From Kutzneria buriramensis (GTDB taxonomy: Bacteria > Actinomycetota > Actinomycetes > Mycobacteriales > Pseudonocardiaceae): DNA of 64,000 nt. The stretch is from the NCBI RefSeq assembly GCF_003387475.1, contig NZ_QUNO01000006.1, positions 372,001 to 436,000 on the forward strand, given 5' to 3'. The notes under the pieces are model-generated. The model was not told where the DNA came from, ran no database searches, and saw only the letters and a list, made by a program, of their open reading frames with translations. This document shows positions 1 through 64,000 of the stretch, in pieces (position 1 is the first letter of the stretch; each line of letters starts with the position of its first letter). A program made the position numbers and the translations under genes.

Positions 1-2
1 AC

Positions 3-794
3 CTGTTCTTCGCCAGCAAGGCGCTACCGGGTCAGGAACTCGACGACGTTGGGGCGGCTTTGGTTGAGCTGCAACGGTTTTGCCGTGCCGGCGGGCGGGC
101 GGTGGTGCAGTGGACGCCGTACGGGCTGAACCGGCGGCTCGACGCGCTGCCGGACCTGTCGCGGCGGTCCGGTGTCTCGATCGTCGCCGCCACGGGATTC
201 CATCAGGTGCAGCACTACTCGGCGGACTTCGTGGCGGAATCGTTGCCGCGTCTGGAAGAACTGTTCGTCAACGATATCCGTCACCATCGCGCTGGTCTTG
301 TGAAGATCGCCGGCGGGTTTCACGGTCTGGATGCGCATGCCGTGCGGACCATGGAGGCCGCGGCTGCTGCGCACCACGAGACCGGGGCGCCGGTGAGCGT
401 CCATCTGGAGCTGGGCACCGGGGCGCTGGACGTGCTGGATCTGCTGTGCGGGCGGCTGGAGATGCCGCCGGAGCGGGTGATTCTGGGGCACCTCAACCGG
501 TTTCCGGACGTGTGGGCGCAGCGGAGGGCGGCGGAAGCGGGGGCGTGGTTGGCGTTGGACGGGCCGTCGCGGGCGAATCATGCGACGGACTGGATGATGC
601 CGACGCTGCTCGTCGACCTTGCCGACGCCGGGTTCGCCGGGCAGTTGCTGGTGGGTGGGGATACGACGACCGCTGGGGCGCGGGGGATGCCGGGGATGGC
701 CTACCTGCTGAAGCGGCTCCGTCCGCGGCTGGAGGCCGAGCTGGCGGAGCAGGTGTTCGTGGTGAATCCGGGGCGGGCGTTTGACGCGTTTTAG
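3..794 (+). CDS. Phosphotriesterase-family hydrolase, 5' end outside window
   Basis: The reading frame is already open at base 3 and no start is in view; about 263 residues remain before TAG. The protein belongs to the phosphotriesterase-related branch of the amidohydrolase superfamily, TIM-barrel hydrolases with a two-metal site that cleave phosphotriesters, lactones or related esters. Visible metal-site motifs are the lysine of LVKIAGG (the bridging carboxylated Lys position), the histidines of VSVHLE and ILGHLNRFPD, and the late aspartate in GGDTTTAG. The N-terminal HxH strand would lie beyond the window edge. The substrate cannot be told from sequence; lactonase-like and phosphotriesterase-like members look alike. 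Downstream the composition changes abruptly to a G/T-rich spacer, so this is probably the last gene of its transcript. Confidence 0.85.
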   Translation: MFFASKALPGQELDDVGAALVELQRFCRAGGRAVVQWTPYGLNRRLDALPDLSRRSGVSIVAATGFHQVQHYSADFVAESLPRLEELFVNDIRHHRAGLVKIAGGFHGLDAHAVRTMEAAAAAHHETGAPVSVHLELGTGALDVLDLLCGRLEMPPERVILGHLNRFPDVWAQRRAAEAGAWLALDGPSRANHATDWMMPTLLVDLADAGFAGQLLVGGDTTTAGARGMPGMAYLLKRLRPRLEAELAEQVFVVNPGRAFDAF

Positions 795-864
795 GGTGCT
801 TTTGTTGGTGGGATCTGGGCGCTTTGTTTTGGTTGCCTGCGCGGGGGTTGTTCGTTGCCTACGC

Positions 865-980
865 GGGGATTTTGTGCGGAGCCTCTGAACGACGGCTTTG
901 AGGGGCATCTCCGGGGCAGGCTACGCCCGCCCCTCACGCCGACAAGCTTAAGCCATCGTCCCCCTCCACACAAAATCCCC
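865..980. repeat. Long palindromic repeat, left copy
   Basis: A ~110-bp imperfect palindrome. It opens with GATTTTGTGCGGAGCCTC and closes with CCTCCACACAAAATC. Inner arms ACGACGGCTTTGAG and CTTAAGCCATCGT also pair, and a further arm pair GGGGCAGGC/GCCCGCCCC forms the centre, so a single strand could fold into one long hairpin. The right copy at 2737-2857 is the same sequence in inverted orientation, roughly 80 percent identical by eye. The two copies bracket the DUF222/HNH gene. A short direct repeat GTTGCCTRCGCGGGG occurs twice just outside (832-846 and 854-868). It may be a MITE- or REP-like element. Confidence 0.75.
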
Positions 981-1098
981 ACTCAAGCCGTTCGTTGCCG
1001 GTCGCGTTGTTCACGGCGGTCGCCGACGATTATGCATGAAACTCGATTCACCCGATGGTGATTCGAGTTGGATCTTGTAGGCGAGTATTCTTAGAGGT

Positions 1099-2240
1099 AT
1101 GGAACTCACCCGAGAGTTGGAGAGAGCGGAGCCCAGTGGGGCCCTGTTCGACCTTCTCGCGGGGCTCGATCTGGACGCCCTTTCCGCCGACGAGCGGGTC
1201 ACCGTCACCATTCTCGCCCGTAAGATCCGGGCCTTCGCCGACTACGTGGAGTTGGCTGTGCTGCGGGGTGTCGAGGACACCGCCGAGTTGGCGATGGCCA
1301 TCACCGAACCCGAGCAGACCGTGGCCCGCCGCAAGGAGTTGACCGAGGATCTGCGGACCCTGCCCCGCCTGATGGACCAGTTGCGGCAGGGGCGCCTGGA
1401 CCTGCGGCGGCTCGAAGCGGTCCGTGATCGGGTCCGGAACCTGCCGTCCGTGGCGCTCATCGCCGAGGTCGAAGACGCCCTGCTTGAGGTGGCTCCCGGC
1501 TTGACCCACTCGCAGTTGGGCCGGCGGACCACCGCCCTGGTCGCGCAAGCCGACCCCACCGGCTACGAACAACGCCACCAGAAAGCCAAAGCCGACCGTC
1601 GCGTGGAGATCCGGCCCCTGCCCGATGGCATGGCCCACCTCACCGCCATACTGCCCGCCGTCGAGGCCCGCATGATCCACGACCTGCTCTGCGCCGACGC
1701 CAAAGACCTCCCGAAGGACGAGCGCACCACCGACCAGAAACGCGCCGACGCCTTCCTCGACCGCTTCCTGGGCAACGTTGGGAAGCGCGATGTCCAGGTC
1801 CACGTCACCATCTCCATGGAAACCTTGATGGGGTTGACCGAAGACCCCGCCCTACTCGAGGGCTACGGCCCCATCTCCGCCGACACCGCCCGAGAGTTGG
1901 CCATGGACGGCATCTGGCGCGCCATCCTCCTCGACGAACACGACCACGCCGACACCATCGGCAAACACACCTACCGCCCCGGCCGCCGCCTCAAAGAACT
2001 CGTCGGCGTCCGCGCCGGCAGTGTGTGCTCCGCACCGGGCTGCACCCGCCCCATCCAAGAAGGCGACCACGTCACCCCCTGGCCAAAGGCCACACCACAC
2101 TCGCCAACGTCAAAGGCCTCTGCACCCGCCACCACCACCTCAAACACGACACCCACAAGGTCACCGTCGACAACGACGGCACCCTGCACTGGACCACCCC
2201 ACTCGACCGCACCTACACCACCACACCCCACCAATACTGA
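1099..2240 (+). pseudogene. DUF222/HNH endonuclease (13E12 repeat family), frameshifted
   Basis: Residues 1-310 read as a normal DUF222 domain leading into an HNH nuclease of the 13E12 repeat family. The frame breaks inside the nuclease motif. The first frame reads CSAPGCTRPIQEGDHVTPWPK and then turns into Pro/Thr-rich nonsense. From about 2085 the -1 frame supplies the expected remainder (KGHTTLANVKGLCTRHHHLK) and stops at 2240. One base is missing, or a -1 slip occurs, around CCAAAGG (2083-2089). The start ATG has no good ribosome site. A TATTCT -10-like box lies 7 nt upstream, so translation may be leaderless. HNH proteins of this family nick or cut DNA, but their biological role is poorly understood. 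Inverted palindromic repeats flank it. If the slip is not programmed, the nuclease is dead. Confidence 0.85.
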
Positions 2241-3055
2241 CCACCCCGGCGGCCCACAGACCCACACACCGACCAGTCATCCCCATCGCCCCACCAGACC
2301 TCCGCCCCACCGGGCCACAGACCCACACACCGGCCAGCCGCCCCAATCGGGGCCGCCCCCTCGGGCCACCCCTATCGCCCCACCGGGGGCCACCACCCCG
2401 CCCGACCACCGCCCAGCCGGACCCCACCCAGCCGGACCCCAGCCAGCCGGACCCCAGCCAGCCGGACCCCAGTCCGCCGGACCACCGCGCCACCCAACCT
2501 CCGCCAGCCGCACCTCAGCCCGCCGGACCACCGCGCCACCGCGCCACCGCCCCGCCGGACGACCGCACCACCCGACCACCGCCCCGCCAAGCCACCGGCC
2601 AGCCACCCCACCGCCAAACCGGGCCACCCCCACGACCCATTCCCACCACCCAACCACCCCAATACCACCCCCACGTTCCTCAACAATTCCACAGCGAACC
2701 AAAAACCCGCCAAAACACCACCGACAACCACCGCCTCGGGTCGATTTTGTGTGGAGGTGGACGATGGCCTAAGCTTTCCGCGCGAGGGGCAGGCGTAGCC
2801 TGCCCCGGAAAGGCTCCTCGAGGCCATCGTCCAGAGGCTCCACACAAAATCGACCCGAACCACGCCACCCAAAACCCACACCACCACCAGCCTCAAACAA
2901 CCCCAGAACGCGCCACCCTAAAAACCATGCCACCCCACCCTGAAACCACCCAGCCGTCCTAAACCACATAACCCGCACCCCAAACCACCCAGCACCACAT
3001 AGCCCCAAAACCGCCCCCACCCGTACCACGGGCTACCGGCAGACAACGGCAGGCC
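2241..3055. repeat. G-poor C/A-rich tract with 15-bp tandem repeats
   Basis: This stretch holds no convincing gene. The + strand is strongly C- and A-rich with very few G, in contrast with the G/T-rich spacer left of the DUF222 gene. At 2416-2475 there are four tandem 15-mers of the form GCCGGACCCCAGCCA (the first and last slightly diverged), followed by looser GCCGGACCACCG variants. The frame of the first DUF222 segment stays open through the tract to 2772, but only as low-complexity Pro/Thr/Ala, which I attribute to the lack of T-initial stop codons. The right palindromic repeat sits at 2737-2857. Confidence 0.7.
2737..2857. repeat. Long palindromic repeat, right (inverted) copy
   Basis: This is the inverted partner of the repeat at 865-980. 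Ends are CGGGTCGATTTTGTGTGGAG and its complement, with inner arms GGACGATGGCC/GGCCATCGTCC and a centre GGGGCAGGCGTAGCCTGCCCC that is itself nearly palindromic. The perfect outer arms (CGGGTCGATTTTGTGTGGAG pairing with CTCCACACAAAATCGACCCG) make this copy better preserved than the left one, which suggests it is younger or constrained. Confidence 0.75.
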
Positions 3056-3060
3056 CCTAA

Positions 3061-3087
3061 TACGGCAGTCGGACTTCGCGACCTGAC
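3061..3087 (+). repeat. Left terminal inverted repeat of the IS701-like element
   Basis: It starts TACGGCAGTCGGACTTCGCG and pairs with the right end in inverted orientation with three mismatches over 27 bp. The base run just outside is CTAA. Confidence 0.8.
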
Positions 3088-3208
3088 GCTGTGACCTGTT
3101 GTGTGCTGCTGGGGTGGTCGCGTACCAAAGTTCGCGGGGCCTTCGTCGCGTGGCGTGCACCGCCCGGCACCGCCAGGGACCGGGCAGTGCACGCAATCGG
3201 ATTCTCGG

Positions 3209-4462
3209 CTATCCCGGGAGGCAGGCCGTCCCGGCCGCGATGGCTACCGCCGCGAGCACGAGCGCACTTGGCCGGAGGCCGGCGATGGCTACCAGGGCGC
3301 CCGCCACCGGCATGCTGATGCTCTCCGTCGTGGATTCGGCCGCGGAGATCACGCCCGCGACCCGGCCCAGCTTCCCCGCGGGGGCAAGCACCTGCAGGGT
3401 CGTGTTCGCAGCCGCGTAGAAGACGGTGCTGCAGACGCCCCAGACGAACGCGCCGATGTAGGCAACGAGCAGCCACGGCGTGCCCGTGAGTAGCGCTGCT
3501 GCCAGTCCGCAGCTGATCGCACCCGCCGCCAGGAGCCGTGCCGGCGACCGGCTGCCCGGCACGCGGCGGCGGATGACCGGGAGTATCAGGCCGGTTGCGA
3601 TTGCCCCGATCCCGGTCGCTGCCTGGAACAGCGCGAACTGGGACGACGCCCGGCCGAGTACGTGCTGGGCGTACAGCGGTTCGATGACCAGGAACGCCCC
3701 GGACGTGAAGATCACTCCCATCCGGGCCAGCGCGATAGCGCGCAGTGCGGGTACCCGGGCTACCGCTGCTGCGCCCGCCGTGGCCGTGCGCAGCCACCTC
3801 ACCCCGTTCGCAGTGCGCCTGGCTGTCTGTGTGTCGGTGCCTCGTGGTTGATCCGGCTGCGGGAGCAGCGGTAGCGCAAGGACGGCCAGCACGTTGACCA
3901 GGTACATGGCGGCGTCGGCGGCGAAAGCGACCCGGAATCCGGTGGCGGCCATCAGGACGCTGGCCGCCAGTGGCCCCGCTACCTGCCCGATCGAGGCGGT
4001 GACCCCGAGGAGCGAGTTCGCGGCGAGCAGGTCGTCGGGCTCCACGACCCGCACCAGGAGCGCGCTGCTCGCCGGACTGCACAGTGACCGGGCGGCACCG
4101 CAGGCGAGCGCCGCGACGTCCAGAAACATCAGCGATCCTGAGGTGGCCATCCCCAGCGACGTGGCTGCGGAGCAGGTGTAGCCGATGATCAGCATGGTCC
4201 GAGGGTCGAAGCGGTCGGTGAGAGCACCGGTGAATGCGGTGAGCACTATGGGCGGACCCGACCAGCACAGGGCGGTGACCGAGATGGCCGCGGGGCCGGC
4301 GCCGAAGTGGTAGGCGGCGAAGCCCCACAGGACGATGGACGCTGCCCAGCTGCACACCCAGCCGGTCGACTGGCCGACCAGGAGGAGGGCGAAGCGCGGA
4401 TCATGGAACGAAGGACGGACCGGGCGCGCGGGAACACGGCGCCCAGCACAGAAAACAGGCAT
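3209..4462 (-). CDS. MFS exporter (MFS_3/EntS-like), cargo of the element
   Basis: A 417-residue major facilitator with about 12 hydrophobic segments, of the group that includes enterobactin exporter EntS and many actinomycete drug efflux proteins. The loop between helices 2 and 3 carries GALTDRFDPRTML, a form of the MFS signature. The N-terminal tail (MPVFCAGRRVPARP) is basic and cytoplasmic. The start is supported by GTGGAGG nine bases upstream. It lies wholly inside the inverted-repeat-bounded element and is transcribed away from the transposase remnant, so it reads as passenger DNA. Efflux of a toxic compound would give such cargo a selective benefit. The substrate is unknown. Confidence 0.88.
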   Translation of the reverse strand: MPVFCAGRRVPARPVRPSFHDPRFALLLVGQSTGWVCSWAASIVLWGFAAYHFGAGPAAISVTALCWSGPPIVLTAFTGALTDRFDPRTMLIIGYTCSAATSLGMATSGSLMFLDVAALACGAARSLCSPASSALLVRVVEPDDLLAANSLLGVTASIGQVAGPLAASVLMAATGFRVAFAADAAMYLVNVLAVLALPLLPQPDQPRGTDTQTARRTANGVRWLRTATAGAAAVARVPALRAIALARMGVIFTSGAFLVIEPLYAQHVLGRASSQFALFQAATGIGAIATGLILPVIRRRVPGSRSPARLLAAGAISCGLAAALLTGTPWLLVAYIGAFVWGVCSTVFYAAANTTLQVLAPAGKLGRVAGVISAAESTTESISMPVAGALVAIAGLRPSALVLAAVAIAAGTACLPG

Positions 4463-4871
4463 GACGAAAGGCCTCCACGCGAAGCTGCGACGATGGGACG
4501 TTGCAGCCGCGGCGTCGTGCGCGCGAAGGCCCTGAAGGAACCCGTCCGCCTGCGTTCAGCCCTTTCTGCGGGCTGTCACTTCGGACTGGATGTGAAAAAG
4601 AAGATCCAGGCTCAGGCGAATCGTGCGGATGACGCGGCGGCGTGGATGGCCTTGGTAATGATCGCTCTACCTCCATGGTCGGTGCGTGCACCCCGCATCA
4701 TGCGGCCGCCAGACACTCGGTGCACCCGAATTAGCGGCGGCCCGCCTTGCACTCGGGCACAGCGATCTTGGACAGTTTGCCCGTAGCGCGTTGTGAGCTG
4801 CGAGGACGGCCGCATATCAGAGTCCGTCGGGTGCTCGGCGCGCGAGCAGACAGCTCCGTGATCATCATGGT
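4463..4871. other. Divergent spacer between MFS gene and transposase remnant
   Basis: No gene is supported here. Short open frames on both strands lack family resemblance and ribosome sites. The spacer must carry the promoter of the MFS gene. A weak hairpin AGCCC-N7-GGGCT lies at about 4558-4576 in its leader and could act as an attenuator, but I would not press this. Confidence 0.4.
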
Positions 4872-5662
4872 GTGGCGCACGTCGAATACAGGGCGGTCTG
4901 CGCCGCCAGTGTAGAAGTGGATGGGTTCGAGGCGCACTTGGCGGAGCTGACCGGACTGATCGCGCCGTGCTTCGCGCGGCGTGACCTGCGCTCGAACGCA
5001 AGCGCGCACATCCGTGGTCTGCTGTGTCCGGGGACAGCCGGCAACTGCTGGTCGCTCGCGCAGGCGGCCGGGCACGCCCGGCCCTACCGGCTCCAGCACC
5101 TGCTGTCCGGTGCGGTGTCGGACGAGGACGAGGTACGCGACCGGGTGCGCTGCTTCGTCGCCCGCCACCTAGGCGAAGGCGGAGTGCTGATCTTCGATGA
5201 GACCGGCGATCTGAAGAAGGGAACCTGCAAGCACTACGTCTGTTCCCTGACCGACCTGGTCAAGGCCGCCGGCGTGAGGTAGGCGGTGGAAGACGATTTC
5301 CACGACTCGAAGCAGGCTACGGCCCTCGATGGCACCCAGGTGCGCGGCTATCGGGCTTGGAAACGCCACGTAACCGTCGTGATGGCGGCCTACGCTCTGC
5401 TGGCCGTCACCGCCGCCAAGGCTAGGGCCGCGTACCCGGCCCCCGTCCTGCCCGAGCACGACGAAAGCACGCACCAGATGACTGCGGCATGATCGCGCTG
5501 ACCGTCCCGGAACTCCAGCGGCTCCTACCCATCGTGCTGCCCAGACACCAGCCCAAGAGCGTGGACGTGGATGCCCATCTCGCCTGGTCCGTCCGGCGCC
5601 GACGCCACCAGGCCCGGGCCCGCTGGTACCACTACCGCCGACGCCTCGCACTCATCACGTAA
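4872..5662 (+). pseudogene. IS701-family transposase remnant
   Basis: Three fragments of one DDE-type transposase can be joined. The N-terminal fragment (4872-5279) resembles the IS701 N-terminus through LIFDETGDLKKGT, containing the first catalytic Asp. After that the sequence jumps directly to the late part (SLTDLVKAAGVR), so the core with the second catalytic Asp is deleted. A TAG at 5280-5282 replaces the Trp expected in the VRW-AVEDDF region. The same frame then continues VEDDFHDSKQATALDGTQVRGYRAW to a stop at 5492. A shifted frame from 5489 supplies the C-terminus LIALTVPELQRLL...RRRHQARARWYHYRRR. Deletion, nonsense and frameshift together rule out activity. Confidence 0.85.
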
Positions 5663-5668
5663 ACCGAT

Positions 5669-5695
5669 GTCAGATCACGAAGTCCGACTACCGTA
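5669..5695 (-). repeat. Right terminal inverted repeat of the IS701-like element
   Basis: Read on the minus strand it starts TACGGTAGTCGGACTTCGTG, matching the left end. The next bases outward are CTGA, one mismatch from the CTAA outside the left end. Confidence 0.8.
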
Positions 5696-5718
5696 CTGAC
5701 CTCTACCCCAGCAACCCC

Positions 5719-6288
5719 CTACAGGAAGTCCCGCCAGAACGGCACGGTTGCCACCGGCTGCCACCGCGGATCGCTCCGCTCCAGCCCCGGCCCGCCGAAC
5801 TCCTGATGGATGTAGTCGGACAGGTCGACGCCGTAGTAGATGATGTCCGTCTGGTACACCGACAACACCGGGTGTCCACACGATCCGCGCCCGGCGGGCA
5901 GGTACCGGTGCCCGTACACCGGCACCAACCGCGGTACCCCGGCGAGCCGAGAGCGGGCGATCGCCAGCCGCTCGTCCACCGTATGCGGCTGCGGCCCCCA
6001 CCCCTCGTCCCACATGACGTTGTGCTCCACATCGAAGAGCACCCCTTCGACCGGCCAGTCCAGCATCTGCCGCAGCACGGCCGGATCGCCGTCGCGCCAG
6101 TCGGGCCAGCCCCGCACGCGGTCGTCGTCAACGGGCAGGGCGGCGGCCAGGAACTCGCGGTGGTCGTCGGCGAACGTGAAGCCGTACATGTCCTCCACCG
6201 CAGCGAATTCCGCGTCGGTGAGGCCGGGCGCGAGCCGGCAGCAGTCCAGCGCGGCCAGCCGGGCCGCGGCATCCCTCAAACGGGGCAT
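5719..6288 (-). CDS. SMI1/KNR4 (SUKH) family protein
   Basis: A 189-residue protein with the SMI1/KNR4 pattern: an early LTDAEFAAVEDMYGFTFADDHREFLAAALPV segment, then GWPDWRDGD and a late beta-rich half with VYGHRYLP and SVYQTDIIYYGVDLSDYI. SUKH-superfamily proteins often act as immunity proteins against polymorphic toxins, and others are housekeeping. No toxin gene is next to it here, so an orphan immunity role is possible but unproven. It lies 24 bases from the right end of the mobile element and is transcribed towards it. The upstream spacer is shared with the divergent beta-glucosidase. Confidence 0.8.
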   Translation of the reverse strand: MPRLRDAAARLAALDCCRLAPGLTDAEFAAVEDMYGFTFADDHREFLAAALPVDDDRVRGWPDWRDGDPAVLRQMLDWPVEGVLFDVEHNVMWDEGWGPQPHTVDERLAIARSRLAGVPRLVPVYGHRYLPAGRGSCGHPVLSVYQTDIIYYGVDLSDYIHQEFGGPGLERSDPRWQPVATVPFWRDFL

Positions 6289-6354
6289 CCCGTCCTACCC
6301 TCCGACATCTTTATCGATCCGTAATCGTTGAGGCCGACAACATATGCCACCTTA

Positions 6355-6368
6355 TGAGAGCGCTTCCA
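6355..6368. promoter_or_regulatory. CebR/LacI-type operator upstream of beta-glucosidase
   Basis: TGAGAGCGCTTCCA matches 12 of 14 positions of the Streptomyces CebR box TGGGAGCGCTCCCA, with the central GAGCGCT intact. It lies 45 bases before the GTG of the family-3 beta-glucosidase, a plausible repressor position. CebR-type LacI regulators release such sites on cellobiose. No lacI-family gene is in the window. Confidence 0.55.
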
Positions 6369-6412
6369 GCCGCCACTGTGCGCGTGCCTCGTGTGCTCAG
6401 TGAGGAGATGCC

Positions 6413-9199
6413 GTGTCCGGACGTCGATGGCTGGGGTTAGCCGCAGCCGCGTGTCTTGCCGTCACCGCGTTGACCCCATCCGTCTCCGCCCAATCCCTGG
6501 CCCCGAACGCCACCTGCCCGTGGGTCGGGTCCACCGCCCCCGTGCCGCAGCGTGTGGCCCAGGTCCTGGCCCAGATGACCCTCGCCCAGAAGATCAGTCT
6601 GGTGCACGGCACCGGCGGCGGCTACGTCGGGAACACACCGGCCATCCCCGCGCTGTGCATCCCGGCCCTGGGCCTGGAGGACGGCCCGGCCGGCGTCGGC
6701 GAGAACCTCGGCGGCGTCACCCAGTTGCCCGCCCCGGTCGCCGCAGCGGCGACCTGGGACGTCGACGCCGAGACCCAGTACGGTCAGCTCGTCGGCAGTG
6801 AAGAGGCCGGCAAGGGGGCCAACGTCGACCTCGGCCCGACCGTGAACATCGTCCGCGACCCCAGATGGGGGCGGGCCTTCGAGTCGCTGTCGGAGGACCC
6901 GTACCTGGCCGGGCAGCTCGGCGCGGCCGAGATCCGCGGCGTGCAGGGCACCGGAGTGATGGCCCAGATCAAGCACCTGGGCGTCTACAACCAGGAGACG
7001 AACCGGAACTCGCCGTCGGACAACGCCGTCATCGACACCCGCACGCTCCAGGAGATCTACCTGCCGCAGTTCCAGGCCGGCACCCAGCAGGGCGCCGCGT
7101 CGTCGGCGATGTGCTCCTACAGCTACGTCAACGGCACCGACGCCTGCCAGAACCCGACCCTGCTCAACAACGCGCTGAAGACGGAGTTCGGCTTCCCCGG
7201 CTTCGTGACGTCGGACTGGGGCGGCACCCACTCCACCGCCGCGGCCGTGAACTCCGGCCTGGACCAGGAGATGCCCGGCGGCGACTTCCTCGGCGGCGCG
7301 CTCCAGACGGCCGTGCAGAACGGCCAGGTGTCGCAGGCGACGGTCGACAACATGGTGAGCCGGATCCTGACCGAGATGTTCACCTTCGGCCTGTTCGACA
7401 AGCCGCACACCGGCGGCACGGGCGTCACCGTCACGTCCACCGCGCACAAGACGGCCGCACGCCAGATCGCCGCCGAGGGCACGGTTCTCCTGCGTAACAA
7501 CAACAATGCCCTGCCGCTGAACACCTCGTCGGTGCACTCCATCGCGGTGATCGGCGCGGACGCCAGCACCTCGCCGCAGACCGTCGGCGGCGGCAGCGCC
7601 GCCGTCACCTCCTCCGGCACGGTCACGCCCCTGCAAGGCATCACCAGCCGCGCCGGCTCCGGCATCAGCGTCCAGTTCGCGGCCGGCAACACCTCCGGCA
7701 ACATCGGCCAGGCCGTCACGCTGGCGCAGAACTCGTCGGTGGCGATCGTGTTCGCCAACTACAACGAGTCCGAGGGCAGCGACATCGGCAGCATCGACCT
7801 GCCCGGCGTACAGAACCAGCTGATCACGCAGGTCGCGGCGGCCAACCCCAACACCATCGTCGTGCTCAACACCGGCTCCGCGGTGACGATGCCGTGGGTG
7901 AACAACGTCGCAGGCATCCTGGAGGCCTGGTACCCGGGGCAGGAGGACGGCAACGCCATCGCCTCGGTGCTGTTCGGCGACACCAACCCGTCCGGCAAGC
8001 TGCCGGTCAGCTTCCCCAAGAGTCTCAGCGACGTGCCGGCGCACACCCAGGCGCAGTGGCCCGGCAGCAACGGCAACGTGCAGTACTCGGAGGGTATCCA
8101 GGTCGGCTACCGCTGGTACCAGGCGCAGAACATCGCGCCGCAGTTCCCCTTCGGGTTCGGGCTCTCCTACACCTCCTTCGCCTTCAGCAACCTCCAGGTC
8201 GGCGCGCTCGACGCGCACGGCAAGGCGACGGTGACCGCCACCGTGACCAACACCGGCAGCCGCGCCGGCTCCGAGGTCGCGCAGCTCTACGTCGGCGACC
8301 CCGCCAGCACGGGCGAGCCGCCCTTGCAGCTCAAGGGATTCACGCGGGTGACACTGCAACCCGGCGCCAGCACGACCGTCAGCTTCCCGGTGACGCTGCA
8401 CGATCTGGCGTTCTGGAACAACAACGGGTGGACCACCGCCCTCGGCCCGTACCGGATCGCGGTCGGCGACACGTCCGCCAACCCGCAGCTGTCCGGCACG
8501 CTCACGGTCAGCAGCACCAACGCCGGCAACGCCGTCACCGTGACGAATCCGCAGGGCATGAGCAGCCCGGTGGGAACCGCCGTCAGCCTGCCCATCCAGG
8601 CCTCCGACTCGGCGTCCGGCCAGGCTCTGACGTTCACCGCCACCGGCCTGCCCGACGGGTTGTCCATCGCCGGCAACGGCACCATCTCCGGCACCGCGAC
8701 GACCGCCGGCACCTCCACCGTCACCGTCACGGCCACCGACGGCACCGGGGCATCCGGCACGACGACGTTCGTCTGGACGACCACCACCGGCAGCAGCGGG
8801 GGCGGCGGCCACACCGGCGCGATCGTCGCCGGCGTGTCGCCCAACCTCTGCGTGGACGTTCGTTCTGCCAACAACGCCAACGGAACTCCCGTGCAGATCT
8901 ACGCCTGCAACGGCACCGGCGCGCAGACCTGGACCGTCGGCACGGACGGCACTGTGCAGGCGCTGGGCAAGTGCATGGACGTCGCCAGCGCCGGCACCGC
9001 CAACGGCACCAAGATCCAGCTCTACGACTGCAACGGGACCGGCGCCCAGCAGTGGCAGGCGCAGGCCGACGGCTCGCTGGTGAACCCGAATTCCGGGCGC
9101 TGCCTGGACGATCCCTCGGCGTCCACCGCGAACAGCACGCAGTTGCAGATCTGGGACTGCAACGGTCAGGTGCAGCAGCGCTGGCAGCTGCCGTCCTGA
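6413..9199 (+). CDS. Secreted GH3 beta-glucosidase with Ig-like and ricin-B domains
   Basis: A 928-residue exported glycoside hydrolase of family 3. A signal peptide ends near Ala26 (PSVSA/QS). The GH3 N-terminal barrel covers about 35-300, with nucleophile Asp268 in FVTSDWGGTHS. The C-terminal alpha/beta domain runs to about 560 and contains ILEAWYPGQEDGNAIA. A fibronectin-III-like domain follows near 620-700, then a putative Ig domain near 705-790. The ricin-type beta-trefoil tail from about 800 has three QxW-like repeats (AQTWTV, AQQWQA, QQRWQL). The enzyme should release glucose from beta-glucosides outside the cell, with the lectin tail holding it on polysaccharide. The GTG start has AGGAG five bases upstream. 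The operator at 6355-6368 suggests cellobiose control. Xylosidase activity cannot be excluded. Confidence 0.93.
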   Translation: MSGRRWLGLAAAACLAVTALTPSVSAQSLAPNATCPWVGSTAPVPQRVAQVLAQMTLAQKISLVHGTGGGYVGNTPAIPALCIPALGLEDGPAGVGENLGGVTQLPAPVAAAATWDVDAETQYGQLVGSEEAGKGANVDLGPTVNIVRDPRWGRAFESLSEDPYLAGQLGAAEIRGVQGTGVMAQIKHLGVYNQETNRNSPSDNAVIDTRTLQEIYLPQFQAGTQQGAASSAMCSYSYVNGTDACQNPTLLNNALKTEFGFPGFVTSDWGGTHSTAAAVNSGLDQEMPGGDFLGGALQTAVQNGQVSQATVDNMVSRILTEMFTFGLFDKPHTGGTGVTVTSTAHKTAARQIAAEGTVLLRNNNNALPLNTSSVHSIAVIGADASTSPQTVGGGSAAVTSSGTVTPLQGITSRAGSGISVQFAAGNTSGNIGQAVTLAQNSSVAIVFANYNESEGSDIGSIDLPGVQNQLITQVAAANPNTIVVLNTGSAVTMPWVNNVAGILEAWYPGQEDGNAIASVLFGDTNPSGKLPVSFPKSLSDVPAHTQAQWPGSNGNVQYSEGIQVGYRWYQAQNIAPQFPFGFGLSYTSFAFSNLQVGALDAHGKATVTATVTNTGSRAGSEVAQLYVGDPASTGEPPLQLKGFTRVTLQPGASTTVSFPVTLHDLAFWNNNGWTTALGPYRIAVGDTSANPQLSGTLTVSSTNAGNAVTVTNPQGMSSPVGTAVSLPIQASDSASGQALTFTATGLPDGLSIAGNGTISGTATTAGTSTVTVTATDGTGASGTTTFVWTTTTGSSGGGGHTGAIVAGVSPNLCVDVRSANNANGTPVQIYACNGTGAQTWTVGTDGTVQALGKCMDVASAGTANGTKIQLYDCNGTGAQQWQAQADGSLVNPNSGRCLDDPSASTANSTQLQIWDCNGQVQQRWQLPS

Positions 9200-9208
9200 C
9201 GACAGGCC

Positions 9209-9242
9209 CCGGGCCGGCGGTCGAAGACGCCCGCCGGCCCGG
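9209..9242 (+). terminator. Hairpin terminator after beta-glucosidase
   Basis: The 12-bp arms CCGGGCCGGCGG and CCGCCGGCCCGG enclose a 10-base loop, starting nine bases after the stop codon. There is no U tract, as is common in high-GC actinomycetes. Confidence 0.6.
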
Positions 9243-9257
9243 CCCCCTGCCGCTACG

Positions 9258-9899
9258 GTGTCGTACGTGATCGAATCCGACTACCTCGACAGCACAAGGA
9301 CTTCGTACGACACCGCGGCGGCGTCCTACGCCGACATGCTCCGCGACGCGATCGACGCCATGCCGTTCGACCGGGCGATGCTCGGGGTGTTCGCGGAGCA
9401 CGTCGGCGACGGCCCGGTGGCCGATCTCGGCTGCGGCCCCGGCCGCATCGCGATCCACCTGCACAAGCTCGGCGTGGACGTGTTCGGCGTCGACCTGTCG
9501 CCGGGCATGATCGAAGTCGCCCGGCGGGACTACCCGCAGCTGCGGTTCGAGGTGGGATCCCTGCTGGACCTGGACATTCCCGACGGCAGCCTGGCCGGCG
9601 CGATGGCGTACTACTCGCTGGTGCACACGCCCGCCGCGCTGCTGCCGAAGGCGTTCGCGGAGTTCCACCGGGTGCTGCGACCGGGCGGTCATCTGTTGGT
9701 GGCGTTCAAGGCCGGTGAGCGACAGAACCACGTTTCCCATGCGTACGGCCATGATCTGTCGCTGGAGGTGTACTGGCATCCGACGGCGCTCATGAGCAGG
9801 CTGGCCGCCGAGGCCGGCCTCACCGAGGTGGCGATGCTGACCCGCGCGCCGAGCGGCACGGAGCTGGGGCCGCAGGGTTACCTGCTCGCCCGGAAGTGA
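9258..9899 (+). CDS. Class I SAM-dependent methyltransferase
   Basis: A 213-residue methyltransferase of the Methyltransf_11/25 type. Motif I VADLGCGPG (residues 54-62), the acidic strand end VFGVDLSPGMIEVAR and the late HRVLRPGGHLLVAFK are all present, so the AdoMet pocket looks intact. The substrate is unknown. It stands alone: a terminator hairpin lies just upstream and the next operon starts 70 bases later with its own likely promoter. The GTG start is chosen because the N-terminal helix before motif I then has the usual length. Confidence 0.88.
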   Translation: MSYVIESDYLDSTRTSYDTAAASYADMLRDAIDAMPFDRAMLGVFAEHVGDGPVADLGCGPGRIAIHLHKLGVDVFGVDLSPGMIEVARRDYPQLRFEVGSLLDLDIPDGSLAGAMAYYSLVHTPAALLPKAFAEFHRVLRPGGHLLVAFKAGERQNHVSHAYGHDLSLEVYWHPTALMSRLAAEAGLTEVAMLTRAPSGTELGPQGYLLARK

Positions 9900-9969
9900 T
9901 GCCGCCGTCTGGGTGATCACCAGCGAATCCGCCACGGGGTCACGGGCGGGGTCGTAAGGTGCGCAGACG

Positions 9970-11415
9970 GTGAGCATCGAAGCTGAACACCCATTCAGGC
10001 GATCTCCCGACGCTGATCCGTGGCGGGTCCGCCTGAGGGACCGCGACGGCAACATTCTGGGCGCCGGCATCGCCTTGGCCCCTGATGCCGTCCTCACCTG
10101 CGCTCACGTGATCACCCGGGCGGCCGGCTACACCGCCGGCGGCGACGTACCCGACGTCACCGTCACCGTGGAGTGGGTGGGGCAGCGGGACACGCCGTCC
10201 ACCAGCGCCCGCGTCGACGGCTGGGCCCCGACCCTGCCCGGCGGCGGCGCGGACATCGCGCTACTCAGGACCACGGAGCCGAGCGACCGGCCGGGCGCGG
10301 AGCTGCGCCGCCTGCGGTGCCCCCGCGACCGGCGGGTGCACGCGTTCGGTTTCCCGCCGCCCCACGACTTCGGCGTCTCCGCGTCGGCGACGCTGGCCGG
10401 CCGCGGCGGTCCGGAGGGCGAGTGGCTCCAGCTCGACCCGTCGGAGAACGGCGACCGCATCCGCAAGGGCTTCAGCGGCGCGGGCGTGGTCGACGACCGC
10501 ACCGGCGCCGTCGTCGGCATGGTGGTCACCACCTTCCAGGACAACGAGTCCCGGCTCGCCTGGGGCATCCCGGTCGACGTCCTCCAGCAGCACGTGCCGG
10601 CGATCGCCGAGTGGATCGGCCCCGACGTCCTGTGCGGCAACTGGGAGCCGGTCATCGGCGTGATCATCATCGTCTACGGGAACGTGGTGCAGGCGACCCA
10701 GGTCGTCGACGCCTCCGGCAGGTCGGCGGCGGAGCTGTCCCGGGTGATGAGCACCCCGCCGGCGACCGGGTCGGTCGGCTTCGCCGGGCTGGAGCACGCC
10801 GAGCACCCGGAGGAGGTGCTGGACGACGTCGTCGCGCCGCTGGTCCGGCGCGGCGCGACGGTGGTGCTCCAGTTCGCCGACGAGTCCTCGCCGTCGGCCC
10901 AGCTGGCCCGGCAGTGGCAGCGCAATGCCCTGCAGGACAGGGTGGACGCCTTCGGCGAGGGCGTCGCACAGCTCGCCGAGCAGGAGCTTCTCGCCGGCCG
11001 GCGCCGCCGGCGGATCCGGAACCGCTTCACGCCCCAGCCGCAACTGCCCGACCTGCCCGCGTTGGCCGCCGAGCTGGAGCTCCCGCTGGCCGTGCTGCGC
11101 TCCGGCGTCCGGGACCAGGACCCGGCCCGGCTGGCCCGCGCGCTGCGGAACTACGAGCGGCGGCTGGTCGCCGGCCTGAACGCGGTCAACCAGGCCAATG
11201 AGGAGAACGACGCCGCGGTGATGCTCCACGAGCGGCTGCGGGGTCTGCTGATCAGCTACAACGCCAAGACTGTGCAGCACGGGCTGATGGAGGACGAGCG
11301 GCTGTCCGAGCTGTTCCGGGACGCGCGGCTGGCGCTGGACGCCGACCCGTGCGATCTGGAAGCCGCCCGCCGTCTCGTCGAGGACTACGTCGCCGAGGCG
11401 CGGAGGCGGACATGA
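9970..11415 (+). CDS. Trypsin-like serine protease with helical C-terminal region
   Basis: A 481-residue protein with no signal peptide, so it is probably cytoplasmic. Residues 15-215 form a chymotrypsin-fold protease with an intact triad: His46 in LTCAHVI, Asp95 in GADIALL and Ser169 in GFSGAGVV. A spacer with the hydrophobic stretch VIGVIIIVYGNVV follows, then about 230 residues of charged helices (QEQELLAGRRRRRIRNRF and others) that I do not recognise. The helical region resembles, in general layout, the effector-associated modules attached to trypsin domains in predicted prokaryotic conflict systems. Its stop overlaps the kinase start by 4 bp, and it is the first gene of a six-gene operon. 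A TAAGGT box nine bases before the GTG start may be its -10. Proteolysis is likely to be the output or a regulatory step of the system. Confidence 0.82.
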   Translation: MSIEAEHPFRRSPDADPWRVRLRDRDGNILGAGIALAPDAVLTCAHVITRAAGYTAGGDVPDVTVTVEWVGQRDTPSTSARVDGWAPTLPGGGADIALLRTTEPSDRPGAELRRLRCPRDRRVHAFGFPPPHDFGVSASATLAGRGGPEGEWLQLDPSENGDRIRKGFSGAGVVDDRTGAVVGMVVTTFQDNESRLAWGIPVDVLQQHVPAIAEWIGPDVLCGNWEPVIGVIIIVYGNVVQATQVVDASGRSAAELSRVMSTPPATGSVGFAGLEHAEHPEEVLDDVVAPLVRRGATVVLQFADESSPSAQLARQWQRNALQDRVDAFGEGVAQLAEQELLAGRRRRRIRNRFTPQPQLPDLPALAAELELPLAVLRSGVRDQDPARLARALRNYERRLVAGLNAVNQANEENDAAVMLHERLRGLLISYNAKTVQHGLMEDERLSELFRDARLALDADPCDLEAARRLVEDYVAEARRRT

Positions 11416-13556
11416 CCGACACCATCTGCTGCGGGCAGCCGGTCAGTGCCACCGGTTTCTGCGACGTCTGCGGCACGCGGCGCCTCGCCCGGCAGCCGGC
11501 GGAGCCGAGCTCGGCCACCAGCTCGTGGGCCGGCGAGAACGTCTACTCGCTGCCGGAGATCGAGGCCCGCGAGCCGAGCCTGCTCACCGACCCCACCTAC
11601 CCGGAGCGCCGCCAGCACTGCGGCTCCTGCGGCCGGGCCGTGGGGCGCCGGATCGGCCGGCAGCCGCCGATCGTCGAGGGGTTCTGCCCACACTGCGCTA
11701 CGCCGTTCTCCTTCCTGCCCAAGCTGAACACCGACGACGTGGTGGCGGACCGCTACACCGTGCTCGGCTGGCTGGCCATCGGCGGCCTGGGCTGGCTGTA
11801 CCTGGCCCAGGACCGGCTCCTGCCGGACATGCGCGTGGTGCTCAAGGGCGTGCACAACCCCACCGACGAGCTGGCGCTGCGGCTGGCCCGCAAGGAGCGG
11901 GACACGCTGTCCCGGCTGGACCACCCGAACATCGTCCGGATCATCACCTACGTCGAGCACCCCAACCCGCGCACCGGCCGCCCCGACGAGTTCATCGTCA
12001 TGGAGTACGTGCCCGGGCAGTCGCTCCAGAACCTCCTGGACACCGGCGAGAAGCTGCGCCTGGAGGACGTCACCGCGTACGGCCGCTACATCCTGGCCGC
12101 GCTGGACCACCTGCACGGCGAGGGCCTGCTCTATTGCGACATGAAGCCGGACAACGTGATGCACACCGGCGGCCGGGTCAAGGTGATCGACCTGGGCGGC
12201 ACGCGTGCCGTCGGGGACCGGGACAGCGCCAAGGTCGGGACCCAGGGCTTCCAGGTCGACGACAAGGAGATCGCCGAGCGCGGCCTGACCGTGCGGTCCG
12301 ACGTGCACACCGTCGGCGTCACCCTGCGACACCTGTTCAAGGCGGCCCGAAAGCACGAGGAACAGCCCGACGACGTCGCGTTCGCGGTGCAGTCGATGGA
12401 GCTGGTGCTCGCCCGCGCGACCGCCCCGTACGAGCAGCGTTTCGCCTCGGCGACGGAGATGTCCGAGCAGCTCGACGGCGTGCACCGCGAGATCCTTTCG
12501 CTGCGCGACGACAAGCCGCGGCGGATGCCGGCGACTCGGTTCGCCATCACCCACCAGCGCTTGGACACCAGCCTCGGCACGGTCCCCGCGGTGGACCGGT
12601 GGACGCGGACCGAGAAGCCGGACGGGAGCATCGAGGACGGCCGCCCGTCCGCGCCGGTCGCCGCGGCCCGGCTGCCCGTGCCCCGGCCGGCGGAGTTCGA
12701 CCCGGCGGCCGAGTTCCTGGCGACGCGCTCGATCACCGCGCCGCGCCAGCTGCTGCGTGAGTACGAGAAGGCCCCCGCGGAGTCGGTCGAGCTCGATCTG
12801 GCTCGCGCCCGCGCGCACCTGGAGCTCGGCGAGCCCGCAGGGGCTCGGCGCTGCATCGACCGCGCCGCCGCCATGCTGGGCGAGTGGTCCGAGCATGACT
12901 GGCGGATCGCCTGGCACGACGGCCTGCACGCGCTGGCCTCGGACGACGTCGAGGCCGCGCTCGCGGCGTTCAAGCAGGTCTACGCCGACGTGCCCGGCGA
13001 GGTGGCGCCGAAGCTCGCCATCGGGTTCTGCCTTGAGCTGCAAGGGAAGTACGCCGACGCGCGCCGGCACTACGAGGTGGTGTGGAGCCGCGAGGAGCAG
13101 GCCAGTGCCGCATTCGGCCTGGCCCGCCTGTGCCTGCGGGCCGGCGACCGGGCCGAGGCCGTGCGGCACCTCGACAAGGTTCCTCGGGTGTCGCGGCACT
13201 ACGACGCGGCCCGGATCGCCGCCGTGCGGGTGTTGCTGGCCACGCTCGGCGACCGGCGGCCGAAGGCGTCCGACATCGACGAGGCGGCCCGGCGGCTCCC
13301 ACAGCTGTACCTCGACGGCGGCGAGCCGGACGGCGAGGGGCGGCAGCGGCTGATGGCCACGCTGCACGAGGTCGCGCTGGCCCACGTGCTCAGGACGAAG
13401 ACCCGGACGCTGTTCGGCGAGGTCGTCACGGAGAACCACCTGCGTGAACGGCTGGAGGCGTCCTTCCGCGTGCTGGCGGATCACGCCGCCGACGACGGGC
13501 AGCGGCACGTGCTGATCGATGTGGCGAACGAGTGGCGGCCGCGGACGAAGAGGTGA
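11412..13556 (+). CDS. PknG-type serine/threonine protein kinase (rubredoxin-kinase-TPR)
   Basis: A 714-residue homologue of mycobacterial PknG. An extra N-terminal zinc knuckle (CCGQP...CDVCG) precedes a rubredoxin-like domain with HCGSCGRAVGR and FCPHCATPFSFLP. The kinase domain at about 105-370 has the glycine loop AIGGLGWLYLAQD, the lysine of VVLKG, the catalytic loop YCDMKPDNV (no HRD Arg, as in PknG) and DLG in place of DFG. A TPR-like region fills about 440-714. In mycobacteria and corynebacteria PknG phosphorylates GarA/OdhI to control 2-oxoglutarate dehydrogenase. Here the neighbours differ, so the target may too. The ATG overlaps the protease stop, which fixes the start. No garA homologue lies in the window. 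Confidence 0.9.
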   Translation: MTDTICCGQPVSATGFCDVCGTRRLARQPAEPSSATSSWAGENVYSLPEIEAREPSLLTDPTYPERRQHCGSCGRAVGRRIGRQPPIVEGFCPHCATPFSFLPKLNTDDVVADRYTVLGWLAIGGLGWLYLAQDRLLPDMRVVLKGVHNPTDELALRLARKERDTLSRLDHPNIVRIITYVEHPNPRTGRPDEFIVMEYVPGQSLQNLLDTGEKLRLEDVTAYGRYILAALDHLHGEGLLYCDMKPDNVMHTGGRVKVIDLGGTRAVGDRDSAKVGTQGFQVDDKEIAERGLTVRSDVHTVGVTLRHLFKAARKHEEQPDDVAFAVQSMELVLARATAPYEQRFASATEMSEQLDGVHREILSLRDDKPRRMPATRFAITHQRLDTSLGTVPAVDRWTRTEKPDGSIEDGRPSAPVAAARLPVPRPAEFDPAAEFLATRSITAPRQLLREYEKAPAESVELDLARARAHLELGEPAGARRCIDRAAAMLGEWSEHDWRIAWHDGLHALASDDVEAALAAFKQVYADVPGEVAPKLAIGFCLELQGKYADARRHYEVVWSREEQASAAFGLARLCLRAGDRAEAVRHLDKVPRVSRHYDAARIAAVRVLLATLGDRRPKASDIDEAARRLPQLYLDGGEPDGEGRQRLMATLHEVALAHVLRTKTRTLFGEVVTENHLRERLEASFRVLADHAADDGQRHVLIDVANEWRPRTKR

Positions 13557-14944
13557 CGGTGACCAAGTTCTCCCTGGAGCTGAGCCAGAACAAGTACCTG
13601 TCCACTTCGGACCACCACATGCACGCCGTGCTGACCGTACGGGCCGAGGACCTCAGGGCGCGGCCGCGCCGGCCGGCCGCCGAGGTCCTCGTGGTGGACT
13701 GCTCGAGCTCGATGGACTGGCCGCCGACGAAGATCGCCAACGCCCGGCGGGCCGCCGCCGCGGCCATCGACGCGCTGCCCGACGGCACCTGGTTCGCGGT
13801 GGTGGAGGGGACCCACAAGGCCACGGTCCGGTTCCCGGACACGGGCACGCTGGTGCAGGCCGACGCCGACACCCGGGCCCGCGCGCACGCGGTGGCGGCG
13901 CGGCTGATCGCCAGCGGCGGCACCGCGATGAGCACCTGGCTGGCCAACGCCCGTGAGCTCCTCGACCAGCATCCGGACACCGTCCGGCACGCGCTGCTGC
14001 TCACCGACGGCCGCAACGAGAGCGAGACGATCGCCGAGTTGCAGCGGGTGCTCGATTCCTGCGCGGGCCGGTTCGTCTGCGACACCAGGGGAATCGGCGA
14101 CGACTGGGAGCCGGCGGAGTTGCGCCGCATCGCCGGGGCCCTGCGCGGGACCGCCGACGCGGTGCTGGACGACACCGACCTTCCCGCGGAGTTCCGCCGG
14201 ATCATCGAGTCCGTCACGGAGAAGACCGTGCCGGGCCTCGGGCTGCGGATCTACACGCCGGCATTCGCGCGGGTGGAGTTCCTGCGGCAGGTCGCGCCGA
14301 CGGAGATCGACCTGACCGACCGCGCCGAGGGTGGCGTGCTGGACGTCGCCACCGGCGCGTGGGGCGAAGAGGTTCGGGAGTACCACCTGTGCCTGGCGAT
14401 CGACCTGCACGGCCGTCCCCGCTACGAGGACGTGCAGCTGGGCCGGGTTGAGCTGGTGCCGCCGGACCATTCCGTCGAGGTTCCGGCCGCGCCTATGCCG
14501 ATCCGTGGGCACATCACCGAGGACGAGCGGCTGTCCACTCACATCGACGAGATGGTGGAGCGCTACACGGTGCAGGCCGACCTGGGCCGGCATCTGCGCG
14601 CCGGGTGGGCCCGGTTCGGCGAGGACGACACCGCTGGCGCCGCCGCTGAGTGGGCCAAGGCGGTGGAGCTGGCGCGGCGGCTCGGCAACGACGAGGTGCT
14701 GCGTCGCCTCGGCCGCCTGGTCGACATCGACCCGGACACCGGCGAGGTCGCCGTCAAGGACTCGATCCGTCCCCGTGATGGCTTTTCCGCGGTGCTGAGC
14801 TTCGCCAGCGACATGACCTCCAACCCGTCCGTGACACCAGCCGCCGGACCGCCACGCAAGTGCCCGAACTGCGGCAAACTTTCGCCGCCGGACGCCGTGG
14901 TCTGCATGACCTGTGGACATCGGCTGGGCGAGGTCGCGCCGTGA
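13553..14944 (+). CDS. vWA domain protein with C-terminal zinc ribbon
   Basis: A 463-residue soluble protein. A von Willebrand A domain (about 40-220) has an intact metal-dependent adhesion site: VVDCSSSMDW (DxSxS), the threonine of GGTAMSTW and the aspartate of LLTDGRNE. A central beta-rich domain follows. The last 35 residues form a zinc ribbon (KCPNCGKLS...VCMTCGHRL), echoing the zinc motifs at the kinase N-terminus. vWA proteins of this sort are interaction scaffolds. Here it would link kinase, protease and Trypco1 protein. I chose the GTG overlapping the kinase stop (GTGA). An in-frame GTG 21 bases earlier is the alternative. Confidence 0.85.
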   Translation: MTVTKFSLELSQNKYLSTSDHHMHAVLTVRAEDLRARPRRPAAEVLVVDCSSSMDWPPTKIANARRAAAAAIDALPDGTWFAVVEGTHKATVRFPDTGTLVQADADTRARAHAVAARLIASGGTAMSTWLANARELLDQHPDTVRHALLLTDGRNESETIAELQRVLDSCAGRFVCDTRGIGDDWEPAELRRIAGALRGTADAVLDDTDLPAEFRRIIESVTEKTVPGLGLRIYTPAFARVEFLRQVAPTEIDLTDRAEGGVLDVATGAWGEEVREYHLCLAIDLHGRPRYEDVQLGRVELVPPDHSVEVPAAPMPIRGHITEDERLSTHIDEMVERYTVQADLGRHLRAGWARFGEDDTAGAAAEWAKAVELARRLGNDEVLRRLGRLVDIDPDTGEVAVKDSIRPRDGFSAVLSFASDMTSNPSVTPAAGPPRKCPNCGKLSPPDAVVCMTCGHRLGEVAP

Positions 14945-16032
14945 CGGAGCGCGTCAGCACGACCCGCCGCACGCTGCTCCGTCTGCGGCTGGCGCTGCTC
15001 GCGTTGACGGTGGTCGTGTTGGCGATGTCGGCGTGGTCGTTCGCCGCCACCCAGGACGTGCTGAGCACCGTGCGGGACCGGACCGCGCCGGCCGTATTGG
15101 ACATCGCCTCCGCGCGGGCGGCGCTGATGCAGGCCCACGCCGCCGCCGTGAGCAGCTTCGTCAACGGCGGCGCGGGGCTGGTCGGCCCCGGCGAGCAGTA
15201 CGCGACCTCCCTGTCGGTGGCCGAGCAGGACCTGGCCCGGGCCGCCGAGGACAACTCCGCCGGCGCGGCCGCCAGCAACGAACTCCAACTGCTCGCCGGC
15301 CTGCTCACCACGTACAGCGGCTGGATGAGCCAGGCCGACTCGCACTACCGGGACAAGCCGGTCGACTCCCTCTACCTGAGCGACCTCTGGTACGCGGCGC
15401 GGGCGCTGGACGGCGGCGACCAGACCCTCGCCCACCTGGAGGTGCTCGCACAGGACCAGCAACAGGAACTGGACCAGGAGCTGACCGCCGACTGGCTCGA
15501 CCCGTCACTGGCGTTGGCCTGGCTGGTTCCGGCACTCGTCCTGCTGGCGCTGCTCGTCTACACGCAGGTCTACCTGCGGCGGCGCTTCCGGCGGCGGTAC
15601 AGCCCGTGGATGATCGGGGCCACGGTCGTGCTGCTGGCGCTGATGGGAGCCACCGCGACCGAGCTCATGCTGGCCGACCGGGCCCACAGCGCGAATGCCG
15701 CGCTGACCGCTTACGTCGACGGCACCGACCAGCAGTCCGACGCCGTCTCCGCCGGCGCGCAGCACCAGCTGATCCTGCTCATACGCCAGGTATGCGCTCC
15801 CAGCGGCAAGCCCGACGGCTGCGGCGACACCATGCCCGCCACCCCTCCGGCCGTCCCGCTGACCACGGCCGCTCCGCCCGCCACCTCCGCCGCATCGGCG
15901 ACCGCCCAGTTCGCCAGCGCCACCGACCTCGGCTGGTTGCTGGTGCTGATTCCCGTGCTGGCGCTGGCCGTCGCCGGGCTCGTGCTGGCCGGCCTGCAAC
16001 CCCGGATCGACGAGTACAGGAACCGCTCATGA
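14941..16032 (+). CDS. GlnX-like membrane sensor, four transmembrane helices
   Basis: A 363-residue membrane protein. The first helix is at about 13-36. An extracytoplasmic four-helix-type domain of about 150 residues follows. Two helices with a short basic loop (YLRRRFRRRYSPW) come next, then a smaller outside segment, and a last helix before a short tail (PRIDEYRNRS). This matches the topology of GlnX, the membrane protein that connects the GlnH lipoprotein to PknG in mycobacteria and corynebacteria. Together with the kinase upstream and binding lipoprotein downstream, both joined by 4-bp overlaps, this supports a GlnX-like relay role. Similarity of the outside domain to chemoreceptor four-helix bundles is only an impression. 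Confidence 0.72.
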   Translation: MTERVSTTRRTLLRLRLALLALTVVVLAMSAWSFAATQDVLSTVRDRTAPAVLDIASARAALMQAHAAAVSSFVNGGAGLVGPGEQYATSLSVAEQDLARAAEDNSAGAAASNELQLLAGLLTTYSGWMSQADSHYRDKPVDSLYLSDLWYAARALDGGDQTLAHLEVLAQDQQQELDQELTADWLDPSLALAWLVPALVLLALLVYTQVYLRRRFRRRYSPWMIGATVVLLALMGATATELMLADRAHSANAALTAYVDGTDQQSDAVSAGAQHQLILLIRQVCAPSGKPDGCGDTMPATPPAVPLTTAAPPATSAASATAQFASATDLGWLLVLIPVLALAVAGLVLAGLQPRIDEYRNRS

Positions 16033-17318
16033 GGCGACCGACGATCCTGCTGGCGGTGGCGGCGCTCGTCGCCGGCTCGCTCACCGCCTGCTCGGCCGCC
16101 GCCGCCGAGCTCACCGTCCTCGGGCCGTGGACCGGCGGCGAGGAGCAGGCGTTCCGGGCCATGTTCCACGGCTTCGAGACCGAGGAGAACGTCCACATCG
16201 ACTACACCGGAACGCCGGCGGTGAACGAGGTCCTCCAGGCCGACGTCCAAAAGGGACAGCCGCCGGACGTCGCGGTGCTGTCCAGCCCCGGCGAACTCGC
16301 CCGCTACGCCGCGTCCGGCGACCTGCGCAAGATCACCGGTTCGGTGGACGTCTCCGACGGTGAGTACAGCCAGCAGTGGCGGACACTGCTGAAGCTGGGC
16401 ACGAACGACCTGTACGCGGTGCCGGTGAAGGCGGACCTCAAGAGCATCGTATGGTTCGACCCCAAGGTGTCGTCCAAAATGGACAGTTGGCAGCAGCTGC
16501 TCGACTTCACCGCCAAGTCGGCGGCCGGCGGGCCGCGGACCTGGTGCCTGGGCATGGAGGCGTACTCCACCTCGGGTTGGCCCGGCACGGACTGGATCGA
16601 GGACATCCTGCTGCACCAGTCGGGACCGTCCGTCTACCAGGACTGGGCGACCGGCCAGCTGGCGTGGAACTCGGATCCGGTGCGCGCCGCATGGCAGACC
16701 TGGGGCCAACTGCTGGATGCGCAGGACAAACCCGGGGACCAGCAGGCCATGCGCAACGCCGCCCTGCTCACGTACTTCGGCGACGCCGGCGGGAAGATGT
16801 TCGACCAGCACCCGGGTTGCCTGCTCGAACACCAGGGCTCGTTCACCACCGGCACGTATCCGACGACGGCCGAGCGCGGCCGGGACTACGACTTCTTCCC
16901 GTTCCCGACGATCGCCTCGCAGGTCCCGCAGTCCTACGAGGTCTCGGTGAACCTGGCCGGGCTGTTCACCGACAATCCGTTGGCGCGCAAGCTGATGGCC
17001 TACCTGGCCGGCGCCCGCGCGCAGGGCGTCTGGCCGGCCCGTCCCGGCGGCACCGCGTTCTCGGTGAACCGCGAGGTGCTCAACGCCGGCGTCTACCGGG
17101 ATCCGGTGAGCACGCGCATCGCCGGCGTGCTGGCCCAGGCCGACCACCTCTGCCTCGATGCCTCGGACGTGATGCCGGCGGAGATGTCGGACGCCTTCTC
17201 GCGGGCGATCCTGGAGTATCTCGGCGATCCGGGGCGGCTCGACGCCATCCTGACCGGGCTCGACGACGTGCGGAGCGGGCTGAGCGCCAAGGGCCGATTG
17301 TCCGTGCCATGCGGCTGA
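16029..17318 (+). CDS. Extracellular solute-binding lipoprotein (family 1 type)
   Basis: A 429-residue lipoprotein. The signal peptide ends in a lipobox LTAC with Cys21 as the anchor. The mature part has the family 1 (sugar-type) solute-binding layout: TVLGPWTGGEEQAFRAMFHGFE, then QPPDVAVLSSPGELARYAASGDL, LYAVPVKADLKSIVWFD and a late AFSVNREVLN. No ABC permease or ATPase is nearby, so it probably acts as a receptor rather than in uptake. In classical PknG loci the binding protein is GlnH, an amino-acid (family 3) protein; the fold family here is different, which suggests another ligand. The ATG overlaps the stop of the membrane sensor. Confidence 0.85.
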   Translation: MRRPTILLAVAALVAGSLTACSAAAAELTVLGPWTGGEEQAFRAMFHGFETEENVHIDYTGTPAVNEVLQADVQKGQPPDVAVLSSPGELARYAASGDLRKITGSVDVSDGEYSQQWRTLLKLGTNDLYAVPVKADLKSIVWFDPKVSSKMDSWQQLLDFTAKSAAGGPRTWCLGMEAYSTSGWPGTDWIEDILLHQSGPSVYQDWATGQLAWNSDPVRAAWQTWGQLLDAQDKPGDQQAMRNAALLTYFGDAGGKMFDQHPGCLLEHQGSFTTGTYPTTAERGRDYDFFPFPTIASQVPQSYEVSVNLAGLFTDNPLARKLMAYLAGARAQGVWPARPGGTAFSVNREVLNAGVYRDPVSTRIAGVLAQADHLCLDASDVMPAEMSDAFSRAILEYLGDPGRLDAILTGLDDVRSGLSAKGRLSVPCG

Positions 17319-17332
17319 CAGGGGAGAGACAG

Positions 17333-17650
17333 ATGACCGAGCTGATGCGGATTCCGTTGGACGCCGGGGGATCGGTGCTCGTCGAGGCGGAGCCGGTGCC
17401 GGGCCTGGAACGCGCCGGCCGCACCGCCGACATGCTGCGCGACGCCTCGCAGTCGTTGGAGCAGGCCCTGGCTCAGGTGCGCGACGCCGCCGCGGCCGCG
17501 GTGACGCAGTTCGTCGAGATGCAGCGGCGGCCGGACGAGGTGGAGCTGAAGTTCGGGTTGAAACTCGACGCCCAGGCCGGTGCGGTGATCGCCCGCACCG
17601 GCCTCCAGGGGCACTTCGAGGTCAAGCTCAAGTGGACGCGCACCGAGTGA
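17333..17650 (+). CDS. Trypco1 domain protein (CU044_2847 family)
   Basis: A 105-residue protein that is one domain: an N-terminal beta hairpin (RIPLDAGGSVLVEAE), a helix with SLEQALAQVRDAAAAAVTQF, and a C-terminal sheet VELKFGLKLDAQAGAVIARTG...FEVKLKW. This is the pattern of the CU044_2847 or trypsin-co-occurring domain 1 family, named for its repeated association with trypsin-like proteases in predicted conflict systems. Here too it shares an operon with such a protease. GGGGAGAG five bases upstream is a good ribosome site. Its biochemical role is unknown; a regulatory subunit or inhibitor of the protease is the natural guess. Confidence 0.85.
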   Translation: MTELMRIPLDAGGSVLVEAEPVPGLERAGRTADMLRDASQSLEQALAQVRDAAAAAVTQFVEMQRRPDEVELKFGLKLDAQAGAVIARTGLQGHFEVKLKWTRTE

Positions 17651-17651
17651 G

Positions 17652-18101
17652 TCAGCGGCGCTTGGCCAGGATGTCCACGCCCAGCGCGGCGCGCACGGCG
17701 GCGTTGCGCAGGTACAGGCCGGCCCACACCAGGATCGCGACGTAGACGGGGAACAGCAGGGTGGAGAACAGCGGCGCCTCGATCCGCAGGTTGGAACAGA
17801 ACGCGCCGCCCAGGTAGGCGGTCTGGAGAATCGCGCCCAGCATCGCGGTCTTCGGGATCACGTACAGCACCAGGCAGCCCAGCTCCAGCAGGCCGATCAG
17901 CACGGCCAGGTGCACCGGGAAACCGGCCTGCTGGAAGGCCTGTTCGACAAAAACCGGGTGCAGCGTGTGCATCGTGGCGTCCATCAGCAGGAACAGCACG
18001 ACGGCGGTGCTGAGGCCACGGCCGATCTTGGTGGCCAGCGGGGCCTTCGCCTTGACGGCGGCGACGGCGGTGGTGTTGGCGGGGGTGGCGATCGCGGTCA
18101 T
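17652..18101 (-). CDS. DoxX-like membrane protein
   Basis: A 149-residue membrane protein with four hydrophobic helices (VVLFLLMDATMH, LAVLIGLLELGCLVLYVI, LGAILQTAYLGGA, PVYVAILVWAGLYL), the pattern of the DoxX-like (DoxX_2) family. Members are small inner-membrane proteins of mostly unknown function. The ATG at 18101 was preferred over a longer frame because GGAG lies upstream and the extra N-terminus is Arg-rich without conservation. It converges with the Trypco1 gene, one base apart. Confidence 0.82.
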   Translation of the reverse strand: MTAIATPANTTAVAAVKAKAPLATKIGRGLSTAVVLFLLMDATMHTLHPVFVEQAFQQAGFPVHLAVLIGLLELGCLVLYVIPKTAMLGAILQTAYLGGAFCSNLRIEAPLFSTLLFPVYVAILVWAGLYLRNAAVRAALGVDILAKRR

Positions 18102-18189
18102 CTCGGTGCTCCGTTTCAGGGGATCTCTCGTGCTCTCACCCCTGCGTCGAACGGCGCCCGCCCCGGATCGACAACCCCTCACAACTTTT

Positions 18190-19191
18190 TCAGCGGATTT
18201 TTCCGAACGTCTCCAGCAGGCTCGCCTTGATCTCCGGTCTACCCGCCGCCACCAGCAGGAACGCCGCCTCGCGGACCAGCCGCTGGCCGTGCTCGCCGGC
18301 CAGGATCGCCCGACTGCCGCCCGCCGCCACCACCGCGCCGGCCGCGCGGTAGGCCAGTTCCGAGGCGGCCGCCCGGGCCGCCGGCATCGAGGCGGCGTCG
18401 ATCAGGCCGCCGTCGAGCCGGTCCCGCGCGTCGCCGATCTCCTTGCGCAGCCGGTCCGCCACGTCCGCGCGCCCCGCCTCCTCGATCAGCCGCGCCGCGC
18501 GGTCGGCGAGCCCGAGCGGCGCGCAGCCGTTGAGCCGTGAGGAGAAGGCGTTGCCGGCGACGAAGTCCGCGTGCGGGATCGTCGCGTAGATGCGCTCGTC
18601 CGGCACGAAGTAGCCGTCGAAGACCAGCCGCACCGTCGCCGTGCCCTGCGCGGCGACCAGCGTCAGCGGCTGCACCGTCAGGTGCGGGGCCTCGACCGGG
18701 TCGATCACGCCGCTGACGATCATGTCGCCGTCCCGGCCGGCCAGCTGGAGCAGGTCCACCATGCCCCAGCCGCTGACGAACGGCGCCTCGCCGTCGAAGA
18801 CGTAGCCGCCGTCCACGCGGGTGGCGCGGGTGCGAGGCGGGACCGGGATCACGCCGGCGTAGGCCACGCCGCCGCGCAGGCGACCGGCGGCCAGGTCGTC
18901 CAGGTACCGCTCGCGCAGCGCCTCGTTGGACGTCCCGTACAGGCCGCGGGTCAGGCCGTGGTGCTGGACCCAGGTGAACATCGTGCTCAGGCAGCCGCCG
19001 GCGACCGCCTCCAGGATCGCCACCGTCTCCGGCAGGCCCAGCGCGTCGTCCACGGCGATGCCGTAGAAGCCCTCCGCGGCGAGCAGGTCGAAGTGGGCGC
19101 GCGGCACCACGCCCGCCGCGTCCACCTCGGCGGCCGCCGGGAACAGCACCTCGTCAGCGATGGCCCGCGCGCGGGCGACCAGGTCACTCAC
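18190..19191 (-). CDS. Acyl-CoA dehydrogenase family protein
   Basis: A 333-residue flavoprotein-type protein. The N-terminal helical domain holds YGIAVDDALGLPETVAILEAVAGG and FTWVQHHG. The middle beta domain contains VDGGYVFDGEAPFVSGWGMVD, where acyl-CoA dehydrogenases bind FAD and substrate. It is shorter than the usual 380 residues and lacks the long C-terminal helices with the catalytic Glu region, which fits the divergent desaturase/flavin hydroxylase-like branch. The reaction is not predictable. It is divergent from the glycosyltransferase-like gene, with a ~70-base spacer. Confidence 0.83.
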   Translation of the reverse strand: MSDLVARARAIADEVLFPAAAEVDAAGVVPRAHFDLLAAEGFYGIAVDDALGLPETVAILEAVAGGCLSTMFTWVQHHGLTRGLYGTSNEALRERYLDDLAAGRLRGGVAYAGVIPVPPRTRATRVDGGYVFDGEAPFVSGWGMVDLLQLAGRDGDMIVSGVIDPVEAPHLTVQPLTLVAAQGTATVRLVFDGYFVPDERIYATIPHADFVAGNAFSSRLNGCAPLGLADRAARLIEEAGRADVADRLRKEIGDARDRLDGGLIDAASMPAARAAASELAYRAAGAVVAAGGSRAILAGEHGQRLVREAAFLLVAAGRPEIKASLLETFGKIR

Positions 19192-19261
19192 ACCGTCAAC
19201 TTAGGTCGGCGCGGTGAACCGCGCAGCAAAACCGCTGGACGGCGTGACCAGAATCGACGCC

Positions 19262-20344
19262 ATGGGGTCGGTTCTGGTCAATTTCGTCTATGCCCACGCG
19301 GTCGGCCACGCCGTCGAGGCGTTGCAGTACTGCCGGGGCTATCACGCGGCCGACCCGTCGCGGCGGATCGGGCTCGTGCTCAACGCCGACACGCCGGCGG
19401 AGCTCGCGACCTGGTGCCCGTTCATCGACGAGGTGCACACGATCGAGCTCGACCTGTTCGACCCGGCCACCGACACCCGCGACCAGCTCGCGAAGATCAC
19501 CAAGGACTGGGACCACGTGGTCGGCGACCACCGCATGTCGCTGCCGGAGCAGCGCGCGTTCTTCCCAGGCCTCGCGGCGTACTACGACCAGGCCGACGCG
19601 TACTTCACCGGGATCAAGGGCTCGGCCGGCGGCCAGCCGCCGTCCTACCTGCCGAAGCAGCCGCTGCGGCTGAACCTGCCCGAACAGCCACGCGACGGAT
19701 TCGCGGTGCTGCTCGGCGGCAGCGCGAAGCGCGAGATGTACCCGTCGGTGTCGTCGTGGCGGCTGATCCTGGCCGCCCTCGCCGATCGCTTCCCGGGCGC
19801 GGCGATAACCCTGCTCGGCAAGCTTGCCAAGGACGGCCGCACCAGCACGACCTACACCCGTGACGAGTACGAGCGCCTCGCGGCCGCCGTTCCCGGTGCG
19901 CGACTGGCGCTGGACCTGCCGCTGCGGGACCAGTTGTCCCTGGTCGGCGCCTCCAGGGTCTTCCTGTCGCCGCACACCGGGTTCGGCATGGTCGCGCTGG
20001 CCACCGGCACGCCGTGGCTGTGCCTGGCCGGCAACCGCTGGCCCGAGTTCTACTTCAACGACGGCGTGCCGTTCTACTCCGTGCTGCCGGACCGCGCCCG
20101 CTTCCCCTGTTACACCATGTTCGGTTCGGACCCGGAGCCCGTGGACGACGAGGGACCGCGCGCGCCGAGCATGTCGGCCGCCCGCATCCGGGCGGACCTG
20201 CCGGAACTGCTCGACGCCGCGGCGCTCCTGGTCGCCGGCGACCTGGGCTACGCCGCCGCGCTGGCCGGCCACCGCGACCGGCTGGCCCGGTGCTGGGGCG
20301 GGGACCGCTCGATGATGTGGTCGCTGGACAACGTGCTCAGCTGA
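19262..20344 (+). CDS. GT9/heptosyltransferase-like glycosyltransferase
   Basis: About 360 residues with a GT-B layout. The N-terminal half starts VLVNFVYAHAVGHAVEALQYCRGY, with the glycine/histidine loop of family 9 enzymes. The C-terminal half has FAVLLGGSAKREMYPSVSSW, AITLLGKLA and VFLSPHTGFGMVALATGTPWLCLAG, the nucleotide-sugar pocket found in ADP-heptose transferases. Actinomycetes lack LPS, so the acceptor is more likely a cell-wall glycan or small molecule. An in-frame GTG at 19214 could add 16 residues. The 3' end overlaps mihF by a few bases in convergent orientation. Confidence 0.72.
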   Translation: MGSVLVNFVYAHAVGHAVEALQYCRGYHAADPSRRIGLVLNADTPAELATWCPFIDEVHTIELDLFDPATDTRDQLAKITKDWDHVVGDHRMSLPEQRAFFPGLAAYYDQADAYFTGIKGSAGGQPPSYLPKQPLRLNLPEQPRDGFAVLLGGSAKREMYPSVSSWRLILAALADRFPGAAITLLGKLAKDGRTSTTYTRDEYERLAAAVPGARLALDLPLRDQLSLVGASRVFLSPHTGFGMVALATGTPWLCLAGNRWPEFYFNDGVPFYSVLPDRARFPCYTMFGSDPEPVDDEGPRAPSMSAARIRADLPELLDAAALLVAGDLGYAAALAGHRDRLARCWGGDRSMMWSLDNVLS

Positions 20345-20648
20345 CCGCCGCCAGCAGGGCGGTGCGCTGCGCGGAGCCGACGCCGCCCACCCGGCGCGAG
20401 TCGGCGATTTCGCAGCCACGCATCAGCTCGGCCGCGCGCACCGGGCCGACACCCGGTAACGCCTTGATGACGGCGATGATCCGTGTCTTGCGGACCACCT
20501 CGTCGGTTTCGGCGCGTTCGAACACTTCCGGCAGCTGCACGGTCCCCGCCTTGAGGCCGGCCAGCAGCTCGGCACGGGCCTTGCGGGCGCGCTGAGCCTT
20601 GGCCAGCGCTTCGGCACGCTGCTGGGCCGTGAGTGCGGGCAGAGCCAT
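20337..20648 (-). CDS. mihF: Actinobacterial integration host factor (mihF type)
   Basis: A 103-residue nucleoid protein. It begins MALPALTAQQRAEALAKAQ, the normal start of this family, so the longer upstream frame is ignored. A helical N-terminal arm precedes the S13-like helix-two-turn-helix region with VIKALPGVGPVRAAELM, which grips DNA. In most actinobacteria mihF sits beside gmk and rpoZ. Here the neighbours are an LD-carboxypeptidase and a glycosyltransferase, so this may be a second copy. It shapes DNA and supports phage integration and global transcription. Confidence 0.88.
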   Translation of the reverse strand: MALPALTAQQRAEALAKAQRARKARAELLAGLKAGTVQLPEVFERAETDEVVRKTRIIAVIKALPGVGPVRAAELMRGCEIADSRRVGGVGSAQRTALLAAVS

Positions 20649-20762
20649 GGTGATCCCTTCGACGTCGATGCTGTGTGCTGTGCGTTTGCGGCGAGTTCCG
20701 ATAATGGCCTCGAGCACGCGATTCACACGGGCATTCGACGATCTGCGCAAGAAACCACCCGG

Positions 20763-21683
20763 TCAGCGCAACGCGTTTGACCGGACCGTGAGAGTTCCGG
20801 CCACGGCGTCCAGGTCTGCGACCAGTCCAATTGGCACAGTCAGTGCCGCCGAACAGTGCCCGAAGCCGAGTTCCCACGCTACGGGCACGCCGAGCCCGCC
20901 GAGCCGATCGGCGAGCATCGCGCGCACGTGCACGGGGTCGCCGCAGCCGGTCCACGACCCCAGCGCGATGCCGTTGACCCCGTCGAACCAGCCGGCACGC
21001 AGCAGTTTCGTGACGATGCCGTCCAATCGGTACGGATCCTCGTTGACGTCTTCGAGAAGCGCGATCGCGCCATCGGGCGGCGGCGGGGCGGTCCGCGCGG
21101 CGAGCCCGGCGGCCAGCAGGCTGGCGTTGCCGCCGACGACCACACCCGACGCCCGGCCCGCAACCAGTGCTCCGGCGCCGGGTCGCGTCAACACCCGAAC
21201 GGCGGCAGGATCGAACACCGTCGAGTGAAAGTGCTGCTGCGCCTGCTCGTCCTCGGTGAACGCAAGGGTGGCCAGCATGGGCGCGAACAGCGTCACCAGG
21301 TTCAACCGCGCGCCGATGTAGTCGTGCAGCGTGGTCACGTCGCTGGAGCCGGCGAACACCTTCGGCCCGGCGGCGGCCATCGCCGACCAGTCCAGCAGGT
21401 CCACCATGCGCATGCAGCCGTAGCCGCCGCGGACACAGAACACCGCCGCCACCTCGGGATCGCACCAGGCGTCCTGGAGGTCGGCGGCGCGGTCCGCGTC
21501 GGTGCCGGCGAGGTAGCCGAGGTGCCGGTCCAGCACGTGCTTGCCGAGTCGTACCCGCAGGCCCCACGACTCCACGATCTCGATACCGGCCCTGAGCACC
21601 TCCTCCGGCACGCGCCCGGCCGGTGCCACGAGCGCCACCAGGTCACCGGGTTTGAGCCGGTCCGGTCGGGTCCGTTCGATCAC
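20763..21683 (-). CDS. LD-carboxypeptidase (MEROPS S66)
   Basis: A 306-residue serine peptidase of the S66 family, which trims the terminal D-Ala from murein tetrapeptides or acts on related peptides such as microcin C7 (MccF). The nucleophile is Ser114 in FAGSSDVTTLH. The Glu of IALLEDVNEDPYRLD and the His of ELGFGHCSAALTVPIG complete the Ser-Glu-His triad. The N-terminus KPGDLVALVAPAG is typical. The length is normal. The start overlaps the end of the S9 peptidase gene by 4 bp, so the two are co-transcribed, which suggests joint peptide turnover. An immunity-type (MccF) role cannot be separated from cell-wall recycling by sequence alone. Confidence 0.92.
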   Translation of the reverse strand: MIERTRPDRLKPGDLVALVAPAGRVPEEVLRAGIEIVESWGLRVRLGKHVLDRHLGYLAGTDADRAADLQDAWCDPEVAAVFCVRGGYGCMRMVDLLDWSAMAAAGPKVFAGSSDVTTLHDYIGARLNLVTLFAPMLATLAFTEDEQAQQHFHSTVFDPAAVRVLTRPGAGALVAGRASGVVVGGNASLLAAGLAARTAPPPPDGAIALLEDVNEDPYRLDGIVTKLLRAGWFDGVNGIALGSWTGCGDPVHVRAMLADRLGGLGVPVAWELGFGHCSAALTVPIGLVADLDAVAGTLTVRSNALR

Positions 21684-23623
21684 GTGTGCAGCGCCAGTCG
21701 CGGCACGTCCACCGGCTCGAAGCCCAGCACCTGCCCGTAGAACGACAGCTCCGCCTCCAGCGCCGCCTTGATCGTCTCGGCCCGCCGGAAGCCGTGCTGC
21801 TCGCCGGCGAAGCCGAGGTACGCGTGCCGGATGCCGCTGCCGTCGATCGCCCGCGCGAACGCCTCGGTGTGCGCCGGCGGGCAGACCTCGTCCTCAAGGC
21901 CCTGCAACAGCAGGATGGGCCCGGTGAGCTTGTCCGGCCGCTCGCTGGGGGACCGCTCCAGGTACACCTCGCGGGCGGTGTCCAGCGGCCCGATCAGGCC
22001 GTCCAGGTAGCGGGACTCGAAGTCGTGCGTCTCGCCGCTGGCGAAGGCGATCATGTCGACGGCCGGGTACATCGCGTTGCCGCACGCGAACGGCGACGGC
22101 ATGGTCAGCGCGGCGGCGGTGGTGAAGCCGCCGGCGCTGCCACCGCGGATCGCCAGCCGCGCCCGGTCGGCGATGCCCTCATCGGCCAGGGCGGTCGCCA
22201 CCGCGCCGCAGTCCTGCACGTCGACGACGCCCCACTGGCCGTTCAGGCGCTCGCGGAACCGCCGGCCGTAGCCGGTGGAACCGCCGTAGTTGACGGCCAC
22301 GACGCCGATGCCGCGGCTGGTGAAGTAGGTCACCGTCAGGCTCAGGGTGCCGGACACGCTGCCGGTCGGGCCGCCGTGGACGTGCACGACGTACGGCGGC
22401 AGCTCGCCCTCGGGCGCCACGAAGTCCGGGTTGGTCGGCGGGTACACGAAAGCGGGGATCTTCTCCCCGTCCGGGCTGGTGAAGACCTGCTCGTACGGGG
22501 TCGGCAGGTACACCGGGTCCAGCGGCAGCGGCTCGCCGACCGTCAGCACGCTCGCCTCGCCGGTGGACAGGTCCAGCCGCACGACGGCCTCCTCGTCCCG
22601 CGGGCCGCCAGCTATGCCGACGACCACGCCGTCCGCCGCCGAGATCTGTCCCAGCCACACCGGCAGATCCGTCTCGACGTCGGTGACGGTGCCGCTGCGC
22701 TCGTCCAGCACCGCCAGCGCGGTGCCGCGGATCACCGCGTGCCGGCCGTTGCCCAGCGGCGCGAACCAGCTGCTGCCCAGCCGCCACAGCGGGCCGCCGA
22801 GCTCCTCCTCGCACGGCGCGAGGTTGGTCGCCGTGCCGTCCAGGGTGATGCGGTGCAGGTTCCACCAGCCCTGCGGGTCGGTCAGCGCGAGCAGCGTCTC
22901 CGGGCTCTCCCACCGGAACTGGCACACCGCCTCGGCCGGCCCGCCGGCGATCACCCGGTGCTCGCCGACCTTGCCGTCCTCGGTCAGCTCGGCCACGCAC
23001 AGCTCGGTGCCGTCCCACGGCATCGCCGGGTGGTTCCAGCCCAGCCACGCCACGTGCCGACCGTCCGGCGACGGCTGCGGGGCGGACATGAAGTGGTGGC
23101 TCGCGACCAGCACCCGTGCCTGCTGCGTGCCGTCCAGCGGCAGCGCGACCAGGTCGCGGCGGACGTCCACGTTCGCGGCGCTGAGCTGGGTCTCCCGCAC
23201 GCACCACACCTCGGCGCCGTCCGGGCTGGCCGTCAGGTCCGTGTAGCGGTACCAGTGCTCGTGCGGCGGCTCCGGGCTGATCGGCCGGGGCTCGGCGGCC
23301 GGGTCGTCCCCGTCCACGAGGTACACCCGCTGGTCGTTCCAGTGCGTGAACGCGATCCGGCCGCCGACGAAGGCCCACGGCTTGCCGCCGTACTCGTGCA
23401 CGCGGTTGCGGGCGTTCCACGGCGCGGCCAGCACCTGTCGGGGCTGCTCACCCGGTTTCCCGGCCCGCATGAGCACCACTCGGCCGCCCTCCTCGGGACG
23501 GCTCTCGGCCCACCACGTCTCCCCGTCGTGCTGGTCGACCCACTGGATCGACCCGCCCGCCCCGGCCACGTCCTGCGCGGCCAGCGGGGACACCCACGTT
23601 CCGTACGGCGCGATCGTCACCAC
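21680..23623 (-). CDS. S9 family peptidase (acylaminoacyl/prolyl oligopeptidase type)
   Basis: A 647-residue cytoplasmic peptidase. The first ~390 residues form a beta propeller with repeated SPDG-type blades (TASPDGAEVWCV, QPSPDGRHVAWLGWNHP, FTSPDGEKIP). The C-terminal alpha/beta-hydrolase has the nucleophile in RGGSAGGFTTAAAL, the acid in GLEDEVCPPAHTEAF and the histidine in GEQHGFRR. Such enzymes remove N-terminal acyl-amino acids or dipeptides from short peptides. It is the first gene of a pair with the LD-carboxypeptidase. Confidence 0.92.
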   Translation of the reverse strand: MVTIAPYGTWVSPLAAQDVAGAGGSIQWVDQHDGETWWAESRPEEGGRVVLMRAGKPGEQPRQVLAAPWNARNRVHEYGGKPWAFVGGRIAFTHWNDQRVYLVDGDDPAAEPRPISPEPPHEHWYRYTDLTASPDGAEVWCVRETQLSAANVDVRRDLVALPLDGTQQARVLVASHHFMSAPQPSPDGRHVAWLGWNHPAMPWDGTELCVAELTEDGKVGEHRVIAGGPAEAVCQFRWESPETLLALTDPQGWWNLHRITLDGTATNLAPCEEELGGPLWRLGSSWFAPLGNGRHAVIRGTALAVLDERSGTVTDVETDLPVWLGQISAADGVVVGIAGGPRDEEAVVRLDLSTGEASVLTVGEPLPLDPVYLPTPYEQVFTSPDGEKIPAFVYPPTNPDFVAPEGELPPYVVHVHGGPTGSVSGTLSLTVTYFTSRGIGVVAVNYGGSTGYGRRFRERLNGQWGVVDVQDCGAVATALADEGIADRARLAIRGGSAGGFTTAAALTMPSPFACGNAMYPAVDMIAFASGETHDFESRYLDGLIGPLDTAREVYLERSPSERPDKLTGPILLLQGLEDEVCPPAHTEAFARAIDGSGIRHAYLGFAGEQHGFRRAETIKAALEAELSFYGQVLGFEPVDVPRLALHT

Positions 23624-23858
23624 GGCAAGACCCTATCCCCACTGATCACCCGCCGACGCCACGCGGGGCGTGCCCACCGCGGCGGCGGTTCGACACAAAG
23701 AACCCAGCCCGCCGAATATCTGTGGACAGTGGAATGCGGTCCCGTGACGGGTATGACGAATTCACAGGCCGGCTCGGGAGGCGAGCACCATCGTCAGCCC
23801 CCGGGTCACTTGAAGACTTGGCATCACGTTGAACCGTCTTCAGACACGAGAGGGAACC

Positions 23859-23999
23859 ATGAACCTGATCGCCGGCGACACGATGTTTTTAGTGATCCAC
23901 CAGCCGGATGGCCTGGCCGGGGGCGGCTTCGACGGGGTGGTGGCGCCCCCGGTGTGCGGTATCTCGGCGTCAGCCGCAGACGACGCGACCGCCCGGTAG
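23859..23999 (+). CDS. Possible 46-residue small protein
   Basis: An ATG preceded by AGAGGGA at proper distance opens a 46-codon frame (begins MNLIAGDTMFLVIHQPDG, ends SAADDATAR). It has no known family match. A hydrophobic front and a Gly/Asp-rich back could suit a peptide precursor, but no modifying enzyme is close. I include it only because of the ribosome site. Confidence 0.25.
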   Translation: MNLIAGDTMFLVIHQPDGLAGGGFDGVVAPPVCGISASAADDATAR

Positions 24000-24037
24000 T
24001 TCATCTTCTCGTGCTGTTCTGCCGAACGGTGCTCCAT

Positions 24038-24226
24038 ATGTCGGGACCGCGTGACCATTTCCCTGACGGCATGGTGGCCTCGCCGCGTATGCGGTACGCG
24101 GCGAGGCTGGTCGAATGCGAGGAACACCCGTCTCGCCGGCGGGACCGGCTCGCCTGTTCGCTTATCGCCGAACCGGTTGACCCATTGCTGCGACTATGGC
24201 CCGTCGGTACGCTCCACATCGTCTGA
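24038..24226 (+). CDS. Possible 62-residue small protein
   Basis: A 62-codon frame starting MSGPRDHFPDGMVASP, with codon use similar to real genes nearby but no ribosome site and no family resemblance. It ends 103 bases before the DUF711 start. The chance of a random frame is high in this composition. Confidence 0.2.
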   Translation: MSGPRDHFPDGMVASPRMRYAARLVECEEHPSRRRDRLACSLIAEPVDPLLRLWPVGTLHIV

Positions 24227-24328
24227 CCTGCACTTATGCCACACCTGCACGTTCCTCGAGGCGGTTTGCGAATCGCCCGTTTCGAGTCCCGCGCGCATCG
24301 TCACCACGCACCTGGGGAGGATTTCAGC

Positions 24329-25495
24329 GTGAAGGATCGGACCGTGCTGCGCACCATCACCCTCGGCCTGGCGGGACCGCACCCGCTGTCCGAGGACCGC
24401 GTCGAGCAGGCCGCCATGCTGCTGCGCGACGCGGCGGCCGCCTGCGACGCCGTGGGCTTCGAGGTGCAGACGCTCCGCATCAGCACCGGCGGCGCGCTCG
24501 ACGACCTGAGCGACCCGGACCTGGTCCGCTACGCGGAACGCCTCCAGTGGGTGCTCGACGACGTCGCCATCGACCACTTCTCGCTCGGAGCCGTGCCCGC
24601 CGCGGACCCGAGCGTGCCGATCGACCGCCTCTCCGTGCTGGAGGACGTGCTAGTTGGCAATCCCGCGCTCAACTGCGCGGTGCAACTGGCCACCGTCGAG
24701 CACGGCATCCGCGTGGAGGCCGCGTTGCCGGTCGCCCGGGTGATGCGCGGCCTGGCCGAACGCACCGACGGAGGCGTGGGCAACTTCCGCTTCGCCGCCC
24801 TGGCCTGCGTCGGCCCGGGGCACCCGTTCTTCCCAGCCGCCCACCACGCGGGACCCGACGCCATCAGCGTCGGCCTCCAATCCGCCGACGTCGCCAGCGC
24901 GGCGCTGGCCGGCGTGCGACCGCTGGACCTCCCGGCGATCACCGGCCGCGTGCGTGACGCCATCACCGCGCAGGCCAAGCCCGTCGTGGACGTCCTCGAC
25001 GCTTTCGCACGGGAGGCCGGACTGGAGTTCGGCGGCATCGACGTGTCGCCGGCGCCGTCGATCGAGGCGGGCATCGCGGCCGCTGTGCAGGCGGGCGTCG
25101 GCGGCCCGATCGGCTCCGCCGGCACGATCGCCGTGGTCGGCGCGATCACCACCGCACTGCGCACGACCGGCCTGCCGACCTGTGGTTACAACGGCCTGAT
25201 GCTGCCGGTGCTGGAAGACGTCGACCTGGCGTCCCACTGGGAGGCGGGCCGGCTCGTCGCCCACCAACTGCTCGCCTACTCCGCGATCTGCGGCACCGGG
25301 CTGGACACCGTGCCGCTGCCCGGCGACGCCTCCGAGACGGAGATCGCCGGCCTGCTGCTCGACACCGCAACCCTGGCCACGAGGCTCGTCAAACCGCTGT
25401 CCGCGCGCCTTTTCCCGGTTCCCGGCCTGCGCGCTGGTGACCGCACGGCGTTCGGCTCGCCGCACCTGACCGACATCACGCTGCCTGGGGACTGA
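24329..25495 (+). CDS. DUF711 (UPF0210) family protein
   Basis: A 388-residue protein of the DUF711/UPF0210 family. Typical features are the early TLGLAGPHPLSEDRVEQAAMLLRDAA, then VGFEVQTLRIST, the GIDVSPAPSIEAGIAAAVQAG block and the late CGYNGLMLPVLEDVDLA. The fold resembles glycyl-radical-type barrels, but the function is unknown. GGGGAGGA nine bases before the GTG fixes the start; the longer upstream frame lacks conservation. It lies 63 bases ahead of the StrR-type regulator in the same direction, so it could be the first gene of the natural-product region or simply its left border. Confidence 0.85.
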   Translation: MKDRTVLRTITLGLAGPHPLSEDRVEQAAMLLRDAAAACDAVGFEVQTLRISTGGALDDLSDPDLVRYAERLQWVLDDVAIDHFSLGAVPAADPSVPIDRLSVLEDVLVGNPALNCAVQLATVEHGIRVEAALPVARVMRGLAERTDGGVGNFRFAALACVGPGHPFFPAAHHAGPDAISVGLQSADVASAALAGVRPLDLPAITGRVRDAITAQAKPVVDVLDAFAREAGLEFGGIDVSPAPSIEAGIAAAVQAGVGGPIGSAGTIAVVGAITTALRTTGLPTCGYNGLMLPVLEDVDLASHWEAGRLVAHQLLAYSAICGTGLDTVPLPGDASETEIAGLLLDTATLATRLVKPLSARLFPVPGLRAGDRTAFGSPHLTDITLPGD

Positions 25496-25558
25496 CTTTC
25501 GACGCGCGTTCGGTGGGGACCCGAACAGCGCCGACGCACAGATATTGGGGGAGTACCG

Positions 25559-26521
25559 ATGGACACGACAGGCTTACCGGCGGTGACCGACCGCCGCCCG
25601 GTGCTCCTGCGCATCGGCGACCTGGTGATCGGCGGATCGCCGCGGCTCGGCGGCGTCGATGACGAACACGTGCGGCTGCTCGCCGAGCTGACGCAGCAAC
25701 TGCCGCCGATCCTCGTGCACCGCAGGACGATGCGCGTGCTCGACGGCGTGCACCGGGTTCGTGCCGCGCAGCTCAAGGGACACGGCATGATCGAGGCCGA
25801 GTTCCACGACGGCAACGAGCAGGAGGCATTCCTGCTGGCGGTGGAGCGCAACATCGCGCACGGCTTGCCGCTGTCGCTGGCCGACCGCAAGGCCGCGGCG
25901 GCCCGTATCCTCGCCGCCTGGCCGCACCGGTCCGACCGGGCCATCGCGGCCAGCACGGGTCTTTCCGACCGCACCGTGCGGACGATCCGGCAGCGTTCGA
26001 GTGCGGGTTCCTCGCAGTCGAACGCCCGGGTCGGCCAGGACGGCCGCGTCCGTCCGATGAGCACGGTCGAGGGACGGCTGCGCGCCTGGGAGATCATGCG
26101 CGCCCGACCCGAGACCGCGCTGCGGGCCGTGGCCGAGTCCGCCGGGGTGTCCCTGGGCACCGTGCACGACGTGCGGGAGCGGATGCGCCGCGGCGAGAGC
26201 CCGGTGCCAGCCCGGCAGGCCACCGCCGCGGCGGCGCCGAGTGCGCCGCCCAGACAACCGGCGAAGCCAGCCACGCCGGCTCGCACCCGCGACGTCCGGA
26301 CCACGCTGGACCGACTGCGCCGCGACCCGTCGCTGCGGTTCACCGAGAACGGCCGCTCGATGCTGCGCTGGCTCGGCATGCACACCATCGCCGTCGAGGA
26401 CTGGCAGGACCTGCTCGCCGGCACGCCCGCACACTGCACGGAGATGATCGCCGAGCTGGCCTGGCACACCGCCGACGCGTGGCAGCGGTTCGCCCGTGAG
26501 CTCGAACAGCGCGAGTCGTGA
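25559..26521 (+). CDS. StrR/NovG-type ParB-like antibiotic pathway regulator
   Basis: A 320-residue DNA-binding activator. Residues 15-100 are a ParB/Srx-like domain with LPPILVHRRTMRVLDGVHRVRAAQLKG and NEQEAFLLAVERNIAHGLPLSLADR. A helix-turn-helix follows at about 120-145 (SDRAIAASTGLSDRTVRTIR). A second helical region comes next, then a Pro/Ala linker and a C-terminal domain ending WQRFARELEQ. Family members such as StrR, NovG and the glycopeptide regulators activate one biosynthetic cluster by binding GTTC-type inverted repeats. A perfect box of that type lies within this gene (25995-26023), and a weaker one lies upstream of the adenylation gene. A bidirectional terminator separates it from the MFS gene. 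Confidence 0.88.
   Translation: MDTTGLPAVTDRRPVLLRIGDLVIGGSPRLGGVDDEHVRLLAELTQQLPPILVHRRTMRVLDGVHRVRAAQLKGHGMIEAEFHDGNEQEAFLLAVERNIAHGLPLSLADRKAAAARILAAWPHRSDRAIAASTGLSDRTVRTIRQRSSAGSSQSNARVGQDGRVRPMSTVEGRLRAWEIMRARPETALRAVAESAGVSLGTVHDVRERMRRGESPVPARQATAAAAPSAPPRQPAKPATPARTRDVRTTLDRLRRDPSLRFTENGRSMLRWLGMHTIAVEDWQDLLAGTPAHCTEMIAELAWHTADAWQRFARELEQRES
25995..26023. promoter_or_regulatory. StrR/NovG-type box inside the regulator gene
   Basis: GTTCGAGTG-N11-CAGTCGAAC fits the known StrR-family site GTTCRACTG-N11-CRGTYGAAC, differing at one position only (G for C at position 7). It lies in the region coding for residues 146-155 of the StrR-type protein. It could serve autoregulation or be a roadblock to transcription. 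Confidence 0.65.
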
Positions 26522-26526
26522 CGACT

Positions 26527-26556
26527 GTGGCCTCGGCGTCGAGACGCCGAGGCCAC
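26527..26556. terminator. Bidirectional terminator between regulator and MFS gene
   Basis: The 14-bp perfect arms GTGGCCTCGGCGTC and GACGCCGAGGCCAC meet over a GA turn, between two convergent genes. Confidence 0.75.
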
Positions 26557-26561
26557 GTTCA

Positions 26562-27878
26562 TCAGTCCAGGTCACGCGCCGGCTCCGGCACCGCGAGCAG
26601 CCCGCCGACCGTCGCCAGTCCGCCGATCACCAGCGCGCCCATGACGAACGTCGTCAGGTTCGCCACCCCGCCGCTCCAGGCGTTGACGAGGGTGGGCACC
26701 AGACCGGCCAGCGCGAAGCTGAAGTTGATCGACAGCGCCACCCCGGACGCCCGCACCGCGGTGGGGAACCGCTGGTTCAGGAACACCGGCATCGGCCCGA
26801 ACGCGCCGACGCTCAGGCAGGACATCGCCACCGTCACCACGGCCACCGGCACCAGCGCCTGCGGCCCGTTCAGACCCGCCAGCAAATGGAACAGCACCGG
26901 CAGCGCGATCGTGTTGAGAACCGCCACGGCGATCATCACCCGCTTGCGGCCGTACAGCTGGCTCAGGTGCCCCACCAGCGGGCCGAACGCCAGCGTCAGC
27001 AGGTTCACCACCACCAGCAGGCCGCTCACCGTGACCGGCGGCAGGTGGTTGACCACCTGGAGATAGGTCGGCAGGAAGCCCAGCGTCAGCAGGAAGTGCG
27101 TGGCGATGCCGAACACCACGGGCATGTTGAGCAGCATCAGCTTGCGGTGCGCGCCGAGCACCTCGCGGACCGGCCGGCGGGTCTTGTTGGCGTCCCGGTC
27201 CCACATCGGCGACTCCTCCAGGAACACCACCAGGACCAGGCTCAGCACCACCGGCAGGCCGCCGGCGAAGAACATCGCCCGCCAGCCCCACGCGGCGAAC
27301 TGGTTGCCGGGAAACGCCTGCAACGCAAGGAAGAGCGCCAACGACGCGAGCACGCTGCCGACCGTCGTGCCGCCGCCGCCCACGATCCCCGACACCAGGC
27401 CACGCCAGCGCGGGCGCACGGTCTCGATGGCCATGGTGAGCGTGGAGGCGAACACGCCGCCGACGAACATGCCCTGCGCCAAGCGAAGCACCAGCAGCAG
27501 GACCGGGGCGATCACGCCGGCGGACGCCTCCACCGGCAGCGCTCCGATCGTGCACGTGACCGCGCCGACGCCGAACAACGCGAGGATCATCGCTCGCCGG
27601 CGGCCGAAGCGGTCGGCGATGCTGCCCATCACCGCCGCGCCGATCGGGCGCATCAGCAGCGTCGCGGCGAGCGTGCTGAACGCGCCGGCGAGCGAGAGAG
27701 CCTTGTTGTCACTGGGAAAGAACAGCGTCGCGATCACCGGCGCCACGAACACCGCGACGTACATGTCGTAGAAGTCCAGGGTGAAACCGACCGACGAGGA
27801 GAGCGTCGCCCGGAATCCGCGGCCCGGCCTCGCCCCCGTCACGGCGCGCGCCGGCGTTCTGTCGATCGTCGTAGTCAT
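26562..27878 (-). CDS. MFS transporter, metabolite:H+ symporter type
   Basis: A 438-residue, 12-helix transporter of the MHS group of the major facilitator superfamily (shikimate, aromatic-acid and citrate relatives). Helix 1 starts GFTLDFYDMYVAVFVAPVIA. Loop 2-3 carries GSIADRFGRRRAMI, and loop 8-9 carries GHLSQLYGRKRVMI. The start MTTTIDRTPAR is chosen because upstream codons are Cys/Arg-rich and unconserved. It is divergent from the aldehyde dehydrogenase gene, with a 188-base shared control region. It may import an aromatic precursor or export the product of the cluster. MHS carriers usually import, so precursor uptake is slightly favoured. Confidence 0.86.
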   Translation of the reverse strand: MTTTIDRTPARAVTGARPGRGFRATLSSSVGFTLDFYDMYVAVFVAPVIATLFFPSDNKALSLAGAFSTLAATLLMRPIGAAVMGSIADRFGRRRAMILALFGVGAVTCTIGALPVEASAGVIAPVLLLVLRLAQGMFVGGVFASTLTMAIETVRPRWRGLVSGIVGGGGTTVGSVLASLALFLALQAFPGNQFAAWGWRAMFFAGGLPVVLSLVLVVFLEESPMWDRDANKTRRPVREVLGAHRKLMLLNMPVVFGIATHFLLTLGFLPTYLQVVNHLPPVTVSGLLVVVNLLTLAFGPLVGHLSQLYGRKRVMIAVAVLNTIALPVLFHLLAGLNGPQALVPVAVVTVAMSCLSVGAFGPMPVFLNQRFPTAVRASGVALSINFSFALAGLVPTLVNAWSGGVANLTTFVMGALVIGGLATVGGLLAVPEPARDLD

Positions 27879-28066
27879 GGAAGCCCCTGATGAGTCGGCC
27901 GAGGCGGCGGAAGGACGCCAGTCTGCGGCGGCTCCGCACCGGTGTCCACACGCGCTCGAACACCGCCAACGGGCCCGAAAAGCCTTGTGCCGCAAGGTTG
28001 ACAGTCCCGGGCCGGGCAGGGGAGTTTGCATCGCGACCGCTCGTTCCGCAGCGCAGGGAGGACACC

Positions 28067-29554
28067 ATGACCGCGACCGCCGAAGTGAGAACGCTGACAT
28101 CGCAGTGGATCGGGGGCGAGTGGACGCCCTCGGACGCGCGGCAGGGCATCGCGGTGACCGATCCGAGCGACGAGACCACGATCGCCACCGTGCCGGCCGG
28201 CACCGAGTCAGACATGCGCCGCGCGATCGCCGCCGCCTCCGGCGCGGCCGAGGCCTGGGCGCAAACCCCCGTGGCGCAACGCCTTGCGTTCCTCGAGCGG
28301 CTGCTGATCGGCCTGGACAAGCACCGCGAGGACCTCGCCGAGACCATCACCAGTGAGGTCGGCGCGCCCACCATGCTGGCCCGCCGCCTGCACGTCGGCA
28401 TGGCGCTGGGCATCGCCGAGTCCTTTGTGGACATCACCCGGAACTTCGAATTCGAGCGCCGGGTCGGCAACTCGCTGGTGGTGCGCGAGGCGGCCGGCGT
28501 GGTCGGCGCGATCACGCCGTGGAACGTGCCGCTGATCCTGGCCCTGCAGAAGATCGTGCCGGCGCTGATGGCCGGCTGCACGGTGGTGCACAAGCCGTCC
28601 GAGCTGACGCCGCTGCACGCGTACCTGCTCGCCGAGATCCTCGCCGAGGCGGACCTGCCACCCGGCGTGTTCAACATGGTCGTCGGCGAGGGCCTGACCG
28701 CCGGCGCCGCGCTGGCCGCGCACCCGGACGTGGACCTGCTGTCGTTCACCGGCTCCGTGCGCGCCGGCCGTGAGGTCGCGCGGCTGGCCTCGCAGCACCT
28801 CGCCCAGGTGCACCTGGAGCTCGGCGGCAAGAGCGCCAGCCTGGTGCTGGACGACGCCGACCTGGACTCGGCCGTGCGGGCCACGGTGGACCAGATCTGC
28901 TTCAACTCCGGCCAGGCGTGCTTGCAGTGGAGCCGGCTGCTGGTGCCCGCCGACCGTTACGACGAGGCGCTGGAGATCGCGGCTCAGACGGCCAACAACT
29001 ACCGGGTCGGGCCGCCGCGCGCGGAGGACACCGACCTCGGCCCGCTGGTCTCGGCGGCGGCCCTGGAGCGGGTGCGCGGCTACATCAACACCGGCATCGC
29101 CGAAGGCGCCCGGCTGGTGGCCGGCGGCCCGGAGCCAGTGGAGGGCCTGCCGGTCGGCCACTACGTGCGACCCACCGTCTTCGGCGACGTCACCGAGGAC
29201 ATGACGCTCGCCCGTGAGGAGGTCTTCGGGCCGGTCCTGTCGGTCATGCGCTACGAGGACGAGCAGGACGCCATCCGGCTGGCCAACAACACCGCCTACG
29301 GCCTGCACGGCTCGGTCTGGTCCGGCGACGTGGACCGCGCGCAGCGCGTGGCCCGCCGGATCCGCACCGGCCAGGTCGACATCAACGGCGGCCCGTTCAA
29401 CATCCTCGCGCCGTTCGGCGGCGTGAAGGGCTCGGGCTACGGCCGGGAATGCGGCGTGGAGGGACTCGACGGCTTCTGCGCCGTCAAGTCCCTCCAGCTG
29501 CCGGTGGAGGAGAACGCCGAGCCGGTCGGCCCCCGGCTGCGTCGCGCGGAGTGA
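28067..29554 (+). CDS. NAD(P)+-dependent aldehyde dehydrogenase
   Basis: A 495-residue member of the aldehyde dehydrogenase superfamily. Catalytic Cys285 lies in CFNSGQACLQW, general base Glu251 in LELGGKSASL, and the oxyanion Asn is in ITPWNVPL. The cofactor loop SFTGSVRAGREV and the closing motif EEVFGPVLSV are standard. GGGAGG five bases upstream sets the start. It oxidises an aldehyde to a carboxylate. In this setting an aromatic or amino aldehyde feeding the acyl-CoA ligase is possible, but catabolic use is just as likely. A strong hairpin ends its transcript. Confidence 0.92.
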   Translation: MTATAEVRTLTSQWIGGEWTPSDARQGIAVTDPSDETTIATVPAGTESDMRRAIAAASGAAEAWAQTPVAQRLAFLERLLIGLDKHREDLAETITSEVGAPTMLARRLHVGMALGIAESFVDITRNFEFERRVGNSLVVREAAGVVGAITPWNVPLILALQKIVPALMAGCTVVHKPSELTPLHAYLLAEILAEADLPPGVFNMVVGEGLTAGAALAAHPDVDLLSFTGSVRAGREVARLASQHLAQVHLELGGKSASLVLDDADLDSAVRATVDQICFNSGQACLQWSRLLVPADRYDEALEIAAQTANNYRVGPPRAEDTDLGPLVSAAALERVRGYINTGIAEGARLVAGGPEPVEGLPVGHYVRPTVFGDVTEDMTLAREEVFGPVLSVMRYEDEQDAIRLANNTAYGLHGSVWSGDVDRAQRVARRIRTGQVDINGGPFNILAPFGGVKGSGYGRECGVEGLDGFCAVKSLQLPVEENAEPVGPRLRRAE

Positions 29555-29560
29555 CCGGCT

Positions 29561-29595
29561 CCGCTACCCGACCGCGACTGGCGGTCGGGTAGCGG
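29561..29595. terminator. Bidirectional terminator, overlaps end of membrane gene
   Basis: Perfect 15-bp arms CCGCTACCCGACCGC and GCGGTCGGGTAGCGG with a 5-base loop lie between the convergent aldehyde dehydrogenase and membrane protein genes. The stop codon and last residues of the latter are inside the stem. Confidence 0.75.
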
Positions 29596-30562
29596 CCCGG
29601 GCGCGCAGCCCGGTGACCGCGGCGAACACCACGAGGCCGACAACGCCCCACACCGCGAGCACGGTGATCGAACCCGCCACGCCGGCACCGCCGAAGTAGT
29701 GCGCGGCGGAAATGGCCGGGATGACCTGGCTCATCGGCAGAATCGGTTGCAGGAACTGGAAGAACGCCGGCAGGAAGTGCGCGAGACCGGCGGGACCGCC
29801 GGTGGTCGGCACGCCGAGCACGACGAACAGCAGACCGGCCAGAGCGATGCCGCGCGGGTTGATCCGCGCCAGCGCCGCCGTGGACGCCGCGACCGCCAGC
29901 GAGAACAGCGCAAGCAGCAGCGCCAGCGTCAGGAAGTGGCCGGTCAAAGCGCCGATCACGCCGTCGGCCAACGTTGCCGCGCCGAAGCCCGCCACCAGCG
30001 CGAAGGTGATCAGCAGCAGCACGTGCACCTCGGCGCGGGCTCCCCGTCCGACCAGCGCGCTCGCCGCGCCGAAGATCAGGCTCGGGAACAGCAGCGCCAG
30101 CACGACGAAGAACGGCGACAGCCCCTGGCGGTCACCCGGCGGCAACGGCGCGGCGTCCACGACGTGCAGGGTCTGGCCCTGCGCTGCGGCGACCTTCGTG
30201 AAGACCTGCGTGAGCACGTTGACCGGCACGCTGCCGCCCGCGCTCGCGACCATCAGTTCGGCGTCCCGGCCGTCCTCGACGAACGCCCCGTGATGGGAGC
30301 CGTCCGCGACCGCAGCCCGCGCCTGACCGGCGTCGGGATAGCGGTCGAACTTGAACGCCCCCGGCTGCTGCGAGTCCACGGCCGCCTGCACGTGCGCGGC
30401 CACGTCGTCCGCAGCCACCAGCGCCACCGGCAGCGACCTGGGCGCCGGGGCGTGGAACGCCGCCAGCAGCGATCCGACCAGACAGAGTCCGAAAACCAGG
30501 CCAACGGCCGCGCCCAGCACGATTCGGCGTTCCGCCGGGCGCAGCCCCCTCTCGTTGTCCAC
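29564..30562 (-). CDS. Integral membrane protein, ABC-2/YhgE-like layout
   Basis: A 332-residue protein with one N-terminal helix (IVLGAAVGLVFGLCLVGSLLAAF) and an outside domain of about 120 residues rich in Ala and Val. It then has about six helices starting FFVVLALLFPSLIFGAASAL and ending VWGVVGLVVFAAVTGLRA. This one-plus-six arrangement is that of ABC-2 permease-related and YhgE/Pip-like proteins. No ATPase gene is near. It is 12 bases downstream of the Rieske gene and read with it, so it may export the product. I cannot assign a substrate. Confidence 0.65.
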   Translation of the reverse strand: MDNERGLRPAERRIVLGAAVGLVFGLCLVGSLLAAFHAPAPRSLPVALVAADDVAAHVQAAVDSQQPGAFKFDRYPDAGQARAAVADGSHHGAFVEDGRDAELMVASAGGSVPVNVLTQVFTKVAAAQGQTLHVVDAAPLPPGDRQGLSPFFVVLALLFPSLIFGAASALVGRGARAEVHVLLLITFALVAGFGAATLADGVIGALTGHFLTLALLLALFSLAVAASTAALARINPRGIALAGLLFVVLGVPTTGGPAGLAHFLPAFFQFLQPILPMSQVIPAISAAHYFGGAGVAGSITVLAVWGVVGLVVFAAVTGLRARAATRPPVAVG

Positions 30563-30574
30563 GATTGCTCCTCG

Positions 30575-31603
30575 TCAGCCGGCCTGCTCGGCGGCGATCA
30601 TGCGTTCGATGATCCGGCGGGCGCGCAGGGCCCCGTTGTCCGCGCGCAAGTTGATCTCGAAAGGATAGTCGGGCTCATAGGGCGCGATCACCCGTTCGAT
30701 CGCCTCCACCGCGTCCACGTCCTGCATCAGCACGCCGGGCGTGCCCTCCTGCCAGATCTGGCTGACGGCCTCGTCGTCGACGTGGTAATCGCGGGCGATG
30801 AGCCAGAAGTAGTGCGCGGACGTCTCCGTTTCCGGCGTCACGCAGTGGACCGCCTTGTGCCGGCAGGCCCGCGGGTCGTCGCTGGCCGCGCCGGCCGGCT
30901 TGGCCAGCACGTGGCTGATGTGGAATCCGGGCGCGGTGTACTCGGCGACCGACTCCCGGTCGATCATGCCGGACAGGCCCATCACCTTCTCGAACAGCGG
31001 CGGGCACAGCACCGACGGCATCGGCCGGGTGACGAACACCGTGTCGCCGCGCACCTCGGTCGTCGCGGGCGTCTCGGCGACCTCGTTGGTGCCGATGGAG
31101 TCCGCGTGCAGGAACGACACGTGCGTCAGATCCAGCAGGTTCTCGTTGAGCAGCTGGGCACGGGCGTTCATGTGCAGCGTGCCACGCACGATCGCCCAGT
31201 CCGGCGAGTCCAGCCACGGATGCACCGGGATCATGCTCTCGTCGGCCTTGTCCGGGTCGCCGAGCCAGATCCACAGCAGGCCGCCGCGGTCCCGCACGGG
31301 GTAGCGGTGCACGCGACAGTTCGGCGGGACGGGGTTCTGGGACGGCACCTTGGTCGCCTGGCCGTCCGGGCCGTAGACGATGCCGTGGTAGCCGCACTCG
31401 ACGCTGTCGCCGGTGAGCTTGCCCAGCGTCAGCGGCATCTGGCGGTGCACGCAGCGGTCGGTGAGCGCGACCGGCGTGCCGTCGACCCTGCGGTAGAAGC
31501 AGATCGGATCACCGAGAATCCACCGCGACAGCAGGGTGCGACCGAAATCCTGGGCGTGGCCCGCGACATACCACTGATTACGCGGAAAGGATTTGGGATA
31601 CAC
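30575..31603 (-). CDS. Rieske non-haem iron oxygenase (VanA-like)
   Basis: A 342-residue oxygenase alpha subunit. The Rieske [2Fe-2S] ligands are Cys51, His53, Cys70 and His73 (DRCVHRQMPL...VECGYHG). The catalytic iron site shows DLTHVSFLH with His161 and His166. It is closest in outline to vanillate O-demethylase-type oxygenases, which hydroxylate or demethylate aromatic rings using an external reductase; no reductase gene is present here. I start it at the GTG because VYPKSFPRNQWYVAG is the normal family start and a TTGACA-N18-TACGAA promoter places transcription at that codon. A TTG at 31639 would add 12 residues. A 42-bp inverted repeat lies just upstream. Confidence 0.88.
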   Translation of the reverse strand: MYPKSFPRNQWYVAGHAQDFGRTLLSRWILGDPICFYRRVDGTPVALTDRCVHRQMPLTLGKLTGDSVECGYHGIVYGPDGQATKVPSQNPVPPNCRVHRYPVRDRGGLLWIWLGDPDKADESMIPVHPWLDSPDWAIVRGTLHMNARAQLLNENLLDLTHVSFLHADSIGTNEVAETPATTEVRGDTVFVTRPMPSVLCPPLFEKVMGLSGMIDRESVAEYTAPGFHISHVLAKPAGAASDDPRACRHKAVHCVTPETETSAHYFWLIARDYHVDDEAVSQIWQEGTPGVLMQDVDAVEAIERVIAPYEPDYPFEINLRADNGALRARRIIERMIAAEQAG

Positions 31604-31609
31604 GCGCCA

Positions 31610-31639
31610 TTCGTAGGGCGGCGGCCGCGTGACTGTCAA
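31610..31639 (-). promoter_or_regulatory. Promoter of the Rieske gene, probably leaderless
   Basis: On the minus strand TTGACA, an 18-base spacer and TACGAA are followed six bases later by the GTG start. This geometry gives a transcript beginning at or next to the start codon. Confidence 0.55.
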
Positions 31640-31647
31640 GGAATTGC

Positions 31648-31689
31648 CGGATCCGTGGTTGAACGCGGTGTTGTTCGATCACGGATCCG
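31648..31689. promoter_or_regulatory. 42-bp inverted repeat, operator between divergent genes
   Basis: Arms CGGATCCGTGGTTGAAC and GTTCGATCACGGATCCG pair at 15 of 17 positions around the 8-base loop GCGGTGTT. It sits just upstream of the Rieske promoter -35 box and 86 bases from the ligase start, so one regulator could control both. No candidate regulator gene is adjacent. Confidence 0.6.
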
Positions 31690-31774
31690 TGGCGCATCCT
31701 TGGGCCTCGCCGCGGCCGGGCGGCTCACTGCCCGATTCGCGCTTTTCGTTATCAATTCGTGGAGGGGCACAGTC

Positions 31775-33418
31775 ATGACGGACGGATACATCACGCTCGG
31801 CGGCCGCTGGCACAAGCTGATGCGCCGGGCGTTCGCCGGCCGCGGCCTGTGGATCGGCGAGATCTTCCACAACGCGGCCCGCAGGCACGGCAGCACCACC
31901 GTCGAGCTGGACCGGCCGCTGGCCTGCGTGTCCGACGACCGCCTGGTGCTCACAGTGGCCGACCTGGCCGAGATCGTGGACGAGCTGGCCGCGCGGCTGT
32001 GGGCCGCCGGCGTGCGGCCGGGCGACCGGCTGGCGATCCACAAGACCGACAACTTCGACATCGCGCTGCTGGCGTGTGCCGCCGCCCGGATCGGCGGCGT
32101 GCCGGCGATGCTCTCGCCCGCGCTGGACGGCGACGTCGTCGGCAAGCTGCTCATCCGCATCGACCAGCCGTGGCTGATCACCGACGCCGAGACCCTCGAC
32201 GGCAAGCTCGCCGACGAGCGCGTGACCGAGAAGTCCCGGGGAGTCCTGCTGTCCTCGGGCGGCCCCCGGCCGGGGACGGTGTCGCTGGCCGCGCACGCCG
32301 GGGCGGCCACGCCGGCGCCGGTCCGCCAGGGCCTGCGGGCGCCGATGCTCGTCACGCACAGCTCGGGCACCACCGGCGTGCCGAAGCTGGCCGTGCACTG
32401 CCCGGAGGGCCTGTGGCACCGGGTCGCGCCGCAGAAGATCATCGCGTGGCCGATCCGCGGCCGGGACAAGGCGTTCCTGTCCATGACGCTGGTGCACACC
32501 CGCTTCTACATGGCGCTGGAGATGTTCCTCAGCCGCGGCAACCCGATGGTGATCGCCGTCGACCCGGACCCGGCCAGCATCGGCCCGCTGCTGGTCAAGA
32601 CCCGTCCCGGTTTCCTGGAGACGCACCCGAACACGTTCGTCGACTGGGAGGTGCTGGCCGACGCGCCGGGCTCGCCGCTGGGCGGCGTCCGCTACTTCCA
32701 CGCCGCGTTCGACGCCATCCACCCGCGGACCATGGCGAACATGTTGAACGCGTCCAAGCGCCGCAACCCGCTGTTCTTCCGGTTCTACGGCCAGTCGGAG
32801 ATCGGCCCCGTCTCCGGGCACTGGTACACCCGCCGCAGCGCGCCCAAGGCCGCCGGCCAGTGCGTCGGCTTCCGGCTGTTCGGCTTCATCTCCATGCGGG
32901 TCGTCGACGACGCCGGCCGGCCGCAGCGGCCCGGCGGGCACGGCCACATCGAGGTCCGCGGGCCCAGCGAGATCCTCACGTACCTCGGCGAGGAGGACCG
33001 CTACGCCCGCGAGGTGCACGACGGCTGGTGGCGGATGGGCGACATGGGGTACCTGGACCGGCTCGGGCGGCTGTACCTGCTGGACCGGGAGGTCGACCAG
33101 ATCGAGTCGCTGCCCAGCAACCTCGAGGTCGAGGACGTCCTGATGTCGCGGCTGCACGAACTGCGCGAGGTCGTCGTCGTGGCCGACGGCGAGGGCCGGC
33201 CCGTCCCGGTGATCGCCACCCGTGACGAGCGTCCGCTGCCCGCCGACCGCTGGGCCGACGCCGTCCGCGACATGCCCGCGATGGCCCCCGTCGTGCACGC
33301 GCCGTACCAGCAGCTGCCGTACACCGCGACCCGCAAGATCCGCCGCAGCGAGCTGTCGCGTCGTCTCGCGGCGGGACTGATCGACGACCTCTCCCGTACA
33401 GTCGGTAGCCACGAGTAA
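31775..33418 (+). CDS. AMP-forming acyl-CoA synthetase-like ligase
   Basis: A 547-residue adenylate-forming enzyme. Motifs in order are the phosphate loop VTHSSGTTGVPKLAVH, the FRFYGQSEIGPVSG turn, WWRMGDMGYLDRLGRLYLLDREVDQIE and the C-terminal lysine region YTATRKIRRSEL. It should activate a carboxylic acid as the acyl-AMP and pass it to CoA or a carrier. It is more divergent than catabolic ligases (the A3 loop reads SSGTTG, and the A8 Arg is in LLDREVDQ). GGAGGGG upstream supports the start. It is divergent from the Rieske gene and followed 27 bases later by the TIGR03086 gene. Its acid may be the partner joined to the carrier-bound amino acid. Confidence 0.87.
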   Translation: MTDGYITLGGRWHKLMRRAFAGRGLWIGEIFHNAARRHGSTTVELDRPLACVSDDRLVLTVADLAEIVDELAARLWAAGVRPGDRLAIHKTDNFDIALLACAAARIGGVPAMLSPALDGDVVGKLLIRIDQPWLITDAETLDGKLADERVTEKSRGVLLSSGGPRPGTVSLAAHAGAATPAPVRQGLRAPMLVTHSSGTTGVPKLAVHCPEGLWHRVAPQKIIAWPIRGRDKAFLSMTLVHTRFYMALEMFLSRGNPMVIAVDPDPASIGPLLVKTRPGFLETHPNTFVDWEVLADAPGSPLGGVRYFHAAFDAIHPRTMANMLNASKRRNPLFFRFYGQSEIGPVSGHWYTRRSAPKAAGQCVGFRLFGFISMRVVDDAGRPQRPGGHGHIEVRGPSEILTYLGEEDRYAREVHDGWWRMGDMGYLDRLGRLYLLDREVDQIESLPSNLEVEDVLMSRLHELREVVVVADGEGRPVPVIATRDERPLPADRWADAVRDMPAMAPVVHAPYQQLPYTATRKIRRSELSRRLAAGLIDDLSRTVGSHE

Positions 33419-33445
33419 CGGATGATCAACGGAAGGTGATTCTCG

Positions 33446-34033
33446 ATGGACTACCGGCCTGGCAACCGGCGCGCGCTCGAGCTCGTGGGTGAGATCGTCG
33501 CGCGGGTGCGCCCGGACCAGCTCGGCAATGCCACGCCGTGCGCGCCGTGGACGCTGGGGGAGCTGCTGGAGCACGTGGTCAGCCAGAACATCCGGTTCGC
33601 CGCCGCGGCCCGGGGCGAGGATCCCGACGTCGCCTGTCCCTCCGACCGCGCCGACCTCGGCGGCGACCCCGGGCGGGCCTTCGCCGAGTCGGCCAAGCTC
33701 GTCAACGAGGCCTTCGCCGCCCCCGAGCTGGTCAACCGCCTGGTCGTGCTGCCCGAGCTCCCCGCCCCGCTGCCCGGCATGGTCACCGTCGGCTTCCACC
33801 TCACAGACACCTACGTGCACGGCTGGGACATCGCCGTCTCCGCCGGCGTCGAGTTCGCGCCTCCGGGCGACCTGACCGCCGCGGTGCTGGACCGAGCCGC
33901 CAAGATCCCCGACGCCGCTCGGGCCGAGGGCGGCCCGTTCGGCCCGGTGGTGTCCACGGATCCGGGCACCGGCGACGTGGACAAGGTGCTCGCCCTGACC
34001 GGCCGCGTGCCGGACTGGTCGCCAACCGACTGA
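33446..34033 (+). CDS. TIGR03086-type metal-binding protein (DinB/mycothiol isomerase fold)
   Basis: A 195-residue protein of the DinB/YfiT-like superfamily, in the actinobacterial TIGR03086 group related to mycothiol-dependent maleylpyruvate isomerase. The three histidines of the metal site appear in LGELLEHVVSQN, VTVGFHLTD and TYVHGWDIA. Known relatives use mycothiol as a cofactor or transfer partner, but most of this group are uncharacterised. It follows the ligase gene directly and ends at a strong terminator, so it probably belongs to the same transcript. Confidence 0.82.
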   Translation: MDYRPGNRRALELVGEIVARVRPDQLGNATPCAPWTLGELLEHVVSQNIRFAAAARGEDPDVACPSDRADLGGDPGRAFAESAKLVNEAFAAPELVNRLVVLPELPAPLPGMVTVGFHLTDTYVHGWDIAVSAGVEFAPPGDLTAAVLDRAAKIPDAARAEGGPFGPVVSTDPGTGDVDKVLALTGRVPDWSPTD

Positions 34034-34080
34034 CCGGCACTCGCAGGCATCGTCCTGGCCCCAAAAACCCACCTTCCGAC

Positions 34081-34110
34081 CGCCCGGGAAATCTTCGGAT
34101 TTCCCGGGCG
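34081..34110 (+). terminator. UUCG-tetraloop terminator
   Basis: Perfect 13-bp arms CGCCCGGGAAATC and GATTTCCCGGGCG close a TTCG loop and are followed by GGTTTCTGTT. It ends the ligase/TIGR03086 transcript. Confidence 0.85.
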
Positions 34111-34117
34111 GGTTTCT

Positions 34118-34146
34118 GTTCGAACGCGTATTTCCCGTGCTTGAAC
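34118..34146. promoter_or_regulatory. Candidate StrR-type box upstream of adenylation gene
   Basis: GTTCGAACG-N11-TGCTTGAAC keeps the outer GTTCGA/TTGAAC arms and the exact 29-base span of StrR-family sites, matching about 14 of 18 consensus positions. It lies 167 bases before the start of the adenylation-carrier gene. Confidence 0.5.
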
Positions 34147-34312
34147 ACCGGGCGGCCTGTCAAGGGATCGGCGTCGGTCACGCCGGGACTCCTGCCGACC
34201 GCATATCCGTGTTGCGTCCCCGCGTCGGCGTCGCCTCTAATGGCCCGAGGAAACAGGCGTCGTCGCCGTTTCCCCACAATTGTCGACGTGCGGTTTCGCG
34301 CAAGGAGCATCG

Positions 34313-36043
34313 ATGATCCAGTCTGTGCATTCCCCCGTGCGCGGGGTCGACCGTCTGGCCGACGCCGTGACGCGATGGTCCCGTCTCAGCGGGAACGCCA
34401 CCGCGGTGTCCGCGGCCGACGGCGAACTCACCTTCACCGAACTCGCCGAGCAGGTCGCGGCGCTGGCCGGCAAGCTGGCGGCGCACGGCGTCGGCCGGCG
34501 CACCCCGGTCGGTCTGCTGCTGGGCCGCTCGCGGCTCGGCCTGGCCAGCCTGCTCGCGGTCTTTTCCCTTGGCGCGACGGCGGTTCTGCTCGACGAGCGG
34601 CACCCGTCGGAGCGGATCGGCTTCGCGCTCCGCGACACCGGAACGCGAGTGGTGCTCGGCGAGCGGGCCGACGCCGGCCTGCTTCCCGGCGACGTCAAGC
34701 TGATCGACCCGAACACGGCGGGCGTGCACCCGGCCGAGCCGGTCGTGCCGGAACCCGAGGACTGCGCGTACATCGTCTACACCTCGGGCACGACCGGCTG
34801 GCCCAAGGGCGTGGAGGTGACGTACCGCAACCTCGGCACGTTCCTCGACGCGGTCACCACCATCGGCCTGGAGCCCGGCGGCCTCGGCATCAACGCGGTC
34901 TCGCCGGCCTTCGACGGCTGGCTCTGGTGCACGTTGGTCTACCTCGTGCACGGTCAGGGCGTCGCCCTGGTGGACTTCAACGCCGCCAGCGGCTCCGGCG
35001 ACCTCGCCGCGCTGGTCGCCGACCGCAAGCCGGCGACAGTCTGCCTGACGCCGACGCTGCTGGCGGCCCTCGGCGAGATCCCGACCACCGACGTGATCAT
35101 GGTGGCCGGCGAGGCCTGCCCGCCGGCGCTGCTGGCCCGGCTCGCCGACACGCCCCGCGTCCTCAACGTCTACGGCCCCACCGAGGCGACCATCGCCTGC
35201 ACCTGGGCCGACACCGCGCGCGGCGACGACCCGTCCACCATCGGCCGGCCGATCCCCGGCTACCGGATCCACGTGCTGGACGAGCACGGCGAGCCGGTCG
35301 CCGACGGCGTCGAGGGGGAACTGCACGTGGCGGGCCCGGCCGTCAGCCGCGGCTACCGCAACCAGCCGGAGCTGACCGCGGAGCGGTTCGTCGCCGACCC
35401 GGACGGCGAGGGGCGCATGTACCGCACCGGCGATATGGTCGTCGTTCGGCCGGACGGCCAACTGGAGTACCGCGGCCGCGCCGACGCCCAGGTGAAGGTC
35501 CGCGGCTTCCGTGTGGAGCTGCGGGAACTGGAGCAGGTTGTGGCCGAGGTCGACGGCGTCGCCTCCGTCGCCGCGTTCACGGTGTCCACAGGGGACAGTC
35601 TGGGCGTCGCTGTCACGGTGCTCGACGGCATGGACGTGGTCGACTGCGTGACCAGGATCCGCGTCCGCTGCGCCATCCGGCTGCCCGACTACCTGCGGCC
35701 CACGGCGGTCGGCGTCGTCGACGCGCTGCCGGCACTGCCCACCGGCAAGGTCGACCGCGAGACGTTGAAGAACACGGTCCAGCCGGAGGTCGAGGGCAGC
35801 GCCCCCGCCACCGAGCGCGAGCAGCAGGTCTGTGCAGTGTGGAGCGACGTGCTCGACCGCCCGATCAACGACGTGAGTGCGAACTTCTTCGAGGTGGGCG
35901 GGCACTCGCTGCTGGCCGCCCGCACGGTCGGCGTGCTGCGGCGCAGCACCGGCCTGCCGCTGTCGGTCGGGCACCTGCTGGCCGACCCGACGCCGGCCGG
36001 GCTGGCCCGCGAGCTCGACGCGCTGGCCGGGAACGCGTCGTGA
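34313..36043 (+). CDS. Free-standing NRPS adenylation-carrier didomain
   Basis: A 576-residue enzyme that adenylates an amino acid and loads it on its own carrier domain. The A domain (about 15-490) shows A3 YIVYTSGTTGWPKGV, A5 NVYGPTEATIACTW, A7 YRTGDMVV, A8 and the A10 lysine in LPTGKVDRETL. Reading the ten specificity positions against GrsA gives D-G-W-C-M-A-V-I-A-K, a code I cannot assign to a substrate. The carrier domain has its phosphopantetheine Ser532 in FFEVGGHSLLAA. AAGGAG six bases upstream fixes the start. The thioesterase and P450 genes overlap downstream. This trio equals NovH/NovI- or NikP1/NikQ/NikP2-type units that make beta-hydroxy amino acids. Confidence 0.93.
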   Translation: MIQSVHSPVRGVDRLADAVTRWSRLSGNATAVSAADGELTFTELAEQVAALAGKLAAHGVGRRTPVGLLLGRSRLGLASLLAVFSLGATAVLLDERHPSERIGFALRDTGTRVVLGERADAGLLPGDVKLIDPNTAGVHPAEPVVPEPEDCAYIVYTSGTTGWPKGVEVTYRNLGTFLDAVTTIGLEPGGLGINAVSPAFDGWLWCTLVYLVHGQGVALVDFNAASGSGDLAALVADRKPATVCLTPTLLAALGEIPTTDVIMVAGEACPPALLARLADTPRVLNVYGPTEATIACTWADTARGDDPSTIGRPIPGYRIHVLDEHGEPVADGVEGELHVAGPAVSRGYRNQPELTAERFVADPDGEGRMYRTGDMVVVRPDGQLEYRGRADAQVKVRGFRVELRELEQVVAEVDGVASVAAFTVSTGDSLGVAVTVLDGMDVVDCVTRIRVRCAIRLPDYLRPTAVGVVDALPALPTGKVDRETLKNTVQPEVEGSAPATEREQQVCAVWSDVLDRPINDVSANFFEVGGHSLLAARTVGVLRRSTGLPLSVGHLLADPTPAGLARELDALAGNAS

Positions 36044-36813
36044 CCGGCTCCTGGCTGATGTCCTGGCACCCGGCGCCGACGGGTCGGCCCACGCTGCTGT
36101 GCGTGCCGCCCGCCGGCGCCGGCTGCGCCCAGTTCCGCGCGTGGCAACAGGAAGCGGGCGACGACATCGCGGTGCTCGGGGTCCAACTGCCGGGTCGGGA
36201 GAACCGCTGGCTCGATCCTTCGCCCGCCTCCGTCGGCGACGCCGTCGACGCGGTGCTGGCCGAACTGGCCGACCGCGTGGCGCCCGGCCAGCCGCTGGTG
36301 ATCTTCGGGCACAGCTTCGGCGCGCTGCTGGGGTACGAGATCGCCAAGGCGCTGCTCGCCTACGGCCGCACGCCGCCGAAGGCCCTTGTCGTGTCGGCGG
36401 TCCGTCCACCCGAGCACTGGGTGGCGCAGAGCCCGGGACGGCGGCTCGCCGACGACGGCCTGGCCGACCTGAACCTGCTGCTGGACGCACGCGGCCTCAG
36501 CGCCGACGACCTCGACGAGGACAGCCGCGAGCTGATGCTGGAGGTGCTCCGCCGGGACGCCGAACTGTCGGCCAGCTACCACCCCCGCTGGGGAACCGGC
36601 ATCGTCTGCCCGCTCGAGGCGTGGGGCGGCACGGACGACGCGACCGTCCGGGCCGACCACGTCGCCGGCTGGGCCGACTACGCCGACGGCGGATTCCAGC
36701 AGCGCATGTTCCCCGGCGGCCACTACTTCTGCCTCGAAGACCCCCGCACCGCCCTCCAACTGCTCGGGCCGATGACCGTCCAGGTCCCCGCCATGGAAGG
36801 AAAGACACGATGA
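36040..36813 (+). CDS. Type II thioesterase
   Basis: A 257-residue alpha/beta-hydrolase of the type II thioesterase family. Ser92 is in IFGHSFGALLGYE, the acid is in LEAWGGTDDATV and His228 is in PGGHYFCLED. The early CVPPAGAGCAQFRAWQ and LGVQLPGRENR segments are typical. It either clears misloaded carrier proteins or, as in nikkomycin-type pathways, releases the hydroxylated amino acid from the carrier. Its GTG overlaps the stop of the adenylation gene and its stop overlaps the P450 start, so expression is coupled. Confidence 0.92.
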   Translation: MTGSWLMSWHPAPTGRPTLLCVPPAGAGCAQFRAWQQEAGDDIAVLGVQLPGRENRWLDPSPASVGDAVDAVLAELADRVAPGQPLVIFGHSFGALLGYEIAKALLAYGRTPPKALVVSAVRPPEHWVAQSPGRRLADDGLADLNLLLDARGLSADDLDEDSRELMLEVLRRDAELSASYHPRWGTGIVCPLEAWGGTDDATVRADHVAGWADYADGGFQQRMFPGGHYFCLEDPRTALQLLGPMTVQVPAMEGKTR

Positions 36814-38009
36814 CGCGGACACAGGCGGTCGACCTGTGCGACCCAGACCTGTTCGCCAGCAACGAGTTCTGGTCGGCCTTCGCCTGGCTGCGGGCCAACG
36901 ACCCGGTGCACTGGCACGAGGAGCCGGAAGGCCCCGGGTTCTGGGCCGTCACCCGGTACAAGGACATCACCGCGGTCTACGCCGACCACGAGTCGTTCAG
37001 CTCCCGCTACGGCATGCGCCTGGGCAGCAACGCCGACGCGGTCGCCGCCGTCGCGCAGCGGATGCTGATCGTCTCCGACGTCCCGGACCACACCCAGCTC
37101 AAGCGGGTCCTGTCGCGGGCCTTCGCGCCCGGCGAGATGCCCCGCCTGGAGCAGGTCGTCACCCGGGTCGTGCGGCAGGTCGTCGCCGAGGCCGTCGAGA
37201 CCGGCGAGCTGGACTTCATCGAGGTGGCCAAGCTGCTGCCCAACTACGTGGTGTGCGCGGTGATGGACCTGCCCCGGTCGGAGTGGGCCTGGGTCGGCCA
37301 GACCACCACCGACGCCTTCGAGGGCGCGGACGAGCAGACCCGCAGCGGCGCCAACAGCGAGATCTTCCTGTACTTCGACGACCTGGTGCGCCAGCGCCGC
37401 GGCAGCGACGCCGAGGACTTCATCAGCCGGATCATCCGCGAGCCGCGGGTGGTCGACGGCGGCGAGCGCCTGCTCACCGACGAGGAAGTGATCTTCAACT
37501 GCAACGGCGTGCTGTCCGGGGCCAACGAGACCACCCGCTACTCCACCGCCGGCGGCGTGCTGGCGCTGGCCCAGAACCCCGACCAGTGGCAGGAGCTGCG
37601 CGGCGCGTCCGCCGAGGGCATCTCCACCGCCGTCGAGGAGATCCTGCGCTGGACCGTGCCCGGCATGCACACCATGCGCACGGTCACCCGACCGGTGAGC
37701 ATCGGCGGCGTGGAACTGGCCGTCGGCGACCGGGTGACCAACTGGAACGGCTCGGCCAACCGGGACGAGGAGCTGTTCGCCGAGGCGGACCGGTTCCGGG
37801 TCGGGCGGCGGCCCAACCGGCACATCGCGTTCGGCTCCGGGCGGCACCTGTGCCTGGGCGCGCGGCTGGCCCGGCTGGAGATGGCGGCGTTCTTCGGCGA
37901 GCTGGTCGAGCGGGTGGCGGCCATCGAGATCACCGGCGAGCCGGTGTTCAACGCGTCCAACTTCACGTGGGGGCTGACGGCGCTGCCGGTGCGGCTGGTG
38001 GCCCGGTAG
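36810..38009 (+). CDS. Cytochrome P450, probable carrier-bound amino acid beta-hydroxylase
   Basis: A 399-residue bacterial P450. The haem loop is FGSGRHLCLGARLAR with Cys348. The K-helix ExxR is in VEEILRWT. The I-helix reads GVLSGANETTRYSTAGG, where GANETT replaces the usual AGxET. That I-helix variant is shared by carrier-dependent hydroxylases such as NovI and NikQ. Coupled translation with the adenylation-carrier and thioesterase genes makes beta-hydroxylation of the loaded amino acid the leading prediction. Ferredoxin partners are not encoded nearby. Confidence 0.92.
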   Translation: MTRTQAVDLCDPDLFASNEFWSAFAWLRANDPVHWHEEPEGPGFWAVTRYKDITAVYADHESFSSRYGMRLGSNADAVAAVAQRMLIVSDVPDHTQLKRVLSRAFAPGEMPRLEQVVTRVVRQVVAEAVETGELDFIEVAKLLPNYVVCAVMDLPRSEWAWVGQTTTDAFEGADEQTRSGANSEIFLYFDDLVRQRRGSDAEDFISRIIREPRVVDGGERLLTDEEVIFNCNGVLSGANETTRYSTAGGVLALAQNPDQWQELRGASAEGISTAVEEILRWTVPGMHTMRTVTRPVSIGGVELAVGDRVTNWNGSANRDEELFAEADRFRVGRRPNRHIAFGSGRHLCLGARLARLEMAAFFGELVERVAAIEITGEPVFNASNFTWGLTALPVRLVAR

Positions 38010-38083
38010 CCGAATCGGACAAACCGCGAACCGGAGGGCACGTGCGGCCCGGGTGGCGCGCGTGCCTTAGGGTCATTACTGCC

Positions 38084-38650
38084 ATGGCTCGTGTCATTCA
38101 TGTATTCCGCCAGCCCGACCGGTTCGTAGCCGGAACCGTCGGGGAACCTGGTGACCGCACCTTCTACCTCCAGGCGGCCGAGGAAGGCCGCCTGGTCAGC
38201 GTGGTGCTGGAGAAAACGCAGCTGTCCGTGCTCGCCGACCGGATCGGCTCGCTGCTGGAGGAGGTGCACCGGCGCTTCGGCGCCGAGGTCCCCGACAGCG
38301 CGCCCGACGAGCTGGTCGACACCGAGCCCCTCACGGTGCCGGTCGAGGAGGAGTTCCGCGTCGGCACCATGGGGCTGGGCTGGGACGCCGAGTCCACCGC
38401 GGTGGTGGTGGAGCTGCTGGCCGCCACCGAGGACGAGGTGGACGAGGCGGTGGTGCTCGACGACACCGAGGAGGGGCCGGACGCGGTCCGGGTCTTCCTC
38501 ACGCCGCCGGCCGCCCGCGCCTTCGCCCTGCGCGCCGACCGGGTGGTCAACGCCGGCCGCAAACCCTGCCCGCTGTGCGAGGAGCCGCTCGACCCCAGTG
38601 GTCACGTCTGCCCGAGGCAGAACGGCTACCGCCGCACCGAGGACAGCTGA
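38084..38650 (+). CDS. DUF3090 family protein
   Basis: A 188-residue protein of the actinobacterial DUF3090 family. It opens MARVIHVFRQPDRFVAGTVG, has the mid segment FRVGTMGLGWD and a Cys-rich end (CPLCEEPLDPSGHVCP) likely to bind zinc. Its function is unknown. In many actinobacteria it sits next to an SCO1664-type gene and near mycothiol synthesis genes; the SCO1664-type gene follows here at 8 bases, while mshC and the usual phosphatase gene are absent. It marks the right border of the natural-product region. Confidence 0.92.
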   Translation: MARVIHVFRQPDRFVAGTVGEPGDRTFYLQAAEEGRLVSVVLEKTQLSVLADRIGSLLEEVHRRFGAEVPDSAPDELVDTEPLTVPVEEEFRVGTMGLGWDAESTAVVVELLAATEDEVDEAVVLDDTEEGPDAVRVFLTPPAARAFALRADRVVNAGRKPCPLCEEPLDPSGHVCPRQNGYRRTEDS

Positions 38651-38657
38651 GCCCGCG

Positions 38658-39452
38658 GTGCTGCCCACCGACCCCGGGGCCCTGGAGCTGGTCGAGCACG
38701 GTCGGATCGAGGTGACCGGCCGGCTGGTGGACGCGTCCAACGCGACGCTGTTCGGCGCCATCAGCCACCAGGGCGTGCAGGCCAACTGCGTGTACAAGCC
38801 GATCAACGGCGAGCGGCCGCTGTGGGACTTCCCGGACGGCACGCTGGCCGGCCGCGAGGTCGCCACCTACCTGGTGTCCAAGGCGGCCGGCTTCGACGTG
38901 GTGCCGCCCACGGTGTTACGGCCCGGTCCGTTCGGGCCGGGCATGGTGCAGCTGTGGGTGGACACCGACGAGGACGCCGACCTGATCGACATCGTCGCCG
39001 CGGACGAGGTGCCCGACGGCTGGCGGACCATCCTGCACGCCACCGACCGCTACGGCGACCCGGCCGTGCTGGCGCACGCCGACCACCCGCGGATGCGGCT
39101 GATGGCGGCGATGGACGTCGTCGTCAACAACGCCGACCGCAAGGGCGGGCACGTCCTGCACACCGAGGCCGACGCGGTGTACGGCGTGGACCACGGCATC
39201 TGCCTGCACGCCGAGACCAAGCTGCGGACCGTGCTGTGGGGCTGGCTGGGGGAGCCGCTGCCGGCCGAGGCCGTGGAGGCGCTGCGCAAGCTGCGGGCCG
39301 GCCTGGACGGCGAGGTGGCCGAGCAACTCGCCGAGCACCTCACCCGGCGCGAGGTGTCGGCGCTGATCACCCGCACCGACCTGCTGCTGGCCGCCGGCGT
39401 CTACCCGGAGCCCTCCGGCGACTGGCCGGCGATCCCCTGGCCGGCCTTCTGA
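38658..39452 (+). CDS. SCO1664 family protein (PI3/4-kinase-like fold)
   Basis: A 264-residue protein of the SCO1664 family. Motifs include CVYKPINGERPLWDFPDGTLAGREVATYLVSKA, the downstream MRLMAAMDVVVNNADRKGGHVL and YGVDHGICLHAETKLRTVLWGW. The NNADRKGGH and VDHG motifs resemble the catalytic and metal sites of phosphatidylinositol-kinase-like folds. Activity is not known. It is co-transcribed with the DUF3090 gene. Confidence 0.9.
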   Translation: MLPTDPGALELVEHGRIEVTGRLVDASNATLFGAISHQGVQANCVYKPINGERPLWDFPDGTLAGREVATYLVSKAAGFDVVPPTVLRPGPFGPGMVQLWVDTDEDADLIDIVAADEVPDGWRTILHATDRYGDPAVLAHADHPRMRLMAAMDVVVNNADRKGGHVLHTEADAVYGVDHGICLHAETKLRTVLWGWLGEPLPAEAVEALRKLRAGLDGEVAEQLAEHLTRREVSALITRTDLLLAAGVYPEPSGDWPAIPWPAF

Positions 39453-39534
39453 TCGACGTCTTGGGCGCGAAACTGTCCGACCTGCGTGGTTCCATTCGAC
39501 GTGTCGGTGCGAACCACCGAGACCGGGAGGACAC

Positions 39535-39861
39535 ATGCAGTACGCGTTGCTGATCGCCGGCGACCACGAGCCCACGCCCGAGGAGATGGCCCTGGGCTGC
39601 GGCGGCTGGTCGGAGGAGATGGAGGCCCGCGGCGTGGTGCGCGGCGGCGCGGGCCTGCGGCCGCCGACCGAGTCGACCACGGTCCGGGTGCGCGACGGAC
39701 AGGTGCTGCTGACCGACGGCCCGTTCGCCGACACCAAGGAGCAGATCGGCGGCCTGGTCCTGATCGAGTGCGCCGACCTGGACGAGGCGGTGGAGATCGC
39801 CGCCAAGCACCCCGCGGCCGGCTACGGGATGATCGAGGTCCGGCCGCTCTGGCAGTCGTGA
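39535..39861 (+). CDS. YCII-related protein next to ECF sigma factor
   Basis: A 108-residue YCII-domain protein (MQYALLIAGDHEPTPEE, VLLTDGPFADTKEQIGG, ADLDEAVEIAAKHP). Such small proteins typically precede ECF sigma factors of group ECF42 and may control them or act as oxidative-stress enzymes. The stop overlaps the sigma factor GTG. Confidence 0.9.
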   Translation: MQYALLIAGDHEPTPEEMALGCGGWSEEMEARGVVRGGAGLRPPTESTTVRVRDGQVLLTDGPFADTKEQIGGLVLIECADLDEAVEIAAKHPAAGYGMIEVRPLWQS

Positions 39862-41528
39862 CCGATCCCGTTGCCGATGCCTTCCGCGAGGAGTGGGGCA
39901 AGGTCGTCGCCACGCTGATCCGGGTCACCGGCGACTGGGACCTGGCCGAGGAGTGCGCCCAGGAGGCGTTCGCCGCGGCGGTCCGGCAGTGGCCCGTGGA
40001 GGGCGTTCCCCGCAAGCCGGGCGCGTGGCTGACCACGATCGCCCGGCACCGGGCCGTCGACCGGATGCGGCGGGAGGCGGTCGGCGCGGCCAAGCTGCGG
40101 GAGGTCGCGGTGATGTCGTACGAACCGGAACCGGTTGACGATGCCGGTATCCCGGATGATCGGCTCCGCCTGATCTTCACGTGCTGCCACCCGGCGCTGG
40201 TGTTCGAGGCGCAGGTGGCGTTGGCGCTGCGGACGCTGGCCGGCCTGAACATGGCGGAGATCGCCCGCGCGTTCCTCGTGCCGGAGACGACCATGGCACG
40301 TCGGCTGGGGCGGGCGAAGGCGAAGATCCGCAACGCCGCCATCCCGTACCGGGTGCCGCCGGCGCGTCTGCTGCCGGAGCGCACGATCGCGGTGCTCGGC
40401 GTGCTGTACCTGATGTTCAACGAGGGCTACACCTCGCCGGAGCGGCGGCCGCTCTGCGACGAGGCGATCCGGCTGGCCCGGCTGCTGACCGAGCTGATGC
40501 CGGACGAGCCGGAGGCCGGCGGGCTGCTGGCGTTGATGCTGCTGCACGACGCCCGACGCGCCACCCGGCTCGACGCCAACGGCGACGTCGTGCTGTTGGC
40601 CGACCAGGACCGGAGCCGGTGGGACGCCGCGCAGATCGCCGAGGGCCGGGCGGCACTGGCGCGGGCGACACGTCTGGACCGGCTCGGGCCTTACCAACTC
40701 CAGGCGGCGATCGCCGAAAGCCACGCCACCGGCTCGGACTGGCCGCTGATCGCCCGCCTGTACGAGCAGCTCGCCGCGGTCGTGCCGTCGCCGGTCGTGG
40801 CGCTCAATCACGCGGCGGCGGTCGCGATGGCGTTCGGCCCCGCGGCCGGTCTCGCGTTGTTGGACGGGCTCGACATCCCCGGCTACCACCTGCTGCCGGC
40901 GACCCGCGCGGACTTCCTCCGTCGAATGGGCCGCCACGCCGAGGCGGCGGTGATATACGAGGAGGCGCTGGGGATGGCGACCGTCGAGGCCGATCGCCGC
41001 TTTCTGGTGAAGCGACTGAACGAGACGAGAGGACGGGCCATGGAGCCCAGCGTGATCGAGCGGGGCGAGCAGCCCTACGTCGGCATCCGGCGGACCGTGA
41101 CGATGCAGACGATCCCGGAGATCGCCGACCAGATCCCGGTGCTCGCCGGCTGGCTCGGCCAGCGCGGCATCGCCCCGGCCGGCGCGCCCTTCCTGCGCTA
41201 CCTGGTCATAGACATGGCGCGGGAGCTGGTGATCGAGGCCGGTTTCCCGGTGGCGGCCCCGGTCGAGGGCGAGGGCGAGGTGTTCGCCGGCGTTCTGCCG
41301 GCGGGTCGCTACGTGTCGGTGGTGCACGTCGGCCACCCGAGCGGCCTGTACGGCGCGATCACCGAGCTCAACGCGTGGGCCGACGCCCAGGGCCTGCGGT
41401 GGGACGCCGAGCAGACCCCGGACGGCGACAAGTTCGCCTGCCGGCTGGAGAACTACCTCACCGACCCGCGCGTGCAGCCGGACATGGACAAGTGGGAGAC
41501 CGAGCTGGCGTTCAAGCTGGCGGACTAG
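39858..41528 (+). CDS. ECF42-type sigma factor fused to a GyrI-like domain
   Basis: A 556-residue protein. Residues 1-170 are an ECF sigma factor: region 2 with GDWDLAEECAQEAFAAAVRQW, and region 4 with LAGLNMAEIARAFLVPETTMARRLGRAK. Next comes the long helical extension typical of ECF42 (YLMFNEGYTSP, LLADQDRSRWD), to about 390. The last ~160 residues, beginning MEPSVIERGEQPYVGIRRTV, are a GyrI/AraC-effector-binding-like domain that normally is a separate protein. An ATG at 41041 with AGAGGA upstream could still start it separately. The fusion might let a small ligand control the sigma factor directly. It ends convergent to the PLP lyase gene, with a 4-bp overlap. Confidence 0.88.
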   Translation: MTDPVADAFREEWGKVVATLIRVTGDWDLAEECAQEAFAAAVRQWPVEGVPRKPGAWLTTIARHRAVDRMRREAVGAAKLREVAVMSYEPEPVDDAGIPDDRLRLIFTCCHPALVFEAQVALALRTLAGLNMAEIARAFLVPETTMARRLGRAKAKIRNAAIPYRVPPARLLPERTIAVLGVLYLMFNEGYTSPERRPLCDEAIRLARLLTELMPDEPEAGGLLALMLLHDARRATRLDANGDVVLLADQDRSRWDAAQIAEGRAALARATRLDRLGPYQLQAAIAESHATGSDWPLIARLYEQLAAVVPSPVVALNHAAAVAMAFGPAAGLALLDGLDIPGYHLLPATRADFLRRMGRHAEAAVIYEEALGMATVEADRRFLVKRLNETRGRAMEPSVIERGEQPYVGIRRTVTMQTIPEIADQIPVLAGWLGQRGIAPAGAPFLRYLVIDMARELVIEAGFPVAAPVEGEGEVFAGVLPAGRYVSVVHVGHPSGLYGAITELNAWADAQGLRWDAEQTPDGDKFACRLENYLTDPRVQPDMDKWETELAFKLAD

Positions 41529-42697
41529 GGGAGCGCCTGCTCGACGTCGGCCCAGATGTCGTCAGCGTGCTCGATGCCGACGGACAGCCGGATCGTGCCC
41601 TCGGCGATGCCGGCGGCGCGCAGCGCGTCGGCGTCGAGCTGCCGGTGCGAAGTGCTGGCCGGGTGTAGCGCCATGCTCTCGACCCCGCCCAGTGACGCGG
41701 CGAGCTTCACCATCCGGATGCCCTTGGTGAACGTGTAGCCGGCGTCGCGCCCGCCGGCCAAGTCGAAGCTGACCATGCCGCCGAAATCGGCCAGCACCCG
41801 CTTGGCCACCTCGTGATCAGGGTGCGTGGCCAGGCCGGGATAGTGCACGGCCTCGACGGACGGGTGCGCGGCGAGCAACTCGGCGATGCGAGCGGCGTTG
41901 GCGCAGTGCTGACGCATCCGCAGGGCCAGCGTCTGGATGCCGCGCAGCGTCAGCCACGCCGCGAACGGATCGATCGCCGCGCCCATCTCCATGGTGTGGT
42001 GCCAGCCGTCGCGGTACCGCGCGTCGTCGGCGAACACGAGGATGCCGGCGGTGACGTCGGAGTGGCCGCCGAGGTACTTGGTGATCGAGTGCAGCACAAC
42101 GTCGGCGCCGTGTTCGATCGGCCGGCACAGCAACGGCGTGGCGAAGGTGTTGTCGACGACCGTCAGCAGGCCTGCTTCCTTGCCGGCGGCCAGAAACGCC
42201 GGCAGGTCCACGACTCGCGTCACCGGGTTGGTGATCGTCTCCAGGTACAGCATCCTCGTGGACGGCCGCACCGCCGTGGCGACCTCGGCCGGGTCCTCGC
42301 CGCGGACGTAGCTGACGTCGATGCCGAAGTGGTCGTGCAGGTAGTTGAGCGTCGCGTACGTGCCGCCGTACAGGCAGCTCAGCGCGATGACGTGGTCGCC
42401 GGCGCGCAGCGCGCCCGTCAGCGCGGAGGTGATCGCGCCCATGCCGGACGCCGTCGCCACCGCGGCGGTGCCGCCCTCCAGCGCGGCGACGGTCTCCTCC
42501 AACGCGCGGGTCGTCGGGTTGCCGTAGCGGCTGTAGGCGAAGCCCTGGTCGGGGGCGTTGAGCGCGTCCGACAGCGCGTCCGGGTCGTCGAAGCCGAAGT
42601 TGGACGCCTGGTAGATGGGCACGCTGATCGGGTGCGAGGTGGGCAGCGGCGGCGTGTGCTGGTGGACCACGCGGGTGGCCGGGTGCTGGGGCGTCAT
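41525..42697 (-). CDS. PLP-dependent Cys/Met metabolism enzyme (methionine gamma-lyase-like)
   Basis: A 390-residue enzyme of the cystathionine gamma-synthase/methionine gamma-lyase family. The PLP lysine is Lys207 in HSITKYLGGHSDVTAG. Other landmarks are AYSRYGNPTTRALEETVAALEGG, SGMGAITSAL and TVVDNTFATPLLCRP. It catalyses elimination or replacement at C-beta or C-gamma of sulphur amino acids; the exact member cannot be separated by sequence alone. The ATG at 42697 was chosen over a Pro/Arg-rich upstream extension. A MocR regulator gene lies divergent, 62 bases away, and probably controls it. Confidence 0.9.
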   Translation of the reverse strand: MTPQHPATRVVHQHTPPLPTSHPISVPIYQASNFGFDDPDALSDALNAPDQGFAYSRYGNPTTRALEETVAALEGGTAAVATASGMGAITSALTGALRAGDHVIALSCLYGGTYATLNYLHDHFGIDVSYVRGEDPAEVATAVRPSTRMLYLETITNPVTRVVDLPAFLAAGKEAGLLTVVDNTFATPLLCRPIEHGADVVLHSITKYLGGHSDVTAGILVFADDARYRDGWHHTMEMGAAIDPFAAWLTLRGIQTLALRMRQHCANAARIAELLAAHPSVEAVHYPGLATHPDHEVAKRVLADFGGMVSFDLAGGRDAGYTFTKGIRMVKLAASLGGVESMALHPASTSHRQLDADALRAAGIAEGTIRLSVGIEHADDIWADVEQALP

Positions 42698-42735
42698 GGC
42701 TTCGAGCCTGCTCGGCGGCGGCCGGCCGGGACAGC

Positions 42736-42778
42736 GCCAATCCCGGCTAGATTGGTCCCGTGACGGAGCCAATCCCGT
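42736..42778. promoter_or_regulatory. MocR operator region with direct and inverted repeats
   Basis: GCCAATCCCG occurs twice in direct orientation with starts 32 bases apart (42736 and 42768), about three helical turns. CCAAT-N9-ATTGG also forms an inverted pair over a TAGATT -10 box (42748-42753) that lies six bases before the MocR GTG. Paired direct repeats are typical of MocR sites. The layout suggests autorepression and control of the divergent lyase. Confidence 0.55.
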
Positions 42779-44187
42779 GGCCGGCGGACCGGCTGGTGGC
42801 GCAACTGGGCCGGTGGTCGGCCAGCCGAGGCCCGCTCTACCTGCTGCTGGCCGAGCGGCTGCGGCAGCTCATCGACTCCGGTCAGCTGCCGCAACGCGCG
42901 ATGCTGCCGCCGGATCGAGTGCTCGCGCAGCGGCTGGCCGTCGGCCGGAACACGGTGGTCGCCGCGTACGAGAGGCTGCGCCAGGACGGCAAGGTCGACC
43001 GGCACCAGGGCCGTGGCACCTGGGTGAAGCCGGCCGTGATCGGCGTTCGGCCGAGCGCCGTGCCGGGGACCAATCCGCTGTTCGTGAACTACCTGGAGCC
43101 GATGGGGGACGTCCTGTCGCTCGCCTGCGCCGCGCCGCAGGACCCGCCGCCGACGCTGGCCGCGGCCCTGACCAGGGCGATCGGCCGGCTGCCGACGAAC
43201 GACATCGGCTACTACCCGCTCGGGCTGCCGGAGCTGCGGGTGGCGATCGCCGACCGGTACTGCCGGCAGGGGCTGCCGACGACGTCCGAGCAGATCCTCG
43301 TCACCACCGGGGGCCAGCAGGCGCTCGCGCTGATCACGCGCCTGTTCCTGGCCCCCGGGGATCCCGTGCTGGCCCAGACACCGACCTATCCCGGTGCCCT
43401 GGAGCTGTTCCGGGAGGCCACCGCGCCGATCACCGGCGTCCTCATCGACGAGCTGGCGGCCGCGATCGTGGCGCACCGGCCGCGGCTGGCCTATGTCAAT
43501 CCCACCAACCACAATCCGACCGGCGCCACGCTGTCCGGCCTGAGTCGCCGGCGGCTCGTCGAGGCCGCCGCCTCCGCCGACACCGTCCTGATCGACGACG
43601 AGGTGCTGGCCGACCTGTCGTTCGACGGCGTCCGCCCGCCCGGGCTCGCCTCGTACGGGTTGGGGCAGGTGCTGACCGTCGGTTCGGTGACCAAGCTGCT
43701 GTGGGGCGGGCTGCGGGTCGGGTGGATCCGTGGTTCCGCCGGGGACATCGCGCAGCTCGGGCGGCTCAAGGCGATCCACGACCTTGGCGGCGCCGCGCTG
43801 GAGCAGCTGGCCGTCGCCGACCTGCTGCCCGGGCTGGAGCCGATCATCGCCGACCGGGTCGTGGACCTCCGCGTGCGGCATAACCACTTGCGCGCCGAAC
43901 TGGGGAAACTCCTGCCCGACTGGACGTTCGAGCCGGCCTCGGGCGGCCAGTGCCTGTGGGTGGCGCTGCCGTCCGGCGACGCCTCCGCGTTTGCCCAGGT
44001 CGCGCTGCGTCACGCCGTCGCCATCCTGCCCGGGTCGGCCCTCGGCGGCTCCGACTCGCACGTGCGGATCCCGTTCACCGCAACGGTTTCCCTGCTGACC
44101 GAAGGCGTGCGCCGCATCGCCGCCGCCTGGCGCGACTACCGCCCGACCACCGGTCCCTCGCCGGCACTACACGCCCTGGTGGTTTGA
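42760..44187 (+). CDS. MocR-type GntR/aminotransferase fusion regulator
   Basis: A 475-residue transcription factor. A GntR winged helix occupies about 20-85 (LYLLLAERLRQLIDSGQLPQRAMLPPDRVLAQRLAVGRNTVVAAYERL). A fold-type I aminotransferase domain follows, with the PLP lysine Lys312 in SVTKLLWGG and NPTNHNPTGATLS as the cofactor loop. MocR proteins sense PLP or an amino-acid imine. The divergent PLP lyase is the obvious target. The start is leaderless by promoter position. Confidence 0.92.
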   Translation: MTEPIPWPADRLVAQLGRWSASRGPLYLLLAERLRQLIDSGQLPQRAMLPPDRVLAQRLAVGRNTVVAAYERLRQDGKVDRHQGRGTWVKPAVIGVRPSAVPGTNPLFVNYLEPMGDVLSLACAAPQDPPPTLAAALTRAIGRLPTNDIGYYPLGLPELRVAIADRYCRQGLPTTSEQILVTTGGQQALALITRLFLAPGDPVLAQTPTYPGALELFREATAPITGVLIDELAAAIVAHRPRLAYVNPTNHNPTGATLSGLSRRRLVEAAASADTVLIDDEVLADLSFDGVRPPGLASYGLGQVLTVGSVTKLLWGGLRVGWIRGSAGDIAQLGRLKAIHDLGGAALEQLAVADLLPGLEPIIADRVVDLRVRHNHLRAELGKLLPDWTFEPASGGQCLWVALPSGDASAFAQVALRHAVAILPGSALGGSDSHVRIPFTATVSLLTEGVRRIAAAWRDYRPTTGPSPALHALVV

Positions 44188-44244
44188 GGCACGACCGGGT
44201 GGTGGCCCTTCCGAGCCCGCTCGCGGCACTGGTAGGCCGGTTGT

Positions 44245-44559
44245 ATGAGGAGAACTCGGTTCGTCGCCGCCACCGCCCTCGCGATGCTCGCGATCACCGC
44301 CGTCCCGGCCGCCGCCGCGCCCCCGTCACACCTCGACGGCGTGATGCCGGCGCTGGTCGGCAAGACGGTGTTCGACGCGGACAAGGAGGTGCCGCTCGGC
44401 ACCCGCCTGCTGCTCGTCGACGGGACCGGGCAGCACCGCAAGGTGATCTGGCCGGCCAACTGGCGCGTCTGCACCCAGAATCCCGCCGGCGGCGCCCCGC
44501 TCACGCCCAGCACCGCCGTGACCCTTGTCGTCGTCAAGCTCGAGGAGAAGTGCCCGTGA
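44245..44559 (+). CDS. Small secreted protein, PASTA-like
   Basis: A 104-residue exported protein. The signal peptide ends near AAAA/PPSH (residue 25). The mature part reads VMPALVGKTVFDADKEVPLGTRLLL and ends VTLVVVKLEEKCP, close to one PASTA repeat with an added Cys pair (VCTQ and EKCP). It may bind peptidoglycan or beta-lactams, but a single divergent repeat makes this uncertain. Confidence 0.75.
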   Translation: MRRTRFVAATALAMLAITAVPAAAAPPSHLDGVMPALVGKTVFDADKEVPLGTRLLLVDGTGQHRKVIWPANWRVCTQNPAGGAPLTPSTAVTLVVVKLEEKCP

Positions 44560-44574
44560 TCATATGATCCGGTC

Positions 44575-44973
44575 ATGGCCGATTCGAACCTGACGCACAT
44601 CGCCGCGCCCGAAGGTGTCGCCCCCGGCGTCGGATACTCACACGTCGTCATGGGCACCGGGCGGTTCGTCGCGATCTCCGGCCAGGTCGCCCTCGACGAG
44701 CAGGGTGACGTCGTCGGCGCCGGGGACGCGGCGGCGCAGGCGCGGCAGGTATTCGCCAACCTCCAGCGCTGCCTGGCCGCCGCCGGCGCGACCTTCGACG
44801 ACGTCGTCAAGTTCACCTTCTACCTGACCGACATCCGCCACCTGCCGGCCGTCCGCGAGGCTCGTGACGCGTACGTGAACGCATCGCGCCCGCCGGCCAG
44901 CAGCGCGGTGCAGGTGACGTCGCTGGTGCGGCCCGAACTGCTGCTGGAGATCGAGGCGTTCGCGGTGATCTGA
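44575..44973 (+). CDS. RidA family protein
   Basis: A 132-residue protein of the RidA/YjgF/UK114 family, trimeric enamine/imine deaminases that clear reactive intermediates of PLP enzymes. Typical motifs are GVGYSHVVMGTGRFVAISGQVALDEQG, AQARQVFANLQRCLAAAGATFDDVVKFTFYLTD and a late RPPASSAVQVTSL. The Arg expected in the RPxR(S) position is replaced (RPPASS), so the deaminase site may be altered. It lies 15 bases after the PASTA-like gene. Confidence 0.9.
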   Translation: MADSNLTHIAAPEGVAPGVGYSHVVMGTGRFVAISGQVALDEQGDVVGAGDAAAQARQVFANLQRCLAAAGATFDDVVKFTFYLTDIRHLPAVREARDAYVNASRPPASSAVQVTSLVRPELLLEIEAFAVI

Positions 44974-44974
44974 G

Positions 44975-45736
44975 TCAGTCGGCGATGGCCCCGCAGGTGA
45001 TGTTGAGCGAGGTCGCCGTCATGGCGCGGGCCAGGTCGGAGGCGGCGAACACCGCCACGTTGCCGACGTCGGCCAGGCTCGCCGCGCGCTTGAGCATCGT
45101 CTTGTCGACGATCATGTCCGTGATCGCCTGCCGGCCGTCGAAGTCCGCGGGCAGGCTCTCCGTGATGCCGCCGGTGTGCAGCCCGAGCACCCGGATGCCG
45201 TGCGGGCCGAGCTCGGCCGCCAGTTGGCGACGCAGGAAATCGACCGCGTTGAGCGCCACCTGGAGCCCGCCGATCGAGTAGTCGCGCATCGGCTGGCCGC
45301 CACCGTCGCCGCCGAACGTCAGGATCACGCCAGAGCGCTGCCGGATCATGTGCCGGGCGGCCGCGCGAGCGGTCACGAACGTCGAGCGCAGCGCGATGCG
45401 CACCGGCCGCTCGAAGTCCTCCAACTCCATCTCGACCAGCGGCGTCCCTTGGTGATCCGCGATGTCGATCACGCTCACCGAGATGTCTACGCTGCCGTCT
45501 TCGGCCGCCACCTCGTCCGCGTGCGCATTCACCGCCGCCTCGTCCAACGCATCAACCACCGCCGGCTCCGCGCGCCCGCCTGCTTTCCGAATCCGCTCCG
45601 CCACATCGTCGAGCGTCTTCGCCGTACGGCCCGTCAGATGCACCTTCGCGCCCTCGCGGGCGAATGCCGTCGACAGCGCCGTGCCGATCGTGCCCGCTGC
45701 CCCGTAGACGATCGCGTTCTTCCCCGCCAACAGCAT
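44975..45736 (-). CDS. SDR-family protein lacking the YxxxK lysine
   Basis: A 253-residue short-chain dehydrogenase/reductase-like protein. The dinucleotide loop is VYGAAGTIGTALS (GxxGxxG form) and VHLTGRT follows. The catalytic region reads ILTFGGDGGGQPMRDYSIGGLQVALNAV, so Tyr is kept but the lysine four residues on is Gly and the usual Ser is missing. It may bind cofactor without standard catalysis. GAGGAG precedes the ATG. It is read in the same direction as the SRPBCC and ArsR genes and may join their transcript. Confidence 0.85.
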   Translation of the reverse strand: MLLAGKNAIVYGAAGTIGTALSTAFAREGAKVHLTGRTAKTLDDVAERIRKAGGRAEPAVVDALDEAAVNAHADEVAAEDGSVDISVSVIDIADHQGTPLVEMELEDFERPVRIALRSTFVTARAAARHMIRQRSGVILTFGGDGGGQPMRDYSIGGLQVALNAVDFLRRQLAAELGPHGIRVLGLHTGGITESLPADFDGRQAITDMIVDKTMLKRAASLADVGNVAVFAASDLARAMTATSLNITCGAIAD

Positions 45737-45747
45737 GCGCCCGCTCC

Positions 45748-46470
45748 TCAAATGGTTTCGACGAACCCGTTCAGCCATTCCCGCCACCGGCGGCGTTCCT
45801 TGATCGCCCTTGCTTCGGCCTCCGGCCCGTACAGGCGGCCCGTGACGTTGATCGACAGCGTCACCGCGTCCATCGGGAAGCAGGACACGGCGAACATTCC
45901 CGGCTTTTTCGTCCGCACCAGCGCGAAATACGGTCCTCTGTGGTCGACCTCGCCGCTGATCAACGGACCGTCACACGTGTTGTCGCCGATCCCCAACTCC
46001 CCGGCCAGCCTCTCGCCGATCTCCGCCCGCGCCGTCGGCGGCGCTTTCACCGGCACGATCAGATCGACCTTCGCCGCCGGTTGTCCCGCGAAGTGGGTGA
46101 CATACGTCCGCAGCACTTGGAGCGTCATCCGCCACCCGGCGGCCGCTTCCTCCGCGATTTCATCCCACCCCTCGCCGTCCGTTTGGAGGCTGCTCACCAC
46201 CCGCACCACACAACTGCCTTGGTCGCGGGCCGTCACCAGGAATTCCGTCGCGAAGGTCTCGTCGCGATACCCGAATCGTGTCGGCGGTTCCCATGCCGAC
46301 ACCGTCGCCTCCGTTTCACCGGCAAACGGCTCCCGCCCGATCCGCACCGCCCCGCCGACTCGCGGTTCCACGTCCATCCGGAACGACCACGCCGCACTTC
46401 CCTTCGCTGTCGTGATCGCCTCCCACACCTGCTCCGGCGTCCCCGCAATCACGATCTCGTCGTCATTCAC
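45748..46470 (-). CDS. SRPBCC (AHSA1-like) domain protein
   Basis: A 240-residue protein of the START/Bet v 1-like SRPBCC superfamily, AHSA1 type: DDEIVIAGTPEQVWEAITTAKGSAAWSF, VGGAVRI, PPTRFGY and GWDEIAEEAAAGWRMTLQVLRTYV. It binds a hydrophobic ligand in a helix-grip cavity. The GTG overlaps the stop of the ArsR-type gene. ArsR-SRPBCC pairs are a common bacterial arrangement in which the regulator controls its partner. Confidence 0.88.
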   Translation of the reverse strand: MNDDEIVIAGTPEQVWEAITTAKGSAAWSFRMDVEPRVGGAVRIGREPFAGETEATVSAWEPPTRFGYRDETFATEFLVTARDQGSCVVRVVSSLQTDGEGWDEIAEEAAAGWRMTLQVLRTYVTHFAGQPAAKVDLIVPVKAPPTARAEIGERLAGELGIGDNTCDGPLISGEVDHRGPYFALVRTKKPGMFAVSCFPMDAVTLSINVTGRLYGPEAEARAIKERRRWREWLNGFVETI

Positions 46471-47045
46471 GCGTCCGCGTCCTTCGGCTTGGGGTGCACC
46501 GCCAGCACCACCCGCTGCCACCGACCGTCCTGCGCCCGCTCGTCGTGGTACCTAGCCGCGACCTTCGCCACCGCCGCCACCAACTCGTCCGCGAACGCCG
46601 CCCGATCCGCCGGCGTCGCGAACCTGATCTCCGTGTCCAGCGCGAACACCGGCGCCTCCTTGCCCGCCCCCGCCGCCCTCCGGGCAAGCCTGCCCACCTC
46701 TCGCACCGTCCTCGCCGCCAGCGCGATCAGGTACGCCGCCGACCTCGGCCGCACCGCCTCGCTCGGCGTCCCCAGCGGCTCCGGGGCCACCACGTACCCC
46801 TTCGCCGTCGCCACCAGCAGCCGCTCCGTCAGGCCTCCCCAGGTGCGCGTCTCCGCCACCTCCACCAGGCCGTGCTCCTCCAGTTGGCGCAGGTGGTAGT
46901 TCACCTTCTGCCTCGTCAGCCCCACCCTGCTCGCCAACGTCGCCGCCGACGCCGGCTCCCTCAACTCCGCCAGCAGCCTCGCCCTGACCGGGTCCAGCGC
47001 CACCACCGCCGCCCCCGGCTCCCCGATCACCTCGACGTCTCGCAC
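46467..47045 (-). CDS. ArsR-like winged-helix regulator
   Basis: A 192-residue regulator. A winged helix fills about 20-85: ALDPVRARLLAELREPASAATLASRVGLTRQKVNYHLRQLEEHGLVEVAE. The C-terminal half is helical and Ala/Arg-rich. I use the GTG at 47045, since the family starts close to the VRDVEVIGEP segment and the upstream codons run through a perfect palindrome. That palindrome, nine bases upstream, should be its own operator or a terminator. It leads the operon with the SRPBCC gene. Confidence 0.85.
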   Translation of the reverse strand: MRDVEVIGEPGAAVVALDPVRARLLAELREPASAATLASRVGLTRQKVNYHLRQLEEHGLVEVAETRTWGGLTERLLVATAKGYVVAPEPLGTPSEAVRPRSAAYLIALAARTVREVGRLARRAAGAGKEAPVFALDTEIRFATPADRAAFADELVAAVAKVAARYHDERAQDGRWQRVVLAVHPKPKDADA

Positions 47046-47053
47046 ACACCCAG

Positions 47054-47089
47054 CGAACCCCTTGACAACTTTTTTTGTCAAGGGGTTCG
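47054..47089. promoter_or_regulatory. Perfect 15-bp inverted repeat before the ArsR gene
   Basis: CGAACCCCTTGACAA-CTTTTT-TTGTCAAGGGGTTCG is fully symmetric in its arms. TTGACA appears in both arms, on opposite strands, and could act as a -35 box. ArsR-type repressors bind such dyads. A hairpin terminator with a T-rich loop is the other reading. Confidence 0.6.
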
Positions 47090-47117
47090 GCAACCACGCC
47101 CGTGGTGCTGCTCCCGT

Positions 47118-47158
47118 CATGGCAGGGCCCGCCCCCTTCGAGGACGGGCCCTGCCATG
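47118..47158 (-). terminator. Terminator hairpin after lamin-tail protein gene
   Basis: Perfect 14-bp arms CATGGCAGGGCCCG and CGGGCCCTGCCATG enclose a 13-base loop, 15 bases past the stop of the leftward secreted-protein gene. No U tract follows. Confidence 0.65.
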
Positions 47159-47172
47159 TGCGAGTTCTCAGG

Positions 47173-47772
47173 TCAGCACGACCCCACCGGGCCGGGCACA
47201 CCCGGCGTCCGGGTCAAGATGCTGAAGTCGACCGCGTTGTTGCCGGTGTTGGTGAGCCGCATGTTCGCGAGCGGCTGGGTGTTCGGCGGCTGCGGGCTGG
47301 CCGCGGCGCCCCGCACGAACATCGACGACGCGATGGTGGCCGCCGCGTCGACCGTGGTGCCGGGAGGGGAGACCAGGCCGACGCCCACCCGGTCGGGCAG
47401 CGTGATGCCGGACCAGAACTGGTCGGGGAGGGGGCCGGAGTAACCCGCGTTGGCGATCAGGTACGGCCGGCCGGGCAGCAGGATCGTGCCCATCGGGATG
47501 GTGGCCAAAACAAAGGGCGGGGTCGAGGCGCCGGTATCGGCCATGACCCTGAAGTCGCCCAGGCTCAGCGACCCGATGCCGATGTTCTTGAGCTGGATGT
47601 ACTGATCGTTCTGGCCGGCGGGGCCACGGGTGGCGAACTGGTCGATCACGACGGTACAGGACATCTGCGCCGCCGTCGCCGAATGCGGTGTGGCGGACGC
47701 CGCGGCGGTGCCGGTGAGCAGTGAGAGAGCCGCGATACCCGCTGTGACGAGGGCCGTGAAGGAACGCCTCAT
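47173..47772 (-). CDS. Secreted lamin-tail-domain protein
   Basis: A 199-residue exported protein. The signal peptide ends near ASA/TPH (residue 27). The mature part is one lamin-tail (LTD) domain: VVIDQFATRGPAGQNDQYIQLKNIGIGSLSLGDFRV, TILLPGRPYLIANAGY and a C-terminal NTGNNAVDFSIL. LTDs are surface or extracellular beta-sandwich domains often linked to nucleases; here the domain stands alone. AAGGAGG upstream is a strong ribosome site, so it may be well expressed. Its function is unknown. Confidence 0.85.
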   Translation of the reverse strand: MRRSFTALVTAGIAALSLLTGTAAASATPHSATAAQMSCTVVIDQFATRGPAGQNDQYIQLKNIGIGSLSLGDFRVMADTGASTPPFVLATIPMGTILLPGRPYLIANAGYSGPLPDQFWSGITLPDRVGVGLVSPPGTTVDAAATIASSMFVRGAAASPQPPNTQPLANMRLTNTGNNAVDFSILTRTPGVPGPVGSC

Positions 47773-48136
47773 CGATGTTGCCTCCTTCTCGGAATGGTGG
47801 AAGCCGGCGCGGGGGATCCTGGCAGCGCGGTGCCGGAATCCCCCGCTCGAACGGCAAGCCTGCGGAATTTGCCACCGAGTCGACAATGATGTTAAACGGG
47901 GGCAGCAGACCAACGCCGAAATGTTCAGTGAACGAGAAATACTACGATTGACTCATTTGCTGCGGCCGATAAGGCGACCCGGCCGCACCTCCGTTGGTGT
48001 CGCTATCGGAATTTCCGACCCCCGCCGGCAATGAGGGGCCGATCTCAGAGTGGGGGCGTCGGATGCCCGGCGCAAGGAAGCCATTCACGTGGCCCCCTCA
48101 GGCGATTTCGGGTGGCCACGCCGAATAGCTAGGGCG
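47773..48136. other. 364-base spacer upstream of lamin-tail gene
   Basis: No gene seen. It is more AT-rich than its surroundings around 47880-47960 and includes the short dyad GTTCAGTGAAC (about 47924-47934). The lamin-tail gene promoter must lie here, and the SARP gene ends at its right edge. Confidence 0.5.
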
Positions 48137-51100
48137 TCAGATTCCGGCCAGGGACAGAGCCTCCGTACGGGAAAGAGACAGGCCGCGGCCGTAGGCGGCG
48201 TCGAAGGCGTCGCCGATGAGTTCGCGGGCACCGGCGACGGTGCGGGCCACTTCGGTGTCGCCGACGGCCTCGGTGCCCCTGACGACGACGGCGGCGCCGA
48301 GCATGAGGGCGGCCTGATCGCCGTCGCCTTCGAGGACGGCGAGGGAGGCGAGGCCCTCCGCGATGTCGGCGGCGACGAGGTACAGGCCGTGAGAGGTGGC
48401 GCGAACCTCGTCGTGCAGCTGACGGATGCGCATGGGGTCGCCCTCGGCGAGGTGGGCGAGCCCGACGAGGACGGCGGAGCGCACGCCGGAGGCGCCGACG
48501 GTGTCGGCGCGGGAGCCGGCGAGGGCGAGGTCGTAGTAGCGGCGGGCCTCGGCACGCCGCCCCTGGAGGCGGGCGATGTCGCCAAGACCCCGCTGCGCGT
48601 TGGCGATGGTCTCGGGAATGCCGGTACGGCGGGCGAGCACCTCGGCACGGGTGTAGTCCTCGTGCGCCCCGGCGAGGTCGCCGGCGTGCAGCCGCCGGAA
48701 CGCGCGACGGCACGTGAGGTCGGCGAGGTCCTCCATGCCCTCCATCTCGGCGGTGAGCGAGATGGCCTCGTCGGTGAGGCGCAGCGCCTCGTCGAACTCG
48801 CCGCGCCAGTGGGCGAGCATGGCCAGCGCGTCGACGGCGTTGGACATGCCCCACCGGTCGCCGACGGCGCGATAGCGGACCAGCGACTGCTCGAAGCCGT
48901 CACGGGCCATGGCGATGTCGCCGGTGAACAGCCCGTTCCACCCGGCGGAGAAGTGCCGTAGCCCCTGCAACCAGCCGGAGGAGTCGAAGTAGCTCTCGGA
49001 CGGCCGGTCGTCGGGCACGTCCAGCGGCCCGGCGGTCAGCGCCCACAACACGACCAGGTACGGCAGCCGAGGCGGCGTGGTCTGCGCGAACACGATCGTC
49101 CGCGCGGCGGCCATGTGCGGCAGCAGCCACGGGGTCTCGGCGCCGTGCACGACGGCGGCGACCAGCACGCAGAGCACGTACTCCTCGGACAGCTCCGCCG
49201 GCGGCGTGGTGCCGATCTTGCCGAGCAGCTCGGTGGCGATGGGCGCGACCTCGGCCCGCAGCCCCCGCAAGTACCAGTACGAGGCGAGCTCGCCGGCGAG
49301 GAGCAGCGCGGTCGACGGCGCGGTCTGCACGGCCCGACGCAGCGCGGCGAGGATGTTGGCGTGCTCGGTGTTGAGCAACGAGATCCACCCCAGCTGCTCC
49401 TGCCCGCGCAGGTGCGGCTCGGCGGTCTGCACGAGCTCCAGGAAGTACGCGAGGTGGGCGTCGCGGACAGTGTCCTGCTCGCCGGAGGCCAGCAGCTGCT
49501 CGGCGCCGAACGCGCGGATGGTGTCCAGCATCCGGTAGCGCCCGTCGGCGACCTCGATGAACGACTTGTCGACGAGGTCGGCGAGCAGGTCGATGGTGTC
49601 CGGCAGCGCGCACACGCGCTCGGCGGCGGCCAGGCTCGCGCCGCCGGTGAAGACGGTCAGCCGCCGCGCGACGGCCTGCTCGTCGGGACTGAGCAGATCC
49701 CAGCTCCAGTCAACGACGGCGTGCAGGGTCTGGTGCCGCTGCGCCTTGGTGCGGTCGCCACGCGACAGCAGCCGGAACCGGTCGTCCAGCCGCGCGTCGA
49801 TGTCGGCGAGGGTGAGGGTGCGCAGCCGCGCGGCGGCCAGCTCGATGGCCAGCGGCAGACCGTCCAGGCCGGCGCAGATCCGGTCGACGAGCAGCTCGTC
49901 GATGACGAAGTCGGGGCGCACGGCCTTGGCGCGGTCCGCGAACAGCTTGCGAGCGGCCTGCGCGTCCAGCCTGCTGACGGGGTGGATGGTCTCGCCGGTG
50001 ATGCCGAGTGGTGCCCGGCTGGTCGCCAGCACCCGCAGCCGCGGGCAGGCGGCGAGCAGTTCATGCACGAGCAGCGCGATGTCGGTGATGACGTGCTCGC
50101 AGTTGTCCACGAGCAACAGCACGGGCCGGTCTTCCAGTGCCGTGGCCAGCCGATCCACGATGTCGCCGGTGGGCGCGGCGGAGAACACTCCGGCGTCGCG
50201 CAGCCCCAGAGCCGCGACGACGGCGTGCGCGACCTGGTCGTCCTCGGCCAGTGCGGCCAGGTCGACGAAGCAGATCTCGCCGTCGAGGGTACCGGCGGCC
50301 TCCACGGCCAGGCGGGTCTTGCCGGCGCCACCGGGCCCCAGCAGCGTCACCAATCGACACGTGCCGAGCAGCGCGGCGACGTAGTCCCGTTCGTCGGCGC
50401 GTCCGACGAAGCTGGTCAGCTGCGCGGGCAGCGCACGCCGCCGTGACTGCTGAGCCGGCTCGGACCGCAGCACGGCCATGTGCGTCTCGGCGAGCTCCGG
50501 CGACGGGTCGGTGCCGAGCTCGTCGGCGAGCAGCGTGCGGACCTCCTCGAACACCTCCAGCGCCTCGGCCTGCCGGCCCGCCGCGTACAGGGCCCGCATC
50601 AGCAGCGCCCGCGGTCGCTCGCGCAGCGGGTTGCGGCCGATGAGCTGCCGCAGCTCCGCTATGGCGCTGGGGTTGTCGCCGGTGGCGAGCTCGGCGTCGA
50701 ACAGGTCCTCGGTGGCGGTCATGCGCAGTTCGTCGAGCCGCGTCGCCTCCGCCTCGGCCAGCGGGGCGTCGCCCAAGGCCGGCCCGCGCCACAGCTGCAA
50801 CGCCTCCTTGAGCAGCTTGGCCGCACGCTGGTGGTCGCCGCCGGCCAGCGCGTGCCGGCCGTCGGCGGCCAGCCGCGCGAACACGTGGGCGTCGATCTCG
50901 GCCCAGTTCACGGCCAGGCGGTAGCCGGTCGGGTGGAACTCGACCTCGCCGCCGGGCAGCGCCCGGCGCAGCCGGGACACCTGCGCCTGGAGCGCGTTGG
51001 TGGCGTTGGCCGGCGGGTCCTCGCCGTAGAGGCCGTCGATGAGCCGCTCTGTTGTGACGATCTGACCGGCGTCCAGCAGCAACAACGTGAGCAACGTCCG

Positions 51101-51178
51101 CACCCGCGGTCCGCCGACGGAGACTTCCTCCCCGTCGGCGGACCACATCAGAGTCGAGCCGAGGACACCGAACCGCAT
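48137..51178 (-). CDS. AfsR/SARP-type regulator with BTAD, NTPase and TPR regions
   Basis: A 1013-residue regulator. Residues 1-95 are the OmpR-like DNA-binding domain of SARPs (RTLLTLLLLDAGQIVTTERLIDGLYG...ALQAQVSRLRRALPG), and 96-240 the bacterial transcriptional activation domain. A STAND/NB-ARC ATPase follows, with Walker A LLGPGGAGKTRLA (Lys287), a Walker B-like PVLLLVDNCEHV and RVLATSRAPLGI. The C-terminal ~400 residues are TPR-like helices. AfsR-type proteins switch on secondary metabolism or morphogenesis. No cluster is immediately adjacent, so it could act globally or on the natural-product region 10 kb away. Confidence 0.93.
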   Translation of the reverse strand: MRFGVLGSTLMWSADGEEVSVGGPRVRTLLTLLLLDAGQIVTTERLIDGLYGEDPPANATNALQAQVSRLRRALPGGEVEFHPTGYRLAVNWAEIDAHVFARLAADGRHALAGGDHQRAAKLLKEALQLWRGPALGDAPLAEAEATRLDELRMTATEDLFDAELATGDNPSAIAELRQLIGRNPLRERPRALLMRALYAAGRQAEALEVFEEVRTLLADELGTDPSPELAETHMAVLRSEPAQQSRRRALPAQLTSFVGRADERDYVAALLGTCRLVTLLGPGGAGKTRLAVEAAGTLDGEICFVDLAALAEDDQVAHAVVAALGLRDAGVFSAAPTGDIVDRLATALEDRPVLLLVDNCEHVITDIALLVHELLAACPRLRVLATSRAPLGITGETIHPVSRLDAQAARKLFADRAKAVRPDFVIDELLVDRICAGLDGLPLAIELAAARLRTLTLADIDARLDDRFRLLSRGDRTKAQRHQTLHAVVDWSWDLLSPDEQAVARRLTVFTGGASLAAAERVCALPDTIDLLADLVDKSFIEVADGRYRMLDTIRAFGAEQLLASGEQDTVRDAHLAYFLELVQTAEPHLRGQEQLGWISLLNTEHANILAALRRAVQTAPSTALLLAGELASYWYLRGLRAEVAPIATELLGKIGTTPPAELSEEYVLCVLVAAVVHGAETPWLLPHMAAARTIVFAQTTPPRLPYLVVLWALTAGPLDVPDDRPSESYFDSSGWLQGLRHFSAGWNGLFTGDIAMARDGFEQSLVRYRAVGDRWGMSNAVDALAMLAHWRGEFDEALRLTDEAISLTAEMEGMEDLADLTCRRAFRRLHAGDLAGAHEDYTRAEVLARRTGIPETIANAQRGLGDIARLQGRRAEARRYYDLALAGSRADTVGASGVRSAVLVGLAHLAEGDPMRIRQLHDEVRATSHGLYLVAADIAEGLASLAVLEGDGDQAALMLGAAVVVRGTEAVGDTEVARTVAGARELIGDAFDAAYGRGLSLSRTEALSLAGI

Positions 51179-51189
51179 TGATCCATTAT

Positions 51190-54033
51190 TCAGATGGCCG
51201 ACACCGCGAAAATATGCATGGCCCCCTGGTCGGTGGATGCCGGCAGTGTGACGCTGCGCACCTGCTTACCTACGGTGAGTGCCACAGGTGTGGTGGCGAA
51301 CAGGTAGGTCTGCAGGCTGGAGCCGTCCGCGGCGTTCCAGTGCGAGAGGGTCGCGGCGATGGTGTCGCCCGACTGCGCGGTGCCGACCGCCCAGTCGGTC
51401 ATGGTGATCGACACCTGCGAGGTGCTGCCGTCGGTGTAGGTGACGGTCGCGGTGCCGGTGGCCGGGCCGTTGCTGGCCGAGCCGAGGAACGAGATGCGGC
51501 TGGCCGACCGGCCGCCCAGGTCGATCACCTGCCCGTTGACCAGCCAGTTGTCCGGCTTGCCGGGCGCGGCCGACGGCCAGGTGAAACTCATGCCGTTGGC
51601 GCTGACGGTCCCGCCGGGCTGGATGCCGGCGGCGGCCAGGGCCTGCGTCGAGTAGCTGTGCCCGGACGAGTCGAGGTTGGCGGTGGTGGCGCTGCCGTCG
51701 TTGGAGGCGCCGATGTTGTCGAAGCCGTTCTGCCCGTCGGAGAACGACGGCGGGGCGTCGCCGCTGCCGGTGCCCCAGGACGTGGGCGAGCCGGTCATGG
51801 TGAAGTCCACGGTGCCGCCGTTGGCGACGAACGACTCGGGCAGCCACGTCTTGGTCTGACCCACGCCGTTGACCGCGACAGCCGACACGTACTGGTTGGA
51901 GTCGCTCGAGGCGGAGGCGTTCACGGTGATCACGCGGCCGTTGTCGCGGGTGATCACGGCCTGGGTGAAGATCGGGCTGGCCAGCACCAGCTCGGCGCGG
52001 CCGGTGATCGACGGATACATGCCCAGCGCGCCCCACACGTAGCTGGCGGACAGCTCGCCGAGGTCGTCGTTGCCCTGCAACCCGTTGGGGGCGTTGGTGA
52101 ACAGGCTCGACAGCACCCGGCGGACCAGGGCCTGGGTCTTGCTCGGCGCGCCGACCCAGTCGTACAGGTAGGGCGAGCCGATGCCGGGCTCGTTGGTCAG
52201 CCACGCGAACGCGCCGTTGACCACGCCGGCGTTGAGCTGGGTGAAGAAGGTGTCGAGCCGGCTGGACACGGCGGCGTTGCCGCCCATCTTGGCCACCAGT
52301 GCGGCGACGTTCTGCGGCACCATCCAGCTGTACTGTGTGCCGGTGCCCTCGACGAACTGGTCGTTGTTGTCGGAGTTGAGGTTGTAGTCGGTGGCGAACA
52401 GGCCGTTCTGGTAGCGGGGCGTGATCGACTTGGTGGCCGGGCTGAACAGGTTCTGCCAGTTCTGCGCCCGCTGCATGAAGGCGTTGTAGTCGGCGGTGTC
52501 GCCGAGCCGGCCGGCCAGCTGGGCGATGCCGAAGTCGTCGATGGCGTACTCGAGGGTGGTCGCGCCCGGGCCCCAGACGTTGGCGGTGCCACGCGGGATG
52601 TAGCCCGTGCCGGCGTACTCGTACAGGCCGCCGCGGATGGTCTTCGTGGCCGGTAGGGACTGGGTGGAGACCATGCTGGACAGCGCGCCGGCGGCGTTGA
52701 ACCCGGTGCCGCCGAAGGAGTAGATGCTGGAGATGATCGATTCCAGCGAGTCGCCGTTCATGATGTTGATCGGCACGTTGGCGTACGGCCAGTTGTACCA
52801 GCTGCCGGCCTGGGTGGCGTCGTTGGTCAGGGACTGCGCCATGTCCGCGCCGACGCTGGGGAACAGCAGCGTGATCAGCTGCACCTCGGAGCGGTAGACG
52901 TCCCAGCCGGAGAAGTTGGCGTACTGGTGGTGCCCGGCGGCGACGGTGTGCGATTGGCCGTCCATGCCGAGGTACTCGCCGTTGGCGTCGTCGAAGACGT
53001 TGGGGTGCAGCAGCGCGTGGTACAGGGCCGTGTAGAACACGGACTGCTGGGTGGCCGATCCGCCAGTGGCGCGGACGGCGCCGAGCTTGGCGGCCCAGGT
53101 GCTGGCGGCGTTGGCCGCCACGGTGTCGAAGCTCGCCGACGGGTTCTCGGCGCTCACGTTGGCGGCGGCGTTGCCGGTGCGCACATAGGACAGTCCAACC
53201 CGGACGGTGACGGTGGACCCGGCCGGGAAGGTGAGGTACGTGCCGGTGCTGGCGCCGGATGCCGAGGTGCCGCGGGCGGTGACGGTGCCACCGTTCCACG
53301 TGCCGAAGTTGCTGACGCTCTGGTCGAACGTCGCCGAGAAGTACACCGTGTAGCTGCCGCCGCCGCAGGTGCCGGTGGTGCGGGCGGAGCCGGTGACGGT
53401 GTTGCCGCTGACCGACACCGCCGAGGCGCTGTCGCCGTTGGCCGAGCCGCCGGCGTTGATCAGCACGGTGGCCGGCTTGCCGGCGGGGAAGGTGAACCGG
53501 GCCATGCCGGTGCGGGTGGTCGCGGTGAGCTCGACCTTCGCGCCGTTGGCCAGGGTGACGGCGTAGCGCCCGGGGCTGGCGGACTCGGTGCTGTGGCTGA
53601 AGCCCGAACGGTAGGTGGCCGCGCTGGTGGCGGGGGAGGACGGCAGCGAGCCGTTGCCGTTGAGGCTGCCGGTGTAGGGCATGAACGGCAGGTCGTGGAA
53701 GCCGAACGAGCCCTCGCAGCCGGTGCCGTCGAGGTGGGTGAGGCTGAAGCCGCGGATCTGGTTGGCCGGGTACTCGTAGCCGCCCCAGTTGTCCGCGCCG
53801 GAGGCGGTGTTGAAGGTGTCGGGGCTGAACTGGACCATGCCGAACGGCGTGGTCGCGCCCGGGAAGGTGTTGCCGTAGCCCTTGCCGAACGGCGGGTAGC
53901 TGGCGTTGGGGTTGTTCTGGGTGCCGATGAACGGGTTCACCGAACCGACCGGGTCGGCCACGGCCACCGTGGGCACGCCGACCACTGCCGACAAGGCCAC
54001 CAGGACCGCGACGATGAGTGCAGGGGGTCTCAT
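51190..54033 (-). CDS. Secreted GH92 alpha-mannosidase
   Basis: A 947-residue exported enzyme of glycoside hydrolase family 92 (calcium-dependent exo-alpha-mannosidases). The signal peptide ends near AVA/DPV (residue 26). The N-terminal beta domain starts VNPFIGTQNNPNASYPPFGKGYGNTFPGATTPFGMVQFSPDT. The (alpha/alpha)6 catalytic part includes FSGWDVYRSEVQL, EYAIDDFGIAQLAG, VEGTGTQYSWMVPQN and GNDDLGELSASYVWGALGMYP. A C-terminal beta-sandwich module of about 180 residues probably binds carbohydrate. It would release mannose from fungal or plant glycans. A DasR-like site lies about 60 bases upstream. Confidence 0.93.
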   Translation of the reverse strand: MRPPALIVAVLVALSAVVGVPTVAVADPVGSVNPFIGTQNNPNASYPPFGKGYGNTFPGATTPFGMVQFSPDTFNTASGADNWGGYEYPANQIRGFSLTHLDGTGCEGSFGFHDLPFMPYTGSLNGNGSLPSSPATSAATYRSGFSHSTESASPGRYAVTLANGAKVELTATTRTGMARFTFPAGKPATVLINAGGSANGDSASAVSVSGNTVTGSARTTGTCGGGSYTVYFSATFDQSVSNFGTWNGGTVTARGTSASGASTGTYLTFPAGSTVTVRVGLSYVRTGNAAANVSAENPSASFDTVAANAASTWAAKLGAVRATGGSATQQSVFYTALYHALLHPNVFDDANGEYLGMDGQSHTVAAGHHQYANFSGWDVYRSEVQLITLLFPSVGADMAQSLTNDATQAGSWYNWPYANVPINIMNGDSLESIISSIYSFGGTGFNAAGALSSMVSTQSLPATKTIRGGLYEYAGTGYIPRGTANVWGPGATTLEYAIDDFGIAQLAGRLGDTADYNAFMQRAQNWQNLFSPATKSITPRYQNGLFATDYNLNSDNNDQFVEGTGTQYSWMVPQNVAALVAKMGGNAAVSSRLDTFFTQLNAGVVNGAFAWLTNEPGIGSPYLYDWVGAPSKTQALVRRVLSSLFTNAPNGLQGNDDLGELSASYVWGALGMYPSITGRAELVLASPIFTQAVITRDNGRVITVNASASSDSNQYVSAVAVNGVGQTKTWLPESFVANGGTVDFTMTGSPTSWGTGSGDAPPSFSDGQNGFDNIGASNDGSATTANLDSSGHSYSTQALAAAGIQPGGTVSANGMSFTWPSAAPGKPDNWLVNGQVIDLGGRSASRISFLGSASNGPATGTATVTYTDGSTSQVSITMTDWAVGTAQSGDTIAATLSHWNAADGSSLQTYLFATTPVALTVGKQVRSVTLPASTDQGAMHIFAVSAI

Positions 54034-54093
54034 CCGTTACCGCCTTCGCTGACATCGATGTCACACGCGCTGGCGGGACGGTACGCGGGCTTG

Positions 54094-54109
54094 ATTGGTC
54101 TAGACAAGA
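54094..54109. promoter_or_regulatory. DasR-like (dre) site upstream of GH92 gene
   Basis: ATTGGTCTAGACAAGA matches 13 of 16 positions of the DasR-responsive element ACTGGTCTAGACCAGT, including the whole TGGTCTAGAC core. DasR is the GntR regulator of N-acetylglucosamine and chitin use in streptomycetes. The site lies between the divergent GH92 and HAF-repeat genes, closer to GH92. Confidence 0.6.
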
Positions 54110-54234
54110 TCCGGAGGTCGAATCTGGCTCGTTCACGTCAGACCGCCCCGGTACGTTTGGTCCGGTTCGCGGGCTTTCGGGGGACGCCCGCGGTCTCCCC
54201 ACGCCATGTCCCCCGAGTGTGATCAGGGGGATTC

Positions 54235-55233
54235 GTGCAGACCATCCGCAGGATCGCCGTGCTCGGCGGCGTGACCGTGCTCGCCGCGGCGGCGCTGGCC
54301 GTGCCGGCCGCGGCCGACACGCAGGTGACCGAGCTGGCCTCGCTGGTGGACGGCGGCGGCCGTGACGCCAAGGCCGTCAACGACCAGGGGCAGGCCGCCG
54401 GCACGTCGTTGGCGCCGGACAAGAGCGTGCACGCCGTGCGGTGGGACGCCGATGGCACGATCACCGACCTCGGTGACTCCTTCGACGGCAAGTGGAGCAT
54501 CGCCTACGGCATCAACAACGGCGGCGTGGTCGTCGGCGAGGTGGACGGCGACGGCCACCGCAACCCGACCCGCTGGGACGCCGACGGCACGCCGACCCGG
54601 CTGGACCTGCCGGACGGCGCGGTCGGCGGCGAGGCGAGGGCGATCAACAACGACGGGGTGATCGTCGGCTGGACCAAGATCGGCGACGTGGACCACGGCG
54701 TGCGCTAGAACCCGGACGGCTCCGTCACCGACCTCGGCGCGGGCACCGACGCGTTCGGCGTCAACAACGAGGGCGTGATCGTCGGCACCGGGCCGGGCGC
54801 GGAGTTCGGCGAGGCGGTGCGCTGGAACACCGACGGCACCGTCACGCACCTGGGCACGCTGGAGAGCGGCAAGGGCTACACCGTGGCCCTCGACATCAAC
54901 GACAGCGGGGTCGTCGTCGGCAGCGGCTCCGGTCCCGACGGCCACACCCACGCCGTGGCGTGGACGTCCGACGGCGCGATCAAGGACCTGCCGCTGCTGC
55001 CCGGCGCCGTGAAGTCCGACCGCCAGGCCAGGGCGGTCAGCAACGACGGCACGATCGTCGGCGTCTCCCAGAACGCCGACTTCGCCCGGACCGCGACGCG
55101 CTGGACGGTCGACGGCGAGGCCGAGGACCTGGGTTCCCTGCCGGGCCGGGGCGGCAGCGACGCTTACGCCATCAACGACAACGGCATGGCCGTCGGCGAC
55201 TCGACGGCCATCGCCACCCGCTGGACCTTCTAG
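54235..55233 (+). pseudogene. Secreted HAF-repeat protein interrupted by an amber codon
   Basis: The full frame would encode a 332-residue exported protein with a signal peptide (ending AAA/DTQV) and about seven HAF-type repeats of the form INxxGVVVG...HAVRWDxDGTxTDLG. A single TAG at codon 158 (54706-54708) sits exactly where repeats carry the Trp of RW(D/N), in GVR-stop-NPDGSVTDLG, so TGG has become TAG. Both halves are otherwise undamaged and in the same frame. AGGGGG precedes the GTG. Either a recent nonsense mutation, a sequence error or readthrough explains it. The role of HAF proteins is unknown. Confidence 0.85.
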
Positions 55234-55703
55234 ACCAGTTCCAGCCGGTAGGTCTCGCCCACCACGTCCGCGCCGAACCTGCGCTGCGGCTGCTCGTCCA
55301 CGAGGACGAAGCCGCGGCGCAGGTACACCTCGCGCGCAGTGGCCTGCCGGTTCGTCGTCCACAGTCGCAGCCGCTTGAAGCCGCGCTCGCGGGCGTGCGC
55401 CAGGCAGGTGTCGACCAGCCGGCTGCCGATGCCGTGCCCGCGGCCGTCGGGGTGGACGAGCAGGATGCGCAGCACCGCTTCGCCGTCGTCACCGGTCACG
55501 CACGACACGCAGCCCACCCGGCGGCCGTCCAGCTCCGCGATCCACACCGCGTCGTCCTCGGGGTCCAGCTCGCCGACGACGTTCGCGACCATCCGCTCGA
55601 AGCTGGCGTCCCAGCCCAGCTCGCGGGCGTAGAGCTCGCCGTGCGCCTGCACGATCCACCCCAGGTCGCCGGGCCGGTCCGCCGGTCTGATCACCACACC
55701 CAT
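55230..55703 (-). CDS. GNAT family N-acetyltransferase
   Basis: A 157-residue acetyltransferase. The acetyl-CoA loop is ILLVHPDGRGHGIGSRLVDTCLAHAR (R/QxxGxG/A form), preceded by AVWIAELDGRRVGCVSCV and followed by TNRQATAREVYLRRGFVLVDEQ. The start has GGAGGGG upstream. It is divergent from a TetR-type gene with a symmetric operator between them, so it is the likely regulated partner. The acceptor is unknown. Confidence 0.9.
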   Translation of the reverse strand: MGVVIRPADRPGDLGWIVQAHGELYARELGWDASFERMVANVVGELDPEDDAVWIAELDGRRVGCVSCVTGDDGEAVLRILLVHPDGRGHGIGSRLVDTCLAHARERGFKRLRLWTTNRQATAREVYLRRGFVLVDEQPQRRFGADVVGETYRLELV

Positions 55704-55713
55704 GAGCCCCTCC

Positions 55714-55733
55714 ACTGAAACGAGTGTTTCAGT
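55714..55733. promoter_or_regulatory. TetR-type operator between GNAT and TetR genes
   Basis: ACTGAAAC-GAGT-GTTTCAGT is a perfect 8-bp dyad. Its last base starts a TAGGAT -10 box that lies seven bases before the TetR gene ATG, so binding would block a leaderless promoter. Confidence 0.65.
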
Positions 55734-55745
55734 AGGATAGCCGCC

Positions 55746-56288
55746 ATGACCGACCGCCGCGACGACCTTCTCCGCCAGGCCTACGCCTACGCGCTGGAAC
55801 ACGGCCTGGCCGACCTGTCACTGCGGCCGCTGGCCGCCGCGATCGGCTCCAGCCCCCGGGTGCTGCTGTTCCTGTTCGGCAGCAAGGACGGCCTGGTCCG
55901 CGAGCTGCTGGCGCGCGCCCGCGCCGACGAGCTGGCGCTGCTCGACCGGGTGCGCGGCGGCGGCCTGGCCGAGGTCGCCGAGGCGGTCTGGTCGTGGCTG
56001 GCCGCGCCCGAGCACCGGGCGCTGCTGACGCTGTGGCTGGAGGGCTACAGCCGTTCCCTGCTCGCGCCGGACGGCCCGTGGGCGGACTTCGCCCGCGCCG
56101 CCGTCCAGGACTGGCTCGACATCCTCGCCGACGCCCAGCCGTCGAGCGACACCGTCGAGGCCGAGGCGGAGCGCACGCTCGTGCTGGCGGTTCTTCGCGG
56201 CGCGCTGTTGGATCTGCTGGCCACCGGCGACGTCGAGCGGACCTCCCGGGCGGTCCGGACGATCATGGCCGAATATGGCCAGACCTGA
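55746..56288 (+). CDS. TetR family regulator
   Basis: A 180-residue repressor. The N-terminal helix-turn-helix is LLRQAYAYALEHGLADLSLRPLAAAIGSSPRVLLFLFGSKDGLVRELLA. The C-terminal part (about 60-180) is the helical ligand and dimer domain. The symmetric operator just upstream suggests autorepression and control of the divergent acetyltransferase. The ligand is unknown. Confidence 0.9.
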   Translation: MTDRRDDLLRQAYAYALEHGLADLSLRPLAAAIGSSPRVLLFLFGSKDGLVRELLARARADELALLDRVRGGGLAEVAEAVWSWLAAPEHRALLTLWLEGYSRSLLAPDGPWADFARAAVQDWLDILADAQPSSDTVEAEAERTLVLAVLRGALLDLLATGDVERTSRAVRTIMAEYGQT

Positions 56289-56343
56289 GCCGCCCGGGAC
56301 GAAATGCTGGTCCGGACATCGACCACATCCGGGAGGAAAGAAC

Positions 56344-57102
56344 ATGAACGCGCTGCGCGAGCTGCCCAGCCCGCTGGTGCTGCCCAACGCCTGGGACCCG
56401 GCGTCGGCGGTGGCGATCCAGTCCGCCGGGGCGAAGGCGATCGCGACCACCAGCGGCGGGGTGGCGTGGTCGCGGGGTGTGGCCGACGCCGGCGGCATGA
56501 ACCGCAGCGTCGCGCTGGAGGCGCTGCGGCGGATCGTGCGGGTGGTGTCCGTGCCGGTGAGCGCCGACATCGAGGCCGGCTACGGCGACACGCCCGAGGA
56601 GGTGGCCTGGACGGTGGCGGAGGTGGCGTCGATCGGGGCTCTCGGCGTGAACATCGAGGACAGCGTGGACGGCAAGGTGATCGACGCCTCCGAGCAGGCC
56701 GAGCGGCTCGCCGCCGCGCGGCAGGCCGCCGACCTGGTGATCAACGCTCGTACGGACGTGTTCCTGATGGGTTCGCGCAGCGTGGACGAGACGCTGCGGC
56801 GGGCCGAGCGCTACGCCGAGGCCGGCGCGGACAGCCTGTTCGTGCCGGGTGTGGTCGACGCCGTGACGATCAAGGCGCTGGTCGACGGTCCGCTGCCGCT
56901 GAACGTGATGGCGCATCCGGGCGCGCCGACGGTCGCCGAGCTGGCGGCGCTGGGCGTGGCGCGGATCAGCGTCGGCTCCGGCATCGCGCAGGCCGCCTAC
57001 GGCCTGGCCGCCAAGGCGGCACGGGAGGTGCTCGGCAGCGGCACGTACGAGTCGCTGACCGAGGCGATGGGCTACGGGGAGCTCAACGACCTGTTGCGGT
57101 GA
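56344..57102 (+). CDS. Isocitrate lyase/PEP mutase family protein
   Basis: A 252-residue TIM-barrel enzyme of the isocitrate lyase/phosphoenolpyruvate mutase superfamily. Landmarks are LVLPNAWDPASAVAIQSAGAKAIATTSGGVAWSRG, the metal-binding VSADIEAGYGDTPEEV, GVNIEDSVDG and VINARTDVFL. Members cleave C-C or C-P bonds in 2-oxo or phosphono acids; the short single-domain form here is a generic carboxyvinyl-phosphonate mutase relative. The KKCGHS-type isocitrate lyase loop is absent. GGGAGG precedes the ATG. The 3' end overlaps the AlkA-like gene by 31 bases in convergent orientation. Confidence 0.9.
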   Translation: MNALRELPSPLVLPNAWDPASAVAIQSAGAKAIATTSGGVAWSRGVADAGGMNRSVALEALRRIVRVVSVPVSADIEAGYGDTPEEVAWTVAEVASIGALGVNIEDSVDGKVIDASEQAERLAAARQAADLVINARTDVFLMGSRSVDETLRRAERYAEAGADSLFVPGVVDAVTIKALVDGPLPLNVMAHPGAPTVAELAALGVARISVGSGIAQAAYGLAAKAAREVLGSGTYESLTEAMGYGELNDLLR

Positions 57103-58196
57103 AAGAGCCGCCCGACGATCTTGCCTGCCGCCGGCTCCGGAACCCCCAGCCCGGCCAGGGACGAGAGCAGGTCGTGGCACGGCTCGGCCCAATCGAGGCG
57201 GAGCCGGCCGGCGAGGACCGCCCGGGCCACATCGCCGACGATGCCCGGCTCGGCGGCCAGCACCTCGGCGGACGGGAAGGCGTGGGTGAGCCCGTGTCCG
57301 AGGCCGGCGACCGGGGCGCCGTACCGACGGACCAGCTCGCCCCCGTCGTCGCTGACGGCGCCGACGACGATCTCCAACGGCGCCCACGCGCCCGGCGACC
57401 GGCCTTCTGCGGGCTGGTCGATGCCGACGAGCCGCGCCGCCTTCTCGACGACGTGGATCACGCCCTCCCAGTGCGGCAGATGTGCCGTCAGCAGCAGGTG
57501 ATCCGCCCCGCCCGGGCCGATCTCCAGCAGGCCCGGGTCACCGTCGAGGATGATCGTCCGCCGGTACGTGCCGTCCACAATGGACTCCACGCCCGGCACG
57601 GCGTCGGCCGCCAGCCCATTGAGCATCGCCGGCCAGTCGTACGGGGCGGTGAACGGCAGTCGCAGCGGCAGCCCGCCGTCGGCGACGAGCCGGTCGCTGC
57701 GCCGACGGCGGGCCCGCAGATCGCTGGGGGCGGCCCGGAACACCTCGCGCATCGCGCGGTTGAACTGGCGCAGGCTCCCGAAGCCGGAGGCGAACGCGAT
57801 CTCGGCGATGGTCAGGTCGGTGTCGTCGAGCAGCCGGCGGGCGAAGTGCGCGCGGCGGGACCGGGCGAACCCGTCCGGTGTGACGCCGAGGTGGTCGTGG
57901 AACAGCCGCCGCAAGTGTCGGGCCGACACGCCCAGCCGCGCCCCGACCGCCGCCTCGTTGGCCTCGTCGAGCAGCCCGTTGATGATCAGCTGCACCGCCC
58001 GGCACACCAGCTCCGGCGCGTCGTCCGCGACCGGGCCCGCCACCCGGTACGGCCGGCACCGCAGGCAGGCACGGTAGCCGGCGGCCTCGGCGGAGGCGGC
58101 GTGCTCGAAGGTCTCGGTGTTCTCCGCCAGGGGCTTGGCGCCGCAGCCCGGCCGGCAGTAGATGCCGGTCGTGCGCACGGCCGAGTACGTCGTCAC
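57072..58196 (-). CDS. Ada/AraC/AlkA fusion with shortened glycosylase domain
   Basis: A 374-residue protein of the AlkA-type DNA repair family. An Ada zinc domain (TGIYCRPGCGAKPLAENTETFEHAASAEAAGYRACLRCRPYR, with four Cys) is followed by an AraC helix-turn-helix (LTIAEIAFASGFGSLRQFNRAMREVF) and an AlkA N-terminal domain (PLRLPFTAPYDWPAMLNGLAADA). The helix-hairpin-helix glycosylase part is incomplete: full-length relatives are about 480-500 residues and keep the LPGIGPWTA hairpin and a catalytic Asp, whereas this one ends LAGLGVPEPAAGKIVGRLF. It may sense alkylation without base excision. The GTG overlaps the lipoprotein gene stop. Confidence 0.82.
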   Translation of the reverse strand: MTTYSAVRTTGIYCRPGCGAKPLAENTETFEHAASAEAAGYRACLRCRPYRVAGPVADDAPELVCRAVQLIINGLLDEANEAAVGARLGVSARHLRRLFHDHLGVTPDGFARSRRAHFARRLLDDTDLTIAEIAFASGFGSLRQFNRAMREVFRAAPSDLRARRRRSDRLVADGGLPLRLPFTAPYDWPAMLNGLAADAVPGVESIVDGTYRRTIILDGDPGLLEIGPGGADHLLLTAHLPHWEGVIHVVEKAARLVGIDQPAEGRSPGAWAPLEIVVGAVSDDGGELVRRYGAPVAGLGHGLTHAFPSAEVLAAEPGIVGDVARAVLAGRLRLDWAEPCHDLLSSLAGLGVPEPAAGKIVGRLFHRNRSLSSP

Positions 58197-58678
58197 CGAC
58201 CCATGCTCGGCCGTGTCCGCCGTCCGGTCCAGCCGTTTCCGGACACCTGGCGGAACCGCAGGGACGCGAGCGCGTCCAGCACGCCCTTGTGCGGTTGGCC
58301 GCACGCGTAGGTGGGGACGTCCGGCTCGACGGCCTCGCCGTCGGCGTCGACCAACGCGAAGAACTCCAACTGAATGGCCTGCGCGGCGCAGACGGCGTCC
58401 GCGGGCGTCGGTTCCGACGGCATTCGCAGCTGCCGCACCAGCTCATCCGCCGGGCCGTCCGCACGCTCGGTGATCTGCGGCGAACCGTTGATGCGGAACG
58501 GGCAGCGCAGCACCCACACCGCCTTGAAGTCCACCAGCGTCACCGTATTCGGTGAAATCTGCCGCGACGGACAGGTCGCGGTGACCGGATGCCCCGAGCC
58601 GGCGGTGAGCTCCGGCGGGGTGGATTGGGCGGCGCAGCCGGCCAGCAGCACAGCGACAAGAACCAGGATTCCCCTCAC
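58193..58678 (-). CDS. Small lipoprotein of unknown function
   Basis: A 161-residue exported protein with a lipobox LLAGC (Cys15 as the anchor). The mature part has cysteines in VTATCPSRQ, VLRCPF, DAVCAAQ and TYACGQP that could form disulphides. I recognise no family. It lies directly upstream of the AlkA-like gene with a 4-bp overlap, so the pair is co-transcribed for no obvious functional reason. Confidence 0.75.
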   Translation of the reverse strand: MRGILVLVAVLLAGCAAQSTPPELTAGSGHPVTATCPSRQISPNTVTLVDFKAVWVLRCPFRINGSPQITERADGPADELVRQLRMPSEPTPADAVCAAQAIQLEFFALVDADGEAVEPDVPTYACGQPHKGVLDALASLRFRQVSGNGWTGRRTRPSMGR

Positions 58679-58734
58679 AGCGGTGACACGGAACCCGCCT
58701 GCGGGCGGGTTGCCCGCATCGGCAGACTCGACGG

Positions 58735-59580
58735 GTGACCGAGAGCCTCCTGATCACCCAGCCCGTGTCCGCGCCCGGCGTTCTGCTGCTGGGCGGCTCG
58801 GAGGGCAGCCTGCCCGAGCGCGACGCCCGCGTGTTGGCCGAGGAGGGCTACCACGTGCTGGCGCTGGCCTACTTCGGCCGGCCGACGCTGCCGCCGGGGC
58901 TGGTGGACATCCCGCTGGAGTACTTCTTCGCCGCCGTCGACAAGATCGCGTCGTTCTCCGACGGCCCGATCGCGATCGTCGGCGGCTCCCGTGGCGGCGA
59001 GGCGGCGCTGCTGATCGGCGCGCACGACAAGCGGGTCGGCGCGGTGGTCAGCGTCGCCGGCAGCGGGCTGGTCACGCAGGGCATCGACTACCGCGCCGGG
59101 GCGCTGCTGGACATCCTCGGCACTCCTGCCGCCTCGTGGACGCTGCGTCGCCGGCCGCTGGACTACGTGCCCTACGAGGTCGGCGACGAGATGCGGGACC
59201 TGGTCGAGCGCGGCGAACCGGTGCCGCTGCGGCTGGCCTACCCGGAGCCGCCGGCGGAGGTCGAGCGGTACCGGATCCCGGTGGAGCGGATCGGCGGCCC
59301 GGTGCTGATGCTGTCCGGCGGCGACGACACGATGTGGCCGTCGGTGGGCTACAGCCAGCTCGCCGCCGACTCCGCCGACAACGTGGAGCACCGTATCTAC
59401 GAGGGCGCCGGGCACACCATCGCCGGACCGCCCGGCGCGCCGTTCACCACCACCGTCCTGCCGGGACCGGGCGTGCGGTTCGAGGTGGGCGGCACGCCGG
59501 AGATCAACACGAAGGCCCGCGCCGCCGCCTGGTCCGCCACGCTGGAGTTCCTCCACGAGAATCTCGGCGTCACCCGATAG
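58735..59580 (+). CDS. Alpha/beta-hydrolase, acyl-CoA thioester hydrolase (BAAT C-terminal) type
   Basis: A 281-residue hydrolase. The nucleophile is Ser85 in IVGGSRGGEAALLIG, the acid lies in SGGDDTMWPS and the histidine in GAGHTIAGPP. The early PGVLLLGGSEGSLPERDARVLAEEGYHVLALAYFG matches the C-terminal catalytic domain of bile-acid-CoA:amino acid N-acyltransferase-like thioesterases, here without the N-terminal domain. The substrate is unknown. GTG start; no strong ribosome site. Confidence 0.85.
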   Translation: MTESLLITQPVSAPGVLLLGGSEGSLPERDARVLAEEGYHVLALAYFGRPTLPPGLVDIPLEYFFAAVDKIASFSDGPIAIVGGSRGGEAALLIGAHDKRVGAVVSVAGSGLVTQGIDYRAGALLDILGTPAASWTLRRRPLDYVPYEVGDEMRDLVERGEPVPLRLAYPEPPAEVERYRIPVERIGGPVLMLSGGDDTMWPSVGYSQLAADSADNVEHRIYEGAGHTIAGPPGAPFTTTVLPGPGVRFEVGGTPEINTKARAAAWSATLEFLHENLGVTR

Positions 59581-59591
59581 GGTCCGGCGCT

Positions 59592-60398
59592 GTGCGTTCC
59601 CACGACTACGGCCGCGACGTGCTGGCCGGACCGAAGAAGCGCCGGCAGATCCCCGAGGTCGTGGCCGAGCCGGGGGTGGTCGTGGAGGACCCGGCGTCGG
59701 GGTTCTGCGGCGCGGTCGTCCGGTTCGAGTCGGGCCACGTGGTGCTGGAGGACCGGCACGGCCGGCACCGGTTGTTCCCGTTGACGCCGGCGGGGTTCCT
59801 CATCGACGGGCAGCCGGTCACGCTGGTGCGGCCGGCCGCCGAAGCCCCGAAGCGCCAGCTGTCGGCGTCCGGGTCGGTGAAGGTCGAGGGGCTCAAGGCC
59901 CGCACGGCGCGGGACAGCCGGATCTGGGTGGAGGGCCTGCACGACGCGACGCTGGTGGAGCGCGTGTGGGGGCACGACCTGCGCGTCGAGGGTGTCGTGG
60001 TGGAGCCGCTGGACGGCGTGGACGTGCTGCCCGACCGCATCGAGGAGTTCGGCACCGGCCCCGGGCGGCGGCTGGGCGTGCTGGTGGACCACCTGGTCGA
60101 CGGCTCGAAGGAGTCCAGGCTGGTGTCGTCGATCCGTGACGGCAACGTGCTGGTGACGGGCCACCCCTACGTCGACATCTGGCAGGCGGTGAAGCCGGCG
60201 TCGGTGGGCATCCGGGCGTGGCCGACGGTGCCGCGCGGGATCCCGTGGAAGGAGGGCATCTGCGACGCGCTCGGCTGGGGCGACCCGACCGAGGGCTGGC
60301 GGCGGGTGCTGGCCGGCGTGAAGGGCTTCCGGGATCTGGAGACGCCCCTGCTGGGGGCGGTCGAGCGGCTGATCGACTTCGTCACGGAACCGGTATAG
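59592..60398 (+). CDS. DUF3097 family protein
   Basis: A 268-residue protein of the actinobacterial DUF3097 family: YGRDVLAGPKKRRQIPEVVAEPGVVVED, DSRIWVEGLHDATLVERVWGHDLRVEGVVVEPLDG, GVLVDHLVDGSKESRLV and GHPYVDIWQAVKP. The middle segment has a TOPRIM-like look (WVEGLHDATLVE...VLVDHL), which hints at a nucleic-acid role, but no activity is known. It starts 11 bases after the hydrolase stop. Confidence 0.9.
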   Translation: MRSHDYGRDVLAGPKKRRQIPEVVAEPGVVVEDPASGFCGAVVRFESGHVVLEDRHGRHRLFPLTPAGFLIDGQPVTLVRPAAEAPKRQLSASGSVKVEGLKARTARDSRIWVEGLHDATLVERVWGHDLRVEGVVVEPLDGVDVLPDRIEEFGTGPGRRLGVLVDHLVDGSKESRLVSSIRDGNVLVTGHPYVDIWQAVKPASVGIRAWPTVPRGIPWKEGICDALGWGDPTEGWRRVLAGVKGFRDLETPLLGAVERLIDFVTEPV

Positions 60399-60465
60399 GT
60401 CACACACGTGTCACGTGCGGTGCGGTCGCCCGATGGTGGCGGGCGGGTTCTGCCACGATGGGGTC

Positions 60466-60897
60466 ATGGCCGCTCTGTTGTGGCTCCTGTTCGGCGTCGC
60501 GCTGGTGCTCGCCGAGGTCCTGTCCGGGGACTTCGTCCTCGTGATGCTGGGCGTCGCGGGGCTGGCGGCCGCGCTGACCGACGTGATCGGCGGGAGCCTG
60601 CTCGCTGACGGGATCGTGTTCGCCGTGACGTCTTTGGTGGGAATCTTCGCCGTCCGCCCGCTGCTGCGCAGCCGGCTGATGTCGGGGCACGAGCACCTGA
60701 GCACCAACATCCAGGCGCTCAAGGGTGTGCAAGCGGTGGTGCTGTCCACGGTCGACGAACACGACGGCCGGGTGCGCATCAACGGTGAGGTGTGGTCGGC
60801 TCGTGCGTTCGAGCCGACGCAGCGGTTGGAGCCGGGCCGGCAGGTGATCGTCATGGACATCTCGGGAGCGACGGCAATCGTGTGGGCGGAGAACTGA
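60466..60897 (+). CDS. NfeD-like membrane protein
   Basis: A 143-residue protein of the NfeD family. Two or three N-terminal membrane helices (LWLLFGVALVLAEVLSGDFVLVMLGVAGLAAALTD and IVFAVTSLVGIFAV) precede an OB-fold domain (QALKGVQAVVLSTVDEHDGRVRINGEVWSARAFEP). NfeD proteins partner with SPFH/flotillin-type proteins, and the next gene is one, joined by a TGATG overlap. Confidence 0.88.
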   Translation: MAALLWLLFGVALVLAEVLSGDFVLVMLGVAGLAAALTDVIGGSLLADGIVFAVTSLVGIFAVRPLLRSRLMSGHEHLSTNIQALKGVQAVVLSTVDEHDGRVRINGEVWSARAFEPTQRLEPGRQVIVMDISGATAIVWAEN

Positions 60898-62063
60898 TGG
60901 AGGCAGCGACAGTGACCACGATCATCGTCGTGATCGTCATCATCCTGGTGGTGCTGACGATCGCGGTGAAGTCCGTGCTGATCATCCCGCAGGCGCAGGC
61001 CGCGGTGATCGAGCGGCTCGGCCGGTACCGGGCGACGGCGACGCCCGGCCCGAAGCTGTTGATGCCGTTCCTGGACCGCGTGCGGGCCCGCATCGACCTG
61101 CGCGAGCAGGTGGTGTCCTTCCCGCCGCAGCCGGTGATCACCGAGGACAACCTGACGGTCTCCATCGACACCGTCGTGTACTTCCAGGTGACCGACCCGC
61201 GCGCGGCGGTGTACGAGATCTCCAACTACATCGTGGGTGTGGAGCAGCTGACCACCACCACGCTGCGCAACGTGGTCGGCGGCATGAGCCTGGAGCAGAC
61301 GCTGACCTCCCGCGACTCGATCAACAACCAGCTGCGCGGGGTGCTGGACGAGGCGACCGGCCGCTGGGGCATCCGGGTGGCCCGGGTGGAGCTCAAGGCG
61401 ATCGACCCGCCGCCGTCCATCCAGGACTCCATGGAGAAGCAGATGCGCGCCGACCGGGAGAAGCGCGCGATGATCCTGACCGCCGAGGGCCAGCGGGAGT
61501 CGGCGATCAAGACGGCCGAGGGCCAGAAGCAGGGTCAGATCCTGGCGGCCGAGGGCGCCAAGCAGGCGGCGATCCTGGCCGCGGAGGCCGACCGGCAGTC
61601 CCGGATCCTGCGCGCGGAGGGCGAGCGGGCGGCCCGCTACCTCCAGGCGCAGGGTCAGGCCAAGGCGATCGAGAAGGTGTTCGCGGCGATCAAGGCCGGC
61701 AAGCCGACCCCGGAGGTGCTGGCCTACCAGTACCTCCAGACGCTGCCACAGATGGCGCAGGGCGACGCCAACAAGGTGTGGCTGATCCCGTCGGACTACG
61801 GCAAGGCCCTGGAGGGCTTCGCCCGGATGCTCGGCGCGCCCGGCGAGGACGGCGTGTTCCGGTACGAGCCCCCGGTGACCGACGCGTCCGCGCCGGCCCC
61901 GGAGGAGACCGAGGACGCCGTCGCCAACTGGTTCGATCCGCCGGCCCCGACGGAGGCCACCCAGGCGGTGCGGGCGGCGGAACGGGCGGCCGCGGAGATC
62001 ACCTCCGACGAGCCGCAGCCCGGCGCCGGTTACACCGAGTTGTCGGACGGGCCGCGCCCCTGA
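60897..62063 (+). CDS. SPFH/Band 7 (stomatin-like) membrane protein
   Basis: A 388-residue protein. An N-terminal membrane helix (TTIIVVIVIILVVLTIAV) is followed by an SPFH domain (QAQAAVIERLGRYRATATPGPKLLMPFLDRVRARIDLREQVVSFPPQPVITEDNL...) and a long Ala/Glu/Gln-rich coiled coil (about 195-270). The Pro-rich acidic tail is cytoplasmic. It should form oligomeric rings on the membrane with its NfeD partner and organise membrane microdomains or protease control. A strong terminator follows. Confidence 0.92.
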   Translation: MEAATVTTIIVVIVIILVVLTIAVKSVLIIPQAQAAVIERLGRYRATATPGPKLLMPFLDRVRARIDLREQVVSFPPQPVITEDNLTVSIDTVVYFQVTDPRAAVYEISNYIVGVEQLTTTTLRNVVGGMSLEQTLTSRDSINNQLRGVLDEATGRWGIRVARVELKAIDPPPSIQDSMEKQMRADREKRAMILTAEGQRESAIKTAEGQKQGQILAAEGAKQAAILAAEADRQSRILRAEGERAARYLQAQGQAKAIEKVFAAIKAGKPTPEVLAYQYLQTLPQMAQGDANKVWLIPSDYGKALEGFARMLGAPGEDGVFRYEPPVTDASAPAPEETEDAVANWFDPPAPTEATQAVRAAERAAAEITSDEPQPGAGYTELSDGPRP

Positions 62064-62070
62064 CGGTCCG

Positions 62071-62107
62071 GCGGCAGCCCCGGACCGCCGCGGTCCGGGG
62101 CTGCCGC
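62071..62107. terminator. Terminator after the SPFH gene
   Basis: Perfect 16-bp arms GCGGCAGCCCCGGACC and GGTCCGGGGCTGCCGC around a 5-base loop start eight bases after the stop and are followed by ATTTCC. It could also serve the convergent methyltransferase. Confidence 0.85.
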
Positions 62108-62195
62108 ATTTCCGGGATTAGCGGCCGGGGCTCGCCCGTCCGGCCGTGTGCAACGGTTTTCCGAGATTTCCGACACACCGAGTGTGGGTGCGCGA

Positions 62196-62972
62196 CTACG
62201 CGTCGACGCGCTCCAGGACGAGCATGTCGGCCGTTTGGATTACCGGCTCCGGCGGCGCGCCTTCGGCTCGTCTTGCGGCGGCCTGCATGGCGGCCATGCC
62301 TTCGGCGATCTCCTCTTCCGACATATGCTGCAAGGTGGAAAAGGAGCGGTGTCGGAATCGCTCGAAATAGGCGGGCAGGCTGGCGGCGACCTGCTGGTCG
62401 ACGTGGTCGAGGGTGACGTAGCGGAGGCCGGCCTCGGCGAACTGGGCGATGACCTCGTCCAGCCGCGGGAACACCATGTCGTCGACCTGGCGGGCGCGGG
62501 GGAAGAAGCGGTACCAGACGTGGTCGTGCATCTGGCCGGAGAAGCCGCTGTGCACGCACAGCCGGGCGCCCGGGCGCAGCACCCGGGCCAGCTCCTTCAC
62601 GCCCAGCGTGCGGTGCTCGACATGGTGCAGGACCAGGAACATCACCGCCAGGTCGCAGCTGTTGTCGGGCAGCGGGATCGCCTCGGCGCGGCCGTCGGAG
62701 TAGGTGACCCGCGGGTGCGGGTGGGCGGCTGCGGCGACCTCGCGCATCCGTGCGGAGGGCTCCACGCCGTGCACCGGGCCGCCGAAGGTGTCGGCGAGGG
62801 CGTCGCTGAACCGGCCGGTGCCCGATCCCAGGTCGAGCACGGTGAGCGGGCGGCGGGTGGGGGCGTTGCGCTCCAGGGCGGCCATCCACGTGGCGACGGT
62901 CTCCGGCGGCAGCACTCGTCCGCGTTCGTAGACGGCGTGCAGCCCCTCGTCGTAATCCACGCGATTATGCAT
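62196..62972 (-). CDS. Class I SAM-dependent methyltransferase
   Basis: A 258-residue methyltransferase. Motif I is LTVLDLGSGTGRF (about 43-55), then VHGVEPSARMREVA, CDLAVMFLVLHHVE and ARVLRPGARLCVHSGF. The C-terminal half (FPRARQVDDMVFPRLDEV...) is helical and family-specific. Substrate unknown. The palindrome CAACCCTAGGGTTG lies five bases upstream and contains a TAGGGT -10-like box six bases before the ATG, so expression looks leaderless and regulated. Confidence 0.88.
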   Translation of the reverse strand: MHNRVDYDEGLHAVYERGRVLPPETVATWMAALERNAPTRRPLTVLDLGSGTGRFSDALADTFGGPVHGVEPSARMREVAAAAHPHPRVTYSDGRAEAIPLPDNSCDLAVMFLVLHHVEHRTLGVKELARVLRPGARLCVHSGFSGQMHDHVWYRFFPRARQVDDMVFPRLDEVIAQFAEAGLRYVTLDHVDQQVAASLPAYFERFRHRSFSTLQHMSEEEIAEGMAAMQAAARRAEGAPPEPVIQTADMLVLERVDA

Positions 62973-62976
62973 GGAA

Positions 62977-62990
62977 CAACCCTAGGGTTG
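62977..62990. promoter_or_regulatory. Palindrome over the methyltransferase promoter
   Basis: CAACCCTAGGGTTG is a perfect 14-bp dyad. On the minus strand its TAGGGT would be the -10 box six bases from the ATG. No regulator gene is adjacent. Confidence 0.4.
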
Positions 62991-63280
62991 CGCATATGCG
63001 GCCGCACTGCTCCGGACGAGTGATGGACTGTGAATAGGTTGCATACGCTTCACCTTCGTGACCGGACGGCAACAATTGACAGTTCTCCGGTCGCGAAATA
63101 CGCGTCACGATCGGCGCACATGTGCTATCGATGCGTGGTGGGCAATTAGCCCTGCCCTGGCGCGCGGGCCGACCACGGTCGGTCACGCCGGGCCGCCTTT
63201 CCGTGTCCGCCCGGTGATCGGACTGCTCCGAACGGTTCGACTGCGTTCACCTGCCGTGTGATGTGGGGTTTGATTGTGCG
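62991..63280. other. 290-base spacer before the right-edge gene
   Basis: No supported gene. TTGACA occurs at 63075-63080, but no convincing -10 box stands at the right distance. A 67-codon frame (63058-63261) has no ribosome site or family resemblance. Confidence 0.45.
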
Positions 63281-64000
63281 GTGATCAGCGGCCAACCCGG
63301 TGGCCCCGGGGCGGAGGAGGGCGGGGACGCGGTTCGCACCCGTGTCGCCGTGGACGCCGCGCTCACGGGCAGTGACGATCCCGGGCGGGCACTGGCCGAG
63401 GTGGTGTCGGCACTGGAGGGTCTGGTCCGCGCCGCGAAGGCCACCGACGCCGTCGAGCTCGCCGAGTACGTCGTGGAGGCGTTGGCCACCGCGCTGGCGC
63501 GGCTGCCGGAACGGGTCACGGTGCTGCGGGCGCTGGCCGATCGGGCACTGGCCGCGCACGTCACGGCCTGCCGGCTGCACCAGGGAGATCCGCTGCGGCT
63601 GGCGCGATGGTTGCTCACATTGCAGGTGGAGCATCCCGAGGGACCGCAGGTTCACCTGACCGACTACGCCGGCACGTTGGGTTCGGCCGGGCTGACGGCG
63701 TATCGGGAGGCGGTGGAGGCGCTGTGCGCGGCGCTTCCCGTGTTGGAGTTCGCGCAGCGGCCGGTGTTCGACCGGCACCGGTGGGCGGTGCTGCGGGTCA
63801 CCGAGGACCTCGCCGAGCACCTGGGCGATGTCGAGCTGCAGGTGACGGCGCTGGCCAAGGACCTGTCCTCGGGCTGGCACTACCTGCGGATCGCCACCCT
63901 GCTGCAAGAGGCCGGCCGGTCCGAGCAGGTGCTGGAGTGGGTCGGGCGCGGGCTGACCGCCAGCGGGTGGCGTGGTGTCGCATCGCGGCTGGTGGACGTC
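63281..64000 (+). CDS. Helical-repeat protein, 3' end outside window
   Basis: A GTG at 63281 opens a frame that runs unbroken to the window edge (240 codons). It begins MISGQPGGPGAEEGGDAVRT. The remainder is Ala/Leu-rich helices of TPR-like spacing, for example GRALAEVVSALEGLVRAAKATDAVELAEYVVEAL, HLTDYAGTLGSAGLTAYREAVEALCAALP and YLRIATLLQEAGRSEQVLEWVGRGL. It resembles the helical half of DUF6880/SWIM-zinc-finger-associated proteins, though I am not sure of the family. An in-frame GTG at 63263 is another possible start. Confidence 0.6.
   Translation, partial: MISGQPGGPGAEEGGDAVRTRVAVDAALTGSDDPGRALAEVVSALEGLVRAAKATDAVELAEYVVEALATALARLPERVTVLRALADRALAAHVTACRLHQGDPLRLARWLLTLQVEHPEGPQVHLTDYAGTLGSAGLTAYREAVEALCAALPVLEFAQRPVFDRHRWAVLRVTEDLAEHLGDVELQVTALAKDLSSGWHYLRIATLLQEAGRSEQVLEWVGRGLTASGWRGVASRLVDV

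Follow-up and report, generated by a model that had tools for sequence, protein, structure and literature searches.

Work on PknG treats it as a switch of glutamate metabolism, and the accessible parts of two papers describe the route to it as running from GlnH through GlnX to the kinase (PMC6069109, PMC8546545). Trypco1, the trypsin-co-occurring domain 1, has been described within predicted conflict systems; no stated function for it was found in the accessible parts of the sources (PMC7159879, PMC10907252). The main text of the former, Kaur et al. 2020, contains no mention of PknG. In the stretch of DNA analysed here (64 kb of a 12 Mb genome, hereafter the window), six genes lie on the plus strand as a single block, 9970-17650:

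9970..11415, + strand: serine protease, 481 aa, no evident signal peptide and presumably cytoplasmic; Trypsin_2 domain at about aa 17-215, putative decayed STAND NTPase without P-loop at about aa 228-306, helical C-terminal domain at aa 308-480
11412..13556, + strand: PknG-type Ser/Thr kinase, 714 aa; N-terminal Cys pairs, rubredoxin-like domain, kinase, TPR domain
13553..14944, + strand: vWA protein, 463 aa; intact MIDAS, C-terminal zinc ribbon
14941..16032, + strand: GlnX-like membrane relay, 363 aa; four helices by a hydropathy script
16029..17318, + strand: orphan solute-binding lipoprotein of SBP_bac_1 type, 429 aa; lipobox LTAC, Cys21
17333..17650, + strand: Trypco1 protein, 105 aa; PF19493

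The original prediction had named this six-gene set on one strand, with start-stop overlaps across the first five genes. Profile matches bear out the coordinates and families, and the overlaps that join protease, kinase, vWA, membrane relay and lipoprotein are 4 nt each; a gap of 14 nt separates the lipoprotein stop from the Trypco1 start. The trypsin-like protease, the vWA/zinc-ribbon protein and Trypco1 had been put forward as added parts of conflict type. All three families are matched, and the probable STAND ancestry of the protease strengthens that view. Judged by its sequences, the set appears to differ from the known nutrient-sensing version in having an added internal protease that resembles bacterial conflict machinery.

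An alignment scan of a species-genome collection with the vWA protein returned 187 relatives, the nearest named ones being from Kutzneria (71 and 67% identical). The best 80 of the 187, a sample leaning towards close relatives, were analysed, with neighbourhood genes called from codon usage by a simple script and given labels from profiles of the window proteins; among these 80 loci, 7 are close to the end of a contig and one, L118, belongs to the PP2C/FHA type. Looking up to six genes away from the vWA gene in the 80, we found the kinase in 79, the protease or its C-terminal part in 77, the relay in 77 (7 fused), a binding protein in 77 (SBP_bac_1 in 71, SBP_bac_3 in 7, both in one locus) and Trypco1 in 37. 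At that distance the five genes other than Trypco1, with the C-terminal part alone also counted as protease, are together in 73 of the 80 and all six in 35, so that the neighbourhood search proposed alongside the original prediction finds the set not rarely together. With script-chosen starts, start/stop overlaps of 4 or 1 nt occur between vWA and relay in 77/84, relay and binding protein in 70/88, protease and kinase in 42/91, and kinase and vWA in 14/103.

Across 150 genomes of the family, the kinase query has a match in every one among the matches listed, and the vWA query in 73 at E 0.001. Among the 40 kinase neighbourhoods retrieved from family genomes, protease-kinase-vWA-relay-binding protein is a recurrent gene order, whether Trypco1 is present or not. 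A hand count puts this operon type in no fewer than 30 of the 150 genomes, two of them (L034, L134) without the trypsin domain. Sixty of the 84 full vWA relatives in these genomes have a listed kinase no more than 4 kb away, and among 20 inspected from the remaining 24, PknG adjoins in 17 and is absent in three (L150, L151 and L153, the last at a contig end). The vWA protein is therefore a near-constant partner of PknG. L150 and L151, where no PknG was called near the vWA gene, come from one genus and have neighbour genes of equal lengths. A vWA relative at 1e-30 occurs in 9 of 246 genomes sampled across the phylum, own genome included; the wider vWA family is thus uncommon, and part of it is of another type. 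The six genes form a unit, and the recurrence of the block in many genera is more than chance.

One Kutzneria genome, G109, is without the operon between matching flanks. Its GH3 glycosidase and acyl-CoA dehydrogenase-like genes lie about 2 kb apart, versus about 9 kb where the operon is present. In the alignment, window 5721 to 9897 is matched, a 46-nt match follows at 9998-10043 near the protease start, and the match resumes at 17654, directly after the Trypco1 stop; versus L014, resumption falls inside the Trypco1 end. The six genes are missing from G109 as one block, probably through deletion. Among the loci compared the flanking genes match only Kutzneria loci, and the module therefore sits in other surroundings elsewhere; the flanks recur within Kutzneria and, judged by gene lengths, in part of Amycolatopsis too. 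A functional link to the upstream GH3 glycosidase (6413-9199), suggested by the sugar-type sensor, was dropped because, among called genes, GH3 is matched in Kutzneria loci alone. Immediately before the operon lies a methyltransferase-like gene (9258-9899), part of which matches the PADLOC mad2 model (8.4e-18); it is probably an ordinary SAM methyltransferase.

The kinase exceeds the curated cut-offs of PknG_TPR (223.9 bits, cut-off 27; 3.1e-66), PknG_rubred (54.2, cut-off 28.5; 1.5e-14) and Pkinase (89.4, cut-off 31.7; 3.3e-25), and its closest solved relative is M. tuberculosis PknG (1.3e-103). The catalytic residues Lys145, Asp243 and Asp260 are kept in 102/102 kinases; residue counts draw on 103 loci, where some genomes appear two times and 89 kinase ends are distinct, and they leave out proteins that are shorter or fused. 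We placed 78 kinases in an unrooted tree built by a quick method with SH-aLRT support only. A branch of 100% SH-aLRT splits 52 of the 78, including the operon's, from 9 canonical PknG, and across the same branch lie 14 PP2C/FHA-type kinases and 3 with vWA but without PP2C. On the evidence of this tree, the operon kinase type is separate from canonical PknG; because the tree is unrooted, it yields no age order of the operon types. The 52-kinase side comprises 41 loci where trypsin was called, 6 where the C-terminal part alone was (six-frame translation recovered trypsin in two of them), 1 with no call and 4 three-gene loci, which nest inside the lineage as two separate groups. These four (L037, L040, L046, L051) hold PknG, a GlnX-like relay and SBP_bac_1, with protease and vWA both missing, so the sensor-kinase part can exist alone. 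The separate PknG lineage is likely to be the control unit of the protease and vWA protein, and its solute sensor is of another type. The idea of a Ser/Thr-rich kinase N-terminus was dropped, with only 8 kinases measurable. The kinase of L056 (JOAA01000023.1) groups beside Kibdelosporangium in the tree.

The window's genome has two more PknG operons, L009 (G000:C6:82000-99000) and L010 (G000:C9:1-16000), as well as a canonical GlnX-GlnH-PknG locus. L009 and L010 contain a helical protein, PknG, PP2C, vWA, a zinc-ribbon/FHA protein and GlnX, with SBP_bac_3 additionally in L010, and the FHA protein may be those operons' own PknG substrate. Similar operons occur in the family (L137-L140, L144-L149 and L152).

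The protease had been described as trypsin-like, and its Trypsin_2 match (3.5e-11) upholds this, but that description omitted the middle domain and the helical C-terminal domain. Its triad is His46, Asp95 and Ser169. The serine named in the original prediction, Ser169, is that of the GFSG motif and is kept in 96 of the 97 aligned proteases, some genomes counting twice; Asp is kept in 95 and His in 89, with 7 of the 8 missing His being gaps. In the predicted model the trypsin domain is joined by a small alpha/beta domain and by long helices; its pTM of 0.58 does not fix the domain arrangement. A Foldseek search with the model listed, among the best 50, the trypsin-fold proteases MucD, DegP, HtrA, Esp, thrombin and elastase; these matches held no information on the middle domain.

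A tight profile of the middle domain, A4, was run against 31 genomes. Beyond the operon proteases it matched six long proteins with intact P-loop (2.1e-15 to 3.6e-7), and a seventh, L186, at 1.9e-4. Profile-profile comparison of the middle domain with the STAND matches gave E 1e-20, a value that is not independent because these STAND proteins were chosen by the A4 search, and it aligned the P-loop to the stretch that lost it. Walker A is found in 0/85 proteases. Pfam gave no STAND or NACHT match in 21 proteases scanned. Three of the six STAND matches were also run against Pfam (L182, L180, L179): AAA_16 is above cut-off in L182 only, nSTAND1 is just below cut-off in all three, and a caspase-like (CHAT) match in L179 is also below it. 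L182, from another Kutzneria, has Trypsin_2, AAA_16 and WD40 parts. On these comparisons, we read the protease middle domain as a decayed STAND NTPase without P-loop. A looser profile, of the middle domain and its flanks, was set aside, as it matched nothing convincing except the protease (best other match 0.07).

The helical end recurs in the gene upstream of PknG in both paralogous PP2C/FHA operons of the window's genome. In four loci the protein upstream of PknG is without trypsin and has another N-terminus instead:

L066, 4556-5620: GNVVQA-type motif
L134, 11755-12756: GNVVQA-type motif
L093, 4595-5686: cyclase-like stretch, by eye
L034, 10058-11200: unassigned part

Proteolysis is therefore not the sole possible output. 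Under a strict pattern the GNVVQA motif occurs in L066 and L134 alone among called proteins, and presumably it resembles bacterial amyloid signalling motifs. Pfam gave no confirmation of the cyclase-like impression in L093.

The vWA protein matches VWA_3 at 2.7e-13. Its MIDAS residues are D49, S51, S53, T124 and D152, and the MIDAS is kept in 102/102; the C-terminal zinc ribbon is below cut-off (21.2 of 27 bits). The relay matches the GlnX model NF058618 at 8.4e-27 and is therefore homologous to GlnX, though its 94.3 bits are below the curated cut-off of 250, which the GlnX proteins of L008, L009, L010 and L029 exceed. Relay and binding protein are fused in seven Streptomyces loci (L072, L077, L080, L087, L090, L091, L108), in a polypeptide of 730-793 aa with the relay first and five helices by hydropathy. 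The fusions thus tie the two proteins together and are consistent with a binding domain outside. The binding protein matches SBP_bac_1 (5.2e-19) and does not match SBP_bac_3, the amino-acid type to which GlnH belongs. The original prediction, that kinase, membrane protein and lipoprotein mirror GlnH-GlnX-PknG, consequently stands for the likeness of the input but not for the binding protein, which is not of the GlnH type. A Cys occupies the lipobox Cys21 column in 64 of 87 aligned relatives. The predicted model of the binding protein (mean pLDDT 84, pTM 0.85) is closest to the glucose/galactose-binding 2b3b, ppGBP and AcbH (TM 0.73-0.80 by target length, 14-18% identity), and on this model a sugar-like ligand is likely. 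The sensor is exchangeable, since in seven distinct loci (L029, which equals L089, L032, L115, L117, L120, L128 and L133) a GlnX-SBP_bac_3 pair stands at protease-PknG-vWA instead.

The last gene matches Trypco1 at 5.2e-28, and its 98 bits pass the PF19493 gathering score of 24.6. Trypco1 is present in 48 of 89 distinct trypsin loci (missing in 41) versus 0 of 9 loci without trypsin, two of these nine being at contig ends and three from the other kinase lineage. The six-gene operon thereby offers a defined setting for Trypco1, a named partner of bacterial trypsins. Elsewhere in the window's own genome (L011, 6419-11109), a Trypco1 gene adjoins a 1416-aa trypsin-nSTAND1-WD40-like protein.

We consider it somewhat probable that the operon is a transmembrane relay coupling an outside solute to an internal protease, a PknG module with a trypsin-STAND protease end. 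The lipoprotein would bind a small outside solute, probably sugar-like to judge from its fold, and would then contact the periplasmic part of the GlnX-like relay, a step that the gene fusions support. By analogy with the canonical system, the relay would alter the activity of the PknG-like kinase via its TPR domain. Kinase and vWA/zinc-ribbon protein might hold or modify the protease via its decayed STAND and helical domains, with phosphorylation and vWA binding substituting for the lost ATP switch. The original prediction had a vWA scaffold gating the protease, as a nutrient checkpoint or a suicide-type defence; both the gating and the purpose are conjectural. The freed protease would cut cytoplasmic targets, and Trypco1 could be a trypsin-specific helper or restraint. 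From the sequences, we infer that a PknG sensory module acquired its protease from the corresponding end of a trypsin-STAND conflict protein. That the kinase also took over the switching of the lost NTPase, so that an outside chemical cue would determine whether restraint or proteolysis or death follows, is a tentative extension, about which we are rather doubtful.

One alternative is a second metabolic PknG pathway, in which an FHA protein like GarA/OdhI, encoded elsewhere, is phosphorylated in response to sugar and the protease and vWA protein only tune the kinase. The kinase has a PknG-like domain make-up (rubredoxin and TPR), the PknG-relay-SBP_bac_1 loci without protease nest within its lineage, and related operons have an FHA protein and a PP2C phosphatase. 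However, FHA and PP2C genes are absent from the six-gene operon, the genome already has the canonical locus and the two PP2C/FHA operons, and a strongly supported branch separates the operon kinase from the kinases of those loci; we find this pathway fairly unlikely. The protease's STAND ancestry (one of the matches is a trypsin-STAND-WD40 protein), the alternative N-terminal parts in four loci, the patchy presence and the whole-operon loss in Kutzneria G109 would suit defence by suicide, where infection or lysis products alter the outside signal or the membrane, the kinase frees the protease and the cell dies. The placing of Trypco1 in predicted conflict systems points the same way, within the accessible parts of the sources (PMC7159879, PMC10907252). 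The kinase domain matches PADLOC kinase models too (best PD-T4-6, 4.1e-32), but it matches many kinase families at once, and PADLOC is without a match for the vWA protein, relay, lipoprotein and Trypco1. In PADLOC the gene set matches no described system, and the best protease match is weak (RT-Protease_XI, 8e-4). Phage sensing does not usually rely on solute binding as its input, and the flanks that recur in Kutzneria and, by gene lengths, partly in Amycolatopsis indicate a stable genomic place; we regard suicide defence as improbable.

It is very unlikely that sensor-kinase genes and protease-vWA genes merely share an operon and work separately. The sensor pair is exchangeable and four loci hold the sensor-kinase part alone, as such loose neighbours might; yet in the seven loci with GlnX and SBP_bac_3 it is another GlnX-binding protein pair that adjoins the core, and the kinase gene remains with the vWA gene. 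An SBP_bac_1 protein is ordinarily part of an importer, and the lipoprotein might serve an ABC importer whose uptake the remaining genes regulate. With permease and transport ATPase absent from the six genes, and the binding protein fused to the relay in seven loci, we give this hardly any credence. The tentative extension in which the kinase does the switching of the lost NTPase would, if true, amount to a proteolytic switch in bacteria that is licensed by a kinase and gated by a receptor, a kind that we did not find described in the literature searched. A protease with a lost NTPase switch also affords a concrete hypothesis, that the trigger changed from ATP binding to phosphorylation.

The TerY-P triad consists of vWA, PP2C and kinase. 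The operon shares the vWA and kinase pair with it but has no PP2C among its six genes, and its kinase is PknG-type. Also comparable are the PknG-PP2C-vWA-FHA operons (L009, L010, L052, L137-L140, L144-L149, L152), most with GlnX and SBP_bac_3, for which no description was found in the open-licence literature. They have in common with the operon the kinase, the vWA protein and, except in L148 where none was labelled, a kinase-adjoining helical protein homologous to the protease C-terminus; unlike it, they have their own PP2C and FHA genes and neither trypsin domain nor Trypco1. As for the claim that the conserved operon is undescribed, we found no paper on the identical six-gene set in the open-licence literature, and because the search covered open-licence papers only, a description elsewhere is possible. 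In that literature a single paper, PMC1262709, contains both PknG and vWA.

Within the accessible parts of PMC7159879, the MoxR-vWA (VMAP, iSTAND) ternary systems and the kinase-PP2C-vWA theme resemble the operon in combining vWA, peptidase and Trypco1 with an inactive STAND; no MoxR AAA+ or VMAP is among the six genes, which have PknG and a solute sensor instead. The trypsin-STAND conflict proteins (L182, L011; Kaur et al. 2020, PMC7159879, as far as its accessible parts go) likewise place trypsin before STAND, with a Trypco1 neighbour in L011, whereas here the P-loop is lost, WD40 is absent, and a kinase and vWA protein are in the operon. The GlnH-GlnX-PknG operon, as described in the accessible parts of PMC6069109 and PMC8546545, has the same rubredoxin/TPR PknG kinase, GlnX-like membrane protein and orphan binding lipoprotein in a single operon. 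In contrast to it, the locus described here has SBP_bac_1 rather than SBP_bac_3, a relay below the GlnX score and a kinase of separate lineage, and to these it adds a protease, a vWA protein and Trypco1.
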